DNA of 64,000 nt from Labilibaculum euxinicum (GTDB lineage Bacteria; Bacteroidota; Bacteroidia; Bacteroidales; Marinifilaceae): NCBI RefSeq assembly GCF_009795715.1, contig NZ_WTCR01000006.1:124001-188000 (forward strand). The letters are read 5' to 3'. Each line of letters begins with the position of its first letter. Position 1 is the first letter of the stretch. Made by a program: the position numbers and the translations under genes. The notes under the pieces are model-generated. The model ran no database searches. It worked only from the letters and a program-made list of their open reading frames with translations, and was not told the DNA's origin. Positions 1 to 64,000 of this stretch are shown in pieces.

Positions 1-679
1 CCGAATCATTAAATAATTCATTGAAAGTGTATATTGAAATGCTGTTGGTTTCTCCGTCAATATTTTCATCTGAGAATGTGTGGCTTCCACGAAGCATATT
101 TTGCTGTATTCCAATTGATTTCTCGGATAGATTGCCATTGAAAATAATGTTATCGCTATAAAAATCTATATCTGAGAAAGAAGTTCCATTGTATGCTTTT
201 AGCAAAATCATGTAGTAGTTTTCCTGCAATGCTTCATCGTCAAATTGAAAGGTAAATTCCAGTTTGTTTTCTTCCTTAATCTGATAGGAAAGATTTGTTA
301 TGGCAACTTTTTGTAATGTTTTGGTTTCAGATTCAGCCGTTCCTAAATCAGGGTACGAAACTTCAACTTGGTAGGAATTACCAGCTTTTATTGTATATGA
401 GTTTAAGGAGTACCATCCATCGTTTTCATGATTCATTTTCCCTAACAACTGATTGTTCTCTTTTATGATGATGTTGGCATTGGATAAAAACGTGTTGGCG
501 GACTGCTCCTGAAAAACTGAACTTTTACTTACGTGAACGCGGAGTAAACTATCCACCCCAAGCAGCGAATTGATAACCAATTTCGGTTCTTCTTCGGGAA
601 TGGGAACCTGCAGCTCTTCCTCGCAGGAAAAATGAAAAAACAGCAGGCAAATATTGAGAAAAAGCAATTGATATTTCAT
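1..679 (-). CDS. DUF4249-type outer-membrane lipoprotein, C-terminus beyond window
   Basis: An open frame begins at the ATG at 677-679 and runs off the left edge, so only about 226 N-terminal residues are visible. The start MKYQLLFLNICLLFFHFSC is a lipoprotein signal with the acylated Cys at residue 19, followed by an acidic linker and an immunoglobulin-like stretch (LVINSLL, then VEVSYPDLG). This layout matches the DUF4249 family, whose genes usually follow TonB-dependent receptor genes in Bacteroidota. The receptor gene lies directly upstream on the same strand with a 131-bp gap, so the two probably share a transcript. The gap holds a REP-like palindrome and one copy of a dispersed 57-bp repeat. 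The substrate of the pair is unknown. Confidence 0.75.
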   Translation of the reverse strand, partial: MKYQLLFLNICLLFFHFSCEEELQVPIPEEEPKLVINSLLGVDSLLRVHVSKSSVFQEQSANTFLSNANIIIKENNQLLGKMNHENDGWYSLNSYTIKAGNSYQVEVSYPDLGTAESETKTLQKVAITNLSYQIKEENKLEFTFQFDDEALQENYYMILLKAYNGTSFSDIDFYSDNIIFNGNLSEKSIGIQQNMLRGSHTFSDENIDGETNSISIYTFNELFNDS

Positions 680-715
680 ATAATCATAATTTGTTTTTAA
701 TTGTCATATAGCTTG

Positions 716-734
716 TCCCGAACTTGTTTCGGGA
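716..734. repeat. REP-like palindrome between receptor and lipoprotein genes
   Basis: TCCCGAA at 716-722 and TTCGGGA at 728-734 form a perfect 7-bp stem around a 5-base loop. Short palindromes of this sequence type are common intergenic repeats in Bacteroidota. It could form an mRNA hairpin between the receptor and DUF4249 cistrons and lower expression of the second, which is inference. Confidence 0.6.
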
Positions 735-791
735 GAACTTACCATGCTGGAATAATCATCTCCCTATGCGTCAAAATATCCTTGTTGTGGA
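735..791 (-). repeat. 57-bp dispersed repeat, copy 1
   Basis: This segment matches 32326-32382 at about 51 of 57 positions in the same orientation. Both copies sit just upstream of a minus-strand gene. On the minus strand one frame reads KDILTHREMIIPAW then a stop in both copies, and most differences between the copies are synonymous. In this copy the frame is closed upstream by a TGA and has no ATG, so it looks like a remnant or a non-coding repeat rather than a gene. Confidence 0.7.
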
Positions 792-810
792 CCTGTCATA
801 ATAGTTTTTC

Positions 811-3402
811 TTAAAATTTATAGGAATAACTTACACTTGGCAGAAAAGCGAACAGACTAATTTGCTTTAAGCTGTAACTGGTGGCGCCAAATTCGTTTTG
901 AGTTTCGCTTATGGAAACGTAGTTGGCATTTTTCCTGTTGTACACATTATTAATACTTATATTCCATGTTCTTATTCCATGTTTCTTGAATTTTCTAAAA
1001 TTGATTGAGAAATCCATTCTATGATAATTCGGTAATCTAAACCCATTTCTATGTGAAAAAATAGGCGTTGAGGAAATTTTTCCAGGATAATAGGGTGAAA
1101 CCGAACTTATATTTGTTGAAGAAAGTGTTGCAGGCAAACCGCTTCCATAAACCCAGGCAACGGAAAAATCGATTTTCTTGCTTAATTTTTGATTTAGTAA
1201 GACTGAGAAATCGTGACGGCGATCGTAAGGGGAAGCAAATGTTTTACCACCATTTATCTCCGGATATTTCACAAACGATTTGGAAAATGTGTACGCCATA
1301 TTTCCCGTAGTTTTACCATTGGTTTTGCTCAGATTAAGCTCTAAACCATTGCTCCACGATTTTCCAGCTTCTACAATGTTTTCCCAGTCGGCACTCACAT
1401 TCTGAAAAAAATATGCATCGCTGAATTCTAAAACATTACGGGATAATTTGTGGTAATATTCAGCGGTTAATTTTACTGATTTAGAGAAAGAATAATTGGT
1501 TCCTCCGGTATATTGAAAGGAATCGATAGGTTTAATTTTACTTGTTACGGGCAGCCAAAGATCGGTTGGCAGACTAAGTGAACTGGTTGTAACCAGATGG
1601 AGGTATTGAGTCATCTGCGAAAAGCTTCCTGTTACAGTCCATTTGGGATGCAGATAATATTGAGCACTAAACCTCGGTTCTACGGTTGAGTAGTAGGTTC
1701 CTTCTACAATAAAACTACTCCATCGTGATCCCATATTTACAAGGAATTTTTTTCCGAACTGAATTTGACATTCACCAAACAGAATTAATTCTTTTGAGCT
1801 TATAATTTGATCGTTGTATGTGTTTTGTTCGTTTTGATTGCTGTTTCGGTACAGTTCGCTGCCTGGTTTGGTGTGATGCAGTGAGCTTTCCATTCCAAAT
1901 TTCAGATAATGTTTCGAGTCGGGAATCCAATCGAATTCCGATTTAAGTGTAAAATCACGAATGCCTGATCTAAATTGATAATTGTAGTTTTCTTTAAAAC
2001 TTTCGCCTTCATTTTGCACAGATTTCTTATCCTTAACTAAAAAGGTATATCTGCTTAGTATCAAAGAAGTATTTCCGAAAAGGTGGTTGCTGTATATATG
2101 GTTCCAGCGAAGAGAATTTGTGAAATTACCCCATCCAACTTTATTTTCGGTTTTCTCTTTTGATGTGGTTGTTACCTGTTCCGTATTTTTTAAATTAATT
2201 AAATCGCCGCCCCAATAGGTGCTGAAGAAAATCTTATCGCGTTGAGAGAATTTATGTGTAAGCTTAAAATTTAAATCACCATAGTAGTAGCCGCCGGTCA
2301 CATCGCTGTCTGCTAGTGCTAAAATGCCTTTTAATAGTAAATCGAGATAGGATCGCCGAACCGAAAGATTGAATGTTGTTTTGTCCTTTTTAATTGGACC
2401 ATGAAGGTTAAATTTGGCCGTTAAAAGTCCGATACTAAAATCGCCACCCAATTTTTTCGAATTCCCGTCTTTCATGCGAATATCGAGTACGGAAGAAACA
2501 CGACCGCCGTAATGTGCGGGGAAACCTCCTTTTATCAGTTTTACATGGTTTATGGCATCAGGATTGAAAACGGAAAATAATCCGAACAAATGTGAGGAAT
2601 AGTAAACAGGAACATCATCAAGAAGAATTAAATTCTGAGCAGGTGAACCGTTTCGTACGATAAACCCTCCAAGACCTTCATTCGTGGACTGAACACCAGG
2701 AAATTGGATTAAATTCTGAAACAAATCATTTTCGCCTAAAATTCCTGAATTACAGAATTTATCAGAATTTATCGTATTACTGCTTACAAATTGATGATTA
2801 ATGTTATTGCCTTTTTTATCAGCAACAACTTTTATTTCATTAAGAATGGTTTTGGGCTCTAAGGCTATGTTAATACTGGTGTCTTGTTTGGGGAATATGC
2901 TAATGACAGCATCTTGATAGCCAACATAGGAGATTTGTAGTTTGTAGACTTTTTGATTGAGTGAAAAGCTATAAAAGCCAAAGTTGTTGCTAATTGTACC
3001 TGTGTAATTTTCTACATTAACAACACTTGCGTTGATAAGAGATTCGCCTGTTTCGGAATCGGTTATGAATCCGCTGATGCTGTATTTTCGTTCTGATGGA
3101 GGAATGCCAATTAAAAAGATTTTATTCTCGCGGGTGATAATTTTAAATGCTTTTGCATCAATAATTTCGTTCAGGAAGTATTTAAGACTTCCTGTTAAGG
3201 CGGGAAGTTCAATGTATTGATTTGTATTTAGTTCGCTTGTATAACTAAATTCAGCACCGGTTTGTTTACTTATTTCGTTCAATAATTCGTGGAGAGGATA
3301 GGCAACGTTTGGAAACTCTAATTGTTTAGACATTAAATGCTCCTGACAGAATACTGATGAGGAGAGAAGAAGGAAAGAAAATAGAATTAATAATTTTCTC
3401 AT
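811..3402 (-). CDS. TonB-dependent receptor with N-terminal STN domain
   Basis: This is an outer-membrane active transporter of about 863 residues, energised by TonB. Order of parts: signal peptide (MRKLLILFSFLLLSSSVFCQ), STN domain at about residues 25-75 (the region that contacts FecR-type anti-sigma factors), a carboxypeptidase-like regulatory beta-sandwich (about 105-190), a plug (about 215-325, with GGFIVRNGSPAQNLILLDDV) and a beta barrel to the C-terminus ending in aromatic YSYKF. The frame extends upstream to a TTG at 3435, but that codon lies in the -7 element of the promoter at 3433-3464, so the ATG at 3402 is used. The STN domain points to control by the sigma/FecR pair at 5306-6932. 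The ligand cannot be told from sequence. Confidence 0.9.
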   Translation of the reverse strand: MRKLLILFSFLLLSSSVFCQEHLMSKQLEFPNVAYPLHELLNEISKQTGAEFSYTSELNTNQYIELPALTGSLKYFLNEIIDAKAFKIITRENKIFLIGIPPSERKYSISGFITDSETGESLINASVVNVENYTGTISNNFGFYSFSLNQKVYKLQISYVGYQDAVISIFPKQDTSINIALEPKTILNEIKVVADKKGNNINHQFVSSNTINSDKFCNSGILGENDLFQNLIQFPGVQSTNEGLGGFIVRNGSPAQNLILLDDVPVYYSSHLFGLFSVFNPDAINHVKLIKGGFPAHYGGRVSSVLDIRMKDGNSKKLGGDFSIGLLTAKFNLHGPIKKDKTTFNLSVRRSYLDLLLKGILALADSDVTGGYYYGDLNFKLTHKFSQRDKIFFSTYWGGDLINLKNTEQVTTTSKEKTENKVGWGNFTNSLRWNHIYSNHLFGNTSLILSRYTFLVKDKKSVQNEGESFKENYNYQFRSGIRDFTLKSEFDWIPDSKHYLKFGMESSLHHTKPGSELYRNSNQNEQNTYNDQIISSKELILFGECQIQFGKKFLVNMGSRWSSFIVEGTYYSTVEPRFSAQYYLHPKWTVTGSFSQMTQYLHLVTTSSLSLPTDLWLPVTSKIKPIDSFQYTGGTNYSFSKSVKLTAEYYHKLSRNVLEFSDAYFFQNVSADWENIVEAGKSWSNGLELNLSKTNGKTTGNMAYTFSKSFVKYPEINGGKTFASPYDRRHDFSVLLNQKLSKKIDFSVAWVYGSGLPATLSSTNISSVSPYYPGKISSTPIFSHRNGFRLPNYHRMDFSINFRKFKKHGIRTWNISINNVYNRKNANYVSISETQNEFGATSYSLKQISLFAFLPSVSYSYKF

Positions 3403-3432
3403 GAAGAGTGTTGGTTCAAAATGAATATTTGT

Positions 3433-3464
3433 CAAATTTACAATATGTTATTATAAACGACAAA
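3433..3464 (-). promoter_or_regulatory. Bacteroidota-type promoter of the receptor gene
   Basis: On the minus strand TTTG (3461-3464), exactly 20 bases, then TAAATTTG (3433-3440), a full match to the TTTG-N19-21-TAnnTTTG pattern. It lies between a terminator hairpin and the receptor start, so receptor and DUF4249 lipoprotein can be transcribed separately from the sigma/FecR genes. Confidence 0.75.
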
Positions 3465-3465
3465 G

Positions 3466-3483
3466 GGAAGCCCGAAGGCTTCC
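3466..3483 (-). terminator. UUCG-loop terminator hairpin
   Basis: GGAAGCC and GGCTTCC form a 7-bp stem with a TTCG loop on the minus strand. The following T-tract is short (CTTTG) and overlaps the -33 element of the next promoter. On the plus strand the stem is followed by six T, so it may act in both directions. Confidence 0.65.
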
Positions 3484-3539
3484 TTTTTTAATTTGAAATA
3501 ACTCCTGAAAGGAGCAGTTGGTAAATTTATTGTTGAAAA

Positions 3540-3995
3540 TTAATTTACTTTCTTAAAAATATATCTGGTAATATAAATTCCTTTTCCATCTCCTTTACCG
3601 CTGTCACTCTCAACACCACTGGTTACAAAAGCAAGTTCCCAACCTTCTGCACTAAGCTTGTTTATTTTCGATGATGTTAGTGCATCGTTTGAAGCAATGT
3701 TTTGGAAATTGATACCGGCAACACTATAGAAATTTAATAATTTTGTTTCGGCAAATTTAGACACTTTGGCATCGGAACGTTTTACATCACCTTGTTTGCT
3801 TTTTTTACCATCGGTTCTTTCTGTTGTAAACGCTTCTGCATCAATAGCGTCTTTTTCTTCAATTAACCGGGAACGCCCAATTCCCATAGGAACAATTGAT
3901 TCTACCGATGTAATAACTTTGTATTGCACTGTCTGAGCCTGTGATTCGAATACAAATCCAAATGCGATAACCGCAATAAATAAAAACTTCTTCAT
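3540..3995 (-). CDS. Small exported protein, DUF4177-like
   Basis: A 151-residue protein with a clear signal peptide (MKKFLFIAVIAFGFVFESQAQ) and no membrane segment. The pattern YKVIT near the start and LSAEGWELAFV near the end resembles the small DUF4177 fold (YKV...L.....GWELV), with an inserted charged region (DGKKSKQGDVKRSDAK) between. It is the last gene before the terminator at 3466-3483, so it closes the cluster that begins with the sigma factor. No enzymatic motif is visible and the role is unknown. Confidence 0.7.
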   Translation of the reverse strand: MKKFLFIAVIAFGFVFESQAQTVQYKVITSVESIVPMGIGRSRLIEEKDAIDAEAFTTERTDGKKSKQGDVKRSDAKVSKFAETKLLNFYSVAGINFQNIASNDALTSSKINKLSAEGWELAFVTSGVESDSGKGDGKGIYITRYIFKKVN

Positions 3996-4044
3996 TTTTC
4001 TATTTTAATAATTATTAATATGCTAATTTATGTTTTTTATCGAA

Positions 4045-4737
4045 TTATTCATAAAGATAAATTTGTTTTTTATCCTTCATGATAATGATTTTTTTACCAC
4101 CTGCATATCCATCTTCTTCATCCAAACGATATCTTTTTTCCCTTTCCAAATGAATTGTTGCGGGGCCGGGATATAGGTTTCTCATGTCATCAGAGTCCAG
4201 ATAAATGTATTCTGAATTTCTTCTGCCGGCAGTCTTACTAATAGTTGTTCCTGATTGCTCAATACTTATGGTAATACTCTCATCATAACTTAAAGGCGAA
4301 CCATTCCAGTACAATCTTCCCGATGAGAACAAATCAATTTCCTCTAAGTCATTAGGGATTGTTGTATATGCGATATCATCGGTATAAATGCTGTTCACAA
4401 AATCTCGATCCCAGTTTTTATTATAGATGAAATCAACATCAGAAAAACCTCTTGTTTTCCATATATATTCATGAAATAAAGGCCAATAATCGTGATGTCT
4501 TTCCCCATTAAATTTCACGTTCGAATCTTCAACAAGTTTGATATGAACACCAGAGCTATTTCTCACCTTAAATTCTGCAGTCGCAGTAGTTTCATTCATA
4601 TAGTTATCGTATACAAGCTTATATGACTGATAGACGGGTGTGTCATCTGCCAAGTCGTTCGAATTAATTTTCTCACAACTAATAAAGCCGAATCCCAATA
4701 AAATGGTGAATAGGTATGTAAATACTTGTCGTGTCAT
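4045..4737 (-). CDS. Lipoprotein of unknown function
   Basis: A 230-residue protein starting MTRQVFTYLFTILLGFGFISCEK, a lipoprotein signal with Cys21 as acylation site. The rest is polar, rich in Tyr and Asp, with many short beta-prone stretches and a strongly basic segment near the end (GGKKIIIMKDKKQIYLYE). No family is recognised. It lies 17 bp after the beta-barrel gene at 4755-5288 and 49 bp before the DUF4177-like gene, all on one strand, so it probably belongs to the envelope cargo of this sigma/FecR cluster. Confidence 0.7.
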   Translation of the reverse strand: MTRQVFTYLFTILLGFGFISCEKINSNDLADDTPVYQSYKLVYDNYMNETTATAEFKVRNSSGVHIKLVEDSNVKFNGERHHDYWPLFHEYIWKTRGFSDVDFIYNKNWDRDFVNSIYTDDIAYTTIPNDLEEIDLFSSGRLYWNGSPLSYDESITISIEQSGTTISKTAGRRNSEYIYLDSDDMRNLYPGPATIHLEREKRYRLDEEDGYAGGKKIIIMKDKKQIYLYE

Positions 4738-4754
4738 AACTTTATGTTTTCGTT

Positions 4755-5288
4755 CTAGAAAGCAATTCCCAAGGTAAGTCCGGCTCTTAACGTAAAGCCA
4801 TCCCAGTTGCCGGTATCAAAGTCTTCTTCGGTTCCTGATTTTGCATCAACATTTGCGCTTGTGTAACCCGGCCCAAAAAACCATTCGAAGCTTACTCTTT
4901 TCTTAAAAATATACTGTTGGCCAATAATTAAACCGGCACCCAATCCGTTTAAGGTGGCTTCATCATTTACTTCATTCTCCAAATTGTAATGCAGATAACG
5001 AGCGTAAGGCGCTACAAAAAATCCTTTTGGTGCCGGCGAATCTGAAAGATAAAAGCGGTATTCAGGAGTAATTCCCCAACCTCTTACTTTGGTGTCGTCC
5101 CAAGAATTGCCAGTGTACAAAAGGCCCAATTGAATACTGCTGTTGTCGTTTAGCTTGTGCTCTGCAAAAAATGATCCTGTTCGCACCAATGGACTTAGTA
5201 AATTGGCTTTAATTACTGTGTTCTGTGCTTTTGTAAAGCTTATGCCGGCAAGCATGATAAAAGCGAACAATATGATTTTGTTTCTCAT
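4755..5288 (-). CDS. DUF3575-like outer-membrane beta-barrel protein
   Basis: A 177-residue protein with a signal peptide (cleavage near FTKAQ) followed by alternating beta strands. The opening VIKANLLSPLVRTGSFFAEHK resembles the DUF3575 family of small Bacteroidota outer-membrane barrels, and the C-terminus LTLGIAF ends in Phe as outer-membrane proteins usually do. It lies 17 bp after fecR on the same strand and is probably co-transcribed with it. The function of the family is unknown. Confidence 0.7.
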   Translation of the reverse strand: MRNKIILFAFIMLAGISFTKAQNTVIKANLLSPLVRTGSFFAEHKLNDNSSIQLGLLYTGNSWDDTKVRGWGITPEYRFYLSDSPAPKGFFVAPYARYLHYNLENEVNDEATLNGLGAGLIIGQQYIFKKRVSFEWFFGPGYTSANVDAKSGTEEDFDTGNWDGFTLRAGLTLGIAF

Positions 5289-5305
5289 TGTTTTAAAATT
5301 TCGAT

Positions 5306-6283
5306 TTAGTTTTTACCATCAGTAATGGTCAAATGATTTCCTTTTTGTGTAATATGAACTTTTAAAAGAAGTTCCAATTCATCAATTACTTTGTTGATAG
5401 GCGCATTCGAAAAAGAATTGGTGTAGGTGAGAGTATCTAATTTAGCACTCCTGTTTGTGATTTTTACACCGTAATAATTCTCAAGATCACTGAAAACTTT
5501 TGCAATTGGCGTGTCCTTGAATGTAAGAACATTGGTTTTCCACGAGTTGAAATTTAATTCTTCGTTCTTCGATTCGCTTACCTTACGTTTTTGAATGATT
5601 CCTTTTTCTCCTTTAGTTAGATAAACTATTTCCTGCGTTTTCTGATTTTTCAGACTTACTTTCCCAGAATTCACACTTACAATAGTTGTTCCATCCATTT
5701 CATTTTTAACATTGAAGCTGGTACCAAGCACTTCAATAATTGCATTTCCGGATTTGATTATAAATGGTTTGGTCGGATTGGGCTTCACTTGAAAGTAAGC
5801 TTCTCCTTCCATCTCTACATTTCTTACTTTTGAATTAAAATATTTTGGATAAATGATTTTACTCTCCTTGTTTAAAAACACTTCGGTTCCGTCAGCCAAT
5901 ACAATTTTATTTTTTGTTTGCAGGCTTTTGTATTCTGCGTATTTACCAAAGCCTGGTGTTGTCTGATACAGGTAAACCAAACTAAGCGAGAGCAAAACAA
6001 GAACAGTGGCTGCATATTGCATAAACAAGTTTACTTTTTTCAGTTGAACTGTTTTTCCTGATTTTGCTTTTATGATTTTCCAATCAGCGGCTTCATCAAT
6101 TTTTTGGAACACTTCAATTCCTTTGCTCGATTTCCAGATTTTCTGCATTTTAAGAAAGGTATCTTTGTTTGCAGAATCAGCTTGTATCCACTTTTGGAAT
6201 TCCTGCTTGTCCTGATCAGAAGAAGTTTCCTCTAAAATGGCCTTTAAAAGCTGCTCGTCGATATGTTGATTGTTTTGTTTCAT
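5306..6283 (-). CDS. FecR-type anti-sigma factor
   Basis: A 325-residue inner-membrane regulator. Residues 1-75 are a cytoplasmic sigma-binding region (EQLLKAILEETSSDQDKQEFQKW), about 87-107 is one membrane span (AATVLVLLSLSLVYLY), about 115-215 is the periplasmic FecR domain (VEMEGEAYFQVKPNPTKPF, VLGTSFNVK), and the C-terminal 70 residues are DUF4974, the part that contacts the receptor STN domain. It lies 73 bp after its sigma factor. By family knowledge it holds the sigma factor inactive until the receptor signals. Confidence 0.93.
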   Translation of the reverse strand: MKQNNQHIDEQLLKAILEETSSDQDKQEFQKWIQADSANKDTFLKMQKIWKSSKGIEVFQKIDEAADWKIIKAKSGKTVQLKKVNLFMQYAATVLVLLSLSLVYLYQTTPGFGKYAEYKSLQTKNKIVLADGTEVFLNKESKIIYPKYFNSKVRNVEMEGEAYFQVKPNPTKPFIIKSGNAIIEVLGTSFNVKNEMDGTTIVSVNSGKVSLKNQKTQEIVYLTKGEKGIIQKRKVSESKNEELNFNSWKTNVLTFKDTPIAKVFSDLENYYGVKITNRSAKLDTLTYTNSFSNAPINKVIDELELLLKVHITQKGNHLTITDGKN

Positions 6284-6356
6284 TTTGCTGTTTCTAATGG
6301 TATGACAAATATGAATGACCGCACACGTACTTGAATTCGAAAAAAAAATGAAAAAT

Positions 6357-6932
6357 TTATTTCAATGCGTTCAATAGGTAAACAATAAGCAGTGATGCCA
6401 GCATGGGGCCAATTGTTATCCGTAAGCTTTTTAGAGCTTTCGAGATTTGCGTTTCGACTGTACGTTTCGAAATTCCTAACTGATCTGCAATTTCCTGATT
6501 GGTGAAACCCTCTATTCGGTTCAGCTTAAATATTCGCTGACATTGTTCAGGCAATTCATCAATGGCTTGAAATAGGGCGTATTCTAATTCTGTCTGTTCT
6601 AATATTTTATCAGCTTCCAAGCTAAAACCAGAACTTAAATATTTGATGTTCTCATGATGAGTGGCATGGTTTTTTCTTTGTTTGATGGTATTTAGGCAGG
6701 CATTTCGAACCGAAGTAAACAAATGTGCCTTGGCTGAAGTATGAATTTTTACAGATTCCCGATTATCGAACAGATGAACAAAGACATCCTGAACAATTTC
6801 CCTTGAATCATCTAAATCGGACAGAAATTTATTGGCATAAGCCGTTAAAACAGAATAGTGTTCTTTAAAAAGTTGTTCTATTCTTGTTTCCGTCAGGTTT
6901 TCGAACTGTTGGGTTTTTAGTGCGTGTTCCAT
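6357..6932 (-). CDS. ECF sigma factor, FecI-like
   Basis: A 191-residue sigma-70 factor of the extracytoplasmic-function group. Region 2 is at about residues 20-90 (YANKFLSDLDDSREIVQDVFVHLF) and region 4 with its helix-turn-helix at about 120-170 (LPEQCQRIFKLNRIEGFTNQEIADQLGISKRTVETQISKA, read in two parts). The C-terminal tail (LASLLIVYLLNALK) is hydrophobic, as is common for Bacteroidota members. It is the first gene of the cluster with FecR, three envelope proteins and the receptor downstream. Confidence 0.93.
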   Translation of the reverse strand: MEHALKTQQFENLTETRIEQLFKEHYSVLTAYANKFLSDLDDSREIVQDVFVHLFDNRESVKIHTSAKAHLFTSVRNACLNTIKQRKNHATHHENIKYLSSGFSLEADKILEQTELEYALFQAIDELPEQCQRIFKLNRIEGFTNQEIADQLGISKRTVETQISKALKSLRITIGPMLASLLIVYLLNALK

Positions 6933-7575
6933 TTACTATTAATAGACTGAGTTGTGCATGCAATATTTTTTAAAAAGGGAATTTAACCTCTTTCTAAACA
7001 ATAGACAATTAAAAAGGGCAGCACACGTATCATAAAATGAAAAAAGTTTGTTTTTATTTGAATAGACATGGTGCTTTCACTTTTGTTTTTTACTGAAAGC
7101 CTTACTGATAGCGGGCACTTCAGTTTTTAATAAATTAGAGAGGTTTCCCCAACATGAAATAGAAACTTGTTAGGAGCGAAGGCTTTCTTTTCATCATGAA
7201 GTGCCCTTCGCACTCGGACGAAGGCTTCTTTTTCTTCATAAAACCCTTTTCGCTCCAATGCGAAGGTCTCTTTTTAATCAAAACATATGTTTCGCAGTAA
7301 TGCGAAGGTCTTATTTTCATCAAAAGCCTATTTCGTATTAGTGCGAAGGCTTTATCAGCACCATTGAGGAACTATCCGCAGGAAGCGAAAGGGCTTCCAG
7401 CACCAAAATGGATGCTTCGCTCTGGAGCGAATTGGAGCCCATGTAGAATTTGAAACTATAAATTGAAGTGAACTGTAAGCAATTCTTTACTAGGATACAT
7501 TCTGCTGTGAGCGAGATATAAAAACACCGAAACTGGAGGGCTTCGGTGTTGATTTTGTGCTTGTATTTAATCAAT
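6933..7575. other. Gene-free interval with periodic hairpins
   Basis: No convincing gene lies here. Short minus-strand open frames at 7135-7323 and 7338-7574 exist only because the 42-bp repeat period is a multiple of three; their peptides are reiterated KKKPSSECEG-like strings with no start context. The first 100 bp form the upstream region of the sigma gene. An inverted repeat AACACCGA (7523-7530) and TCGGTGTT (7543-7550) lies near the right end. Confidence 0.6.
7155..7520. repeat. Degenerate 42-bp tandem repeat array with hairpins
   Basis: The anchor GCGAA recurs at 7176, 7218 (as ACGAA), 7260, 7302, 7343, 7385 and 7427, and as GCGAG at 7511, with spacings of 42, 42, 42, 41, 42, 42 and 84. 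Most units pair the anchor with an upstream TTCGC: TTCGC-6-GCGAA at 7249-7264 and 7291-7306, CTTCG-8-CGAAG at 7206-7223, TTCG-8-CGAA at 7332-7347, TTCGCTC-2-GAGCGAA at 7416-7431, and GGAAGC-6-GCTTCC at 7381-7398. The stems are kept while the sequence between them varies. Confidence 0.75.
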
Positions 7576-7607
7576 AAAAAAGGCTTTGCAAATGTGCAAA
7601 GCCTTTT
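7576..7607 (-). terminator. Intrinsic terminator after DUF819 gene
   Basis: AAAAAGGCTTTGCA, loop AATG, TGCAAAGCCTTTTT: a perfect 14-bp stem including A and T tails, ending 23 bp beyond the DUF819 stop codon. It can act in both directions. Confidence 0.9.
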
Positions 7608-7629
7608 TGTTTATATTTTTTGATTCGAT

Positions 7630-8799
7630 CTAGCTTAAATACAAGGCAATGGAAACACCAATAAAGGTACCGATGATGTAACCCAAAATACCAACCAAAA
7701 TTCCGGGTGTCACCAGCTTCTTTTGTCCCATAGATGCTGCCATTGGAGCAGCAACTGATGGCCCCATAATGTTTGCTGCCGATGAAATTACCACTTCGTA
7801 AACATCCAGTTTGAATAGTTTGGCCACAGCGAGCATAAACAGGAAATGGAAGAGCATAATGGTTAGGTAAAATCCCAGTACAGCAGGGCCAATGCTAAAT
7901 ATTTGTGTCATGTTGGTAGCTGCACCAATTACCGCCAAAAAGATGTACATCATCCACAAACCAAGCGAAAAGGCGGTGTCTTCCAATGGTTTTAGTCTCT
8001 TTGGGAACAGGTTAGCGGCAAGCACTGCTAAAACTGTAATCACCAATATGCTAAGGTTTAATTTGGTGTGCAATAAGTCTTGAAGATAGGGAGAAAGAAG
8101 ATTTCCCAATCCGGCAATTAAGGCAGCAATAAATACAGAAACGGCTACCCGCTCCAAACTCATTGGGAATTGTGCTTTGTCGGATGATGTGGCAGATTCC
8201 TCTTCATTTTCTTTCTTAGGTTTCACAAAAAAGCGGGATAAGAACAGGAGAGAAGGAGTAAGGAACAGAAATAGTGTATACAAATTCGATACAAAATTAT
8301 CAACAGCTATAGTTGCTGTAAATAATGGATTGGTGCTGAAATTTAATATCTCGGCCGCGGCAATGAAGTTAACACTTCCACCAATAAGTGTGGCAGCAAT
8401 TACACCTGCTGTGTTTCCTGAATCTGCACCTAAATCAATTAACCAAAATGCAATAAAGCATCCCAGTACAATTCCAATAGCACCTAAAATATAGGCCACC
8501 AATAGCTTTCCGCTCTCTTTCACAATTTTAAGGATGTTGGAACTGAACAGCAACATGGGAATAGAAATGGGGATAAAATAGGAGAATACCATATCGTATA
8601 CATCTACTTTAATGGTTGGGTTAGATGCTACCGGTACCACACCGGCCATTGCAAGCAGTGACATGGATATCATGGTAACCAAAATTCCGGATAGTTTGCC
8701 AAACCATTTTTTGTGTTCGGAATAGAGACCAAAAGCTGCTGCTCCAGCTATCACGAAAAACAAGGTTAAATTGCTTTCGGGAGATATTAGTGATTGCAT
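7630..8799 (-). CDS. DUF819 family integral membrane protein
   Basis: A protein of 389 residues from the ATG at 8799, with about ten to twelve hydrophobic spans and a Lys/Glu-rich loop near residues 195-210. Gly-rich segments (AATLIGGSVNFIAAAEIL, then ISSAANIMGPSVAAPMAASM) are typical of DUF819 (YjcL-like) proteins, which resemble secondary transporters but have no firm substrate. An in-frame TTG at 8856 lies inside the promoter at 8826-8857, so the downstream ATG, which starts directly before the first membrane span, is the better start. It stands alone between terminators. Confidence 0.85.
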   Translation of the reverse strand: MQSLISPESNLTLFFVIAGAAAFGLYSEHKKWFGKLSGILVTMISMSLLAMAGVVPVASNPTIKVDVYDMVFSYFIPISIPMLLFSSNILKIVKESGKLLVAYILGAIGIVLGCFIAFWLIDLGADSGNTAGVIAATLIGGSVNFIAAAEILNFSTNPLFTATIAVDNFVSNLYTLFLFLTPSLLFLSRFFVKPKKENEEESATSSDKAQFPMSLERVAVSVFIAALIAGLGNLLSPYLQDLLHTKLNLSILVITVLAVLAANLFPKRLKPLEDTAFSLGLWMMYIFLAVIGAATNMTQIFSIGPAVLGFYLTIMLFHFLFMLAVAKLFKLDVYEVVISSAANIMGPSVAAPMAASMGQKKLVTPGILVGILGYIIGTFIGVSIALYLS

Positions 8800-8825
8800 A
8801 GTTGATTGATTTAGATTAGGAGGAA

Positions 8826-8857
8826 CGAATATATTTCGATTTTTGCCGAAATGCAAA
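8826..8857 (-). promoter_or_regulatory. Promoter of DUF819 gene
   Basis: On the minus strand TTTG (8854-8857), 20 bases, then TATATTCG (8826-8833), one mismatch to TAnnTTTG. It lies about 27 bp before the chosen ATG and rules out the upstream TTG start. Confidence 0.65.
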
Positions 8858-8901
8858 GAATCAGGCCTATTTATTGTTGTCAGGTATAGAGTTTATCCTT
8901 A

Positions 8902-8937
8902 AAAAAAGAACCTCAAATCCATTTTGGTTTTGAGGTT
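8902..8937 (-). terminator. Intrinsic terminator after helicase gene
   Basis: AACCTCAAA (8909-8917) pairs with TTTGAGGTT (8929-8937); on the minus strand the stem is followed by seven T. It lies 19 bp beyond the helicase stop codon. Confidence 0.85.
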
Positions 8938-8955
8938 TTGTTTATTTCGTATTGT

Positions 8956-10236
8956 TTATTTTTTTTTCTTTTTCGCTGCCTTTTTCGCAGGAGTTTTCTT
9001 TTTCACACTTTTCTTTTTCGGATTTTGCAGAAAATCTTCTGCTTCGTCCATTAGTTCTTTTAAGCTTTTCGAGTAATCTTCAGAAAAATCGATAGTTGCA
9101 GTGTATTCTCCTTTCGATATGTCCATTACCTGAATTTCGGTGCCGGTGAACTCTTCTATTTCAGCTAATAATTGTTTTTCATCTGTTGGGTCGCAGAAAG
9201 AAATGGCCAAACCTTTTTGAACACCACGTCCGGTTCTACCCACACGGTGAACGTAATTTTCGGCGACATCGGGCATGTCATAATTTACCACATAATCAAC
9301 ATTGGGAATATCGATACCGCGGGCACTTACATCTGTCGCGATCAAGATTTTTACCTTTCCTGTTTTAAAAGCATTTAAGGCAATTAAACGATCATCCTGT
9401 TCGCGGTCTCCATGAATGGTTTGTGTTTCTATTCCTACACGTTCCATGGCTTTGTGAACACGTTCCGCTCTTACTTTGGTTCGCACAAAAACCAATATTT
9501 TACTTTCCTGATGTTCCTTAATCATTCGTTCCAAAAAGAAACGTTTATCGTCCATTTTCACAAAGGCAACTCCATGCTCTACGTTCTTGGATACAGGATC
9601 TTTTGGTGAAATTTGAATACGAATTGCACTTCGAACCAGAGAATAGGCCAGTTTTTTAATTTTAGGCGTGATGGTTGCAGAGAAAAACAAGGTTTGACGA
9701 TTCCTTGGAAGAAAACGAATCAAATCCTGTATGTCTTTTATAAAACCCAAATCCAACATGTGATCGGCTTCGTCCAAAACCAGGGTTTCTACTTTATCAA
9801 GCTGAATAAATCCCTGACTGGTTAAATCGAACATTCTGCCGGGTGTTGTAATTAATACGTCGATTCCACCTTGTAAACTTGCAATCTGAGGAGCTTGTTC
9901 AACACCTCCGAACACACAAAAACTGGTTACTTTGGTATGCTTTCCAATTTTTTGAAAAACTTCGGTAATTTGAATGGCCAGCTCGCGGGTAGGAACCATT
10001 ACAACACATTTAATGCCGTTGCTGCTTTTGTTATTCTTAGCTTTGTGTAGTTTATCGATAATAGGAATCGCAAATGCAGCTGTTTTTCCTGTTCCGGTTT
10101 GTGCAATGGCAAGCACATCTTCTCCCCGCACAATTGGAGGAATGGCTTTAAATTGAATATCGGTTGGTCTGTTAAAACCCAAACCGTCTAAATTTCTTTT
10201 AATATCGGGGGAAAAACTATATTGACTAAATTTCAT
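8956..10236 (-). CDS. DEAD-box ATP-dependent RNA helicase, RhlE-like
   Basis: A 426-residue superfamily-2 RNA helicase with all core motifs in order: Q motif (FNRPTDIQ), Walker A AQTGTGKT at about residue 45, PTRELA, TPGR, VLDEADHMLD at about 155, SAT, then the second RecA domain with VFVRT, ATDVSARGIDIP and HRVGRTGRG. The tail is lysine-rich (KKKSVKKKTPAKKAAKKKKK), as in RhlE proteins acting on rRNA or cold-stabilised RNA. It unwinds short RNA duplexes in the cytoplasm. A -7 element TATCTTTG lies at 10264-10271. RhlE-like placement rests on length and tail; the exact RNA target is unknown. Confidence 0.92.
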   Translation of the reverse strand: MKFSQYSFSPDIKRNLDGLGFNRPTDIQFKAIPPIVRGEDVLAIAQTGTGKTAAFAIPIIDKLHKAKNNKSSNGIKCVVMVPTRELAIQITEVFQKIGKHTKVTSFCVFGGVEQAPQIASLQGGIDVLITTPGRMFDLTSQGFIQLDKVETLVLDEADHMLDLGFIKDIQDLIRFLPRNRQTLFFSATITPKIKKLAYSLVRSAIRIQISPKDPVSKNVEHGVAFVKMDDKRFFLERMIKEHQESKILVFVRTKVRAERVHKAMERVGIETQTIHGDREQDDRLIALNAFKTGKVKILIATDVSARGIDIPNVDYVVNYDMPDVAENYVHRVGRTGRGVQKGLAISFCDPTDEKQLLAEIEEFTGTEIQVMDISKGEYTATIDFSEDYSKSLKELMDEAEDFLQNPKKKSVKKKTPAKKAAKKKKK

Positions 10237-10263
10237 TTTTTGTATTCAGATAATTTTATCGTG

Positions 10264-10271
10264 CAAAGATA
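10264..10271 (-). promoter_or_regulatory. Candidate -7 element before helicase gene
   Basis: TATCTTTG on the minus strand fits TAnnTTTG, 28 bp before the start codon. No TTTG is seen 19-21 bp upstream, so this is only half a promoter match. Confidence 0.4.
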
Positions 10272-10330
10272 GGTGTAAAATATGGTTTTGTTGAATTCAT
10301 AAGAAGCTTGTTGCTGAAAGGGAGCATGAT

Positions 10331-11335
10331 TTATGCTTTTGCTGCTTTTTCCAAAGTTTTGGTTTCTGTCCAATATCTGAAATAGCCGTAACCACCAATT
10401 GCAATGGTACCAATAAAAGTTAAACCATTGGAAAGAATTCCGAAGCTGATTCCCGCATTTGGATCCAACTGAAAGGCAAGGAATAACTGCAGAAGCAAGA
10501 AATGAGTTGTTCCAATTCCGCCGGGACTAGGTAAAGCCCAGCCAATTCCGCCAATAAACAGAATCACAATTGCAAAACTGAATGAGTATCCTGATGTTTC
10601 AGGCAAACAAAGCAGGTAGATGTAATTTAATACAACGAGCATTGTCCAGATTAGCAATGTTAATACAATAAACTGGAATCTTTTCTTAAGAAGCAAGCCT
10701 TGCTTAAGCGATAGAAACATACTTTGTAAGAATTCAACGATCTTTTTTACCGGACGACGCTCTGATTTTTTTATTCTGCGTAAGCTAACCAGAAAAAGGA
10801 TAAAAAGAACAAGTATGGCAATTGGAATTACATACAAATAGCGGTAGCCGTAAATATGAGAAATTCCTCCAATAGTAGAGTCCATAATTCCCTGTAAACG
10901 ATCCAGTTCAGCCCAAAATACAGCAAACACACCAAGGCCTAAAATCAGTAAATCGTAAGCCCGCTCGGCCATAACGCTTCCCATGGATACAGAAACCGGA
11001 ACTTTAGTTGTTTTTTGCAGAGATGTACAGCGAATTATTTCTCCGAATTTTGGAGTAAAACTATTCACGAAGTAGCCTAGCAGTACCGAGGTTAGTACTT
11101 TATCTGATTTTGGTTTTTCTCCGGATTCTTCAATAAGCAGTTTCCAACGCAAGGCCCGCAGGTAAAAAATGATGAATAAACATACGAAGCTAAGCAGTAT
11201 AAAAAAATAGTCAGCATTTGCTAAGCTTTCCCATACCGGAGCCATTGGTTTTTCACGCAAAGTGAGAAACAGGAATACGGAACCAATTAGTATTCCAATT
11301 GAATTTTGTATTATTTTTTTTATTCGACTTCCCAT
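10331..11335 (-). CDS. YbhN/UPF0104-type lysylphosphatidylglycerol synthase TM-domain protein
   Basis: A 334-residue polytopic membrane protein with about eight spans. The order YLRALRWKLLIE, GYFVNSFTPKFGEIIRC, SVMAERAYDLLILG and the late GGIGWALPSPGGIGTTHF is the signature of the family (TIGR00374) that shares the membrane domain of MprF and is thought to flip or present lipids. The soluble aminoacyl-transferase domain of true MprF is absent, so lysyl-lipid synthesis is not implied. It lies 102 bp after the DUF5655 gene on the same strand. Confidence 0.85.
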   Translation of the reverse strand: MGSRIKKIIQNSIGILIGSVFLFLTLREKPMAPVWESLANADYFFILLSFVCLFIIFYLRALRWKLLIEESGEKPKSDKVLTSVLLGYFVNSFTPKFGEIIRCTSLQKTTKVPVSVSMGSVMAERAYDLLILGLGVFAVFWAELDRLQGIMDSTIGGISHIYGYRYLYVIPIAILVLFILFLVSLRRIKKSERRPVKKIVEFLQSMFLSLKQGLLLKKRFQFIVLTLLIWTMLVVLNYIYLLCLPETSGYSFSFAIVILFIGGIGWALPSPGGIGTTHFLLLQLFLAFQLDPNAGISFGILSNGLTFIGTIAIGGYGYFRYWTETKTLEKAAKA

Positions 11336-11437
11336 TTAATGAAGTTACTGATTTATTATTTTTTTGTAAAGAAATACAAAAATAGGAAGACTTTTAGAAT
11401 ATTTTGTTTCAATGGGAAGTATTATAACATGATGCGG

Positions 11438-11848
11438 TTATTTCCTGATGGTTTGATAAGCTTCCTTCAGCCAGTTTTTTAGTTGTTGATCAAACTCGGA
11501 TAATCCGCCAACGGCAATGCGGTGAAGTACCCGGTTTTTAGATATTCGTTTGCACAGGTAAATTGGAAATTGATCTTCTTCCCGTTGCAGTTGAAACTCC
11601 AATATCAGATGATTTCTTTTTGTGTATATGGATAAAAAAGTTGCACCTGTCTTACATTGAACACAGGTCTTTAAATAAATAATTTCAAGCTTTTCGAATG
11701 TTATCAGGTAAGATAGAAGTGCTTCAAATAATTCTGCAATAGTCGGACTCATTTTTTGTAAATGAGTCTCTTTATCGGTAATAAAGCACGAGTGATATTG
11801 GTTTGGGCCCGATAATTTTCTTTTGCAGGTGGGACAAATGTATGTCAT
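11438..11848 (-). CDS. DUF5655 domain protein with short zinc-ribbon-like N-terminus
   Basis: A 136-residue cytoplasmic protein. The start MTYICPTCKRKLSGPNQYHSC has CxxC plus a later HxC, suggesting a small metal site. Residues about 30-132 fit DUF5655 (F..LLSYL, IYLKTCVQCKTGATFLSIY, RILHRIAV-like core, then WLKEAY near the end). The family is found alone or fused to nuclease-like domains and its role is unknown. It begins 14 bp after the STN protein gene ends, so it may be read with the second sigma/FecR unit. Confidence 0.7.
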   Translation of the reverse strand: MTYICPTCKRKLSGPNQYHSCFITDKETHLQKMSPTIAELFEALLSYLITFEKLEIIYLKTCVQCKTGATFLSIYTKRNHLILEFQLQREEDQFPIYLCKRISKNRVLHRIAVGGLSEFDQQLKNWLKEAYQTIRK

Positions 11849-11862
11849 GGATACTTTAAATT

Positions 11863-13446
11863 CTATTCAGTTTTACTCGTATCCATTGCAACCTGCTGCA
11901 TGCTGCTGCTGATTCTTTTAATGGCTTCTTTGATATTGTCTTCGGGCTTAATAAATATCTGGTTGCCCCAGAATTTGTTATCGTAGCTTAGGTTTTCAGT
12001 GGAAAGAATTGTTGTTGGCGCGATTGTTTCGCGTTGCTTAAATTTCCGGACATTGATGGTGTCCAATTTTGTTGTTGCCATTTCGAAAGTTGTAGAGAAA
12101 GTCTGTGAAAACAATTTTCTTTTATTTTTCACCTTAAATTTTAAATTTCCTAAAGTGTGATTTAAGTAATATTTACCATCAATATTTCGGTAGTTTACGG
12201 AATATTGAATTAGCGCTGGTCTAACTTTGGTTTTAGCATTTGCCTTGCTAATAAAACGATTGGTTAATTCGGGCAGCCGGCTTTGATTATAGCCAAATTC
12301 TGCACCAATAATTGCCAGACTTCGGGTTTCAATTATTAGTTTGCCTTCCAGCAGAGGTGTGGTGATATTTTCATTCGGCTTAAAATCAATAATATAAACA
12401 GGTTTGTTGTCGAATGTGCTGATATCGGATAAACGATAGGTGTATAGATCCATAAATTCAGGATTCAAAAATTCGGGTTGATTTTGGACAATATCCAATA
12501 GTAAACATCCTTGAATGCCTCCTTTTAATCTAAAAGATATGGTATCCAGGCGGGATACGTCATAAATTTTGCGGCTTTTAAATATTTTCACCTTATCAGT
12601 TAGTTCGTTCTCCGAATAAGGATATTTGTATATATCTAAAACAGATTCGAGGTAAATCATATACCTGTTGTTTTTAAGTACAGATTCCCTGTAGAAAGAG
12701 GTTAGATTGGAGGCGTTTTGCGGATAATTGATTTCTATTCTATTGACAGCAGCCTTTATTATTGATTTTGGATCGTTGTTTCGAATCACCACTTCCTGAA
12801 GCGAAATAAAATCCTCTTTTAGTTTAATTTGAAGTTTTGTATTTGAGATATCGGAAACCGGGATTTCAAAATTTTTAAATCCAACATAGGAAATAACAAG
12901 TGTGTCTTTACTATTTTCCGATGAAAGAGTAAGGGCAAATTCCCCATCCTGATTGCTAATTGTTCCAATATGCTTGCCTCTAATCCCAATGCTCGCGTAT
13001 GGCAGAGATATTTTAGCTGATTGATTCGTTACTTTGCCACTAATGTTTCGGTACGAAATGTAAGGAATCATGTTTGAAGTAAGGGGTTTATCTGTTTTGT
13101 ATTTTGCGGGAACAATAATAATATGCTTGTTTACTACTTGAAACGTAAGGCTGGTATCCTGTACTATTTTCCTCAGTAAAATTTCAAATTCAACTTCATC
13201 AGCTTTAATACTAAGTTTCTTTTTATTTGTAAATAAATCAGAATTGTAGGTGAAATAGCAGTTGTTTTTTGCTGCAATTGAATCCAAGGCATCATTAATG
13301 CTAAGTTCTGAAAGATCAACTGAAATCTTGTTTTGTAAGAGCGAATTCTGTGCGTTGACTTTTTGAGTGAAACATATCATAAGCACCAGCAGAGCATCTA
13401 AAAGGATGCTTTGTACTAAATTCTGATATGTTTTTCTTCTTTTCAT
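11863..13446 (-). CDS. STN plus carboxypeptidase-regulatory-domain protein without a TonB-receptor barrel
   Basis: A 527-residue exported protein: signal segment (ILLDALLVLMICFTQKVNA), STN domain (about 38-110: SVDLSELSINDALDSIAAKN, CYFTYNSDL), a CarboxypepD_reg-like beta-sandwich (about 133-215: ISGKVTNQSAKISLPYASI) and a 300-residue region beginning FYRESVLKNNRYMIYLES. There is no plug and no receptor barrel. The last two domains are homologous to the protein at 15268-16569, which shares FYRE, RK.YDV..LDT..F.L.GG and a late Phe/Trp-rich tail. The gene follows fecR by 12 bp, so its STN domain probably signals to that FecR without transport. Confidence 0.8.
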   Translation of the reverse strand: MKRRKTYQNLVQSILLDALLVLMICFTQKVNAQNSLLQNKISVDLSELSINDALDSIAAKNNCYFTYNSDLFTNKKKLSIKADEVEFEILLRKIVQDTSLTFQVVNKHIIIVPAKYKTDKPLTSNMIPYISYRNISGKVTNQSAKISLPYASIGIRGKHIGTISNQDGEFALTLSSENSKDTLVISYVGFKNFEIPVSDISNTKLQIKLKEDFISLQEVVIRNNDPKSIIKAAVNRIEINYPQNASNLTSFYRESVLKNNRYMIYLESVLDIYKYPYSENELTDKVKIFKSRKIYDVSRLDTISFRLKGGIQGCLLLDIVQNQPEFLNPEFMDLYTYRLSDISTFDNKPVYIIDFKPNENITTPLLEGKLIIETRSLAIIGAEFGYNQSRLPELTNRFISKANAKTKVRPALIQYSVNYRNIDGKYYLNHTLGNLKFKVKNKRKLFSQTFSTTFEMATTKLDTINVRKFKQRETIAPTTILSTENLSYDNKFWGNQIFIKPEDNIKEAIKRISSSMQQVAMDTSKTE

Positions 13447-13458
13447 TTTAGCAATGAA

Positions 13459-14481
13459 TTATTTCAGCTCTTTTTTTATTGTAATTTGAGAACCACTCTT
13501 CTCATATGTCAGGTTATGTGGCCGGCATAAGTTTTCCAGAACGTCATTAAGAGGTGTTTTATTGAATGATGTGGTGATCGGTAAATTTTGAATTGCTGTG
13601 TCGTTAAATTGAATGTTAACCTGATAGGTTCGGTTAATAACCTTAGCAACATCCTGTAAACTCATCGCTTTAAAAACCATCAACTGAGTTTTCCATGAAA
13701 GATAGTTTTCATCGTTTTGTGTTCTTTTTTCCAGAAAATCTTCCTGTAAAACGCCAAAATCACCCTTTTCAAGAATAATTTTATTATCAGGTTCTTTTGC
13801 AAGTGAGAATTGAACCTTACCCGATTCAACCAAAACTTCAACATGCTTATTGGAAGCATTCACGTTGAATGAGGTGCCCAAAACTTTAATTTCAGCATTA
13901 CCCACTGAAATGATGAATGGTTTGGCAGGATTTTTAGCAATTGAGAAAAAAGCTTCCCCGGTTAATTTCACCCTTCTTTCTTTTCCTGCAAATGATCTTT
14001 CGTAAACCAATTCCGATTTGCCATTAAGTGTTACAATAGAACCATCAGCCAATGTAATGGATTTACCACTTTCATTCAATTCCGATGAAATACTTTGGTA
14101 AGGAGCAAGTTTGTCATTGTAAATATGATATGATGCAAGTCCAAGGCCAACGGCAATAATTAGCATGGCTGCAATCTGTACTAGTTTTTTTGTGTTTTGG
14201 AGCGAAAATAAAGGAATTATCTTGGTGGTATTTGCCTTTTTAAAATCGCTTAAATTGGATTTTACCTCCGACCAGGCTGCGTCAACATTAAATTGTTGTT
14301 GAATTTCGTTAACCTCTTGAATTAGACCCAAATCTTTATCGGATGCAGAAACAATTTCTGCATACTCAGGATTGGAATCAATCAACTTTTCAAATGCCAA
14401 TTTTTCCTCTGCACTCATCTCTCCACTAAGGTATTTTGAAATGATTTCCCACTCAATTTTATGTGATGTATTTTCTTTCAT
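13459..14481 (-). CDS. FecR-type anti-sigma factor
   Basis: A 340-residue single-span inner-membrane protein: cytoplasmic part with the anti-sigma helices (WEIISKYLSGEMSAEEKLAFE), a membrane span at about 104-122 (AAMLIIAVGLGLASYHIY), the FecR domain (VKLTGEAFFSIAKNPAKPF, VLGTSFNV) and a C-terminal DUF4974 region (LPITTSFNKTPLNDVLENLC). It starts 5 bp after the sigma gene stop and is followed 12 bp later by the STN protein, a tight three-gene operon. Confidence 0.93.
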   Translation of the reverse strand: MKENTSHKIEWEIISKYLSGEMSAEEKLAFEKLIDSNPEYAEIVSASDKDLGLIQEVNEIQQQFNVDAAWSEVKSNLSDFKKANTTKIIPLFSLQNTKKLVQIAAMLIIAVGLGLASYHIYNDKLAPYQSISSELNESGKSITLADGSIVTLNGKSELVYERSFAGKERRVKLTGEAFFSIAKNPAKPFIISVGNAEIKVLGTSFNVNASNKHVEVLVESGKVQFSLAKEPDNKIILEKGDFGVLQEDFLEKRTQNDENYLSWKTQLMVFKAMSLQDVAKVINRTYQVNIQFNDTAIQNLPITTSFNKTPLNDVLENLCRPHNLTYEKSGSQITIKKELK

Positions 14482-14486
14482 TTTGT

Positions 14487-15041
14487 TTATAGCACAATAA
14501 TTCCAACGTAATCTTTTAAATTTTTTCGGAAGGCTTTTAATGCCTTTCCCATATTTGCTTCAACAGTTTTAACCGAAATTGATAACTTATCGGCAATTTC
14601 CTGATATTTTAAGCCTTCAAACCTACTCATTTTAAATATTTTACTGCAACGATCGGGTAAGTTTGCAAGAGTTTTTTGAACAATGTTGTAAATTTCTTTT
14701 TCTTCAACCGAATCTATTGGTAATGAGCTTTCCGGCTTGTTGTTTTTAATGTATTTTTCATACTGTGTTTTAACGCCTCTTTTACGCAAAACCTGCAAGC
14801 TATTAAAATAAGTTGCTTTGTAAAGGTATGCTTTTAGTGAGGTGTGTATTTTTAAATCTTTTCTGTTTTCCCATAACTGACAAAACAATTCCTGAACAAT
14901 TTCTTCAGCCTGATTTGTGTCTTTCACAAAACGCAGCGCGTAATGACATAGTAAAGGGTAATATGCTCTGAATAATTTTTCAAACTCTTGTAAATTACCT
15001 CTTTGTATGTGTTTAAGTATCGTATCTGTATCTTCCGGCAT
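14487..15041 (-). CDS. ECF sigma factor, FecI-like
   Basis: A 184-residue sigma factor with region 2 (about 22-90, YALRFVKDTNQAEEIVQELF) and region 4 (about 118-170, LPDRCSKIFKMSRFEGLKYQ then EIADKLSISVKTVEANMGKA). It heads the operon with the FecR at 13459-14481. It is clearly related to the sigma factor at 6357-6932 but distinct from it, so the two units likely recognise different promoters. Confidence 0.93.
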   Translation of the reverse strand: MPEDTDTILKHIQRGNLQEFEKLFRAYYPLLCHYALRFVKDTNQAEEIVQELFCQLWENRKDLKIHTSLKAYLYKATYFNSLQVLRKRGVKTQYEKYIKNNKPESSLPIDSVEEKEIYNIVQKTLANLPDRCSKIFKMSRFEGLKYQEIADKLSISVKTVEANMGKALKAFRKNLKDYVGIIVL

Positions 15042-15140
15042 TTTCGTATCTCTTCCCGTATTTTAAAAAGCTTGTAATACTTTCTAAGTTAGGATTTTTC
15101 AATCATTAGAGGAAAGATCTGCAATATTATTATTGATGAA

Positions 15141-15193
15141 AAGAACCGTTCTGAATATTCTCATGTTTCCCCAAGCATGAGTGAACGGTTCTT
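15141..15193 (-). terminator. Nested stem-loop terminator
   Basis: AAGAACCGTT (15141-15150) pairs with AACGGTTCTT (15184-15193), and inside it CTCATG (15160-15165) pairs with CATGAG (15176-15181). T-tracts flank both sides (TTTT on the minus strand, six T on the plus). It lies about 75 bp beyond the stop codon of the minus-strand gene at 15268 and before the sigma operon. Confidence 0.75.
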
Positions 15194-15267
15194 TTTTCTT
15201 GTTTTGAATTCAGTTGCTAATGGCTGTAGGATAACTAACTCAAGTATGTTTTGAATTCAAAATTTCA

Positions 15268-16569
15268 TTATCTGGCTTTTCTTCTCAATTTCCGAATTGC
15301 CGACTCGATGGATTGGTCTGGCTCAATTGTATTGTATTCTCCCCAGAAATTAGCATCCGCAAAGTTGTTTACTTCTTCAGCCATTATTTGATTTGCTCTA
15401 AATTTATCATCTCCTCTAAAGCGCACAACATTCTGTTCGTCACGGTCGGTAATTGCAATTTCAGTCATTGCGCTATAGTTGGTGTTGAATAGTTTACGTT
15501 TCCAGTTGCATTTAAAATTAATCTCACCTCTGGCATAATTGAAATACCATTTGCCATCTTTTTCAGTATAGTTAACTATGTAATCGGCTGAGGTAGGAGT
15601 TACTTTTACACCTGCAGGTTTACGTTTAATAAACATTCGACTGGCTTCCTCTGTATTACTTAGGTTTAAGCTAAATTTTGCACTTGACAGGGCCAAATTT
15701 GTCGATTCGATATAAAGTAATCCGTAATACAACGGAATATCTATATTTTCTTTTTGCTTAAACTCAATTACGTAATGAATCTTGTCGTTAATTTTAGTAA
15801 TTGATTTGATTGAAAAATTATAATTTTCGATAAAATCATCGGAAAGCAGATTGTAAGGATTTTTCACAACATCTAAAAGTAATGATGTGTTCGGTCCGCC
15901 CTGTAATTTGAACAATAATGTATCCATTTTCTTTACATCCTGACTTTTACGTCCTTTGTAAATTTGTACCTGATCATCTTTTAATTGTTTGTATCCCGCT
16001 TTGTGGATATTTACAATAGCTTCAGAAATAGCTACATAGGTTCTGTTTTTCTTAATTGTCTCGCGGTAAAAACCCTTCATCATATTTGGGTCTTTAGGGT
16101 AATTTTGACCGATTTTAGCCAAAATACTTTTTACTAAAAACAGAGGATCTAATGGGTAAATGTTAATTTGGTCCAAAGGAATAGTAACTGATTCCAGCTT
16201 CAATATATTTTTCTTTTCCTTTAATGAAGAAATAGAAACTTCAAGATTTTTGTATCCGATATAGGTGATTTCAATCTTGCTAACAGGAAGGTCTTTAGCA
16301 ATTTTCAATAGAAATTCACCATCGCTGTTCGATACTGTAGCAACATTAACACCTTTAACAGCAATTGTTGCAAACATAAGAGGTTCATTTGTTTTGGAAT
16401 CCTGAACTTTCCCTTTGTAAACATCATATTTTAAGGTGTCAATAACCTGTTGTACTTTAGTTTTTTCTTTCTTAACATTATTTCCCTCCGCTGCCATTGC
16501 ATTGCTGAAAGAGAAAAACAAAAAGGCAGAAAGAATGATTGCGAAATAAAATCTAATTTTTGTTTTCAT
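15268..16569 (-). CDS. Carboxypeptidase-regulatory-domain exported protein, paralogue of 11863-13446
   Basis: A 433-residue protein with a signal peptide (MKTKIRFYFAIILSAFLFFS, cleavage near AMAA), a CarboxypepD_reg-like domain at about 50-130 (YKGKVQDSKTNEPLMFATIA, VSNSDGEFLL) and a C-terminal region opening GFYRETIKKNRTYVAISEAI. It matches the last two domains of the protein at 11863-13446 but has no STN domain. It is separated from the sigma operon by a terminator, so it is likely transcribed independently even though gene order suggests a duplicated pair. Catalytic motifs are absent; envelope location is inferred. Confidence 0.75.
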   Translation of the reverse strand: MKTKIRFYFAIILSAFLFFSFSNAMAAEGNNVKKEKTKVQQVIDTLKYDVYKGKVQDSKTNEPLMFATIAVKGVNVATVSNSDGEFLLKIAKDLPVSKIEITYIGYKNLEVSISSLKEKKNILKLESVTIPLDQINIYPLDPLFLVKSILAKIGQNYPKDPNMMKGFYRETIKKNRTYVAISEAIVNIHKAGYKQLKDDQVQIYKGRKSQDVKKMDTLLFKLQGGPNTSLLLDVVKNPYNLLSDDFIENYNFSIKSITKINDKIHYVIEFKQKENIDIPLYYGLLYIESTNLALSSAKFSLNLSNTEEASRMFIKRKPAGVKVTPTSADYIVNYTEKDGKWYFNYARGEINFKCNWKRKLFNTNYSAMTEIAITDRDEQNVVRFRGDDKFRANQIMAEEVNNFADANFWGEYNTIEPDQSIESAIRKLRRKAR

Positions 16570-16826
16570 GGCGATTTATTTTATTTGATAATAATTTTAA
16601 AATTAGGAGAAAACCGATCGTGTATTTTCTTGCTTCTACTACTATGATGCTTTATGAATAAAATACCCTATCATTTTTTGATTTATTTTTTTGTTCGTGT
16701 TTTTTTACAAGCCTTATATGTTCTATATTTATCTAAAATGGCATAAATAATTGTTCACTGGCGAGGGTTATTATTTATAGATGAATGTGAAGGATATAAT
16801 TTAATTAATATTAGCAGGCTTGGTTT

Positions 16827-17546
16827 ATGAGAGTAGATTATTGTAAAGAGAATCTTATTTTAAAAGTATTCCCGACTGTAGGTGGCTGTTTTGAAGAAGG
16901 ATGGAGTGTTCTGAAAAAACACTTTTTAATCTTATTACTTGCAATCATTGTTTCCGGAGTTATTGATATGCCAATGGGATTTAATCAAATGGGATGGGAT
17001 GACAGCGATTCATTTAAGATCGGTTTGGCATCGTTCAAATTTCTCGGATTTATCTATTACCTATTGGTTGTTACTCCATTTAGTTATGGTGTAGATTGGA
17101 TGTTTTTGAAAGCATCAAGAAAAAAGGAACCTCAGTTTGAAGAAATTTTGAATGGGTTCAAGAAGTTTCTATTTGTGATATTAAGCCATTTGTTGGTGAT
17201 TGGAATAGTTGGAGTAGGCTTCCTGTTTCTTATTATTCCGGGAATTTATTTGGTTTGCAAGTTGATTTTCGTTCCCTTTTTAATAATGGATAAAAAGGTA
17301 GATCCAATACAGGCTGTTAAGCTTAGCTTTTATTTGGGCAAAGGCTACTTTTGGACAATTTTTGGAATGGGAATATTATCATTCCTAGTCATTATTTTAG
17401 GACTTATTTGTCTGTTTGTAGGAGTATTGGTCTCGATAGTTTGGATACACTCAGCTTTTGCTGTTCTTTACAAAGCGTTAGACGATCTGCATTTTGAGGA
17501 GGCTTGTGAATTAGCAGGTATTTCTCCTGAAAGTATAAGAAACTAA
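16827..17546 (+). CDS. Multi-pass membrane protein, DUF975-like
   Basis: A 239-residue protein with about five membrane spans (for example HFLILLLAIIVSGVI, LVIGIVGVGFLFLIIPGIYL, ILSFLVIILGLICLFVGVLV). The arrangement of an amphipathic start (GGCFEEGWSVLKKHF), a GIYL.CKL.FVPFLIMD motif and paired late helices resembles the DUF975 and glycerophosphodiesterase-membrane-domain proteins, which have no known enzymatic role. It stands alone with a bidirectional terminator shared with nadA. No firm function can be given. Confidence 0.7.
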   Translation: MRVDYCKENLILKVFPTVGGCFEEGWSVLKKHFLILLLAIIVSGVIDMPMGFNQMGWDDSDSFKIGLASFKFLGFIYYLLVVTPFSYGVDWMFLKASRKKEPQFEEILNGFKKFLFVILSHLLVIGIVGVGFLFLIIPGIYLVCKLIFVPFLIMDKKVDPIQAVKLSFYLGKGYFWTIFGMGILSFLVIILGLICLFVGVLVSIVWIHSAFAVLYKALDDLHFEEACELAGISPESIRN

Positions 17547-17570
17547 AATTTCAATATTTACAGTATTAAG

Positions 17571-17597
17571 AAAGGGAGACCATTTTGATCTCCCTTT
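17571..17597. terminator. Bidirectional terminator between convergent genes
   Basis: AAAGGGAGA (17571-17579) pairs with TCTCCCTTT (17589-17597), with T-rich flanks on both strands. It ends the membrane-protein gene on plus and nadA on minus. Confidence 0.85.
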
Positions 17598-17616
17598 TAT
17601 ATTGTATGTTTTAAAC

Positions 17617-18543
17617 TTATTTAATCAGGTGTCTCGATAAATCAAGCATTCGAACAATTGGTGCTTTTGCCTTTTCCATAACATCATCAGGTAAAATAAT
17701 TTCAGGTTGTTCGTTTTTTAGTGCCAAGTATAACTTCTCCATTGTGTTCAGCTTCATATAAGCACAATCATTGCAAGAACATGTTTCATCTGCAGGAACA
17801 ATTAAAAATTCTTTGTCAGGAGAATCTTTTTGCATCTGATGAAGAATTCCCGTTTCTGTTGCAACAATGAATTTTTTAGATTCGCTGTTTTTAGTGTAAT
17901 CCAGCATGGCTGTTGTTGAGCCAACAAAATCGGCAAGTAATAATACCGGATGTGCGCATTCCGGGTGAGCAATAAGTACAGCATCAGGATTTTCAATTTT
18001 CATTTTCATGATTCTCTCCGAAGAAAGGATATCATGAACTTCACAGGTTCCATCCCAAAGAACCATTTGCCTGCCGGTTACTTCATTTATGTATCGTCCA
18101 AGGTTTTTATCAGGAGCAAAAATTATTTTCTGATCTTTAGGAAAGGATTCAACAATTTGAACTGCATTTCCTGATGTGCAGATCACATCAGATAAAGTCT
18201 TAATTTCGGCAGTACAATTGATATATGAAATAACAATATGGTCGGGATGAAGTGCTTTAAATTTACGAAAATCATCTGCCGGACACGATTCAGCAAGAGA
18301 ACATCCGGCCTCTAAATCGGGCAGAAGTACTTTTCTTGTAGGATTTAATATTTTGGCTGTTTCAGCCATAAAATGAACGCCGGCAAACAAAATAATGTCT
18401 GCATCTACTTCCGAAGCCTTTTGCGCCAGAGCCAGACTATCACCTTTAAAATCGGCTATTTCCTGAATGTCAGGAGTTTGATAGTAATGGGCAAGAATAA
18501 CTGCATTCTTTTCTTTCGCCAATTGAAGAACCTTATCTCTCAT
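17617..18543 (-). CDS. nadA: Quinolinate synthase A
   Basis: A 308-residue enzyme that condenses iminoaspartate with dihydroxyacetone phosphate to quinolinate in de novo NAD synthesis. Seen: [67 protein letters not shown] and the late [10 protein letters not shown]. Cys81, Cys167 and Cys255 lie where the three ligands of the 4Fe-4S cluster fall in known NadA proteins. The start is the ATG at 18541-18543; a TTG one codon upstream is also in frame. nadB and nadC are not adjacent. Confidence 0.95.
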
Positions 18544-18646
18544 CAAGTAAATATTTGCTTAGTCTCTCGTTAGGTTAACAGGTGCAAATATCTTTAAATT
18601 ATAGCGAAAATCAAACCATTACTATATGTTTTGGTATTTAAACAAC

Positions 18647-21600
18647 TTATTTAGATCGGGGAATATGAAGGTGAAAAGTACTTCCTTCGCCCAATGTACT
18701 TTCAACCCAAATTTTACCACCATTCGATTCTACGAATTCTTTACATAGCAAAAGACCTAATCCTGTTCCTTTTTCGCCGGCAGTACCTGTTGATTTGTAT
18801 TTTAAGTCGATACGGAAAAGTTTATCAATATTTTCCTTGGCGATACCAATACCATGATCTGTAATTTGAACTTCCAGAAAGTCATTTTTATCTTGTATAT
18901 CAATCTCAATCTGACTTTTTGGCTCTGAGAATTTTATTGCATTGTTAATGAGATTTCTTATAATTAAGCTGCACATATTTTGATCTGCAAAAGCGAGATT
19001 TTTTTCAGAATTGAGCAAAATAATTTTAATTTCTTTTTTTTCAGCTGATGCGCTGTACAAACAAATTGACTGCTCAACTAAATCAGTCAGGTTAAATATT
19101 TCAGCATGGAAATCAATTTTATTCGTTTGTGATTTTGACCAGGTTAATAGATTCTCTAATAATGTATAAATGTGTTTTACCGATTCATGAACTTTCTTAA
19201 TGCCAGTTCTTTTTTCCTGATCTTCCACTAAATCATAATTTTCATGAATCATTTCACTTATTGAAAGCAGACTTGTGAATGGATTTTTTAAATCGTGAGA
19301 AATGATTCGAAAGAATTTGTCTTTAGTGGCATTCAATTCTTTCAATTGCAGGTTTGTGCTTCTGATTCTTTCGTTTTGTTGAATTAGCAATTTATTGGTT
19401 CTGGTATTAAGTAAGAATCGGTAAATAAAAATTGTAATTATCGTTCCAATTACTATTTCAAGAAGAATAAACCACCATGTCAGGTAAAATGGTGGAAATA
19501 TTTCAATGAACAATTCTTTTGAATGTTCAGTCCATTGTTTGTCTTGATTCTGAGCTTTTACCTTAAATATGTATTTACCAGGCGAGAGATTGGAGTAGGA
19601 TACATAGTTACGATTTCCTGAATGAACCCATTTATTTTCCAAACCTTGTAATTGGTAAGTGTAATTAATCTTGTCTGTCGAAAAAGACGATAACGACGAA
19701 AATTCTATAGAGAAGAAGCGTTGGGCGTACTCGAGTTCAATGCTGTCAGTGTAGGCAATACTCTTTTTGAGATAATACGAGTCGTTTGCTTTTGAATAAT
19801 GAATAAGATTATTGGAATTTTTGGCATTGGAATGTGAAACCCGAACTTTTTGTCCATGAATTTCGAGTTTGGTAAGGACAACATTATAGGTTCTCTCTTC
19901 AATGAATTTAATATTAGGATCGATTGCATTTAAACCATAAACGCCTCCAAAATATAATTTTCCACTTTTTCCTTTGTGAAAAGCTCCGCCATTAAATTCT
20001 TTGCTTTGTAATCCATCATCAACAGTAAAGTTTTTTACTGAGTAGTCTTTTGTTGAAAATCTGCAAATCCCATTATTTGTACTCAGCCAGAGGTTTCCAA
20101 AATCATCAGGCAATACTCCATAAACAACATTATTGGGTAAACCTTCTTCCGTGCCAAAATGAGAAAACAGACCTGTTTTAGCATCAAAGCGATTTAATTT
20201 ATTGTTTGTTCCCAGCCAAAATATGCCATTCTTGTCTTCGTAAACAGAGAAAACAACGTTGTCGGAAAGACCATCCTTCGTGTTTTTATTGTATTGATAA
20301 CTCTTAAATGTGTTTGTTTTTTTATCGTAAATATTTAAACCGCCTCCGTATGTGCCAATCCATAACAGGCCTTTTGAATCTTCATATATAGTTGAATAAA
20401 TGAAGTTGTGCGATAGGCTTTTTGTATTTCCTTCAATATGTTTGTATTGTGTGAAATTATTGGTTTTGTCATGGTAACGACTTAAACCACCTCGGGTTCC
20501 AATCCAAATAATTCCTTCACTGTCTTCAAAAATTACCCTGACAGAATTGTCACAAAGAGAAGTATTGTTATTCGATATGTGTTTGTATTGAGTTTTATGA
20601 CCTGTAATAGGATTTAGTTTGAATAACCCTTCACCATCTGTTCCTATCCAAATATTATTTTTCCTGTCTTCAAGCACTTTTCGTATTGCTGAATAGGGAG
20701 AATTATCTGATTTCCGAACATCGTAATGAACAAAACTATCCCTTTTTACGATGTATTTTGAAATGCCTTTGTTGTTTGTTCCAATCCATAGGTCGCCATT
20801 GTGATCTTCCCAGACAGACCATACAAAGTTGCTGACTAAACTGTTTTTATTTAAAGGATTATTTTTAAAAAGTTCAAATTTATGAGATTGAGGATCGTAG
20901 ATGCTGATTCCAGCACCAAATGTTCCAATCCAAATAATTCCATTTCTATCCTCGTAAATACAGTTTATTGAGTTCTCCGATAAACTTTGAGGATCTGCAG
21001 AATTGTTTTGGTAGTGTGATTTTTGATTGGTTAATGGATTAATCCGATAGATTCCTGATCCAAATGTGCCAAACCATATTTCTTCGTTGCTGCTTTTTAA
21101 TATTGGTTTGTTTGTATTTATCGAAAGACTGTTAGTCACCTCGAACGATCTTACTGCTTTGTGGAAATTTTCAGAAGAATTATCTTTTCTGAATAGAGCA
21201 TTATTGGTAACTACCCATAAGCCATTTGCCGAGTCTGGTAATATGTTTTCTATATGCAGTCCGTTTAAAAAGTTCTGTGCATCTACAGTTAATGAATTTT
21301 TTGAAATCGAAATCACACCATTGCTGGTTCCAACCCATAAATATTTATCGGTGCTTGCAAGACTTGTTACATTCCATTTTGAACCGGATTTTAGAAGTTC
21401 TATTTCTTTGAATGATTTTTGTTCTGAATCATAGTAAAAAAGTCCAAGCTCAGTACCAATCCAGAAGTTTTTACTGTCAGCAAGAAAGCAATTGATCTTT
21501 GAATTTAAATCTTTGGGATATTCATCCTTCTCAATAACTCCAAGTTTGGTATTTATACAGGTAATTCCTTTTAGACTGCCTACCCATAATCGATTGTTCT

Positions 21601-22018
21601 GATCTTCAGATAGGTGAGTGATTGTGTCATTACTTAACTGGCGGTTAGGTTCTATGCCTCTGTACTGTGTGAAAATTTCCGTTACCGGATTAAACCGGGT
21701 TAATCCTCCTCTTGAACCAAACCATAAGTTTCCAGTACTGTCTTCAATTATTTGCTCGATCCATTTGTAGGAAATACTATTGGAATCTTCAGGATTGCTC
21801 CTGTAAATCGTAAAATTTTTACCATCGTAACGATTCAATCCATCCTCCGTGCCAAACCACATAAACCCTTTCGAATCTTGAAAAATACAGTAGACTGAGC
21901 TGAGGGACAGGCCTTCATTGATGGTAATTCTTTTGAACCGGATGTTATTTTGCTGTGAATAAAGGGTGAGAGTACAAAATAGCCCAACAATAAAGAGAAT
22001 CAGTTTGGATCTGGTCAT
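18647..22018 (-). CDS. Propeller-sensor membrane histidine kinase
   Basis: An 1123-residue sensor kinase. After a signal peptide come about 14 two-component-regulator propeller repeats (recurring IWIGT and LWIGS with EDS.G/EDRNG before them) forming two periplasmic propellers to about residue 730, a Y_Y_Y domain (YQLQGLENKWVHSGNRNYVS), one membrane span (about 830-855), a HisKA domain with FFRIISHDLKNPF and a HATPase_c domain (NLINNAIKFS, DHGIGI, GTGLGLLLCKEF). Unlike hybrid HTCS proteins it has no receiver or AraC domain, so it needs a separate regulator, and none is adjacent. The ligand is unknown; many such sensors bind glycan fragments. Confidence 0.92.
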   Translation of the reverse strand: MTRSKLILFIVGLFCTLTLYSQQNNIRFKRITINEGLSLSSVYCIFQDSKGFMWFGTEDGLNRYDGKNFTIYRSNPEDSNSISYKWIEQIIEDSTGNLWFGSRGGLTRFNPVTEIFTQYRGIEPNRQLSNDTITHLSEDQNNRLWVGSLKGITCINTKLGVIEKDEYPKDLNSKINCFLADSKNFWIGTELGLFYYDSEQKSFKEIELLKSGSKWNVTSLASTDKYLWVGTSNGVISISKNSLTVDAQNFLNGLHIENILPDSANGLWVVTNNALFRKDNSSENFHKAVRSFEVTNSLSINTNKPILKSSNEEIWFGTFGSGIYRINPLTNQKSHYQNNSADPQSLSENSINCIYEDRNGIIWIGTFGAGISIYDPQSHKFELFKNNPLNKNSLVSNFVWSVWEDHNGDLWIGTNNKGISKYIVKRDSFVHYDVRKSDNSPYSAIRKVLEDRKNNIWIGTDGEGLFKLNPITGHKTQYKHISNNNTSLCDNSVRVIFEDSEGIIWIGTRGGLSRYHDKTNNFTQYKHIEGNTKSLSHNFIYSTIYEDSKGLLWIGTYGGGLNIYDKKTNTFKSYQYNKNTKDGLSDNVVFSVYEDKNGIFWLGTNNKLNRFDAKTGLFSHFGTEEGLPNNVVYGVLPDDFGNLWLSTNNGICRFSTKDYSVKNFTVDDGLQSKEFNGGAFHKGKSGKLYFGGVYGLNAIDPNIKFIEERTYNVVLTKLEIHGQKVRVSHSNAKNSNNLIHYSKANDSYYLKKSIAYTDSIELEYAQRFFSIEFSSLSSFSTDKINYTYQLQGLENKWVHSGNRNYVSYSNLSPGKYIFKVKAQNQDKQWTEHSKELFIEIFPPFYLTWWFILLEIVIGTIITIFIYRFLLNTRTNKLLIQQNERIRSTNLQLKELNATKDKFFRIISHDLKNPFTSLLSISEMIHENYDLVEDQEKRTGIKKVHESVKHIYTLLENLLTWSKSQTNKIDFHAEIFNLTDLVEQSICLYSASAEKKEIKIILLNSEKNLAFADQNMCSLIIRNLINNAIKFSEPKSQIEIDIQDKNDFLEVQITDHGIGIAKENIDKLFRIDLKYKSTGTAGEKGTGLGLLLCKEFVESNGGKIWVESTLGEGSTFHLHIPRSK

Positions 22019-22217
22019 TGGATGCAGAGGTTATAGTTCGAGACACAAATTAGTGAAAATTTATGATTGTTTTTTGTTGTTAATTAGACAAATGTATGTT
22101 TTACTAAAATCTTAAATGAAATATGAGTCTTATTAGAGTAAATTATGTTTTAATTAATAAAATAAATACTTTTATAGTATTGTTATGTATTAATTGAATC
22201 ACATTAAATTAAAACAA

Positions 22218-23000
22218 ATGAAATTAGTTAACCTACAAAATTCAGATAAAAAAGGATCTGGGCAAAGTAAATTAAAAGTCATTATGGGGATAGGGCTTTT
22301 TCTGTTATTGTGTAATCAGTCTAGTTTTGGACAAAGTTCAAGAGGTTTTCCTGGTGCATCTAGTATGAGGATTGAGGCAAATTCAATGAAACTGTTTGGA
22401 GGTAATGTAGTGAATGATCCAAATAAACTTAATTTATCAAGAAAAAAAACACAGATAGGGTCCTTCTATTTATGTGATGATTGGAAAAAAGCTGATATCT
22501 ATTTGGTAACGGATAGTAGTGTTATAAAAGGTATTGAAACTCGAATAGATTTGCAAAGGAATGAACTCGAGGTTAAGTATAAAGGGGAAGTAAAAGTATT
22601 GCCGAGCTTTCGTATAAGAAGTATTGTTTTTAATATTGATGAGGACTTATTTATAACCGAGTGTATATTGAAGTCTTCACAAAAAGGATTCTATAAAGTG
22701 TTGGTTGATGATGAAAATTCTTTACTATGCAGATATAATACTAAAATACAACCATCAAATTATAATATTCAGTTAGATGCAGGGCAGAAATCGAGTAAAA
22801 TAGTAAAAGAACAGAATTATTTTATTTTTAAAGGAGCCGATTTAATTCAATTGGGGAAAACGAAAAGTAAATTAAAAAAACAATTTAATAAGCGACCTAA
22901 ATTATATGATTTTATAAACCAGAATAAGATAAATCCTAAAAATGAAAGAAGTTTAGTTCAATTTGTAGATTATCTTAATAATCAAAAAATACAATTATAA
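22218..23000 (+). CDS. Exported protein of unknown function
   Basis: A protein of 260 residues from the ATG at 22218. A hydrophobic export segment lies at about residues 22-38 (IMGIGLFLLLCNQSSFGQ) after a polar lead, so the n-region is long. The frame extends to a TTG at 22194, which adds eight residues and seems less likely. The mature part is basic and beta-rich (IDLQRNELEVKYKGEVKVLP) with a helical C-terminus (KKQFNKRPKLYDFINQNKI). No family is recognised. A plus-strand terminator follows directly, so it is a single-gene unit. Confidence 0.7.
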   Translation: MKLVNLQNSDKKGSGQSKLKVIMGIGLFLLLCNQSSFGQSSRGFPGASSMRIEANSMKLFGGNVVNDPNKLNLSRKKTQIGSFYLCDDWKKADIYLVTDSSVIKGIETRIDLQRNELEVKYKGEVKVLPSFRIRSIVFNIDEDLFITECILKSSQKGFYKVLVDDENSLLCRYNTKIQPSNYNIQLDAGQKSSKIVKEQNYFIFKGADLIQLGKTKSKLKKQFNKRPKLYDFINQNKINPKNERSLVQFVDYLNNQKIQL

Positions 23001-23005
23001 TGCAG

Positions 23006-23033
23006 AAGCCTCTTACAAAAAAGAGGCTTTTTT
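23006..23033 (+). terminator. Intrinsic terminator
   Basis: AAGCCTCTT (23006-23014) and AAGAGGCTT (23021-23029) with a run of T to 23033, directly after the unknown exported protein gene and 16 bp before cutC. Confidence 0.9.
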
Positions 23034-23048
23034 ATTGCTATATATAAA

Positions 23049-23804
23049 ATGAAAACATCTCTACTCGAAATATGTTGTTACTCTGTTCAATCGGCGATTA
23101 TAGCAGAACAGTCTGGTGCTGATCGAATTGAATTGTGTACTGGTGTTCATGAAGGAGGAACTACTCCTAGTGCTTCATGTATCAAAATAACTAAAGAATC
23201 AGTTAGCATTCCTGTGCATGTAATTATCAGACCTCGAGGAGCCGATTTTTGTTACTCTGATATTGAGTTTGAGTGTATGAAGCTGGATGTAATTCACTGC
23301 AAAGAAATTGGTGTGAATGGAATTGTATCAGGTGTTCTGTTTCCTGATGGTAATGTTGATGTGGAAAGAACCAAGGAATTGATCGATTTGGCAAAACCAA
23401 TGAATTTCACTTTTCACAGAGCTTTTGATATGGTGAATGATCATTTTAAAGCTTTGGAACAATTAATAGAGATTGGAACCGATCGAATTCTCACATCCGG
23501 AGGAGAACAAACTGCTGTAATGGGCACAGATTTACTTAAAAGTTTAGTTGAAAAGGCAAGTGGGCGAATAGTGATCATGCCGGGAAGTGGTATCAATCAT
23601 GAAAATATATTGTGTTTAAAACAAAATACTGGTGCTGAAGAGTTTCATTGTTCAGCAAAGTCTTTGGTGAGAGGGAAAATGGAATATCAGAATCCTAAAA
23701 TTGCCATGGGAGGCGAAGAAAATGTGCCTGAATTTGAATTTTATGAGGCAGACTCCAAGAAAATTAGTAAAATTGTAAGCATCCTAAAAGCCGAGGACAA
23801 ATAA
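23049..23804 (+). CDS. cutC: CutC family protein
   Basis: A 251-residue TIM-barrel protein. The start LEICCYSVQSAIIAEQSGADRIELC, HVIIRPRGADF, FHRAFDM and ILTSGG motifs identify CutC. The family was named for copper homeostasis, but its enzymatic activity is unproven. The gene starts only 20 bp past a terminator, so its own promoter must be very close or overlap the terminator. A lipoprotein gene begins 15 bp downstream, so they are likely co-transcribed. Confidence 0.92.
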   Translation: MKTSLLEICCYSVQSAIIAEQSGADRIELCTGVHEGGTTPSASCIKITKESVSIPVHVIIRPRGADFCYSDIEFECMKLDVIHCKEIGVNGIVSGVLFPDGNVDVERTKELIDLAKPMNFTFHRAFDMVNDHFKALEQLIEIGTDRILTSGGEQTAVMGTDLLKSLVEKASGRIVIMPGSGINHENILCLKQNTGAEEFHCSAKSLVRGKMEYQNPKIAMGGEENVPEFEFYEADSKKISKIVSILKAEDK

Positions 23805-23819
23805 CTAACGATTCTACTA

Positions 23820-26453
23820 ATGAGGAAGATTTCTATCCTTCTGCTCGGTCTCATTTTCTTTTGGGGCTGTTCCGATGTACATTTTATTCAAGACAATGCC
23901 GTTCGTGCAAAAATTTCCAATCGATTCGAAAAACGAAAAGAATTTGCATCCAATAGGTCAAATGAACTTTTCTCGGTATTCCAAGAAAATATTACTACTG
24001 AAGAAAAAGAAGCATTGCAGTTTTTATATGCCTACATGCCTTTGTGCGATTTGGCCGATTACAATGGCGATTTCTTCTTAAAACAAGTTCGATCTTCATT
24101 TGAGGCCAGAGAAAGTTTTGAGTGGGGTAAAAAAGTGCCGGATGAATTATTTCGTCATTTTGTGCTGCCATACCGTGTAAACAATGAAAATTTAGATTCG
24201 GCCCGATGGGTTTTTCTGAAAGAGTTGAAACCAAGATTAAAAGGCATGTCGATGAAAGAGGCAGTGTTGGAAGTGAATCATTGGTGTCACGAAAAAGTAA
24301 ATTATGCTCCAACAGATATTCGCACAAGCGGACCGCTTAGCATTGTGAGAACTTCATGGGGAAGGTGTGGTGAAGAATCAACATTTACCGTTACTGCCCT
24401 ACGATCTGTAGGTATTCCTGCCCGTCAGGTTTATACGCCACGTTGGGCACATAGCGATGATAATCATGCTTGGGTGGAAGTTTGGGAAGATGGGAAATGG
24501 TCTTATTTAGGCGCTTGTGAGCCTGAACCCGATTTGAATATGGGTTGGTTTACCGAACCTGCACGTAGAGCCATGCTGGTGCATACCAAAGTGTTTGGTG
24601 ATTTTGAGGGAGATTATGAAGTTGTAAAGCGTTCAGATAATTTCACTGAGATTAATGTGGTGGAGAATTATGCTGATGTGAAGAAAATTTACGTGCAGGT
24701 CGTAGATCAATCGGGTAATTCAGTTGAAAATGCAAAAGTAGATTTTGGATTGTATAACTATGCTGAGTTTTATCCAATTGCGAGTAAGAATACCGATTCT
24801 GATGGAATATCTTTCCTCACTACAGGTTTGGGTGATCTGCTTATCTGGGCTGGTAAAGAGGGGGAGTATGCTGGCAGGAAAATAAGCGTAAAGCAAACCG
24901 ATACGCTTTGTTTGGAATTGGGTCGTGGTTTTTATGGAGAGCAAATTGCCGATTTAAATATGGTTCCTCCGGTTGAGCAAGATCCTTATTCGGTTGATGA
25001 GAGCAAAAAGAAACAAAATGATATTCGTCTGCCCTATGAAGATAGTATTCGAATGCAATATAGAACCACTTTTATAGATTCAATTACTGCCTGTAAATTA
25101 GCTGATGAAAAATCTTTGGATGCAGGAATAATCTGGAACAGCTTCAAGAAAAGTCAGGGAAATTGGAAAGAGATTCAGAAATTTATTAAATCTACATCTG
25201 AAGGAAATGGTGCAATTGCAGTTGATCTTCTTAATTTAATTGCTTATAAAGATCTGCGTGATACGCGATCTGAAATACTGGAAGATCATTTGAGTAATAC
25301 GATCGGAAAATACAAGTTGGAAGATTACAGTTCCAAGGAGCTTTATTTGAAATATGTTTTGAATCCAAGAATCAGCAATGAGTGGTTAATTGCTTACCGC
25401 GGATACTTGCAAAAGGCGTTTCAAGATAAATTTACCGGCGAACGATCTGAAATAGTTGAGCAAATTAAACAATGGATTTTAGATGAAATACAAATCACCG
25501 AAGAAGAGAATTATTACAATCTGCCAATTACCCCAAAGGGTGTTTATGAGCTGAGAATCTCAAATGCTGAATCCAGAGATGTATTTTTTGTAGCTCTTTG
25601 CCGAAGTTTAGGGATTCCTTCGCGTTTGGAGCCAGCAGAAAAAACACCGCAGTATTTCGATGGTAAAGAATGGTTGAATATTTATTTTGAGAAACAAATA
25701 GTTAATCAGCCAATTACGGGTTTTGTGATGTTGAATAAAACTGCAAAGGATTTTGATCCGGCTTATTATATGCATTTTACAATCGGAAAAATGATTGATG
25801 GTGTTTATGAAAGTCTTGATTATGGCTGGGATTCTAAATTATCCGATTTGCCTTCAAAACTGGAATTGGAAGCCGGAAAATATCGGTTGGTAACAGGCAA
25901 ACGTGGTGTTGACGGAACTGTTTATGCACATTTGAATCATTTTGAAGTTTTTAAAAATCAGACTACTAAAATTGATTTGATATTCAGAGATCCAAAGGTT
26001 GAGAGTAAGATATTGGGTCATTTGGATATTAACCTGAAGGTTTTTAATGATAATGGGGAAAGTGTAAGCCTTAAATCATTAGAGAAGCAGGATGCGATTG
26101 TTTTGATGTGGCTGGAACCAGGAAAAGAACCAACCCGACATTTAATGGAAGAATTTAAAGATATCAGAAAGAGATATCAGGAATGGAATGGTAATATTGT
26201 TGTATTGCAGGCAGAAGAAATTTCTGATGAAAACTTAACAGACGCTTTTTTTGCTAATATGCCATCAAATTACAAGCTGTATAAAGATAAAAACAATGAG
26301 TTGATTATACAGGCTAAAAAGGAGTTGAGAATTACAGGTAAAGTTGAGAAGCCATTGCTATTGGTTTTACATTCCAATGGCGATATTCAGTTCGCTTCCC
26401 GCGGATATAAAATTGGGATTCATGAGCATTTGCTCAAAATTTTGGAAAAATAA
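23820..26453 (+). CDS. Transglutaminase-like lipoprotein with degenerate second copy and thioredoxin-fold C-terminus
   Basis: An 877-residue lipoprotein (LLGLIFFWGCSD, Cys18). A transglutaminase-core domain lies at about 145-245 with the expected Cys in GRCGEEST, His in NHAWVEVW and a following acidic position. A second, degenerate copy lies at about 570-630 (SRDVFFVALCRSLGIPSRLE, DGKEWLNIYF) with no Cys at the catalytic place. An intervening beta-sandwich (about 285-360) and a C-terminal thioredoxin-like domain without CxxC (about 745-877) complete it. It is probably anchored in the envelope and acts on proteins or glycopeptides; the substrate is not known. Confidence 0.82.
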   Translation: MRKISILLLGLIFFWGCSDVHFIQDNAVRAKISNRFEKRKEFASNRSNELFSVFQENITTEEKEALQFLYAYMPLCDLADYNGDFFLKQVRSSFEARESFEWGKKVPDELFRHFVLPYRVNNENLDSARWVFLKELKPRLKGMSMKEAVLEVNHWCHEKVNYAPTDIRTSGPLSIVRTSWGRCGEESTFTVTALRSVGIPARQVYTPRWAHSDDNHAWVEVWEDGKWSYLGACEPEPDLNMGWFTEPARRAMLVHTKVFGDFEGDYEVVKRSDNFTEINVVENYADVKKIYVQVVDQSGNSVENAKVDFGLYNYAEFYPIASKNTDSDGISFLTTGLGDLLIWAGKEGEYAGRKISVKQTDTLCLELGRGFYGEQIADLNMVPPVEQDPYSVDESKKKQNDIRLPYEDSIRMQYRTTFIDSITACKLADEKSLDAGIIWNSFKKSQGNWKEIQKFIKSTSEGNGAIAVDLLNLIAYKDLRDTRSEILEDHLSNTIGKYKLEDYSSKELYLKYVLNPRISNEWLIAYRGYLQKAFQDKFTGERSEIVEQIKQWILDEIQITEEENYYNLPITPKGVYELRISNAESRDVFFVALCRSLGIPSRLEPAEKTPQYFDGKEWLNIYFEKQIVNQPITGFVMLNKTAKDFDPAYYMHFTIGKMIDGVYESLDYGWDSKLSDLPSKLELEAGKYRLVTGKRGVDGTVYAHLNHFEVFKNQTTKIDLIFRDPKVESKILGHLDINLKVFNDNGESVSLKSLEKQDAIVLMWLEPGKEPTRHLMEEFKDIRKRYQEWNGNIVVLQAEEISDENLTDAFFANMPSNYKLYKDKNNELIIQAKKELRITGKVEKPLLLVLHSNGDIQFASRGYKIGIHEHLLKILEK

Positions 26454-26484
26454 TCTAAAACAGGAATCTCGTGAAGGAATAAAA

Positions 26485-26519
26485 AAAATGCCGCTTCAAT
26501 TATTTGAGGTGGCATTTTT
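26485..26519. terminator. Bidirectional terminator between convergent genes
   Basis: AATGCCGCTTCAA and TTGAGGTGGCATT form a 13-bp stem with one G-T pair, with eight A before and five T after. It separates the transglutaminase gene (plus) from deoB (minus). Confidence 0.85.
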
Positions 26520-26556
26520 ATTTTGAAAATATTGTTTTATTTTTTGTTGTAAAAGT

Positions 26557-27738
26557 CTAATTGTAAAGTTCTTCTGCAAAACTGCCTTCTACCTTATTCC
26601 CCAATAAAAGTTCTTCAATAGTAGCAGCAATATCAGTAAAAGAGGTTCTGGTTCCCAAATCAACATTTTGTTTGATATTTTTACCAAACACCATTATTGG
26701 AATGTACTCTCTTGTGTGATCAGTTCCAGGGTAAGTGGGATCACATCCGTGATCGGCAGTCAGAATTAAAATTTCATCGTCCTTTAAATTTGCCTGAATT
26801 TGCGGCAAATAACGATCAAATTCTTCCAAAGCAGCTTTGTATCCTTCCGGATTTCTACGATGTCCAAACATCATATCAAAATCGACCAGATTCGTAAAGA
26901 TCAAACCTTTTGAATCTTCTTTTAAAGCAATCAGAGTTTTGTTGATTCCATCCTCATTATCCTTATTGGTTCCGCGGGAGTCAGTAATTCCTTGCCCTGC
27001 AAAAATATCTTTTGTTTTACCAATACCGATAACATCCAATCCGCTTTCGCTTAGGCGATCGAGAACAGTTGGAGCGGGTGGCGTAACAGAATAATCGTGA
27101 CGATTTGCTGTTCTGGCAAAATTTCCTTCACCGCTTCCCAGGTACGGACGTGCAATTACACGCGCTACAGGTTCATGTTCGGAGCAAATTTCCAAAGCGA
27201 TTTCACAGGCCCGGTACAATTCTTCCAAAGGAATAATTTCTTCGTGAGCAGCAATCTGAAAAACAGGATCGGCAGAAGTATAAATAATCCAGTTACCAGT
27301 TTTCATTTGTTCTTCTCCGTATTCGTCAAGAATAGCAGTTCCTGAAGCAGGCTTGTTAGCCATTACTTTTCTGCCGGTTCTTTCTTCAAATAATTGAATG
27401 GTTTTTTCTGAAAATCCATTCGCATAGGTAGGGAAAGCACGTTCCAGCTTAACTCCGGCAATCTCCCAGTGACCGGTTGTTGTATCTTTGCCCTTGGAAG
27501 CTTCGGCAGCTTTTCCGTAGGCTCCGTTTGTGTTGTTGCTTGATGCAACACCTACAATGTCAGTAAGGTTGCCAAGACCTAGTTTCTGCATATTTGGTAA
27601 ATTAATACCATTACAATGTTTGGCAATATTTCCAAATGTATTGGAGCCAACATCTCCAAATTCTTCAGCATCTGGTAAATATCCAACGCCAGCGCTATCC
27701 AGCACCACAATTGTAGCGCGTTCTATTTTAGGAATCAT
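26557..27738 (-). CDS. deoB: Phosphopentomutase
   Basis: A 393-residue cytoplasmic enzyme of the alkaline-phosphatase superfamily that interconverts ribose-1-phosphate and ribose-5-phosphate (and the deoxy forms) in nucleoside salvage. Seen: VVLDSAGVGYLPDAEEFGD with the first metal-binding Asp, the catalytic Thr in GKDTTTGHWE, FTNLVDFDMMFGHRRN, and TADHGCDPTYPGTDHTREY with further metal ligands. Length is normal. The frame extends to a TTG at 27798 that lies in the promoter at 27796-27827, so the ATG at 27738 is used. No deoC or nucleoside phosphorylase gene is adjacent. Confidence 0.95.
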   Translation of the reverse strand: MIPKIERATIVVLDSAGVGYLPDAEEFGDVGSNTFGNIAKHCNGINLPNMQKLGLGNLTDIVGVASSNNTNGAYGKAAEASKGKDTTTGHWEIAGVKLERAFPTYANGFSEKTIQLFEERTGRKVMANKPASGTAILDEYGEEQMKTGNWIIYTSADPVFQIAAHEEIIPLEELYRACEIALEICSEHEPVARVIARPYLGSGEGNFARTANRHDYSVTPPAPTVLDRLSESGLDVIGIGKTKDIFAGQGITDSRGTNKDNEDGINKTLIALKEDSKGLIFTNLVDFDMMFGHRRNPEGYKAALEEFDRYLPQIQANLKDDEILILTADHGCDPTYPGTDHTREYIPIMVFGKNIKQNVDLGTRTSFTDIAATIEELLLGNKVEGSFAEELYN

Positions 27739-27795
27739 AAACTTGTGTTTAAAGTGTATAAAATATACTGATGAAGGGTTGTTTAGGTAGTGGGG

Positions 27796-27827
27796 CAAAG
27801 TTAGTAGAACAATTATAAATTAGCAAT
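27796..27827 (-). promoter_or_regulatory. Promoter of deoB
   Basis: On the minus strand ATTG (27824-27827), 20 bases, then TAACTTTG (27796-27803): a full -7 match and a -33 element with one mismatch. The start codon is 58 bp downstream of the -7. Confidence 0.65.
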
Positions 27828-27955
27828 TAATAATTATAATAAATGTTCTTGATTGGACTATGAAGAAGGTAAAAAATATTTTGTGATGATCTTTCGTGCG
27901 GGTATCTTATTTGTATTATAACTTGATGAGTTTTCCTTAACTCAAGAATAAAAGA

Positions 27956-27985
27956 ATCCCCCAAACAAATAGATGTCCGGGGGAT
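27956..27985 (-). terminator. Intrinsic terminator after ABC-F gene
   Basis: ATCCCCC (27956-27962) and GGGGGAT (27979-27985) pair around a 16-base loop; on the minus strand the stem is followed by TTCTTTTATT. It lies 25 bp beyond the stop codon. Confidence 0.8.
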
Positions 27986-28009
27986 GAGATATATAGGTTT
28001 AATTTAGAC

Positions 28010-29695
<1,686 letters not shown>

Positions 29696-29749
29696 TTAAC
29701 TTTTAAGTAATTTTTAAAGAAAGGAAACCAGTGCAAAAAAAAAACAGGT

Positions 29750-31825
29750 TTAATTTGAATTTGCGTTTGAAGAAAGAATGGATGCAATTTCATTTGTATT
29801 TTCGGCAGCAGGAATTGTAATCCGGAAGGTTGTTCCCAAATTTAAAGTGCTCTCAACCCGTATTTCTCCTTTGTTTTGTTCAATAAATTGCTTACAAAGG
29901 AGTAAACCTAATCCATTTCCTTTTTCGCCATTGGTTCCATTATAAGATTGAGAATGATCTATTTCAAAAAGATGCGCAATTTGATCTTCAGAAATTCCTA
30001 TTCCGCTATCTTTTATCCACAGTTCAACGAAGTTATCACTTTGATTTAGGCCGATCGCAATAACTCCTCCTGGCTTCGTGAATTTTAGTGAGTTGTTAAT
30101 TAGGTTACGAATTACTGTATCCAGCATTTGGCGATCGGCAAAAACCATAACGGTTTCTTCAAGTAGTAATTGTAGATGGATGTTTTTTTGTTTTGCTACA
30201 CTCGAATAGGTTCGAAGATTATTTTCTAAAAGTGGTTTAAGTGATAGAATAGCAGGTTTGTATGGCAGTTTACCTGATTGATTTAAAGACCAGGATAGAA
30301 GATTATCGGTTAGACTCAATACATTACTTATGGATTCTTCCATGTCGTGGCAGCTTTCCTCGAGTAATTGATATTTTCTTTGCTGAATAAAAATTTTGAT
30401 CAACTGGGCAATATTATATACAGATGCTAAAGGAGAGCGCAGATCGTGCGAAATGATTTGAAACAACCTGTTTTTGGTTTTGTTGGAATCCGATAATGCC
30501 TCGTTTTTTTGGTCTAAGAGAGTTTTATGCCATTGAATCCTCTCATTTTGCAATTGCAGTAATCGATGTGTTTTTTTATTTCTGTAATACGAACGGACAA
30601 TAAAAATAGCGTAGCCAAGTAGTAAAATCAACAATACTATTAAACTGTTTCGTTGCCACATTTTACTTTTGTTCTCTTTTTCCAATAAAGTAATTTGCGT
30701 TTCTTTTTTCTCCGATTCGTATTTTTCCTGAATCTCTGCAATCTGTTTTAGATTTTCATGGCTGAAAATACTATCTTTTAGTAGTTCATATTGAGAAAAA
30801 TAGAAGATTGCAGTATCGGCCATATTTAAATGTGTGAAAATCTTGAAAAGTTCGTGATTGCAATTTTTTTGATATTCAATATTTTTGGTCTCAACCGCAA
30901 GAGTAAGAGCTTTTTTACGGTATATTAAAGCCTTGGTATATAATTCTTTCTGATAATAAACGTGAGCCAGACTATTAATGGTAGATATTAGAAGGTTTTT
31001 ATTTCCAATTTTTTCTTTTAATTCCAAACTTTTATTTAAGTACTCCAAAGCAAACGGATATTGTCCCATTTCAAAAAAACAAGAGCCCATGTTGTGATAG
31101 GTTTGCGCTAGTTTATACTTATTGGGGGCCTCTTTTAAAACATCAAGATTTTTTTTGTAATAATCTAACGCTTCTTGAAAATTATTCTGAATGGAAAGTA
31201 TGTTGGCAATATTCGTATTTGAGGTATACAAGAAAGAAATTTGATTCCGCTCTTTGTAAATTTTTTCAGCCTTGTAATAATATTCCAGGGCTTTGTTGTA
31301 TTTTTTTAAAGCCTTATATATTAGTCCAATACTGTTGTAGGATAAGGGTAGCTCAAAGGTATTGTTGTTGTTTTCGAAATATTCCATACAAGTAAATAAA
31401 TCAACAATAGCCAGATTGTATTTATTCATATTTCGATAAACGATTCCTCTGTTTAAATAGGTGTTATTTATACCAAGAGAATCGTTGGATAGTATGAATT
31501 TATCAAGAGCTTTATTAAAAAAAGATATTGACTGAGTATAGTCTTCCTTACGAAAATGTACTAAAGCAATACGAATGAGGGCATTTCCAGCTCCTGAGTG
31601 GTTTTCGGATTTTTCTGCATACTTTATAGCTTCCTTTGCATAATGAATTGCTTCAACTGGTAATTTTCGATAGTTTTTGCCTGTCCATTCATTTAAGAAT
31701 TCAATTTTTAAATGAATGTCTGAAATAGAATCTAATTTTTTGTCAATAGAATCTAAATTCTGAGTAAAAGCTAAGGGCTTTGCTACAAATATAAATATGA
31801 TTAATAACAAAACAAGTTTTCTCAT
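29750..31825 (-). CDS. TPR-domain membrane histidine kinase
   Basis: A 691-residue sensor kinase: signal peptide, about seven tetratricopeptide repeats (residues 60-340, such as YNSIGLIYKALKKYNKALEY), one membrane span at about 393-413 (NSLIVLLILLLGYAIFIV), a coiled linker, HisKA with RLFQIISHDLRSPL and HATPase_c (NLINNSLKFTKPGG, DSGIGI, GNGLGLLLCKQF). The TPR domain is predicted outside the cytoplasm. There is no receiver or DNA-binding domain and no adjacent regulator. Its kinase half resembles that of the propeller kinase at 18647-22018, including the GEKG insert before GLGLLLCK. Confidence 0.9.
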   Translation of the reverse strand: MRKLVLLLIIFIFVAKPLAFTQNLDSIDKKLDSISDIHLKIEFLNEWTGKNYRKLPVEAIHYAKEAIKYAEKSENHSGAGNALIRIALVHFRKEDYTQSISFFNKALDKFILSNDSLGINNTYLNRGIVYRNMNKYNLAIVDLFTCMEYFENNNNTFELPLSYNSIGLIYKALKKYNKALEYYYKAEKIYKERNQISFLYTSNTNIANILSIQNNFQEALDYYKKNLDVLKEAPNKYKLAQTYHNMGSCFFEMGQYPFALEYLNKSLELKEKIGNKNLLISTINSLAHVYYQKELYTKALIYRKKALTLAVETKNIEYQKNCNHELFKIFTHLNMADTAIFYFSQYELLKDSIFSHENLKQIAEIQEKYESEKKETQITLLEKENKSKMWQRNSLIVLLILLLGYAIFIVRSYYRNKKTHRLLQLQNERIQWHKTLLDQKNEALSDSNKTKNRLFQIISHDLRSPLASVYNIAQLIKIFIQQRKYQLLEESCHDMEESISNVLSLTDNLLSWSLNQSGKLPYKPAILSLKPLLENNLRTYSSVAKQKNIHLQLLLEETVMVFADRQMLDTVIRNLINNSLKFTKPGGVIAIGLNQSDNFVELWIKDSGIGISEDQIAHLFEIDHSQSYNGTNGEKGNGLGLLLCKQFIEQNKGEIRVESTLNLGTTFRITIPAAENTNEIASILSSNANSN

Positions 31826-31938
31826 ACCAAATTCGATTAAAACTATTGAGCAATTTAAGGCGAAAAAATGAATGATAAAAATCGGATTACTAAATTATAA
31901 GTTTCCAATATTTATCATTCTTTTGTAAGTACTATTAG

Positions 31939-32295
31939 CTAAGGGTTGGTTGTTTCGGCATCATCATAATCAACATCGGTTCTGTTTTCTTCAACAGGAT
32001 TTCCTACTGAAGAATCCCCAGATAAAGCTTGCTTAACAATCATATTCACTTTCTTGATTTCATCTGTAGGTCCTTGTTTTATAGGAACGGCAAATTCAAC
32101 AATATCCGTTTCTAACGAACCGTTAGTGGTTACAGTAGCTGTTACTGACCATACTTTTTTTCCGTCTATCTCTATAAGTCCTTGTTCTATAGAACTAAGT
32201 GCGTAGTCTTTTGGTAAAGAAACTACGGAATTAATAGTATAAACTCCAGTTGATGCTGATTTTGTAAGGTTTACGAAGGGTTTAAATAATTTCAT
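31939..32295 (-). CDS. Small protein of unknown function
   Basis: A 118-residue acidic protein without signal peptide or membrane span. A beta-rich first part (VVSLPKDYALSSIEQGLIEI, VWSVTATVTTNGSLETD) is followed by a helix (EIKKVNMIVKQAL) and a disordered acidic tail (ENRTDVDYDDAETTNP). No family is recognised. The gene is preceded by copy 2 of the 57-bp repeat, which ends 31 bp before its ATG, and ends 114 bp before the TPR kinase, so co-transcription with the kinase is possible. Confidence 0.6.
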   Translation of the reverse strand: MKLFKPFVNLTKSASTGVYTINSVVSLPKDYALSSIEQGLIEIDGKKVWSVTATVTTNGSLETDIVEFAVPIKQGPTDEIKKVNMIVKQALSGDSSVGNPVEENRTDVDYDDAETTNP

Positions 32296-32325
32296 ATGTT
32301 TTTAATTTTAAGTTTTTGCCATATG

Positions 32326-32382
32326 GAACTTACCATGCTGGAATAATCATCTCCCTGTGTGTCAGAATATCCTTGGCATGGA
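32326..32382 (-). repeat. 57-bp dispersed repeat, copy 2
   Basis: Matches 735-791 at about 51 of 57 positions. Here the frame on the minus strand opens with an ATG just upstream (about 32390) and would encode a 19-residue peptide, MKLHAKDILTHREMIIPAW, ending in a TAA at about 32332. Four of the five codons that differ from copy 1 are synonymous (His, Leu, Thr, His). Confidence 0.7.
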
Positions 32383-32469
32383 GTTTCATAAGTAAATGTT
32401 CGTTTGTGATTATTAATTTAAAGTAAACATTTACGAGCATTAAGAAAAAATGTTAGTATTCAATTAAAT

Positions 32470-33456
32470 TTAATTCAATATTTTCTGAATAGCTTCCAAT
32501 TCCATTGCTTCAAAATGTAAATTTGCAACAGAATTTATGTTTTGGTCGAGTTGATTCACCGAACTTGCGCCAACCAAAACCGAAGTAATTCGTTTATCTT
32601 TTAGCAGCCAGGCAATTGCCATTTGAGCTAAACTTTGTCCTCGCTTTTCGGCGATTTCATTCAGAGCTTTAACTTTATCTATTACTTTTTCAGTAATCTG
32701 CTCTTTTTGCAAAAAACCATGCGATTTGGCTGCTCTCGAACCTTCAGGAATCCCTTTCAAATATTTATTGGTCAACATTCCTTGTGCCAAAGGAGAGAAG
32801 GCGATGCCTCCAATTCCATCTTCTTCCAGAACATCTAACAAGCCATTTTCAACCCAACGCTCAAACATCGAATATTTTGGCTGATGAATAAGGCAGGGAG
32901 TTCCCAGTTCCCGTAATATTCTTGAGGCTTCGCGTGTTTGATCGGCACTGTAATTTGAAATGCCAGCATACAATGCCTTACCCTGACGGACAACATGATC
33001 CAGTGCCATCATGGTTTCCTCTATGGGTGTATTGGGATCGGGACGATGAGAATAGAAGATATCTACATAATCGAGTCCCATTCTTTTCAAACTTTGATCC
33101 AGGCTTGAAATTAGATACTTACGCGACCCCCAATCACCATATGGCCCGGACCACATTTTATATCCTGCTTTAGTCGAAATAATCATTTCGTCACGATATA
33201 GCTTTAAATCTTCTTTCAGAATTTTTCCAAAATTTTCTTCAGCAGAACCTGGAGGTGGTCCATAATTGTTGGCCAAATCGAAATGGGTAATTCCCCGGTC
33301 AAAGGCATGAAAAATAATCTTTCTGAACTCATTATAGACATCTACATGTCCGAAATTATGCCACAATCCTAAAGAAATTGCAGGCAGTAATAAACCACTT
33401 TGCCCACATCTTCGGTAGGGCATATCATCATATCTGTTTTCAGATGCTTTGTACAT
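32470..33456 (-). CDS. Aldo/keto reductase, YghZ-like
   Basis: A 328-residue NADPH-dependent TIM-barrel oxidoreductase. The start YDDMPYRRCGQSGLLLPAIS, THFDLANNYGPPPGSAEENF (with the catalytic Asp and Tyr), ISTKAGYKMWSGPYGDWGS (Lys), DIFYSHRPD (His) and the cofactor motif TSVLVGASSVNQLDQN are all present. The GPPPGSAE insert is characteristic of the YghZ/GpR branch that reduces L-glyceraldehyde-3-phosphate and methylglyoxal, related to potassium-channel beta subunits. Substrate assignment is by similarity only. It is a single gene. Confidence 0.88.
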   Translation of the reverse strand: MYKASENRYDDMPYRRCGQSGLLLPAISLGLWHNFGHVDVYNEFRKIIFHAFDRGITHFDLANNYGPPPGSAEENFGKILKEDLKLYRDEMIISTKAGYKMWSGPYGDWGSRKYLISSLDQSLKRMGLDYVDIFYSHRPDPNTPIEETMMALDHVVRQGKALYAGISNYSADQTREASRILRELGTPCLIHQPKYSMFERWVENGLLDVLEEDGIGGIAFSPLAQGMLTNKYLKGIPEGSRAAKSHGFLQKEQITEKVIDKVKALNEIAEKRGQSLAQMAIAWLLKDKRITSVLVGASSVNQLDQNINSVANLHFEAMELEAIQKILN

Positions 33457-33566
33457 AGTTATTCAAATTTTATACGAAAAGTGAAGATAGTAAGAAATGT
33501 TTAAACATGTTCGAATGTGAGTGAATCAGAATCGAATATTTCAATGAGAACAAGCTAAAACAAAAA

Positions 33567-33588
33567 AACCACAGAAACTTCTGTGGTT
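33567..33588 (-). terminator. Intrinsic terminator at the end of the phosphate regulon
   Basis: AACCACAGAA (33567-33576) pairs with TTCTGTGGTT (33579-33588); on the minus strand seven T follow. It lies 20 bp beyond the kinase stop codon and closes the pst-pho gene run. Confidence 0.9.
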
Positions 33589-33608
33589 TAAATATAGTAT
33601 GAGTTTTT

Positions 33609-35423
33609 TTATAAGGTCTTTTTCAGTGAGAAAAAGAACTCAATCCCCTTTTCTTTTCGTTTTTTAACAAATATTCTTCCTTTGTGATAGGCAACCGCAT
33701 TTTTCACGATCGATAAACCTAAACCCGTACCACCCATTTTTCTTGACCGGCCATGATCTCCGCGGTAAAACCGTTCAAAAATACGTGGCAAATGCTCTTC
33801 TTTTATTCCAATTCCATTATCGGTAACCGAGAAGTAATGGTAATTTGTATCTTCGAAATAATGTGTGAGTTTAATTTTACATCCTTCTCCGGCGTATTTT
33901 ATCGAGTTATCTATTAAATTTCTGAAAATAGAATCCAACAATTCCGAATTACCTTTTACTTTAAGATCCGAAGGGAAGTTTAGTTCAATTTCCATTTTTG
34001 TTTCTGCCAGTTTTAATTCAAAATCGGTGAGCATCTCCTGAACCATTTCTTTTACATTCACCTCTTCAATGGCAAACAATTCATTGGCTTCTTCAATTTT
34101 TGTGAGAAAAGAAATATCCTGAATTAAATTCGATAAACGATTAATCTGCAGACACGAACGTTCAATGAATTGTACTTTTTTGTCTTCATCCATAGTCGGA
34201 TTATCCTTAATGGTTTCCAAAAATCCGGAAACGGCAGTTACAGGAGTTTTTAGCTCGTGTGCTATGTTCAAAGTCATTTCCTGTTTAATGGTTTTCTCAT
34301 TTTCCATTTTGGTGATGTCGTTTACCGAGATTTCGAAATTACCGTCGGTAAAAACAACTACTTGGAAAAGAAACACTTTATGTCCGATTGTAATGGTTTT
34401 TTTCGTACTGATTATATCGACGTTCGGGATGTAATTTGTTCCCAGTTTTTTGATGTTTGTATCGATAAAATCAGTGATTTCTTTTAATTCCGGAAGCTCG
34501 AACAGTTCCTGATAGTTATGACTTGAAATGTGAGCCAAATAATTGATGTAATCGATAAAATGACTGTTCCATAGAATCAGGTTCTTTTTTTTATCAAATA
34601 TGGCAACACCTTCCTGTGCAATCTGAAGGTGCATAATCAGCTTTTCTTTCTCCAGACTAAGAGCCTCGGTTGTTTTTGTTAGTTTGCGGTATATTTTTAC
34701 AATCTGGTGACTAATTTCACCCAATTCTGTTTTTCCAAAATCCTCATTTGGATCAATTTCTCTGTTATGGGCGGCATTAATGGCAAATTTTCGAAGTTTT
34801 GAAATCGAATTTCCAAAATGCTCTGTCGCGTAAATCAGAAAAATTACGGTAACACCAAACAAACCAAACAGAAAATAGAAAAACAGAGTGTTGGCCTTTA
34901 AAAAGCTGAGTACACTTTCGTTGATTGGAAGAGCTGTACGAACAAAATATTCGTAGTAGTTTTTTGAATAATAGTAATAGGATTGTCCGGTAGAACCAGA
35001 TAAACGAATGTTGCTTCCTTTTTGGGAATGCAATGATTTCTGTACTTCAGGTCGGTTGATGTGGTTATCCAGTCTTTCAATGTTTTCCACATACGAGTCG
35101 TAAACGACCTTACCTTTTGCGGTGATAACCGATATTCTTATGTCTTTATCAGGCATTAAGGCACGCAATGTGTCAACTTCCGAAAAATTAAGAGTTTTAT
35201 TCAGTCCTTTTTTTTGAATTAGCTCATGTACCTGCTGTGTATAAATATTAAGAGCATATTCCAGTTTCTCTCTTCGATACAAACGTTCCTGACTGTATTG
35301 AAATCCTCCAATTAACACAGAGAATATCAAAACAATAAGAAAGAAGAAAAAGAACAATCTCTTTTTGTATTTTGAACCGGATTTTTGAATGAGTTTTTGC
35401 ATGAAATTATAGATTAGGGTCAT
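33609..35423 (-). CDS. phoR: Phosphate sensor histidine kinase PhoR
   Basis: A 604-residue membrane kinase: span at about 23-43 (LFFFFFLIVLIFSVLIGGF), a periplasmic loop of about 130 residues, a second span at about 177-197, a PAS-like region (GVAIFDKKKNLILWN), HisKA with LNIAHELKTPVTAVSGF and HATPase_c (NLIDNSIKYAG, TDNGIGI, GGTGLGLSIVKNAV). The ATG at 35423 shares one base with the phoB stop codon (TGATG), which supports translational coupling and this start rather than the TTG one codon earlier. By family and position it phosphorylates PhoB under phosphate limitation. The large periplasmic loop is unlike that of E. coli PhoR. Confidence 0.9.
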   Translation of the reverse strand: MTLIYNFMQKLIQKSGSKYKKRLFFFFFLIVLIFSVLIGGFQYSQERLYRREKLEYALNIYTQQVHELIQKKGLNKTLNFSEVDTLRALMPDKDIRISVITAKGKVVYDSYVENIERLDNHINRPEVQKSLHSQKGSNIRLSGSTGQSYYYYSKNYYEYFVRTALPINESVLSFLKANTLFFYFLFGLFGVTVIFLIYATEHFGNSISKLRKFAINAAHNREIDPNEDFGKTELGEISHQIVKIYRKLTKTTEALSLEKEKLIMHLQIAQEGVAIFDKKKNLILWNSHFIDYINYLAHISSHNYQELFELPELKEITDFIDTNIKKLGTNYIPNVDIISTKKTITIGHKVFLFQVVVFTDGNFEISVNDITKMENEKTIKQEMTLNIAHELKTPVTAVSGFLETIKDNPTMDEDKKVQFIERSCLQINRLSNLIQDISFLTKIEEANELFAIEEVNVKEMVQEMLTDFELKLAETKMEIELNFPSDLKVKGNSELLDSIFRNLIDNSIKYAGEGCKIKLTHYFEDTNYHYFSVTDNGIGIKEEHLPRIFERFYRGDHGRSRKMGGTGLGLSIVKNAVAYHKGRIFVKKRKEKGIEFFFSLKKTL

Positions 35424-36112
35424 CAATTTGTTCTAGGTTCAAAATAGTAACCATAGCCAGATTTTGTTTTAATGAATTTATGATATTCACCAATTTTTTT
35501 TCTTATTCGTCTTACATTAACATCCACTGTTCTGTCGCCAATCGAGCTGTCATTCGCCCAGATAATACTCATTATTTCGTCTCTGGAATATATTCTTCCC
35601 GTATGACTGATGAGCAATCGAAGTATTTCGTACTCGGTTTTTGTTAAACCGATGTCCTTTCCATCGATACACACTTTTTTCGATTCCGATATCATTTTCA
35701 AATCTTCGAATTCGAAAACAGCATCTTCTTTTGAATCAGAAAAAACGCGTTTGCAAATTACATTAATTCTTGCAATAATTTCTTTTACCGAGAAAGGTTT
35801 GGATACATAATCATCTGCTCCCGCATTAAAACCAATAAGTTTATCTGCCTCGCTTGTTTTCGCTGTAATAAAAAGTATTGGTTTTTCTGACAGATCAGGA
35901 TTTCTTCGAATTATTTTTGCTAAATCGAGCCCTGAAATTTCACCCATCATAATGTCTAAAAGGAAGAAATCGTACGTTTTAAGCTCTAATTTCAAGGCTT
36001 GTTCTGCAGAATAGGCAACATCTACATCAAATCCTTCCTGTTTAAGGTTGAACTGGAGGATTTCGCATAAATCCTCTTCGTCATCAACTACTAATATTTT
36101 TAAATCCTTCAT
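35423..36112 (-). CDS. phoB: Phosphate response regulator PhoB
   Basis: A 229-residue OmpR-type regulator. The receiver domain (1-120) has the acidic pocket VVDDEEDL, phospho-acceptor Asp in FFLLDIMMGE, and Thr and Lys in FITAKTS and DYVSKPF. The winged-helix DNA-binding domain (about 135-227) has LTKTEYEILRLLISHTGRIY, RTVDVNVRRIRKKIG and KTKSGYGYYF. It lies between phoU and phoR in the pst cluster; its likely binding site is the four-repeat array at 40872-40909. Confidence 0.95.
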   Translation of the reverse strand: MKDLKILVVDDEEDLCEILQFNLKQEGFDVDVAYSAEQALKLELKTYDFFLLDIMMGEISGLDLAKIIRRNPDLSEKPILFITAKTSEADKLIGFNAGADDYVSKPFSVKEIIARINVICKRVFSDSKEDAVFEFEDLKMISESKKVCIDGKDIGLTKTEYEILRLLISHTGRIYSRDEIMSIIWANDSSIGDRTVDVNVRRIRKKIGEYHKFIKTKSGYGYYFEPRTN

Positions 36113-36169
36113 GGTTTTTAATTAAAAAAGTTGAGTTTCAAGTTTTAGTAGTTCACCAACTTTTATTGC

Positions 36170-36868
36170 TTATAATTGATCCTCTTCAGGCAACTCCATA
36201 TGGCGCAAATCAATGCCTTGCTGGTAATAAATTGCCGCTTCAGCAATATTTGTTGCATTGTCTGCTATTCGCTCGATATTACCTAATATGCTGTTGAAAT
36301 TTAACAGATTGAAAATTTCGGTTGGTTCACTGCTTTTGGGTGAATTTTTTCGAACCATTCGTTTCAAAATTTTCGATTGCATTTCGTCAACGATCTCATC
36401 ATTTTTAATGGTCCAGATAGCATATTCACGATCCCCGTCCTCAAAGGATATTAATGCTTTTTTAACCATTTCTGCGCTTATCGACAGCATGTTTAAAACC
36501 GAATCTTTATGATTCTCATGAATTGTTGGCGGCTCCATTTTATGAAAAAACCGCATGATGTTATTCAGCTGATCACCAATTCTTTCAATATGGCCAATCA
36601 TTCTAAAGTAAGAGACTAAAAGGCGCAAATCGCTTGCCATGGGGTGTTGCAAACCAATTGTTTCAATAATGTTGTCACTCATTTTTATTTCGAACTGATC
36701 AATTTTATTTTCGTTTTTTTTAAACGTGTCTATCAGTCCTTTTTCTATTTTATCCAAGCCATGATTGACCACCTCTTCTAAAATATCAAACTGTTGAAAA
36801 AGCAGTGTTTGCATTTTAGCGAAATCATTATCAAGCTTATCGAATTTTTTATCTTTTTTGATTGACAT
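36170..36868 (-). CDS. phoU: Phosphate signalling regulator PhoU
   Basis: A 232-residue helical protein made of two PhoU three-helix repeats. The metal-binding motif forms E/DxxxD are seen in MIGHIERIGDQLNNI and the second repeat ILGNIERIADNATNIAEA. It has an N-terminal charged extension (MSIKKDKKFDKLDNDF) and is otherwise normal length. By family it links the Pst transporter to PhoR and keeps the kinase off when phosphate is plentiful. It lies between pstB and phoB on the same strand. Confidence 0.94.
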   Translation of the reverse strand: MSIKKDKKFDKLDNDFAKMQTLLFQQFDILEEVVNHGLDKIEKGLIDTFKKNENKIDQFEIKMSDNIIETIGLQHPMASDLRLLVSYFRMIGHIERIGDQLNNIMRFFHKMEPPTIHENHKDSVLNMLSISAEMVKKALISFEDGDREYAIWTIKNDEIVDEMQSKILKRMVRKNSPKSSEPTEIFNLLNFNSILGNIERIADNATNIAEAAIYYQQGIDLRHMELPEEDQL

Positions 36869-36917
36869 TGTATGTGAATTTGTTTTGTTAGTATGTGAAT
36901 CGGGTAATTAATGAAAA

Positions 36918-37775
36918 TCAACCAAATTTTCCGGTTAGGTATTCTTCGGTACGCTTGTCCTTAGGCATGGTAAACATCTGTTTGGTTTTACCATATTCAA
37001 CCAATTCGCCTAAATACATAAACATCGAATAGTCTGATATTCTTGCAGCCTGCGACATGTTGTGCGTAACCAAAACAATTGTAAAATCCTTCTTCAGTTT
37101 TACCAGCAGATCTTCAATTTTTGCTGTTGCAATCGGATCCAATGCAGACGTAGGTTCATCCAACAGAATAATTTCAGGAGTGTAGGCAAGTGCCCGTGCA
37201 ATACAAAGGCGTTGCTGTTGTCCTCCCGATAGAAATGTTCCTTTGTTGTGAAGGGAATCTTTTACCTCGCTCCACAAACCAACCTCACGTAAAGATTTCT
37301 CAACAATTTCATCTTTTTCTTTTCTTTTCAATTTAATTCCATTTAAAAGATAACCGGCAATTACATTGTCGTAAATACTCATAGTCGGAAAAGGGTTTGG
37401 ACGTTGAAAAACCATTCCAATCTTTCTTCTCAGTAAAATAGGATTCATCTTATAAATATCTTCTTCGCCAAGATAAACAGAACCTTTGTTGTGCGTATCA
37501 GGATACAATTCGTGCATTCGGTTAATGGCTCTAAGCAATGTGCTTTTACCACAACCCGAAGGTCCCATAATTGCTGTGATTTTATTTTTTGCAATTCCCG
37601 CAGAAACATCATTAATCGAATATTTGTCTCCGCCGTAGGAAACAGAAAGTTTATCGATGTTTAAAATAGGAGATTCTATTTTTTCAATTGGGTTTTGCAT
37701 CATGTTGTTGACTTTATAAGGTTGTGCTTTTACTTCAGCTTCTACTTCTTTTTTTTCTAATACTGTACTTTCCAT
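36918..37775 (-). CDS. pstB: Phosphate ABC transporter ATP-binding protein PstB
   Basis: A 285-residue ATPase of the high-affinity phosphate importer. Walker A GPSGCGKST, signature LSGGQQQRLCIARAL, Walker B ILLDEPTSALDP and switch His in VTHNMSQAARIS are intact. The first 40 residues (ESTVLEKKEVEAEVKAQPYK) are an extra acidic lead, and the gene overlaps pstA by 19 bp; an internal ATG at residue 25 (MMQNPIEK) could be the true start. The overlap suggests coupled translation with pstA. Confidence 0.94.
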   Translation of the reverse strand: MESTVLEKKEVEAEVKAQPYKVNNMMQNPIEKIESPILNIDKLSVSYGGDKYSINDVSAGIAKNKITAIMGPSGCGKSTLLRAINRMHELYPDTHNKGSVYLGEEDIYKMNPILLRRKIGMVFQRPNPFPTMSIYDNVIAGYLLNGIKLKRKEKDEIVEKSLREVGLWSEVKDSLHNKGTFLSGGQQQRLCIARALAYTPEIILLDEPTSALDPIATAKIEDLLVKLKKDFTIVLVTHNMSQAARISDYSMFMYLGELVEYGKTKQMFTMPKDKRTEEYLTGKFG

Positions 37776-38650
37776 CTTTTTGCGATTGCTTTAGCGGTAA
37801 GATTTAAACATAAAATCAAAATTAACAGGAACAAGGATGCACTCCAAATCATATCTACAAGGTTTGGATCGTTGTAAAACTCCCAAACCAATAGGGGAAT
37901 AGCACTTGATGGTTCTGTTATATCTGTGCTGATTGCAGCACTTCCCAGAGCTGTCAGCATTAATGGAGCCGTTTCTCCCGCAATTCTTGATATACCAAGA
38001 ATCACGCCCGTAAGAATTCCGCTGATACCTGATGGAAGCACGACTCTTAGCATGGTTTTGTGATAGGGAACGCCTAAAGAAAGAGCGGCTTCCTTTAGAG
38101 TTCCAGGTATCATTTTCAGCGTTTCTTCCGTTGAGCGAACTATCGAGGGTAACATCATGATTGAAAGGGCAACACTTCCTGCTAAGCTGGAAAAGCCGGC
38201 AGTTATTGGTTTCACCACCCAAATGTATCCGATAACACCAAGTACAATGGATGGAACTCCTTGCAGCATGTCTACTATAAAACGAACCACACCGGCAAAT
38301 TTACCTTTCGAATTTTCGGCCAGATACATGCCGCAAATAATCCCTACAGGAATAGCAATCAATGAAGCCATTCCAACAATAATTAATGTGCCGACTATTC
38401 CGTTGGCTATACCGCCGGGAATAATTTCATTGTTTTTAACAGCAACCATTGCCTCCATGGTATCTGGTGCAACTTTATAAAAGAAGCTGATGTTAATTTG
38501 TTTGTATCCCTTTTTTATCAACTCGAAAAGGATAAGAAAAAGAGGGACACTTGAGAGAAATGCCAAAAATATAATTGCGTAGGTGAATAGCTTATCCTTA
38601 AGCAATCGCCTGTTTAGCTTAGCATTCGATATTTGAGCAGATGTATTCAT
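37757..38650 (-). CDS. pstA: Phosphate ABC transporter permease PstA
   Basis: A 297-residue inner-membrane permease with six spans. The cytoplasmic loop motif EAALSLGVPYHKTMLRVVLP (the EAA coupling motif), GVPSIVLGVIGYIW and GISRIAGETAPLMLTALG are typical of PstA. It starts 19 bp after pstC ends and overlaps pstB. It forms the membrane channel with PstC. Confidence 0.94.
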   Translation of the reverse strand: MNTSAQISNAKLNRRLLKDKLFTYAIIFLAFLSSVPLFLILFELIKKGYKQINISFFYKVAPDTMEAMVAVKNNEIIPGGIANGIVGTLIIVGMASLIAIPVGIICGMYLAENSKGKFAGVVRFIVDMLQGVPSIVLGVIGYIWVVKPITAGFSSLAGSVALSIMMLPSIVRSTEETLKMIPGTLKEAALSLGVPYHKTMLRVVLPSGISGILTGVILGISRIAGETAPLMLTALGSAAISTDITEPSSAIPLLVWEFYNDPNLVDMIWSASLFLLILILCLNLTAKAIAKRWKVQY

Positions 38651-38669
38651 TCTATATATCTTATTACGG

Positions 38670-39524
38670 CTAAGCCGATAATTTTTTCATGATTAATTTG
38701 CCGATGTAGTTCACAATACCTGTAATTACAAATAAGAGCAATCCTATTTCAACCAATGAGGTGTATTTTAAACCATCGGCTTCACCAAATTGATTGGCGA
38801 TTAAACTTGCCATAGTGTTTCCTAAATCGAAAATTCCGGTTGGGATTTTGTTGGAGTTACCAATCAGCATGGTTACTGCCATTGTTTCTCCAATTGCTCT
38901 TCCTAATGCAAGAATGTATCCTGCAAATATTCCTGATCCTGCATTGGGGATGATAACCGTTTTTACAACTTCAAACCGGGTAGCACCAAGAGAATATGCG
39001 GCTTCTTTTAAACTGCCCGGAACCATTGAGATCACTTCCGATCCAAGAGAGGATGCGTAAGGGATTATCATGATTGCGAGAATTATGGATGATGTAAAAA
39101 TACCAAATCCCTGAGCGTTTAGCCCCAAGTCGGTAATTATGGGACGTAAAGCATAAAATCCCCATAAACCGTATACAACGGATGGGATACCTGCCAACAG
39201 ATCGATCACAGATCGTAAAAAAGATGGTAATTTACCATTCTTGAAATATTCGCCTAAAAACAGTGAGATGGAAAAGGCAAATGGAAATGTTATTAGTAAT
39301 GCCAGAACTGAAGTGACCAGCGTTCCAATAATAAAGGGGAGAGCACCATACGATTCTCTTCCTTGGGTTGGATTCCAGTCTGTTGAATAAATAAAACCAA
39401 AACCAAATTCTTTAAATGAGGGGATTGATCCAATAAATAAGGTAGTTACAATTCCTATAGCAATCAGTACTATCAAAACACCACTACCAATTAAAAGATA
39501 TCGAAATATTTTTTCGCTGTTCAT
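38670..39524 (-). CDS. pstC: Phosphate ABC transporter permease PstC
   Basis: A 284-residue permease with six spans from the ATG at 39524 (MNSEKIFRYLLIGSGVLIVL). Motifs: DWNPTQGRESYGALPFIIGT, LAGIPSVVYGLWGFYAL, KEAAYSLGATRFEVVKTVII (EAA loop) and GRAIGETMAVTMLIGN. The frame extends 14 codons further to a TTG at 39566, but that extension reads into an inverted repeat flanking a MITE-like palindrome, so the ATG is preferred. The gap to pstS is 153 bp, wider than the rest of the cluster because of that insertion. Confidence 0.93.
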   Translation of the reverse strand: MNSEKIFRYLLIGSGVLIVLIAIGIVTTLFIGSIPSFKEFGFGFIYSTDWNPTQGRESYGALPFIIGTLVTSVLALLITFPFAFSISLFLGEYFKNGKLPSFLRSVIDLLAGIPSVVYGLWGFYALRPIITDLGLNAQGFGIFTSSIILAIMIIPYASSLGSEVISMVPGSLKEAAYSLGATRFEVVKTVIIPNAGSGIFAGYILALGRAIGETMAVTMLIGNSNKIPTGIFDLGNTMASLIANQFGEADGLKYTSLVEIGLLLFVITGIVNYIGKLIMKKLSA

Positions 39525-39552
39525 AAGCTTTGAACGGTTCCTGTTAAATGAA

Positions 39553-39655
39553 GAACTTGCTTCCAATTGAGAAACTGTTTAAAAATAAATTTAAACAGCT
39601 TCTAAGTCTGGAGAACTTTTTATTGTACGAATACAAATAAACTGGAAGCAAGTTC
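39553..39655. repeat. Palindromic element with outer inverted repeats before pstC
   Basis: The core at 39571-39602 is a 32-bp palindrome, GAAACTGTTTAAA / TTTAAACAGCTTC around six bases; its two arms equal the two ends of the 160-bp element at 43513-43672. It is flanked by TGA and TAA. Further out, GAACTTGCTTCCA (39553-39565) and TGGAAGCAAGTTC (39643-39655) are exact 13-bp inverted repeats. It lies between pstS and pstC and may fold in the mRNA, attenuating the downstream genes. Confidence 0.7.
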
Positions 39656-39677
39656 AATATTGAAATTAATCAGTTTG

Positions 39678-40748
39678 TTATTTTAAAGACTTACCATTAT
39701 AGGTAACAGTACTCAAAACAGCTTTTGCTTTTGCAACCGCAGTTTCAGGAAGTGGTGCATAATGAACTTTTGTAGTTTCTTTTTGCGCATCAGCACTAAT
39801 TGCCCAATCAATCAATTTTATGGTTTGAACAGCCTGATCAAGACTTCTGTTCTTGTAATTCTGCTCCTTGTAGATGATCAACCAGGTAAAACTTGAGATA
39901 GGATATCCATCAACAGCATCAGTGTTTGTTAAACTAACACGTGTATCGGCAGGCATTTCACCTTTTGCCGAAGCACTTACCGATTCAACAGAAGGCTTAA
40001 TAAAGTTGCCAGCTAAATTTTGAATGCTTGCAACAGGAATGTCTTGAGCAAATGCATATTCCGATCCGATATAACCAATTGCACCAACAGTTTGGCTGAT
40101 AGTTCCGGCAACTCCAGGATTTCCTTTTGCACCTATTCCAACAGGCCATTGCAATGCTTTTCCTGTACCAATTTTTTCTTTCCAATCAGCACTAACTTTA
40201 CTCATGTAATCGCTGAAAATGAAAGTTGTTCCACTTCCATCAGAACGGTAAACTACAGTAATGGCTAAATCGGGTAAGTTAATACCAGGATTTACAGCTG
40301 CAATTTTAGCATCGTTCCAGTTTGTAATTTTACCCATGAAAATACCTTCCATCAGTTCAGGAGTGAATTTTAGTTCTGGTTTTTCAGGAAGGTTGTATGC
40401 TGCAACAACGGCACCCAAACAGGTAGGAATATGAAGAACTTTACCCGGCATTTCAGCCAATTTGGCATCGTTTAGAAATGCATCACTTGCACCAAAATCT
40501 ACAATTTCATCTTTCAGACTGCGAATTCCTCCGCCAGATCCGATTCCACCATAAGTAACCAGCAAACCTTTTTCTGATGAGTAGTTTTTGAAAATTTTGT
40601 TGTAAAATGGTTGTGGGAAAGTTGCACCGGCACCGGTAATAGTTTCCGCTTTCTCAGCAGTTTTTGCTTTTTCTTTTCCTGAGCCTCCACAACCAGCCAT
40701 AAGGGCAACAGCAATAACAGCGGTTAGAAGCAGTTGAAATTTTTTCAT
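39678..40748 (-). CDS. pstS: Phosphate-binding lipoprotein PstS
   Basis: A 356-residue periplasmic phosphate-binding protein anchored by lipid (AVALMAGCGGSG, Cys20). Phosphate-contact motifs are present: GAGATFPQPFY, GIGSGGGIRSLKDEIVDFGASDA, YRSDGSGTTFIFSDYM, AGTISQTVGAIGYIGSEYA. It is the first gene of the pst-pho run and carries the Pho box about 125-160 bp upstream, so it is the main regulated promoter of the cluster. Confidence 0.95.
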   Translation of the reverse strand: MKKFQLLLTAVIAVALMAGCGGSGKEKAKTAEKAETITGAGATFPQPFYNKIFKNYSSEKGLLVTYGGIGSGGGIRSLKDEIVDFGASDAFLNDAKLAEMPGKVLHIPTCLGAVVAAYNLPEKPELKFTPELMEGIFMGKITNWNDAKIAAVNPGINLPDLAITVVYRSDGSGTTFIFSDYMSKVSADWKEKIGTGKALQWPVGIGAKGNPGVAGTISQTVGAIGYIGSEYAFAQDIPVASIQNLAGNFIKPSVESVSASAKGEMPADTRVSLTNTDAVDGYPISSFTWLIIYKEQNYKNRSLDQAVQTIKLIDWAISADAQKETTKVHYAPLPETAVAKAKAVLSTVTYNGKSLK

Positions 40749-41070
40749 CTTTTTAAGATTTTAGTTTAGAACTATTGTTCTTGTATTTATTAAATTATTT
40801 ATATTTCACTCTTAACAACAGAAGAGAAGCAAACTCCTCATCTTTTGGTACTACAATGTTATGAAGCTAACATTACAGGAATGTTACAGGAATGTTAAAT
40901 AAACGTTACATCTTTTAAGTTTCTGAATAAGAGGGCATAATCTCTTGTTTTTTCGAGAATAAATTAAAAATGTATCATTTTCAGGAGTGATTTTATCCCG
41001 TATGGAGATTGAATAATTTGTAGCATCAACTTTAAAACTCAATATATTGAACTATTAATTCACATTTTAA
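40749..41070. other. Divergent regulatory interval between pstS and sirtuin gene
   Basis: This 322-bp gap holds the Pho box at 40872-40909. On its left, a weak -7-like TAGCTTCA lies at about 40862-40869 on the minus strand. The right part toward the sirtuin gene is AT-rich with a small stem AAGAG/CTCTT near 40928-40945; no full promoter or gene is seen there. Confidence 0.5.
40872..40909 (-). promoter_or_regulatory. Pho box: four direct repeats at 11-bp spacing
   Basis: ATTAC at 40872, GTTAC at 40883, GTTAA at 40894 and GTTAC at 40905 recur with an exact 11-bp period (plus-strand reading). Eleven-bp-spaced half-sites are the recognition pattern of PhoB-type dimers; four half-sites would hold two dimers. 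It is the only such array seen and lies upstream of pstS. Confidence 0.8.
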
Positions 41071-41823
41071 ATGAAAAATAAATTAAATGTAAAAGTTGAT
41101 GTGCAGTTGGCTGCAGAATTGATCCGGAATTCGGGATCGATGATTGCATTTACCGGAGCCGGTGTTTCTGTAGAGAGTGGAATTCCTCCTTTTCGGGGCC
41201 CGGAAGGCCTATGGAGCCGATACGATCCGCAATGTCTGGATTTGGATTTCTTTCATTCTCACCCCAAGGAATCATGGACAGCCATTAAATCGATATTTTA
41301 TGATTTTTTTGGAAAGGCAAAATTTAACGAGGCTCATCGGGTGTTGGCCGATTTTGAGGCAAAAGGACTGCTAAAGGCACTTGTAACGCAGAATATCGAT
41401 AATTTGCATCAGATGGCAGGATCTAAAAATGTTTTGGAATTTCATGGGAACTCTCAGAAATTGATTTGTCCGCATTGCAGGAAAATCTATTTGCCCGAAG
41501 AAGTTGACTTGAATGTTTTGCCACCCAGATGCGTGGCAGACAAGCAAATATTGAAGCCCGATTTTGTGTTTTTTGGTGAAGGCATTCCCGAAGCAGCTTA
41601 CCGCAGATCACTTTTGGCAGCACAAAACGCCGATGTGGTATTAATTATAGGAACCACGGGAGAGGTGATGCCTGCTGCTATGATTCCTGCCGAGGCAAAG
41701 CAGGCTGGTGCAGTAATTATCGAAATCAATACCGAAGCATCCAATTATACCAATCAGATTACGGATATCTTTTTAAAAGGGAAAGCGAGTGAAGTGTTGC
41801 TGGAATTGGAGGGGTTGATTTAG
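41071..41823 (+). CDS. Sir2-family NAD-dependent protein deacylase with altered zinc site
   Basis: A 250-residue sirtuin. The Rossmann fold motif FTGAGVSVESGIPPFRG, TQNIDNLHQ, catalytic His125 in LEFHG and nicotinamide-pocket residues in IIGTTGEVMPA are present. The zinc module has Cys133, Cys136 and Cys154, but the fourth ligand position, three residues after Cys154, is Asp157 (CVAD before KQILKPDFVFFGE). The class-III Tyr/Arg desuccinylase pair is not obvious. It removes acyl groups from lysines using NAD by family knowledge. A degraded duplicate of its 3' end lies downstream at 41893-41940. Confidence 0.88.
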   Translation: MKNKLNVKVDVQLAAELIRNSGSMIAFTGAGVSVESGIPPFRGPEGLWSRYDPQCLDLDFFHSHPKESWTAIKSIFYDFFGKAKFNEAHRVLADFEAKGLLKALVTQNIDNLHQMAGSKNVLEFHGNSQKLICPHCRKIYLPEEVDLNVLPPRCVADKQILKPDFVFFGEGIPEAAYRRSLLAAQNADVVLIIGTTGEVMPAAMIPAEAKQAGAVIIEINTEASNYTNQITDIFLKGKASEVLLELEGLI

Positions 41824-42189
41824 CGGAAGAATCGCACAAAAAAATAGAATTGGGAACTTGTGATAAGGAATAAGGAAATATTTCTGCTAAGAATAGCCAG
41901 TGAGATAAAGCTGGAATTAGAAGACTTGATTCAGCAGAATAGATAAGTTACCGCTTTGATTAGTTGGGTTTTGTTATCGGAAAATTAAATTGTAAAATCT
42001 ACAGTAAATCCCGAAAGGGCGTTTCAAAATCCCAATTCATAAAGTAAAATAGAGGAAAATATTTTATATTTGTTTTCGATTTTCGAATACAAGTGTGATT
42101 AATCACAGTTTAAGTTGTTGGAAATCTTAGTTTTAAAAACCGGATAACCCGGGTGTTGTATTGAAAGTAAAAAATCAAAATAGAATTTC
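41824..42189. other. Gap between sirtuin gene and fabG with a degraded gene-end duplicate
   Basis: The 366-bp gap contains, at about 41893-41940, a diverged copy of the sirtuin 3' end and stop region (about 41783-41832): both share AGTGA, GCTGGAATT, GA, TTGATT and AGCAGAAT/AGCGGAAGAAT blocks, with the TAG stop now CAG. A -7-like TATATTTG lies at 42065-42072 before fabG without a clear -33. No gene is seen. Confidence 0.5.
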
Positions 42190-42936
42190 ATGAAGTTATT
42201 AGAAGGAAAAACAGCTATTATTACCGGTGCATCCCGTGGTATTGGTAAAGCAGTTGCAATCGAATTTGCAAAGCAAGGTGCTAATGTTGCTTTTACTGAT
42301 TTGTTCTACAATGAGCAGGCAATCGAAACTGAAAAAGAAATTGCTTCTTACGGCGTAAAAGCCAAAGGATATGCATCGGATGCAAGTAATTTTGCTGATA
42401 CTGACAGAGTAGTTAATGAAATTGTAGCAGAATTTGGTGCAATTGATATCTTGGTTAACAACGCTGGTATCACTAAAGATACTTTGTTAATGCGTATGAC
42501 CGAAGAGCAGTGGGATATGGTAATCAACGTGAACTTGAAATCTGTATTCAACTTTACCAAAGCAGCTCAAAAAACAATGTTGAAGCAACGCAGCGGGTCT
42601 ATCATCAACATGAGTTCTGTTGTAGGTGTTAGCGGAAATGCCGGTCAGGCAAACTATTCAGCTTCTAAAGCAGGAATTATTGGCTTTACAAAATCAGTAG
42701 CTAAAGAATTGGGTTCCCGTGGAATTCGTTCCAATGCAATTGCTCCGGGTTTTATTATCACAGAAATGACAGGAAAACTTCCTGAAGATGTTGTGAAAGA
42801 ATGGGCTGGTAAAATTCCTTTGAAAAGAGGCGGTACTCCTGAAGAAATTGCAAAAACATGTGTTTATTTAGGTTCCGATCTTTCTTCATACGTAACCGGA
42901 CAAACCATTCACGTTTGTGGTGGTATGAACATGTAA
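42190..42936 (+). CDS. fabG: 3-oxoacyl-[acyl-carrier-protein] reductase
   Basis: A 248-residue short-chain dehydrogenase. The NADPH motif TGASRGIGKA, NNAGITKD, catalytic Ser in INMSSVVGVSGNAGQ, YSASK with Tyr and Lys, and RSNAIAPGFI with IHVCGGMNM at the end fit FabG closely. It reduces 3-oxoacyl-ACP in the first reductive step of fatty-acid elongation. It stands alone, followed by a strong terminator. Codon choice looks more regular than in neighbours, as expected for a highly expressed gene. Confidence 0.92.
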   Translation: MKLLEGKTAIITGASRGIGKAVAIEFAKQGANVAFTDLFYNEQAIETEKEIASYGVKAKGYASDASNFADTDRVVNEIVAEFGAIDILVNNAGITKDTLLMRMTEEQWDMVINVNLKSVFNFTKAAQKTMLKQRSGSIINMSSVVGVSGNAGQANYSASKAGIIGFTKSVAKELGSRGIRSNAIAPGFIITEMTGKLPEDVVKEWAGKIPLKRGGTPEEIAKTCVYLGSDLSSYVTGQTIHVCGGMNM

Positions 42937-42958
42937 GAAATTACAAAATCATATTTCA

Positions 42959-42984
42959 AAGCCATCCTTCGGGGTGGCTTTTTT
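42959..42984 (+). terminator. UUCG-loop terminator of fabG
   Basis: AAGCCATCC, loop TTCG, GGGTGGCTT with one G-T pair, then four more T. It ends fabG transcription before the repeat array. Confidence 0.92.
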
Positions 42985-43020
42985 GTTTTCAATCCCTGTA
43001 AAGGAGGGACAAAAGTAAAA

Positions 43021-43430
43021 TCTGGCTTGTGCCAGGTGCTCACCAAACTATTTTTTGATAGTCTGGCTTGCGCCGGATGCTCACCAAACTGTTTTTCGAT
43101 GGTCTGGCTTGTGCCAGGTGCTCACCAAACTATTTTTTGATGGTCTGGCTTGCGCCGGATGCTCACCAAACTGTTTTTTGATGGTCTGGCTTGCGCCGGA
43201 TGCTCACCAAACTGTTTTTTGATGGTCTGGCTTGCGCCGGATGCTCACCAAACTGTTTTTTGATTGTCTGGCTTGTGCCGGATGCTCACCAAATTTTTTT
43301 TTGATAGTCTGGCTTGTGCCGGATGCTCACCAAACTGTTTTTTGATTGTTTGGCTTGCGCCGGATGTTCACCAAACTGTTTTTCGATGGTCTGGCTTGCG
43401 CCGGATACACTCCAAACTATTTTTTGATTG
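43021..43430. repeat. Ten 41-bp tandem repeats
   Basis: Ten consecutive units of exactly 41 bp begin at 43021, 43062, 43103, 43144, 43185, 43226, 43267, 43308, 43349 and 43390. Each begins TCTGGCTTG (TTTGGCTTG in unit 9), passes through GGATGCTCACCAAACT-like sequence and ends in a T-run plus GATGG, GATAG or GATTG. Units 1 and 3 have CTGGC-TTGT-GCCAG as a perfect stem; the others have CTGGC-TTGY-GCCGG, which keeps the stem by a T-G pair. Because 41 is not a multiple of three, no reading frame persists. Confidence 0.95.
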
Positions 43431-43476
43431 CGGAATGGAAATGTTTTTGCTTAGCGCATCGCGAAAAGGAAGAGGA

Positions 43477-43809
43477 TTATACCAATTTAATTTCAAAATG
43501 GACTTTAATTAAGAAACTGTTTAAAAATTTATCCTTTAGCTTTTTTATAAGCCAAAAACCTCATAATTGCGTTAAATTATCTTTAAATAGAACCACTATT
43601 CGCATCAAATTTGCCTTATTCTGAGTCTTTTTTCTTCGATAAAAATTTCTAAAAATAAATTTAAACAGCTTCTAAAATGAATTAATTTTTAGCTGTACCG
43701 AGGCAAAAAAATAAAGCACAGCCATGTTGCGATGCATCTTTTTTAACGAAGATATAGCTGAAAAGAAAACATTTTATAAGGTGTGTTTTGATGTTAATTT
43801 GGTAGTAAA
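43477..43809. mobile_element. MITE-like element A, copy 1, interrupted by element B
   Basis: Minus the insertion at 43513-43675 this is a 170-bp sequence about 95 percent identical to 45504-45672. Its ends are imperfect inverted repeats: left TATACCAATTTAATTTCAAAA, and the right end read backwards CTACCAAATTAACATCAAAA. It has no coding capacity. The right end lies 123 bp before the ATG of the 34-residue-repeat protein gene. Confidence 0.75.
43513..43672. mobile_element. MITE-like element B inserted in element A
   Basis: A 160-bp non-coding element with terminal inverted repeats GAAACTGTTTAAAAATTTAT and (right end reversed) GAAGCTGTTTAAATTTATTT. It is flanked by TAA on both sides (43510-43512 and 43673-43675). 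The uninterrupted copy of element A at 45504-45672 has a single TAA there, so a 3-bp target duplication is directly visible. A 3-bp TNA target is typical of some IS5-group elements; the mobilising transposase is not in the window. Confidence 0.85.
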
Positions 43810-43932
43810 TACAATTCACTACATTCATTTTACAGTTGAGTTCATTTTATTTTTCATTCCAATAACTATTTCGGAATATTGTATCGTAGAAAAATTACAA
43901 AAGACATACAAACAACAACTAATACTTACGAT

Positions 43933-45372
43933 ATGAGAAAGTACATTCAGTTTTTACTGGTAATGGCAGCCATAATACTGCTTCCGGCTTACAATGGTTT
44001 GGCGGTTAAGCCCGATAAAGAAATAACGATTAGCTGGAATTCGAACTGGAATCGTGAAAATCTCAAGATTTCAAGCAACGGAGATATCGAATTTAATGAT
44101 TCTTATACAGATATTATTTCGATATCGGATGGCGGATATCTGAAAATCAGTATGGTGAGTTTCGGAATGAAACGAAAGCTATACGTAAGTTCGGACAACG
44201 GACGTGTTGCTTACCGATACTTTGAAGGAAATAAGGAGGTGAATTTTGAACCCAAAGGCCGGGAATGGATGAAAAAGGTATTGCCTGATGTAATTCGTAA
44301 TTCGGGATTGGATTTGGAGAACCGTGTTAATAAGATTTATCAGAAGAAAGGCATCACCGGCTTTTTATCGGAACTTGAGAAAACCGACAGTGACTATTTT
44401 AGTTCAAGAATGGTTGAATATCTTTTGAAGAATAATAAATTGAACAAGTCGGAACTGCAAAATTTGCTGAGGGAGTTTCCTTACCGGATTGATTCTGATT
44501 ACGAGTTGTCTCAGATTTTTAAAAAGTACAATCCTGTATTTTTGCAAGACGCAGAAGTCTCGGCTGAATTTTTTCAAAGCCTGGCAGAATTATCCTCAAA
44601 CTACGAATTATCTCAGGTGTTGTCATCTGTTTACAAACTGAATGATTTAACCAACGAAAATTTCACCTTTTTTATCGGTGCTTTTGATGACATTTCATCG
44701 GATTACGAAAAATCCAATTTAATGAAACTGGCCTTGCATGATGACAGGCTGACCAATGAACAATTAACTGTTTTGCTAAAGGAAGCGGAAGACCTTTCAT
44801 CGGACTACGAAAAATCCCAGATTATTAAGTCGTTGCTGAACGCAGACGGACTCTCAACAAAGAATCTGAATGAAATAATTGAACTAACTCACAGCTTATC
44901 TTCCGATTACGAAAGGACACAAATTATTGGTACAATGATCAAGAGAGGTTTGCTGAATACGTCTAATCTGGATGAATTTAATGAATTGATTGAAGAGATA
45001 TCATCAGAATATTCCTATACGCAAATATTAAATGAGTTGATTGGTTATGAGGCCTTAGGCACCGAGCGTTTTAACTACTTGATAAAAGCATCCGATAATA
45101 TTTCTTCTTCGTATGAACTAAGTAAGTTTTACAATTCGTTGTTAAATCAGGAGGAATTGTCAGTAGAACAGCAGTTGGAACTTATTTCAAAATCTGAGAA
45201 TATTTCTTCCAATTACGAATTGGCTCAATTCCTGACCAGAGCAAGTCAAAAAATGGATTTAAGCAATGAGAAAGTTTATGATGCTCTTATTAATGCGACT
45301 CAGGAAATTAGTTCTGAATATGAATATGGAAAAGTTATGAAAGCGATTTATTCTCATCGGAAAGACAGATAA
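43933..45372 (+). CDS. Exported protein of ten 34-residue helical repeats
   Basis: A 479-residue protein from the ATG at 43933; an upstream TTG frame extension is discounted. It has a signal peptide (MRKYIQFLLVMAAIILLPAY), an N-terminal beta-rich domain (about 25-130: ITISWNSNWNRENLKISSNG) and then ten repeats, each opening S[DNES]Y with helix A like SDYEKSQIIKSLL and helix B like LSTKNLNEIIELTHSLS. Seven or more repeats are exactly 34 residues, two are 35. Similar SDY repeats occur in periplasmic parts of some Bacteroidota M56 (BlaR1-like) proteins, which is my recollection. The gene precedes the LytS/LytTR operon, and both carry element A upstream. Confidence 0.8.
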   Translation: MRKYIQFLLVMAAIILLPAYNGLAVKPDKEITISWNSNWNRENLKISSNGDIEFNDSYTDIISISDGGYLKISMVSFGMKRKLYVSSDNGRVAYRYFEGNKEVNFEPKGREWMKKVLPDVIRNSGLDLENRVNKIYQKKGITGFLSELEKTDSDYFSSRMVEYLLKNNKLNKSELQNLLREFPYRIDSDYELSQIFKKYNPVFLQDAEVSAEFFQSLAELSSNYELSQVLSSVYKLNDLTNENFTFFIGAFDDISSDYEKSNLMKLALHDDRLTNEQLTVLLKEAEDLSSDYEKSQIIKSLLNADGLSTKNLNEIIELTHSLSSDYERTQIIGTMIKRGLLNTSNLDEFNELIEEISSEYSYTQILNELIGYEALGTERFNYLIKASDNISSSYELSKFYNSLLNQEELSVEQQLELISKSENISSNYELAQFLTRASQKMDLSNEKVYDALINATQEISSEYEYGKVMKAIYSHRKDR

Positions 45373-45702
45373 GCCGGTTGTTGTAGCTTAATAGGATGAT
45401 CAACAGTTTATGAATTGTTTTTGGCATGCAATTACACAATTAGAACGAAATTGAGGTTGTAAAAGTTTGATTTCTGACTGCTTGCCTTACCTTTAGCAGG
45501 TATTTATACCAATTTAATTTCAAAACAGACTTTAATTAAAATGAATTAATTTTTAGCTGTATCGAGGCATAAAAGTAAAGCACAGCCATGTTGCGATGCA
45601 TCTTTTTTAACGAAGATATAGCTGAAAAGAAACATTTTATAAGGCATGTTTTGATGTTAATTTGGTAGTAAACTAAATAGAATTAAAATCCCATACGTAC
45701 CA
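45373..45702. other. Gap holding element A copy 2
   Basis: A 330-bp gap. Its last 200 bp are element A copy 2 and a 30-bp leader; the first 130 bp show no gene and no clear terminator after the repeat-protein gene, so read-through into the kinase operon is possible. Confidence 0.5.
45504..45672. mobile_element. MITE-like element A, copy 2, intact
   Basis: A 169-bp sequence with imperfect terminal inverted repeats (TTATACCAATTTAATTTC and reversed right end TTTACTACCAAATTAAC). It matches the flanks of element B in copy 1. The right end contains TAATTTGG, one mismatch from the TAnnTTTG -7 pattern, facing the kinase gene 30 bp away. Confidence 0.75.
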
Positions 45703-46740
45703 ATGAATAAATACTTACGTTTTTTTATCATCAGTCCTGTTCTTGGAATTTTGTGCTATATGCTGGCTTTTTATGGTCATGCAGGCGAATTGCCTGGTGC
45801 CGAATTTAAATTCAACGGCTATGTGCCCAGCGCCATATTTGGTTTGTGGGCCGGCTTTTCGGCATTGGGAATCGGGCAGTATTTAAACAGGAACTTTAAC
45901 TGGCGTCAAAAACATGCGCTTCGTTTTTTAATTCAATGTGTTTTGCTGTATGTGGTAGGTTTGGTACTGGTGGCAATTTATTCCGAAATGTTTTTAATAT
46001 CGCTGCGGACCGAACTAACTTATACCCAGTTTTGGTTGATGTATAAAGATGAATTCTTTAAATCGGTCATCATTCTTTTTATTCTCGTATTTGTTTATTC
46101 CCTTTTGGATTTTGTGGTGTATTCTTACAATCAGATGAAGGAAGAGGAGATTCGCTCGGCAGAGATGATCAACAATCAGCTTAATCTGCAGTTTGAAGCG
46201 CTAAAATCTCAATTGGATCCTCACTTTTTGTTCAATTCCCTGAATACAATTTCTTCGCTGCTTTATAAGAATACCGAAAAGGCGGAACGCTTTATCCGTA
46301 TGTTTGCCGAAAGCTATCGCTTTATATTTAAGCAGAACGATCAGGCATTAATTCCTTTGCAAAAGGAGTTGGATTTTGTGCAGGCCTACAATTATTTGCT
46401 GGAGGTCCGGTTTCAGGAAGCATACGAATTAAAGATCAACTTACCTGATGCTGTTTTAAAAAGCTATGTTCCCCCTTTAAGCGTGCAGATGCTGGTTGAG
46501 AATGCAATTAAACACAATCTGATATCGCAAACAACACCTCTGGCCGTGGAAATTGATTCGGAGAAGAATTATTTGTGCGTTCGAAACAATATCAATCCGT
46601 TGCGGGAGCAACCGGAATCATTTCAAATTGGCATCGAAAATATTCGAAAGAGATACTCTTATTTTACCGATGAAACGATTCTTCTGGATAAAAATGAACA
46701 TTTTAAAGTCAGTTTACCACTGATTTCTCAATTGAAATAA
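45703..46740 (+). CDS. LytS-type sensor histidine kinase
   Basis: A 345-residue membrane kinase with four spans in the first 145 residues (for example FFIISPVLGILCYMLAFY and SVIILFILVFVYSLLDFVVY), a short coiled region and a His_kinase domain: SQLDPHFLFNSLNTISSLLY with phospho-acceptor His174, PLQKELDFVQAYNYLL, PPLSVQMLVENAIKHN (N box), and GIENIRKRYSYF. The glycine-rich G box of HATPase is short, as usual for this class. It is the first of three genes with a pseudokinase and a LytTR regulator. Confidence 0.92.
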   Translation: MNKYLRFFIISPVLGILCYMLAFYGHAGELPGAEFKFNGYVPSAIFGLWAGFSALGIGQYLNRNFNWRQKHALRFLIQCVLLYVVGLVLVAIYSEMFLISLRTELTYTQFWLMYKDEFFKSVIILFILVFVYSLLDFVVYSYNQMKEEEIRSAEMINNQLNLQFEALKSQLDPHFLFNSLNTISSLLYKNTEKAERFIRMFAESYRFIFKQNDQALIPLQKELDFVQAYNYLLEVRFQEAYELKINLPDAVLKSYVPPLSVQMLVENAIKHNLISQTTPLAVEIDSEKNYLCVRNNINPLREQPESFQIGIENIRKRYSYFTDETILLDKNEHFKVSLPLISQLK

Positions 46741-46774
46741 TTGAGATGCAAAACCAAAAGAACAGCTGTTAACT

Positions 46775-47815
46775 ATGAAGACTAATTATTTAAACCATCT
46801 GCTTTACAGGATATTTGCACCACCCTTGGTTGCTGTATTCGTTTACCTGCTGATATTACTAATATTCGACCGGCTCTCTGAAATTGGAAACAATTTTAGT
46901 CCGGAAGAAGTCCTCTTTTTGGGAATTGTGACTTTTGCCTTATTCGAAGTATATCGTTTTTGGATTCATCAAACAGAGAAAATCGGCTATTTAAAAGAAC
47001 GGGTTTTGCTGAAATCCTTTTTCCTGTTTATGGGAAGTTTTATCATCACAATCATTCTTATTTTCGCTTTCTTTTCTCTCTACTTCATTTATTTTCTGGG
47101 ATTAAGTGAGTTTAGGGCCGAATTGACCTCTTTCCTTATTGTATTTACTTTAGTTGGTATTTTGTATCATCTTTTTTATCTGAGTATCCGGTTTTTAGAT
47201 CAGCAAAAGGTGCTTCTGCTGGAGAAAGAGGAAATGAATCGGAAAAATATTGAATTTGAACTGCAGGTGTTTAAAAATAAGATTAATCCCGATTTCTTAT
47301 ATCAGTCACTTGAAAGTGTAATTAGTCTGATTCGGAAAAAAGAAGTTGATCAGGCAGAAAAATTCATCGATCATCTGGCTTTATTTTACCGGCGGATATT
47401 AGGGAACAGATACTCTGAAATTATCTCGCTTGAAGAGGAAATTCAAAAGGTTGATCAGTACATACTCATCAGAAATAACAAATACAACAACAACTTTATT
47501 GTCAATTGGAAGATTGAATCATCTCTAAAAGATATTCATATTGTTCCCAATACTGTTTTGCAGGTATTGCAAATGATAGAATATTACCAAATGGTTGATT
47601 TAAATACCAAATTGGTTGTTGATGTGAGCGAAAATGATGATTATATTGTATTTTATTTTTTGTCTTCGGAGCGGTTAACTCCGGTTCCCAAATTGAATAT
47701 GCAGATGAAGACTCTAAAAAAAGCCATTGGGTTTTATTCAAATAAGGAGCTTGTTTGGGATAAAAAGAGTGAATTCACCCAAATTTACATTCCGAAAATT
47801 AATTTAGAAGATTAG
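46775..47815 (+). CDS. LytS-like pseudokinase
   Basis: A 346-residue protein with the same layout as the preceding kinase: four hydrophobic spans (VFVYLLILLIFDRL, SFIITIILIFAFFSLYFIYF), a coiled segment, then a His_kinase-like domain. The acceptor motif reads INPDFLYQSLES, with Asp173 in place of His, and the N box region reads LQVLQMIEYYQMV with no ENAIKHN. The PLQKEL position is kept as SLEEEI. It therefore cannot autophosphorylate in the normal way and probably binds ATP poorly if at all. It starts 34 bp after the kinase and ends 31 bp before the regulator, which suggests a partner or decoy role. Confidence 0.88.
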   Translation: MKTNYLNHLLYRIFAPPLVAVFVYLLILLIFDRLSEIGNNFSPEEVLFLGIVTFALFEVYRFWIHQTEKIGYLKERVLLKSFFLFMGSFIITIILIFAFFSLYFIYFLGLSEFRAELTSFLIVFTLVGILYHLFYLSIRFLDQQKVLLLEKEEMNRKNIEFELQVFKNKINPDFLYQSLESVISLIRKKEVDQAEKFIDHLALFYRRILGNRYSEIISLEEEIQKVDQYILIRNNKYNNNFIVNWKIESSLKDIHIVPNTVLQVLQMIEYYQMVDLNTKLVVDVSENDDYIVFYFLSSERLTPVPKLNMQMKTLKKAIGFYSNKELVWDKKSEFTQIYIPKINLED

Positions 47816-47846
47816 CAAATTACTAAACCACATATCCCTGTTAACC

Positions 47847-48623
47847 ATGAATGTAGTTATTATAGAAGATGAAGTATTGGCCGCCGATAAGTTGGAACGT
47901 TTGCTGCACAAATACGATCCCAAAATTAAGGTGATTGATCGGTTCGATTCAGTTACTGATTCCTCCATCTGGTTGGGAAACCCATCGAACAAAGCTGATT
48001 TGATTTTTTTGGATATCCATTTGGTTGATGGATTGAGCTTCGAAATATTTAATAGAGTACAGGTGCAAACACCTATTATTTTTACTACTGCATACAACGA
48101 ATATGCTTTGAATGCATTTAAATTAAACAGCATCGATTATCTGTTAAAACCGGTTACGTTTGATAATCTGTATACCAGTTTGAAAAAATTAGAGCACCTT
48201 AAGGAATCATTGACAGGAGCCGGGAATATGAGGAATTTTGAGGAGTTAAGCAATGCTCTGGCTACTATTCAAAAAAATTACAAAACACGTTTCATGGTGA
48301 AAATCGGCGAAAAACTAAGATCCTTTAAGGCAGAGGATATTTCTGTTTTTTATGCCGATGGCAGAGACGTGTTTATTCTGTTGAAAGAAGGCAACCGCTA
48401 CATTATCGATTACAAAATGGAAGAGCTTCAGGATTTGTTGAATCCGGAGCAGTTTTACCGGATCAGCCGCTCCTTTATCGTTAACATCAATTCAATAAAC
48501 GGTGTTTCGGTTCACTCCAATTCACGACTGAAAGTAGATTTATCGCAGGAATTTGACAGGGAATTGATTGTAAGCAGAGAAAAGGTTGGCAGCTTTAAAG
48601 ATTGGTTTAACGGTGCCGGATAG
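47847..48623 (+). CDS. LytTR-type response regulator
   Basis: A 258-residue regulator. The receiver domain (1-120) has acidic residues in VVIIEDE, acceptor Asp56 in LIFLDIHLVDG, Thr in FTTAYNEYAL and Lys in YLLKPVTF. The LytTR DNA-binding domain (about 147-250) has FMVKIGEKLRSFKAEDISVF, YADGRDVFI, FYRISRSFIVNINSI and the late REKVGSFKDWF. It is the output of the kinase/pseudokinase operon. The regulated genes are unknown; the adjacent repeat protein is a candidate. Confidence 0.94.
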   Translation: MNVVIIEDEVLAADKLERLLHKYDPKIKVIDRFDSVTDSSIWLGNPSNKADLIFLDIHLVDGLSFEIFNRVQVQTPIIFTTAYNEYALNAFKLNSIDYLLKPVTFDNLYTSLKKLEHLKESLTGAGNMRNFEELSNALATIQKNYKTRFMVKIGEKLRSFKAEDISVFYADGRDVFILLKEGNRYIIDYKMEELQDLLNPEQFYRISRSFIVNINSINGVSVHSNSRLKVDLSQEFDRELIVSREKVGSFKDWFNGAG

Positions 48624-48850
48624 TTGGCTTCTGATTTGACACAAAGCTCGATATAGCCTTCTGTTTTAAATGAACAGCAAAACTAAAATGCTGACATCGA
48701 TATTCTGTACGATGGATCGTAAAATTACAGGACAGTGAACACGAATTAGTTTTTTGTTTGGAAATTAAAAGCCGGAAATTTTTGTATTATGAATGTTTAG
48801 ACTAATTTTAAATAAGAAGTTTGAATATTCACTAAAAAATAATGATTTCC

Positions 48851-49339
48851 ATGAAAACTTTACAATCAAAAATTGGAGCAGGCCTTCTAATCTTGTTTAT
48901 GCTCTTGCTTGGGGCTTCATCAAAAACGTATGCTCATTGCGAGATTCCCTGCGGAATTTATGCTGATTCTCTTCGGATCATCATGTTGTCGGAAGACATT
49001 GAAACCATTGAGAAAAGCATGAAAAAGATTACCGAATTATCATCTTCAGAGAAAGTAGACTACAATCAACTGGTTCGATGGATCACCAATAAAGAAGATC
49101 ATGCCAATAAAATTCAGGATATTGCTACCCAGTATTTTATGTTTCAAAGGGTAAAAGTTTCAGATGATCCTAAAATAATGGCTAAAAATGCAGAACTTCT
49201 GGCTGTTCTTCACGAAATTTGTGTTTATGCAATGAAGTCTAAACAAACTACAGATCTAACATATGTTGAGAAGTTAAAGCAGGCAGTTCAAGAGCTTTCT
49301 CATTTGTATTTTGGAGAGGAAGAACATCATCATCATTAA
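48851..49339 (+). CDS. sodN: Exported nickel superoxide dismutase
   Basis: A protein of 162 residues. A signal peptide ends TYA and the next residues are HCEIPCGIYAD: the nickel hook HCxxPCGxY with His1, Cys2 and Cys6 of the mature protein. Cleavage by signal peptidase would free the His amino terminus that nickel binding needs. The rest is the expected four-helix protein (VRWITNKEDHANKIQDIATQ). It ends in four His after a Glu-rich stretch (GEEEHHHH), not part of the classical enzyme. The ATG at 48851 is preferred over one three codons earlier. It dismutates superoxide outside the cytoplasmic membrane. No sodX-type peptidase gene is adjacent. Confidence 0.9.
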   Translation: MKTLQSKIGAGLLILFMLLLGASSKTYAHCEIPCGIYADSLRIIMLSEDIETIEKSMKKITELSSSEKVDYNQLVRWITNKEDHANKIQDIATQYFMFQRVKVSDDPKIMAKNAELLAVLHEICVYAMKSKQTTDLTYVEKLKQAVQELSHLYFGEEEHHHH

Positions 49340-49357
49340 AAATATATGGTGTTTCAC

Positions 49358-49389
49358 AAATCCCTTTCTTGCACAGGAAGGGATTTTTT
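49358..49389 (+). terminator. Intrinsic terminator of sodN
   Basis: AAATCCCTT (49358-49366) pairs with AAGGGATTT (49378-49386), followed by more T. It lies 18 bp after the stop codon. Confidence 0.9.
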
Positions 49390-49468
49390 CAATATATACA
49401 GATTGTAAAAGGGACGTGTTTATTTAAAATAGAATGAATTAAATTCAGATTCTAAAATTAGTATTACA

Positions 49469-50137
49469 ATGAGTGATTCAATTTGGTGTTTCGAGAATAT
49501 TAACCTTTATCAGGTTCTTTGTCCGCATAAGTTAAAGGAGTTTGGAAAAGATCATTTTGAAGGATTTAAGAAAGGAGATTTTATCTATTTTCCCGAAGAT
49601 GCTTCTCAATCAATTTTTATGGTGAGTAAAGGAAAGGTGAAAATTGTTTCTTATAACGAAGATGGAGAGGAAGTTGTGAAGGCTATTCTAGGGAAAGGAG
49701 AAATATTTGGAGAAAAAGCTCTGCTGGGAGAAGAAAAACGAAGTGATTATGCACTGGCCTGCAGTGAACCCACCGAACTGTGCCCAATGAGATTGTCGGA
49801 TATGTATCAACTAATGCGTACAAATGAAAAGTTTGGCTTTTCAATTTACAAACTGATAGGTGTACGGATAAAAAAAATGGAACGGCGTTTGGAAGCTCTC
49901 CTTTTTAAGGATGTTAGAACCAGATTATGCGAGTTTATTAAGGAGATGGCCGATGAAAGTGGAACTATGGAGGGCACAGAACTGGTTGTGAGTCATTTTT
50001 TTACTCAAAAAGATTTTGCAGATTTAATTGGAACAAGCAGAGAAACCGTTACACGCTTATTTAATGAATTGAAGGAAGAAGGAATTATTGATTATTCAAG
50101 GAAGGAAATAAAAATTTTAGCGAAAGAAAAATTATAA
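49469..50137 (+). CDS. Crp/Fnr family transcription regulator
   Basis: A 222-residue regulator: cyclic-nucleotide-binding-fold sensor domain (about 25-135, FKKGDFIYFPEDASQSIFMV, LGKGEIFGEKALLGEEKRSD), dimer helix (FSIYKLIGVRIKKMERRLEA) and a winged helix (about 160-220) with FTQKDFADLIGTSRETVTRL. The Arg-Ser pair typical of cAMP binding is not clearly present and the N-terminus lacks the four-Cys cluster of Fnr (only Cys7 and Cys18), so the signal is unknown. It sits between sodN and the spondin lipoprotein, whose upstream region carries a possible site for it. Confidence 0.9.
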   Translation: MSDSIWCFENINLYQVLCPHKLKEFGKDHFEGFKKGDFIYFPEDASQSIFMVSKGKVKIVSYNEDGEEVVKAILGKGEIFGEKALLGEEKRSDYALACSEPTELCPMRLSDMYQLMRTNEKFGFSIYKLIGVRIKKMERRLEALLFKDVRTRLCEFIKEMADESGTMEGTELVVSHFFTQKDFADLIGTSRETVTRLFNELKEEGIIDYSRKEIKILAKEKL

Positions 50138-50159
50138 AGACTTCATCTTTTTTCGCAAA

Positions 50160-50204
50160 TGTGATATGGCTTACATTTTATGATTGTTGACGATGCTAAT
50201 TTTG
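50160..50204 (+). promoter_or_regulatory. Crp/Fnr-like operator and -7 element
   Basis: TGTGATATGGCTTACA at 50160-50175 matches TGTGA-N6-TCACA with one mismatch. A -7 element TAATTTTG lies at 50197-50204 with no -33 element. The operator centre is about 43 bp before the predicted start of transcription, where an activator of this family would replace the -33 contact. Confidence 0.55.
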
Positions 50205-50235
50205 GTATAGAGTAATAATCAAAAAATGTAAAAAG

Positions 50236-51525
50236 ATGAAAAAGATACTAAGTTTAGCCACAGCAGGCGCATTGTTATTCTCAGCCTGCAATTCAGACGA
50301 TGATGTTGTAATGAATCCACTTCAAAAAGGAGTTTTCACAGTTCGGGTGGAAAATATTCAAACAGGTAAAGATTTTTTTAGATCGGGTACATCTGATGCT
50401 GTTGGGCCTGGTGGATCATTAAGTTTTAGCTTTAATGCAGGAAAGGGTTCCCGCCTTTCTTTCGCTGCAATGTTGGCTCAATCCAATGATTTGTTTTATG
50501 GTTTTGCTGATACAGGATTAGCTTTGTACGATGCAAATGGAGATCCTGTAACAGGCGACGTAACTTCTGAAATTATGCTTTGGGATGCAGGAACAGAGGT
50601 AAATCAAGAACCAGGCGCAGGAGCCGATCAGGCTCCCAGACAAGCAGGTGCAAATACTGGAATGGATGAAAACGGAACTGTTAGATTGGTTGCCGATGTA
50701 ATGGATGGATACACCTATCCGGCAAATTCTGAAGTAATTCAGATGAGTTTGGCTCACGATGGTGGTTCTGAATTTACAGTCACCATTAATAATGTATCCG
50801 ACATGTATGCCTTCCAGTCTCCAATAGCACCAGGAGTTTGGGTAGTTCATAATTCAGGAATGCCTGTTTTCACAGCTAATCAGGTTGTAGCAAATGGTTT
50901 GGAAGGATTGGCAGAGGATGGAGAGAATGCCGGTACAGGTATGTTTTTAGCTGATAACAGTGGATATGTTTCCCCTTTTGCTCCCGGTGTATTTTCGGTA
51001 AGCACAGTTGGTTACCCATTGTTCATAGATGGTGAAGTTCAAGCGGGTAATGGTTTGGAAAAATTGGCTGAAGATGGCGATCCCGGAGATTTAGATACCT
51101 ATTTGAACGGTTTGTCTTCTGTTGTTGGTCACGGTGTTTTTTCGGAACCTGTGGGACAAAGTGGCGGAGCGCCTATATTCCCGGGAGATGCTTTCGAATT
51201 TACTTTTGAAGCAACCGAAGGCGATTATTTAAATCTGGCAACGATGTTGGGACAATCAAATGATATATTTGCAGCTTTTGATGATATGGGAATTGCTTTA
51301 TTCAATAATGGAACTCCGGTTACCGGAGATGTAACATCGATGTTAAAATTATGGGATGCCGGAACCGAGGTGAATGAATACCCGGGTGCAGGTAATAATC
51401 AGGCACCAAGACAAGCGGAACCGAATACCGGAGATACTGAAGAGGTTAAGGTAATGCAGGTGAATGACGGATTTACGTATCCTGCAGTAAATGATTTGCT
51501 TAAGGTGACAATTAGTGCCAACTAG
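50236..51525 (+). CDS. Lipoprotein with two spondin-N domains
   Basis: A 429-residue lipoprotein (AGALLFSACNSDD, Cys19). Domain 1 (about 33-195) and domain 2 (about 296-429) are homologous spondin-N-like modules: FTVRVENIQTGKDFF, SFAAMLAQSNDLFYGFADTG, GDVTSEIMLWDAGTEVN, GADQAPRQ recur as LATMLGQSNDIFAAFDDMG, GDVTSMLKLWDAGTEVNEYP, GNNQAPRQ. Between them a second repeat family is doubled (SPIAPGVWVVHNSGMPVFTA and SPFAPGVFSVSTVGYPLFID, each followed by GNGLE.LAEDG). Spondin-N folds are C2-like and can bind calcium or surfaces; the role here is unknown. It is probably surface-exposed. Confidence 0.85.
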   Translation: MKKILSLATAGALLFSACNSDDDVVMNPLQKGVFTVRVENIQTGKDFFRSGTSDAVGPGGSLSFSFNAGKGSRLSFAAMLAQSNDLFYGFADTGLALYDANGDPVTGDVTSEIMLWDAGTEVNQEPGAGADQAPRQAGANTGMDENGTVRLVADVMDGYTYPANSEVIQMSLAHDGGSEFTVTINNVSDMYAFQSPIAPGVWVVHNSGMPVFTANQVVANGLEGLAEDGENAGTGMFLADNSGYVSPFAPGVFSVSTVGYPLFIDGEVQAGNGLEKLAEDGDPGDLDTYLNGLSSVVGHGVFSEPVGQSGGAPIFPGDAFEFTFEATEGDYLNLATMLGQSNDIFAAFDDMGIALFNNGTPVTGDVTSMLKLWDAGTEVNEYPGAGNNQAPRQAEPNTGDTEEVKVMQVNDGFTYPAVNDLLKVTISAN

Positions 51526-51538
51526 AATTTGAATTACA

Positions 51539-51570
51539 GGGGTTTTCACATGGAGTGAGAATCCCTTTTT
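51539..51570 (+). terminator. Terminator between convergent genes
   Basis: GGGGTTTTCAC (51539-51549) and GTGAGAATCCC (51555-51565) pair with two G-T contacts, followed by seven T from 51566. It ends the spondin gene. Confidence 0.85.
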
Positions 51571-52809
51571 TTATTCCTTTTCGAGTAAGATATAGGCACC
51601 AAAAGTTTTATTTTGAAATGGACTTACCAATGGCAGATATCCATTTACCCATTTTCCATCCTGAATTTCAAGTGGATGTTTCTTCATCATTTCCAAATGG
51701 AATAGGTCGAAACTTGCTTTGAATTGATTAAAGATTTTAAAATTGCCTTTCGAGCCCGAACGAATATTTTTGTTTAGAAAAAGAGCCAAAGTACTCATGT
51801 TGTACCGAAGATTAATCTCCAGGCAAGGATGAATTCTCAGCTTTTCTTCACGATCTAAAACCAACATACAATCAACTCCAAAATAACCCGTATAGTTGGT
51901 TGCTATATCCGAATCTGCAAGCGTTTCCGACATGCAGGACTCCAATTCATGAATGTATTTTCCGGTCAATAGTTTTTCCATTTTGCTTGGAATACCCCCC
52001 AGATAGTTACTCAGGTATTGTCCTTTCGAATCAGTTTCAAAAAATCCCAAACCCAAATAATTCACTTCACCCTTCCCATTGCAATAGTATTGAAGCGAGA
52101 AATCGAATAATTTATTAAAAAAAGGTTCAACCATTACATAGGATTGTGAGGCAAGTATCCCATTAATCGATTGAATAATGGATTCATTTAAGCTGGCGTA
52201 CCGAAGAATCTGTATGCCTCTTCCTGCAGAACTTAATGGTGCTTTAATTACAATTTGTTTCCATTTGCTCATTAGGTTTTCTACCTCTAAAACACTGGTG
52301 CAGACTTGTGCTGTCTGATCGGGATCAATAAACAGTGAGTTTTTTCTGCGGTTAATAGCATCAGTTCCAATTTCAAGAGCTTTTTTACGACTGTACAAAT
52401 CACGATGTTCTGCTTTCCAACAGGCATTTGGTTGATTTAAAAAATCAGGACTGCAAGACTTTTTAAATGGTTTAAAAATGTGATGAATTCTTGGACTCCA
52501 GCCCCACGGATGAAGACTGCCTTTTGGCATTTTAATAAAATCAGAGTCTGCTAATGCTGCGCTTAGTGGTTTGAAATTAGGGATGGTTACACCTGCGTTT
52601 ATCAGCAGATCAATAAATTGCGGGTCAGGCAATTGATGAACCAATACTGTATCCATTTTATCTGCAAAAAACATCGGCAATACATCCAGATCCTGCTCAA
52701 ACTTTGTTAAGATTTTATTGGGCATAAAGCTAACCGTTCCGTTGGCAATGGCCATTTCGCAGGTAGGATTGTAAATAAATATTTTTGGAGAAATTTCAGT
52801 TGGCATCAT
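51571..52809 (-). CDS. Orphan ATP-grasp-fold protein
   Basis: A 412-residue cytoplasmic protein that I read as an ATP-grasp enzyme. The phosphate-binding lysine and glycine loop are at VIKAPLSSAGRGIQILR (about 192-208), the adenine/hinge region at QSYVMVEPFFNK (about 230-241), and the metal-binding end at HPCLEINLRYNMS (about 340-352, Glu and Asn as ligands). The N-terminal 170 residues (FIYNPTCEMAIANGTVSFMP, LHPWGWSPRIHHIFKP) look like a family-specific substrate domain. ATP-grasp enzymes join a carboxylate to an amine or thiol; the substrate is not indicated, and the neighbours do not form a biosynthetic cluster. Confidence 0.75.
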   Translation of the reverse strand: MMPTEISPKIFIYNPTCEMAIANGTVSFMPNKILTKFEQDLDVLPMFFADKMDTVLVHQLPDPQFIDLLINAGVTIPNFKPLSAALADSDFIKMPKGSLHPWGWSPRIHHIFKPFKKSCSPDFLNQPNACWKAEHRDLYSRKKALEIGTDAINRRKNSLFIDPDQTAQVCTSVLEVENLMSKWKQIVIKAPLSSAGRGIQILRYASLNESIIQSINGILASQSYVMVEPFFNKLFDFSLQYYCNGKGEVNYLGLGFFETDSKGQYLSNYLGGIPSKMEKLLTGKYIHELESCMSETLADSDIATNYTGYFGVDCMLVLDREEKLRIHPCLEINLRYNMSTLALFLNKNIRSGSKGNFKIFNQFKASFDLFHLEMMKKHPLEIQDGKWVNGYLPLVSPFQNKTFGAYILLEKE

Positions 52810-52886
52810 TCAAATTCATATCTTTTTAATTTCACAAAAGTAGGTGAAATCTGCTTATCTTTGGTTTTCCAACATAAATTATAAAT

Positions 52887-53582
52887 ATGATTTTTCCCAA
52901 TAAACTTGTGCATGGTCGATTAATAAAGCGATACAAAAGATTTTTAGCTGATGTTGAGTTGGACAATGGGGAGATTGTTGTTGCTCATACATCGAATTCG
53001 GGCAGTATGAAATCTTGTCTGGAAGAAGGAGCTGAGGTCTTCCTGACCTTTGTTGATGACCCCAAACGTAAAACCAAGTATACCTGGGAGATGATCCGGA
53101 TTAACAAATCTTGGGTAGGAATTAATACAGCTGTTCCTAATTTATTGGTTTACGAAGCCGTCAAAAATCAAGAAATTGGTGCTTTGAGAGGATATTCGTT
53201 CGTAAAAAGAGAGGTGAAATTTGGCGATAGCCGCTTTGATGTTTTTGCATCGAATGAGGAGGAGGAGTGTTTTATCGAAGTGAAAAATGTGAGTGTGAAA
53301 GTGGGAGAGTATGCACGTTTTCCCGATGCGGTGACAATTCGGGGTAAAAAGCACCTGAATACATTAATGCAGGTAAAGAAAGAAGGCAAAAGAGCTGTGA
53401 TGGTTTATGTGATTCAACGAACCGACATCGATAAATTTGCTCCTGCATATGATATCGATCCTGATTATGCCACAACATTAAAAGAAGCTTACGAAAATGG
53501 AGTGGAGGTTTATCCCATCCGGGCAATTGTAACGCCGGAAAGAATAGAATTAAGAGAACTACTGCCTTTCGAATTGGAATAA
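52887..53582 (+). CDS. sfsA: SfsA family protein
   Basis: A 231-residue protein with the SfsA layout: an N-terminal OB-like nucleic-acid-binding part (VHGRLIKRYKRFLADVELDN, VAHTSNSGSMKSCLEEGAEV) and a C-terminal nuclease-like part (FGDSRFDVFASNEEEECFIE with Asp and Glu, VKNVSVK, FPDAVTIRGKKHLNTLMQV). Members bind DNA and have been described as DNA/RNA nucleases and as sugar-fermentation stimulation proteins. It is 41 bp upstream of the cysteine-cluster gene on the same strand, probably one transcript. Confidence 0.92.
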   Translation: MIFPNKLVHGRLIKRYKRFLADVELDNGEIVVAHTSNSGSMKSCLEEGAEVFLTFVDDPKRKTKYTWEMIRINKSWVGINTAVPNLLVYEAVKNQEIGALRGYSFVKREVKFGDSRFDVFASNEEEECFIEVKNVSVKVGEYARFPDAVTIRGKKHLNTLMQVKKEGKRAVMVYVIQRTDIDKFAPAYDIDPDYATTLKEAYENGVEVYPIRAIVTPERIELRELLPFELE

Positions 53583-53623
53583 AGGCGTAATTACTTACTT
53601 TTGCCAGCCTAAAGAGATAGAAC

Positions 53624-54157
53624 ATGAATGACAAGGCACAAAACGAATTGGAAAGATATCGCGAACTAAGAAATGAAGTAAGCGAATTGAGTGAGAAGTT
53701 AGCCAACCTGCATAAAGATGAAATGGCTTGCAAAAAAGGTTGTTCGGAGTGTTGTATGCATTTTTCAGTTTTACCGGTGGAGTATTTCAGCATCTTGCAG
53801 GAATTGAAGGCAAATCCGCCAAAAGAGTATCAGGAACTGGATGAAGAAGCTGACGACTGCAATTTCCTGATTAATGATTTGTGTCAAATCTACCAATCCA
53901 GACCTTTTATTTGCCGCACACACGGACTGCCTTTGTTATTTATGAGTCCCGAAGGCGATGACTGGGAATTATCAACTTGTCCGCTTAATTTTACCAATTT
54001 TGAGGATTTTCACAGCGAAAATACATTTCTGCAGGACACCTACAACAGTAAACTATTCTTAATCAATCGGGAATTTGTTAAGAATTATGAAGCTGAAAAG
54101 TTTGGTGATTTTGATATGATATCTATAAATCGTTTGGTTACGTATTTGAAAAAATAG
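53624..54157 (+). CDS. YkgJ family cysteine-cluster protein
   Basis: A 177-residue protein with clustered cysteines CKKGCSECC at about residues 37-45, then CNFLINDLCQIYQSRPFICR and a late CPLNF, the pattern of YkgJ/UPF0153 proteins presumed to bind zinc or an iron-sulfur centre. The first 30 residues are a coiled helix (ERYRELRNEVSELSEKLANL). Function is unknown. It follows sfsA closely. Confidence 0.85.
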   Translation: MNDKAQNELERYRELRNEVSELSEKLANLHKDEMACKKGCSECCMHFSVLPVEYFSILQELKANPPKEYQELDEEADDCNFLINDLCQIYQSRPFICRTHGLPLLFMSPEGDDWELSTCPLNFTNFEDFHSENTFLQDTYNSKLFLINREFVKNYEAEKFGDFDMISINRLVTYLKK

Positions 54158-54207
54158 AAGCTGTCTGTTGTATAACCGGCAGCAGTTAAGAAAATCTTAT
54201 TTTTTCT

Positions 54208-55437
54208 TCAGGGAGTTGCTTTTTCTGCGCCGGGAAAACAAAAAGTGCCGCCGATAACTGTAGCTGTTTGCTCAAGGATCGGAACACTCAATTTAGGAAA
54301 AATGGATTCTCTCAGATTGATCACAACATTTTCATTGGAAGTCCGATTGCCGCGAAATAGGTTCGACGGGGTGAGAGTATTTGGATTTTCCTTTAAAACA
54401 GGTTCTTCAAGATCAGAGAATGTGCTGACCAAAGAGTCACAAATCAATAAATTGGTAATAAAACCAAAGTCTCCTCCGTCTTTTAGTAAGCCTAAATTAT
54501 ATTTAGGTGTCACTGCAAAGTGATATCCTTTATTTTTTGGGTTCGTATTTTTGACTGCATCTGCAATCGGAAATCCATTGTACCATCCTGTATTTGATTC
54601 AAATTCCCATTTTTTAGGAAGGATATTGAACATCGTAACTCCGTAATATTCCATTCCCAGTATTCCATTTTCCATCGTTCCCGCATTGAATGGGAGAAGA
54701 AGCGATGTTATCGAATCAGGCAAGCAGTACAAAATACTGTCGGTTGTTGTTTCATTGTAGGTAATAATTTGCACATTGATTGGGTTTGGATTGTTTATTT
54801 TTATCTCAATTTTTATCGATTTTCGATTATTTTTCAGCTCTGTTCTCAGTTGATCAATTGAGTTTGAGATTGTATAGGCAACCTGATATGATTCTGAAAT
54901 AGTACCGGTATTTGGATTTATTGTTTTCATTCCACCATTTGCGTTTGTCGGATTACAGGTATTCTCTGTAAGTTGATATAATGCCCATCGACCTTGAGGA
55001 ATGGAATCACTTAGTTGTTCCGTTTCGCCTGTATTATAATATATATTATTGAGCAGATTGGAATAAGCGTTTGGAAATCCGCCTGCATGGGATAGTGATG
55101 CTAAATATTTTGAATCTTCTGATGGTTGTACCCGTGCACTTACATAGTTGAATGTTCCTTCATTGAATATTCCATTCATATTTTGGTAGTACCATTTTAA
55201 ACTACCTTGTGACGGGTATTGAATAAGAGTTATCTGTTCCTGATAGAAGGAAGCAATTCCTTTGTTTATTGCATCCGTAAGAATAGGGTAAAGCGATTCT
55301 GATACCTGATGTAGTGTTGTATCCGTATCATTTTTTGTATTGTTACACTGAGCAATTTCATATGTGTCCGTTTGAAATGAAAGAGCAACAGATGCCAGAA
55401 GGGGAAGTAAAAGTATTCTTACTATAGATTTAGTCAT
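54208..55437 (-). CDS. Exported protein, paralogue of 55557-57077, unknown family
   Basis: A 409-residue protein with a signal segment (RILLLPLLASVALSF). It aligns along its length with the preceding gene product: LIQYPSQGSLKWYYQNMNGI, GFPNAYSNLLNNIYY, GRWALYQLTENTC, GGMKTINPNTGTISESYQVA, GWYNGFPIADAV, GGDFGFITNLLI and the end VPILEQTATVIGGTFCFPGA. Compared with the other copy it lacks about 90 residues near one third of the length and the Gly/Ser-rich middle segment. No catalytic motif or known family is recognised. It lies 119 bp after its paralogue and is likely co-transcribed. Confidence 0.75.
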   Translation of the reverse strand: MTKSIVRILLLPLLASVALSFQTDTYEIAQCNNTKNDTDTTLHQVSESLYPILTDAINKGIASFYQEQITLIQYPSQGSLKWYYQNMNGIFNEGTFNYVSARVQPSEDSKYLASLSHAGGFPNAYSNLLNNIYYNTGETEQLSDSIPQGRWALYQLTENTCNPTNANGGMKTINPNTGTISESYQVAYTISNSIDQLRTELKNNRKSIKIEIKINNPNPINVQIITYNETTTDSILYCLPDSITSLLLPFNAGTMENGILGMEYYGVTMFNILPKKWEFESNTGWYNGFPIADAVKNTNPKNKGYHFAVTPKYNLGLLKDGGDFGFITNLLICDSLVSTFSDLEEPVLKENPNTLTPSNLFRGNRTSNENVVINLRESIFPKLSVPILEQTATVIGGTFCFPGAEKATP

Positions 55438-55556
55438 CTCAAATATTCTTTTTACAATATGGATAGAATCTATGTAATATGTGAAGACCCGCTGAAAAGC
55501 AGGTCTTCTATAGTATTACCTGCATAGTGGAAACAGGTATTTGTTACAACAGCTGA

Positions 55557-57077
55557 TTAAGCACCTGGATTTGTAATTGCACCTCCAATAGCATATGCAC
55601 TTTGCTGCAGTTCAGGAACACTAACAATAGCATCCGAAGCAGAGAATGTAACTTTAAATGAACTGTTGTCAGAACTTTCTTTGAAAGAGCTTTTGTAAAC
55701 TCCTTGACTAAAGCTTCCTAGTTTAATAAAACCAAAAAGTGTCAGATTTCCCGATGCATGTTCTTCCCAACTTTCTTTGAATTTTCTGAAATTTGCATTT
55801 CGATATGTGATTTCAACGGTTGGGTAGTTAGCAATTAAAAGGTTGTTTAGCATACCAAAGTTTCCACCATTTTTAAAAGTGTCCATATTGAAGGGCGGTT
55901 TAATCACAAACTTAAATCCGCTAATATCCTTTTCTGCGTTAACTACCGCTTGAGAAATTGGATCAGCATAATACCATCCTTTTTCAGTAGCTTGCTGCCA
56001 TGCTGTAGGACCCATTGGTATCATTGCATATCCTTCCCACTTCATTGAAACGGAACAATCAGTACTTGTTCCTTCAGCTTTCGACATGTCGTATGAACCT
56101 CCGCCTGAGATTCCGAATTTCAACCAGGAACCAACACTAAATCCAGCCTGACCTTCAATATGTACATTCATTTCGCTTCCTGAAGCTGAATGTGTTTCCA
56201 TTTTAATTTCAATGGTACGGCCTTTATTTTGCAGGTCGTTTGAAATCTCCTGTTTTGATTTGTTGATACTATACCCAACATTAAATTTGTCAGAAATTAC
56301 TCCGGTATTAGGATTTACCGTTTTAATTCCTCCATTTTTTTTATCTGGAAACTCAGTGCAATCTTTTAATGATGTAAGTATCCACGAGCCGTTTTGCAGT
56401 GCATCTTGCAAAGCATTTACCGGACTCATAATATTTAGATAGATAGAAACGTCTGAAATTACCTGATCACTTGATGCAGGGCGGTTAGGCAATAATTTTT
56501 TTAAGTTTCTGGCCTCAGTCATTTGGGTATAGCTGATTGGGCTTTCGCCTGCAGCTTCTTTTCCACTCCAAACACTACCAAAAATATAACCAATAATGTA
56601 GTCCAGTTTGGTTTTCACCTTCACTTTTTCCATCTCTTCAGCAGAGATGTTACCGTAACAAGTTTGGTAATCAGAAACGACTGTTCCTCCCTGTGTCGAA
56701 GCATTTTTTGTTGCTTGATCCAACCGTCCTTGATCTTTGGTGTTCAGCGAGTACATTATTGAATTCAATATTTGAATATAAGCGTTTGGAAAACTTCCTG
56801 GTGATCCAAGCTTAGCAGTGTTTGTAATATCCCCGGGAGCTACGACTGAATTAATGTAATTGTAGGTTGATTCGTTAAAGTCGTTATTCATGTTTTGCCA
56901 GTTCCATAAAAAATCTCCTTGAGAAGGATACTGAATTGGATACAATGGTGATTTGAAAATTGAAGCTACCGCATCCTGGGCTTTTTTTTGCAATTCTGCG
57001 TAGAATTCATCTCCACCGGTTTGACTGTTTGCAACTAGTGTGGCAACATTCTCCATTTCTTTTGTTGAGTTTTTCAT
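55557..57077 (-). CDS. Unknown protein, paralogue of 54208-55437, no signal peptide
   Basis: A 506-residue protein without export signal (MKNSTKEMENVATLVANSQT). Recognisable blocks shared with the other copy: PIQYPSQGDFLWNWQNMNND, GSFPNAYIQILNSIMYSL, GGIKTVNPNTGVISDKFNVG, GWYYADPISQAVVN, FKNGGNFGMLNNLLIAN, VPELQQSAYAIGGAITNPGA. A Gly/Ser-rich amphipathic beta stretch (about 290-335, EGQAGFSVGSWLKFGISGGG) precedes a Trp-rich part. The build (helical start, beta-rich end, amphipathic Gly/Ser segment) recalls pore-forming proteins, but that is only a resemblance. A TetR gene is divergent across a 628-bp gap. Confidence 0.75.
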   Translation of the reverse strand: MKNSTKEMENVATLVANSQTGGDEFYAELQKKAQDAVASIFKSPLYPIQYPSQGDFLWNWQNMNNDFNESTYNYINSVVAPGDITNTAKLGSPGSFPNAYIQILNSIMYSLNTKDQGRLDQATKNASTQGGTVVSDYQTCYGNISAEEMEKVKVKTKLDYIIGYIFGSVWSGKEAAGESPISYTQMTEARNLKKLLPNRPASSDQVISDVSIYLNIMSPVNALQDALQNGSWILTSLKDCTEFPDKKNGGIKTVNPNTGVISDKFNVGYSINKSKQEISNDLQNKGRTIEIKMETHSASGSEMNVHIEGQAGFSVGSWLKFGISGGGSYDMSKAEGTSTDCSVSMKWEGYAMIPMGPTAWQQATEKGWYYADPISQAVVNAEKDISGFKFVIKPPFNMDTFKNGGNFGMLNNLLIANYPTVEITYRNANFRKFKESWEEHASGNLTLFGFIKLGSFSQGVYKSSFKESSDNSSFKVTFSASDAIVSVPELQQSAYAIGGAITNPGA

Positions 57078-57705
57078 AAAATTGTCTTTTTTTTATTTTT
57101 TTTGATGTTACAGATGGATCTTATTATCCATAACATGCCACAGAGTTTCTGCGGACTTTGTTTAATCTGTTTTAAATGATTTGGAATCGATGATTTAATT
57201 GTCCAGATCATTTTAATTTTATGCATACCATAAATCGGTAACATTAAATTATATTAGTGTAATAAAAATGTTATTTAATGTTAAAAATTAATTCGTTCGT
57301 CACTGTCTGTCGGTAAATATTCTTAAAAAGCATTTATGAAAAAAAAATATATGAGTGAAGAGCCAGGAATATTTAGTGGGGAGTATAAAAAATTGAGTAA
57401 AGCGAATTGTTGGATAGTATTTTTTTTGATATTCAAAGTTTTGCACGAAAATTCAATGACGACTTCGATTTATAAATCCGTTAAGGCCAGAAGAATTTAA
57501 GGCTATTCTTTTTTGAGAAGAAAAATGTAATATTGAACTAAAACATTGTTCTGGCTTTTTGCCGGGATTTGTTTGAATATAATTTCATTGCAGGGTAGTT
57601 TTGAGATAAAACCAATGTTGCTGAAAATAAAAATTTTTGGAATTAAGCTAAATTCTGTTGTAACTTACAAAGGGAGTAGTGGCTTAATTCTTAAAATTTC
57701 AGATT
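57078..57705. other. Long divergent intergenic region
   Basis: This 628-bp AT-rich gap separates the unknown paralogue gene (minus) from a TetR gene (plus). It contains a hairpin in the presumed leader of the minus gene (CCACAGA at 57138-57144 with TCTGCGG at 57148-57154) and an exact 11-bp inverted repeat at 57239-57283. No open frame with coding character and no RNA gene was recognised in the remainder. Confidence 0.6.
57239..57283. promoter_or_regulatory. Inverted repeat, possible operator
   Basis: TAACATTAAAT (57239-57249) and ATTTAATGTTA (57273-57283) are exact inverted repeats 23 bp apart, 162 bp before the start of the unknown paralogue and 422 bp before the TetR gene. It could be a regulator-binding site or a stem; neither is shown. 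Confidence 0.45.
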
Positions 57706-58293
57706 ATGGCAGAAACGAAAAATAATCCAGCAAATGATTTATTAAAGAAAGAGATTCTTAACATTGCTTTAGAAATTTTTGTGCGTGATGGCTATTTCTC
57801 GACAACAGGTGCTATGATTGCCGGTGAAGTTGGTATTAGTGAGGAAAAGTTATTTTCTCTTTTTAAAACGAAGGAGAATTTGCTTCACACAATTGTTGCT
57901 GAGGCAGTACATCTAATATTTGATGGAGTGGATCCAAATCAGGATGGTAAATTGCAGGAGGTTGAATTGCTTTTTTTTATTAACGATTATTTTGATTCTG
58001 TTGAAAAAAATCTTGATTTCTTTCGCCTTTTTTATTCTTTGAGACTTCAGCCGGGGGTGGTTGACCAGTACAAACATGAATTGCACGAAATCGTAAGTCC
58101 GAAATTAAATATAATTAGAAAATATTTTAGTAAAGAAGGTACTGAAAACCCCAAGATGGAAACACGTTTTCTGGCCTCGATGCTCGATGGAATTGCGATG
58201 AATTTTGTTTTGGAACCTGATGGGTATCCAATTGATGAAATGCAGCAGAAAGTTTTGAATATGTACATTAAAAAAACCGAATACGAAGATTAG
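57706..58293 (+). CDS. TetR family transcription regulator
   Basis: A 195-residue regulator. The N-terminal helix-turn-helix (about 13-60, KKEILNIALEIFVRDGYFST then IAGEVGISEEKLFSLFKTKE) is typical TetR, and the rest is a helical ligand domain (FFRLFYSLRLQPGVVDQYKH). The ligand is unknown. It is transcribed away from the 54208-57077 gene pair and is the only regulator next to it, so it is a candidate controller. A strong terminator follows. Confidence 0.9.
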   Translation: MAETKNNPANDLLKKEILNIALEIFVRDGYFSTTGAMIAGEVGISEEKLFSLFKTKENLLHTIVAEAVHLIFDGVDPNQDGKLQEVELLFFINDYFDSVEKNLDFFRLFYSLRLQPGVVDQYKHELHEIVSPKLNIIRKYFSKEGTENPKMETRFLASMLDGIAMNFVLEPDGYPIDEMQQKVLNMYIKKTEYED

Positions 58294-58322
58294 ATTTTAT
58301 TCAATCTGAGATTATAAATAAA

Positions 58323-58357
58323 AAAGAATCCGGTTCATATCGTGAACCGGATTCTTT
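58323..58357. terminator. Bidirectional terminator between convergent genes
   Basis: AAAGAATCCGGTTCA and TGAACCGGATTCTTT are a perfect 15-bp stem around TATCG, with A-rich sequence before and T-rich after. It serves the TetR gene and the peptidase gene. Confidence 0.93.
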
Positions 58358-58410
58358 ATGTTTTTGCAAATCTGCTAAAGACAAATTGCCTTTAGTCAAG
58401 AATTTATAAA

Positions 58411-60525
58411 TTATTTTAAACCGCGTTTGATTAATAAAGCATCAATATTTGGTTCAGCACCTCTGAATCGTTTATATAATTTCATTGGATCTTCAGTACC
58501 ACCTTTGGCTAGAACGTTATTACGGAAAGCTGCAGCAGTTTCTTTGTTGAATAAACCAGTTTCCTTGAACGCCTGAAAAGCATCCGAATCCAATACTCCA
58601 GCCCAGATGTAAGCGTAGTATCCTGAAGAGTATCCACCGCTAAAAATGTGAGCAAAGTAAGTAGAACGATATCTTGAATAGATTTCAGGAATCAAGCCAA
58701 TTGATTTCAGGTAATCATCTTCAAACTTTGTAACATCGATATCCTGAACTTCAGATAAAGTATGATATTTCATATCCAACAACGAAGCAGCAAGGTATTC
58801 AACAGTAGCAAATCCTTGATTAAATTTACCGGCATCCTGAACTTTTTTAACCAATTCAACAGGAATTACCTCTCCGGTTTGGTAATGTTTGGCATACAAT
58901 GCCAACATTTCAGGCTCTAGACACCAGTTTTCCATTACCTGCGATGGCAGTTCAACAAAATCGCGTGATACTGCAGTACCGGAAAGAGTGTTGTATTTGC
59001 ATCTTGAAAGGAATCCATGCAAAGCGTGGCCAAATTCGTGGAATAAAGTTTCCACTTCATCAACACTTAGCAAAGCTGGCTGATCGCCTACAGGCTTGGT
59101 AAAGTTACATACGTTGCAGATAATTGGAGTAATTGCATTTTCTGTTTGCCAACCTGATTGTTTGCGGAAGCTGTTCATCCATGCACCACCACGCTTCGAA
59201 GCTCTGGGGAAATAATCTAAATAGAATATTCCAATATGAGTTCCATCTGCTTCCTGCAGTTCCCAGGTCTGAACATCCTTATTATATTTTGAGATATCAT
59301 TTCTTTCGATGAAATTGATTCCATAAAGGCGGTGAGCCAATTCGAAAGCACCATCGCGAACGTTGTTAATTTCGAAATATGGACGAAGTTCAGACTCATC
59401 TAAATTGTATTTCGCTTTCTTTACTTTCTCAGCATAGTACCACCAGTCGTAAGATGCCAGTTTGAATTTACCACCTTCTTTGTCAATCACTTTTTGCATT
59501 TCAGCAGCTTCCAGTTTTGCATTTGGAAGAGCAGCATCCCATAGTTTATTCAATAATTCGAATACTTTCTCAGGAGTTTTTGCCATATTCTCGGCAAGAA
59601 TATAATCTGCATGACTCTTAAATCCAAACAATTGAGCTTTTTCTACTCTTAGGTTAGCAATTTCTGACAATACTTTTTTGTTGTCGAACTCATTGTCGTT
59701 ATTACAACGGTTCACATAACCCATGTAGATTTTTTTTCTTAATTCGCGATTATCTGCGTACTGAAGAAAAGGAAGCATACTTGGCTTGTCTAAAGTGAAA
59801 GCCCATTTTCCTTCTTCTCCTTTTGCAGTTGCGGTTTCAGCGGCAGCTGCTTTAACAGATTCCGGAAGACCAGCTAAATCATCTTCATTATCAATAAGCA
59901 ATACAAATGCATTGTTTTCTGCCAATTGGTTCTCTCCAAACTGTAGAGTTAATAATGATAATTTTTCATCGATTGCACGAAGTTTTGCTTTTTTACCGGC
60001 ATCTAAATCAGCACCACCACGAACAAATCCTTTGTATGTTTTCTCTAGAAGAGTATTTGCTTCAACGTCTAAGTTTAATGCATCTTTTTGCTCATAAACA
60101 GCTTTAACTCTTTTAAACAAATTTTCGTTTAGGTCGATATCAGCACCATATTTTGTCAATTCAGGAGCCAATCTTTTCGAAAGAGCCTGAATGGAATCAT
60201 TGGTATCCGAACCCGAAAGATTAAAAAACACATTGCTGACTTTAGTCAACAATTGTCCGGCTTTATCCATTGCTTCGATCGTATTTTCGAAAGTTGGTGC
60301 TTCAGTATTGTTGGCAATAGCATCAATTTCTGCACGACCCTGCTTCATGCCTTCCATGAAAGCCGGCTCGAAGTGCTCAAATTTAATTAAATCAAATGGA
60401 GCTGTTTGGTGAGGAGTGTTGTAGTCTGCAAAAAACGGATTTTCAGTCTTTTGCTCACTTTTGTTACTATTGCAGGCGGTTAAACCCATACCTGCAACAA
60501 GTACATAAAGAAAAGTCTTTTTCAC
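58411..60525 (-). CDS. M3 family peptidyl-dipeptidase lipoprotein, Dcp-like
   Basis: A 704-residue zinc metallopeptidase from the GTG at 60525 (VKKTFLYVLVAGMGLTACNS, lipoprotein Cys18). The open frame extends to a TTG at 60570, but that lengthens the signal peptide without an ATG, so the GTG is preferred. The active-site motif HEFGHALHGFLS lies near residue 495 with the third ligand Glu in NFV/ELPSQVMENW, and GGYSSGYYAYIWAGVLD is the C-terminal substrate-binding motif of M3A enzymes. Dcp releases dipeptides from peptide C-termini. The lipoprotein signal places it in the envelope. Confidence 0.9.
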   Translation of the reverse strand: MKKTFLYVLVAGMGLTACNSNKSEQKTENPFFADYNTPHQTAPFDLIKFEHFEPAFMEGMKQGRAEIDAIANNTEAPTFENTIEAMDKAGQLLTKVSNVFFNLSGSDTNDSIQALSKRLAPELTKYGADIDLNENLFKRVKAVYEQKDALNLDVEANTLLEKTYKGFVRGGADLDAGKKAKLRAIDEKLSLLTLQFGENQLAENNAFVLLIDNEDDLAGLPESVKAAAAETATAKGEEGKWAFTLDKPSMLPFLQYADNRELRKKIYMGYVNRCNNDNEFDNKKVLSEIANLRVEKAQLFGFKSHADYILAENMAKTPEKVFELLNKLWDAALPNAKLEAAEMQKVIDKEGGKFKLASYDWWYYAEKVKKAKYNLDESELRPYFEINNVRDGAFELAHRLYGINFIERNDISKYNKDVQTWELQEADGTHIGIFYLDYFPRASKRGGAWMNSFRKQSGWQTENAITPIICNVCNFTKPVGDQPALLSVDEVETLFHEFGHALHGFLSRCKYNTLSGTAVSRDFVELPSQVMENWCLEPEMLALYAKHYQTGEVIPVELVKKVQDAGKFNQGFATVEYLAASLLDMKYHTLSEVQDIDVTKFEDDYLKSIGLIPEIYSRYRSTYFAHIFSGGYSSGYYAYIWAGVLDSDAFQAFKETGLFNKETAAAFRNNVLAKGGTEDPMKLYKRFRGAEPNIDALLIKRGLK

Positions 60526-60713
60526 GTTGTTAGGTTTAGTATTAGTACTTATAGAATGTTTGCCTGCCAAATTAGTAAAATCTGACTGGTTTTCCTTATG
60601 ATTTGTTTAGTTTTCGCAGCATACTTGCTGCAATTTAGAATTAAAATGTTTGGAATGTGAAATGAATAAGGGGAGGTTTTATACTTTGGATATTGGGAGA
60701 TAGAAAATCTGGT

Positions 60714-61163
60714 TTAAACTAATTTTTTTCTGCAATTTTTTTTATTTGAATTCATTTTTTGCTTTCCAGAGTCCCGGTTTGCACTCTTTGGTGAGAAGCT
60801 TAAGTAAAATGCGATCCATAAAACGAATAACACAAACGAAGTTGAAGTGAATTTATTTAAATAGAATCCTTTTATTGAGAAAATAATTGCATTTTGAGGA
60901 TCTTCTTGTAAGTGAAGAATCTGAAATTTTTTTCCAATAGGATATTCAACATTCTCAGGACCTTTTAAGGTAAATTGCTTTTGATTGGCTTCGTAGGCAA
61001 TAACGGAATAAAAAGAGAGTAACATGCCGGTATTTTCTTCTACTATTTTTACTACAATACCTTCTGTTTTCTCCCCATACACTATAAGTTTCCAATTTGC
61101 ATAAATGGGAATCAGTAATATTAAAATTGTAATAATAAGAAACCTTGAACCAGAAATCTTCAT
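60714..61163 (-). CDS. Small membrane protein, DUF3592-like
   Basis: A 149-residue protein with one membrane span at the start (FLIITILILLIPIYANWKLI), a middle beta domain (EGIVVKIVEENTG, YPIGKKFQILHLQEDPQNAI) and a second span near residue 105-125 (STSFVLFVLWIAFYLSF), ending in a basic tail. The order span, G.V....., P.G....V.y.p..P..a.i, span resembles DUF3592. Function is unknown. It lies after the luxS terminator on the same strand. Confidence 0.65.
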   Translation of the reverse strand: MKISGSRFLIITILILLIPIYANWKLIVYGEKTEGIVVKIVEENTGMLLSFYSVIAYEANQKQFTLKGPENVEYPIGKKFQILHLQEDPQNAIIFSIKGFYLNKFTSTSFVLFVLWIAFYLSFSPKSANRDSGKQKMNSNKKNCRKKLV

Positions 61164-61204
61164 TGCATGGAGCTATTTATTATCACTAAATATAAGGAAA
61201 TTTG

Positions 61205-61241
61205 AACAAAAAAAGAGACTGCCTCTCAATAAGAAAAACAG
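61205..61241 (-). terminator. Terminator after luxS, imperfect
   Basis: On the minus strand GACTG and CAGTC, with the overlapping stem GAGAGGCAGTCTC, are followed by seven T. The stem is short, but position (30 bp past luxS) and the T-run support it. Confidence 0.6.
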
Positions 61242-61270
61242 TCACTTTTTTTTGTGTATACTTTCAATCC

Positions 61271-61750
61271 TTATTCAGGATAATTCAAATTCTCGTCAGT
61301 TAGATGCTCCAAAACCTCAGTTTTGAATTTGTTTGATTCCCATTTAGCCATAGGTAAATCGTGGCTCATGTAATTTCCACATTCTATCTTGTTTGTTCCT
61401 GGAATTTCGCCGTTAAAATCAGCCATAAAATCAAACATTTCCTGAGTTACCTTTACGATATCTTTTGATTCCAAATCGCCGTTGAAAATTGCATAAAAGC
61501 CGGTTCGACATCCCATTGGGCCAAAATAAATTGTACGGTCTGCCCATTCTTTATGGTTTCTTAAAAAGGTAGCACCCAAATGTTCCATGGTGTGCATTGC
61601 CGGAATATCCATTGCCGGTTCCTGATTTGGCAATTTGGTTCGGATATCGAAACTTGTTAATGTTTCTGCTCCAACTTTATCCTTACGGGATACATAAATC
61701 CCTCTTTTCAATTTATTGTGGTCTACTGTAAAGCTCTGTATCTTTTCCAT
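61271..61750 (-). CDS. luxS: S-ribosylhomocysteine lyase LuxS
   Basis: A 159-residue metalloenzyme that splits S-ribosylhomocysteine into homocysteine and DPD, the precursor of autoinducer-2. Metal ligands His53 and His57 are in AMHTMEHLGA, the third ligand Cys124 in KIECGNY, and catalytic Cys81 in GPMGCRTGFY. It starts 11 bp after mtnN on the same strand, so the two consecutive steps of S-adenosylhomocysteine recycling are one operon. Confidence 0.97.
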   Translation of the reverse strand: MEKIQSFTVDHNKLKRGIYVSRKDKVGAETLTSFDIRTKLPNQEPAMDIPAMHTMEHLGATFLRNHKEWADRTIYFGPMGCRTGFYAIFNGDLESKDIVKVTQEMFDFMADFNGEIPGTNKIECGNYMSHDLPMAKWESNKFKTEVLEHLTDENLNYPE

Positions 61751-61761
61751 TTTTTCTTTTT

Positions 61762-62466
61762 TTATTTCTGATTTCCTAACTCACGTACCATTTCTGTCAC
61801 CATTTTGGCTGAATTTACGGCAGCTATTTCAACAAATTCCTGATATTCCATTGCATTCTCTTGTCCTGCAATATCCGAAATAGATCGGATAACCACAAAT
61901 GGAATATCGAACTGGTAACAGGTTTGTGCAATTGCGGCACCTTCCATTTCAACAGCTTCGGCTGCAGGGAATAAAGTTTTTATCTTGTTGGTTGCTTCGG
62001 CATTATTCATGAATTGATCACCGGTTAGAATAGTTGCTTTTTTTGTCTGTAAATCGGTTAATTGGTGAACCGATTTATCGGCCAAAGAAATTAATTTCTC
62101 ATTGGCAGCAAAACTTGCCGGCATTCCGGGAACTTGTCCTGTTTTATAACCAAAAACAGTGCAATCCATATCATGATGAATAACCTCTTCGGATATTACA
62201 ATGTCTCCAACTTTTAAATCACCGGGAAAACCTCCCGCAGCACCTGTATTAATAATATAATCAGGTTTAAAGTTGTCGATGAGTAAAGTGGCTCCGATAG
62301 CTGCATTTACTTTTCCAATTCCCGATTGAAGCAAAACAATTTCAACATTGTTTAAAGTACCCGTATAGAATACAAAAGAGCCCTTTTTCTGTTCTTTTCT
62401 GTTGGACAATTGATTGCGAAGTTTAACTACTTCGACTTCCATTGCACCTATAATTCCAATTTTCAT
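61762..62466 (-). CDS. mtnN: 5'-methylthioadenosine/S-adenosylhomocysteine nucleosidase
   Basis: A 234-residue nucleosidase of the PNP/UDP family. MKIGIIGAMEVEVVKLRNQL, LLQSGIGKVNAAIGATLLI, NTGAAGGFPGDLKVGDIVIS, the purine-binding VEMEGAAIAQTCYQ and catalytic Asp in IRSISDIA are all present. It removes adenine from SAH and MTA, producing the LuxS substrate. It is the first gene of the mtnN-luxS pair. Confidence 0.96.
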   Translation of the reverse strand: MKIGIIGAMEVEVVKLRNQLSNRKEQKKGSFVFYTGTLNNVEIVLLQSGIGKVNAAIGATLLIDNFKPDYIINTGAAGGFPGDLKVGDIVISEEVIHHDMDCTVFGYKTGQVPGMPASFAANEKLISLADKSVHQLTDLQTKKATILTGDQFMNNAEATNKIKTLFPAAEAVEMEGAAIAQTCYQFDIPFVVIRSISDIAGQENAMEYQEFVEIAAVNSAKMVTEMVRELGNQK

Positions 62467-62504
62467 TTTTTGTGTATCAAGTAGTAAGTATCAAGTACAG
62501 AGTA

Positions 62505-62512
62505 CAAAGATA
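62505..62512 (-). promoter_or_regulatory. Candidate -7 element before mtnN
   Basis: TATCTTTG on the minus strand fits TAnnTTTG, 38 bp before the start. The only TTTG upstream is 24 bp away, longer than usual. Between it and the gene TATCAAGTA occurs twice (62475-62483 and 62489-62497). Confidence 0.35.
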
Positions 62513-62686
62513 ATATTGCTGTTTTAAGTAAGTGGGCAAAGTTAAAAAACAATGCAGTTTTAAACGTATTAATCAGAATTTTATTGATCCGTTTTTCTCT
62601 TATCCGAAGATAGAACTGTTGATCTGATAGTTTAGAGATTGATATTTTTAATTAACTTCATCATTCAAATAAGAAAAAGTTATTGA

Positions 62687-63634
62687 ATGACCTTAAAACA
62701 ATTAAAATACGCTTTGGCCTTAGGCCGTTTGGGAAGTTACATCGGTGTTGCCAAATCTATGGGAGTATCGCAGCCGGCTGTTAGTTTGCAGATACAGGCC
62801 TTAGAGGATGAGTTGGGTATTATTCTTTTCGATCGGTCGACCAAAAATGTGGAACCGACCTTAAATGGAATTGCTTTTTTGGAAAAAGCACAACTTTTGG
62901 TGACAGAATCGAAGCAACTGGAAGATTTTGCCATTCAATTGTCTGAAGAAATTCAGGGAGAGGTTTGCCTGGGCGTTATTCCAACCTTATCACCATTTCT
63001 TGTGCCTTTGTTTATCGATGAGTTGAATAAAAAGTATCCCAGGATTAAAATAAGGATTCAGGAGGCAATTACCGAAGATATTTTGCGGGGAATTAAAACC
63101 GGAACTTTTCATGGTGGAATCATCTCAACACCAATTGAATTGAAAAGTAATTTGGATTTGGCTCCCTTATTTTACGAGCGATTTTATTTGTATGTGTCAG
63201 ATAAACATGAGTTGTTTGCTCAGGATAAAATAGACATTAGTAAATTGGATTTTTCGGATGTTTGGTTGCTAAGAGAAGGGAATTGCTTTATGGATCAGGT
63301 GACTAATATTTGCAGTATTCAATCGAATCAGAACGGAAATTTTGTTTATGAGAGCAATAATATAGATGCACTTCGAAGAATTGTTGAATACAAAGGAGGA
63401 ATTACTTTTTTGCCGGAACTTTCTACTTTGATGATTCCTTCGGAGCAGGAGGAAATGATAAAGGAGATTAAAGGGAGGAAGAAGGTGAGAGAGGTGACTA
63501 TGGTTTCATTAAAAACAGAAGTGAGACGAAATCTGTTAAATGTAATTAATCAGGTTATTAAAGATAGTGTTCCTTCGCAAATGCTTAGTGGAGAAGATAA
63601 GGAAATTGTAAAAACTAATTTTATAGAAAAATGA
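62687..63634 (+). CDS. oxyR: OxyR-type LysR regulator
   Basis: A 315-residue LysR protein. The winged helix (1-65: LKQLKYALALGRLGSYIGVA, VSQPAVSLQIQALEDELGII) is followed by a periplasmic-binding-like sensor domain. The redox motif LLREGNCFMDQVTNIC has Cys200 and Cys209 nine residues apart, matching the disulfide pair of OxyR (EGHC.RDQ.L..C). It would sense peroxide in the cytoplasm. No catalase or peroxiredoxin gene is in the window; it overlaps the next gene by 4 bp. Confidence 0.92.
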   Translation: MTLKQLKYALALGRLGSYIGVAKSMGVSQPAVSLQIQALEDELGIILFDRSTKNVEPTLNGIAFLEKAQLLVTESKQLEDFAIQLSEEIQGEVCLGVIPTLSPFLVPLFIDELNKKYPRIKIRIQEAITEDILRGIKTGTFHGGIISTPIELKSNLDLAPLFYERFYLYVSDKHELFAQDKIDISKLDFSDVWLLREGNCFMDQVTNICSIQSNQNGNFVYESNNIDALRRIVEYKGGITFLPELSTLMIPSEQEEMIKEIKGRKKVREVTMVSLKTEVRRNLLNVINQVIKDSVPSQMLSGEDKEIVKTNFIEK

Positions 63635-63948
63635 TTGCTAAAACTAACGGGACACCGTATTATGCTGTTATATTTTCATCAATAAAAACAACGGCTGATA
63701 ATGGCTATTCAGAAATGGCTGAATCTATGATGGAATTGGCCAAAAGACAAGCAGGATTTTTAGGTGTTGAATCAGCAAGGGAGGAGACTGGAATAACGGT
63801 TTCTTATTGGGAGAGTTTAGATGCAATTAAAAAATGGCAGGCACATCCCGCTCATCAAATTGCTCAGGAAAGAGGCAAAGAGAATTGGTACGAAAAATAT
63901 GCTGTTCGAATCTGTAAGGTGGAATCGGATTATTTTTTCGAGAAATAG
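63631..63948 (+). CDS. Antibiotic-biosynthesis-monooxygenase-fold protein
   Basis: A 105-residue protein with the ferredoxin-like ABM fold: YYAVIFSSIKTTADNGYSEM, GFLGVESAREETGITVSYWE, AIKKWQAHPAHQIAQERGKE. It shares ATGA with the end of oxyR, so the two are translationally coupled. Such domains include haem- or quinone-handling enzymes, but most members next to regulators are uncharacterised. Co-expression with OxyR hints at a redox role. Confidence 0.8.
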   Translation: MIAKTNGTPYYAVIFSSIKTTADNGYSEMAESMMELAKRQAGFLGVESAREETGITVSYWESLDAIKKWQAHPAHQIAQERGKENWYEKYAVRICKVESDYFFEK

Positions 63949-63969
63949 TGTTTCGGATTCATAAATGTA

Positions 63970-63999
63970 ACCCAAATCCCTAAAGGGGATTTAGGGGTG
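63970..63999. repeat. Intergenic palindromic repeat
   Basis: AATCCC (63976-63981) and GGGATT (63987-63992) pair within ACCCAAATCCCTAAAGGGG and the following TTTAGGGGT. This sequence type is a common intergenic repeat in Bacteroidota; it continues past the window edge. Confidence 0.5.
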
Positions 64000-64000
64000 A

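Follow-up and report, generated by a model that had tools for sequence, protein, structure and literature searches.

Four adjacent genes in the window, the whole 64,000-nt stretch of Labilibaculum euxinicum DNA that was analysed, form what we judge, with somewhat better than even confidence, to be a signalling operon, probably self-regulated, whose working receptor is a heteromer of a live histidine kinase and a pseudokinase that drives a response regulator. The genes lie on the forward strand in the order REP–KIN–PSK–RR, a recurring quartet in which REP is the first gene of the operon. REP (43933..45372) encodes an exported protein with a beta domain followed by an alpha solenoid; its start was taken as the ATG at 43933, and the list of open reading frames began it at a TTG at 43879. 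KIN (45703..46740) is a LytS-type histidine kinase of 345 residues with His174 and an N box containing Asn267, and PSK (46775..47815) is a LytS-like pseudokinase of 346 residues with Asp173 at the acceptor site, Glu180 and no full N box. RR (47847..48623) combines a receiver domain (Asp56, Lys101) with a LytTR DNA-binding domain in 258 residues. A tandem direct repeat on the same strand (43810..43843), TACAATTCA-N12-TACAGTTGA, starts 123 nt before the REP start and is the predicted RR operator. The triple of kinase, pseudokinase and LytTR regulator, which had been proposed in a sequence-only reading, is real, as coordinates, Pfam matches and motifs agree, and the gene order is as tight as proposed there, with gaps of 34 nt between KIN and PSK and 31 nt between PSK and RR. 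That reading had overlooked REP and the likely operator.

KIN and PSK both match the Pfam His_kinase family (PF06580) above its cut-off of 25.2 bits, at 75.9 and 58.7 bits respectively. The H box of KIN reads LDPHFLFNSLN and its N box VENAIKHN. Across 35 KIN proteins, counted without L053, whose contig carries no KIN, and L114, where KIN is truncated, the acceptor His and both Asn residues of the H box are invariant, as are Glu266, Asn267, Lys270, His271, Asn272 and Gly310, and Asn313 is present in 34, with His in the one exception. RR matches the Pfam Response_reg and LytTR domains, and its Asp8, Asp56 and Lys101 are each conserved in 36/36 loci, counted without L115, which has no RR there. 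PSK resembles KIN in length (346 and 345 residues), domain place and membrane layout, as the sequence-only reading had noted, with PF06580 matched in both and the layout judged from a structural model in PSK and by eye in KIN. The PSK model has four long membrane-type helices, a DHp-like helical pair and an alpha/beta CA-like domain, with a mean pLDDT of 82 and a pTM of only 0.54; its best Foldseek match is the kinase domain of GanS (6swk) at 15% identity.

The PSK sequence reads INPDFLYQSLE at the H box and has no EN..KH box, confirming the reported loss of the acceptor His and the N box. Orthologues with an intact His and N box were sought and none was found: the acceptor His is present in 0/35 PSK proteins, some of which come from other orders, and the full EN..KH box in 0/33. 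These counts leave out L050, where PSK is split and has Glu at the site, and L053, where it is a C-terminal fragment; no box match was seen in the PSK proteins of L231 and L232 either, and no G box was seen by eye in 28 aligned rows. The residue at the acceptor position varies (D19 E6 N3 G2 S2 F1 K1 Q1), so the expectation that Asp173 would be conserved did not hold: it occurs in 19/35, namely the 12 nearest and seven scattered members. Because of this variation, Asp acting as a phosphate mimic was rejected as the shared mechanism of PSK. The conserved mark of the family is Glu180, invariant in 35/35 PSK proteins at the position where KIN has the second Asn of the H box in 35/35. Judged by these residues, the equipment for catalysis is found in only one of the two LytS proteins, KIN, and PSK appears to keep the membrane and DHp parts without the catalytic chemistry. 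The genome has ten His_kinase matches in all, and the six besides PSK that were read at the acceptor residue all have His.

It is very improbable that PSK is alive by other chemistry, with Asp or Glu as phospho-acceptor or with an unusual ATP site. A carboxylate does stand at the acceptor position in 25/35 proteins (D19, E6), and traces of the N box persist, with Glu at the Glu column in 13/33 and Asn at the Asn column in 2/33. EN...N-type strings occur somewhere in 5/33 PSK proteins, but only that of L115 lies at the box itself, where Glu and Asn are both kept and the rest of the box is gone. Against such activity stand the N, G, S, F, K or Q at the acceptor in 10/35, the absence of a full N box in 33/33 and the lack of a visible G box in the 28 rows.

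The pseudokinase is conserved in other Bacteroidota, where it accompanies a single kinase and a single LytTR regulator as the sequence-only reading had anticipated, and the triple there stands within the quartet. A search of 59 genomes (own included) with PSK gave 14 others with a match of at least 49% identity, of which that in G001 is a fragment and that in G014 is interrupted; in G048, which belongs to another family, the identity is 25%, and the other listed matches are to weaker LytS proteins. The same-genus genomes G003, G004 and G006, the last of them incomplete, have weak LytS matches only. The quartet order is found in 14 of the 16 loci of this first set, with L050 counted with its PSK in two pieces; the exceptions are L053, cut by a contig end, and L054, fetched for a weak hit and lacking PSK. 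It is also found in 18/18 named loci, whose genomes are partly the same as in the first set; loci L092–L109 cover many genomes a second time and were kept out of the counts. Within the order, 393 genomes were searched with a profile; 16 (own included) scored at least 160 bits, followed by a gap down to 140 bits. In the other 15 KIN adjoins PSK throughout (L114 in part), RR is present in 14 (not L115) and REP in 13 (the contigs of L114 and L118 end first); the full quartet was found in 11 of 14 order-level hits, L114 and L118 being cut by contig ends and L115 having no RR beside PSK. Six lower-scoring hits (L124–L129) are kinase–regulator pairs with an intact N box in 6/6 and neither PSK nor REP. 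Among 395 genomes of the phylum, five besides the own scored above 230 bits and all five carry full quartets, and nine other phylum loci have no REP and keep PHFLFN in all 11 LytS proteins. Since the profile searches scored four to seven candidates per genome, these distribution counts are lower bounds.

In a DHp–CA tree of 89 proteins, 33 PSK proteins form one clade (support 100/100) and 33 quartet KIN proteins another (100/99), apart from 23 other LytS proteins; the PSK branches L163 and L123 are very long and their placement is unsure. In six pairs among four same-genus genomes, dN/dS is 0.019–0.097 for PSK, 0.033–0.065 for KIN, 0.103–0.121 for REP and 0–0.046 for RR. These data bear on the explanation that the PSK gene of this strain is a copy in decay, as orthologues with His and N box would have indicated. 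PSK does evolve more quickly than KIN, being 73% identical to its L043 counterpart where KIN is 88% identical, and it is interrupted in L050 (7300-8341, genome G014), where an insert of about 1 kb with a transposase-like frame (by eye) splits PSK and leaves KIN, RR and REP open. However, PSK is open in the other complete loci read, its dN/dS is at most 0.10 in four genomes, and the PSK proteins are one old clade in which Glu180 is invariant and the His is absent; strain decay is thereby ruled out, and we give it practically no probability. Since one natural strain has PSK split, PSK can be dispensed with; the recurrence of the gene set in species that are only distant relatives nevertheless makes it probable that the dead twin has a function and is not junk. 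Other tandem LytS pairs before a LytTR regulator were seen at L169 (4899-7003) and L170 (4901-7032), with PHFLFN in both genes and a worn N box in one gene of each pair (IIENAVSQN in L169, FDNTFNRN in L170); these are possibly a second, independent half-dead pair.

As far as sequence and gene order can tell, the partner of PSK is most likely KIN, with which it would form a heteromer. The KIN–PSK gap has a median of 6 nt across loci and is negative in 16/32, being −4 in 9/32, with open reading frame starts taken mechanically for these counts; such short or overlapping junctions fit a coupled synthesis of two subunits. Counted against the proposed operon and its heteromer are the lack of an RR beside PSK in L115, whose PSK also keeps the Glu and Asn of the N box, the split PSK in G014, the weak LytS matches in G003, G004 and G006, the wide KIN–PSK distances in L116 (236 nt) and L159 (130 nt), and the low scores or lesser rank of the repeat before REP in a few loci, given below. 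Co-inheritance and close genes also fit PSK acting on RR or REP. PSK may be a separate receptor that binds RR, or phosphorylated RR, via its DHp surface and titrates or reads it without pairing with KIN. In a 23-row alignment of PSK, eight of the 17 invariant columns fall within the DHp part (172-222) and no invariant column follows it, and the accessible part of a report on DivL describes this pseudo-kinase as binding DivK-P at the face where response regulators dock (PMC4211667). This alternative is nevertheless unlikely, as PSK has the membrane layout of KIN and overlaps with KIN (16/32 loci) more often than with RR (5/32).

By domain, KIN and RR are ordinary members of the LytS/LytTR two-component systems exemplified by BtsSR and YpdAB, as far as the excerpts on these systems go. 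To our knowledge, BtsSR and YpdAB have one kinase per system, no PSK and no REP. The earlier statement that no system of this form has been described was too strong, because FasB/FasC/FasA and, as further cases, RocA–CovS and ChrS–HrrS (PMC9491836) precede it in the excerpts of the reports. FasB/FasC/FasA of group A Streptococcus is described as a heterodimer of two kinases, one of them proposed to be a pseudokinase, that acts with a ComE-like regulator, and is like the quartet in having two kinase-like membrane proteins and one regulator in one operon (PMC12675982). In the model given in the accessible part of that report, the kinase domain of FasB phosphorylates His246 of FasC, whereas here KIN has both the His and the N box and PSK has neither; FasBCA is also of another kinase class and phylum, and a solenoid gene is not mentioned in that part (PMC12675982). 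Since PSK lacks the acceptor His (0/35), the quartet is not a member of FasBCA. RocA is, like PSK, a pseudokinase in the membrane and is reported to bind and tune the active sensor kinase CovS, much as is proposed for PSK and KIN, but it keeps a dispensable His246, and the excerpt of the report mentions no fixed quartet with a LytTR regulator (PMC7028121). In its working, the quartet resembles a two-component system to which a pseudokinase is added as accessory subunit, and with FasBC, RocA and DivL as precedents it does not constitute a new class.

The tandem direct repeat before REP has a period of 21, with 9-bp repeats and a 12-bp spacer. An alignment of the region upstream of REP from 16 Marinifilaceae loci showed a conserved block, TACAATTCA-N12-(T/G)ACA(G/A)TT, which is present in 16/17 loci upstream of the chosen REP start; the 17th (L094) has it where the chosen start had cut. 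A matrix was built from 13 distinct Marinifilaceae sites and applied to 18 held-out loci, namely L051, which represents the deepest Marinifilaceae branch, and 17 from other families or orders; some of these are kin, L161/L162 and L120/L121 being near relatives in the DHp–CA tree, and L114, L116 and L118 were left out because REP is off or near the contig end. The 300 nt before REP outscored every other 300-nt window on both strands in 16/18 held-out loci, and in L052 and L112 one window of 52 equalled or beat it; in two later loci the site before REP was the best in the locus (L232) or the third best (L231). The top matrix score anywhere in 17 loci without a quartet was 10.6, which 14/18 held-out quartets exceeded and L052, L112, L159 and L160 did not; the repeat itself scores low in L052, L112 and L159. 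Across the 64-kb window, the operator is the sole matrix match above 10 bits, and the four BlaR1–REP loci described below score at most 4.1. A generic LytTR consensus did mostly no better than shuffled sequences upstream of REP in 27 loci, with p at or below 0.03 in L160 (p 0.005) and L117 (p 0.030) only. The support for the operator therefore comes from the family-learned motif, which held on the held-out loci, and not from the generic consensus.

At the genome level, a strict pattern matches exactly at one site of the own genome. A degenerate pattern with up to three mismatches finds the REP site with zero or one mismatch in 6/6 genomes and two extra sites with three mismatches, both in the own genome, as against two sites for the reversed control over the six genomes. 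When the pattern was loosened, the own genome had 27 sites (22 with three mismatches) and the reversed control three, and this surplus makes further RR targets possible. The conserved repeat before REP suggests autoregulation of the operon. In the excerpt of a report on the LytTR Regulatory Systems HdrRM and BrsRM, two 9-bp direct repeats with a 12-bp spacer lie upstream of the system's own promoter and mediate autoregulation; the geometry and placement before REP match this report (PMC6193735). HdrRM and BrsRM consist, in that excerpt, of a regulator and a membrane inhibitor, whereas the quartet has a kinase, a pseudokinase and a regulator with a receiver (PMC6193735). Because of its kinase and receiver, the quartet is not a LytTR Regulatory System as described.

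A dispersed repeat of about 138 nt lies at 43673-43810 and 45537-45672; its first copy ends at the first base of the operator, and its second lies inside the REP–KIN gap, whose length is 330 nt in this strain as against 162-166 nt in L039–L042. Direct repeats of 96 and 48 nt before REP and KIN were considered as twin promoters and dismissed, because the sequence is dispersed in the genome: it has 23 matches, and 15 of them, counting the query, span 118 or more of the 138 nt at 89% identity or more. No such pair before REP and KIN was found in 14 other loci compared.

REP has an N terminus that is signal-peptide-like by eye and a beta domain followed by an alpha solenoid of SSDYE repeats of about 34 residues. 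Its AlphaFold2 model (pLDDT 89.1, pTM 0.79) shows an unbroken run of 22 helices preceded by an N-terminal helix and a beta region, and the protein is 26-97% identical to 13 other members. The REP of the window has no Pfam match above the cut-off and no NCBIfam match, and those of L111 and L120 together have three NCBIfam matches, all below the cut-off. When 21 members were compared with Pfam without cut-offs, no family matched more than seven of them and the best E-value was 0.0003, both among the 25 of 32 families listed. Six weak matches to PDB sequences (best E 4e-05) are designed repeat proteins or a 'Cell surface protein', and a fold search returned generic helical repeats with TM at most 0.30, normalised by REP, among the 50 matches listed. 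A literature search over open-licence PMC papers gave no description of the quartet or of REP, which no search term could name.

In a search of 345 genomes of the phylum, REP was found in eight, namely the own, five quartet genomes and two others. In those two and two more of their class (4/195 matched), REP lies directly after genes for a BlaI repressor and a BlaR1 M56 protein, confirmed by Pfam in 4/4 (L184:5708-9690, L185:3083-6488, L233:2371-6505 and L234:5515-8879). In the class of G741 (345 genomes), REP was found in six, of which four were known quartets and two (G962, G1181), found by REP alone, proved to be quartets in 2/2. In the sampled genomes, a REP gene thus predicted the presence of a signalling partner, of either of two kinds. 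REP adjoins a membrane signal transducer in the BlaR1–BlaI loci (Peptidase_M56, Penicillinase_R), as in the quartet, although there the transducer is of the BlaR1 type and no kinase is present. The C terminus of BlaR1 carries REP-like repeats in 4/4 genomes, of the SSGDK type in L184 and L185, and BlaR1 itself scores 27 to 58 bits against a REP profile.

Because little of KIN (by eye) or PSK (in the model) seems to extend beyond the membrane, the periplasmic input is probably supplied or modulated by REP. A fuller form, in which the live and dead LytS receptor reads REP as a portable periplasmic input module that serves BlaR1–BlaI signalling in one bacterial class and a heteromeric phosphorelay in another, and in which the phosphorelay controls the production of REP, is possible but doubtful. 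Rather short of even, yet a realistic prospect, is the chance that REP is the effector, that the circuit exists to make it and that KIN and PSK sense something else in the membrane, which is compatible with the heteromer. In each of the six genomes searched with the degenerate pattern, the one site with zero or one mismatch is that before REP. In bla operons, a beta-lactamase stands at the position that REP has in the BlaI–BlaR1–REP loci. On the other side, the similar repeats in the C-terminal part of BlaR1 suggest that such repeats can also serve as a sensor.

Downstream of RR, positions 48842-49339 encode a nickel superoxide dismutase (Sod_Ni, 100.9 bits) in which HCEIPCGIY immediately follows a stretch resembling a signal peptide, and a Sod_Ni gene follows RR in 10/14 quartet loci, not in L048, L049, L051 and L052. 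A protein with two similar halves, spondin-like by eye, is encoded at 50236-51525 after a gene for a Crp-type regulator, and both are also found near the superoxide dismutase gene in L039, L043, L044, L045, L047 and L053.

In the operon proposed here, PSK would pair with KIN as a regulatory subunit, serving as an activator or a brake. The signal would be received at the envelope, with REP as a periplasmic partner or product, and KIN would phosphorylate Asp56 of RR. Phosphorylated RR would then bind the tandem repeat upstream of REP and control the operon, presumably leading to its expression.

The bacterial pseudokinases that were found in print are single cases, and PSK is an old natural family that stays beside a live partner. 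With a positive signature in Glu180 and many diverged pairs, the family offers a test of the role of a dead subunit in a histidine kinase. The repeat before REP provides a ready reporter. REP matches no curated family and is common to two unrelated signalling chassis, and its ligand would bear on both.
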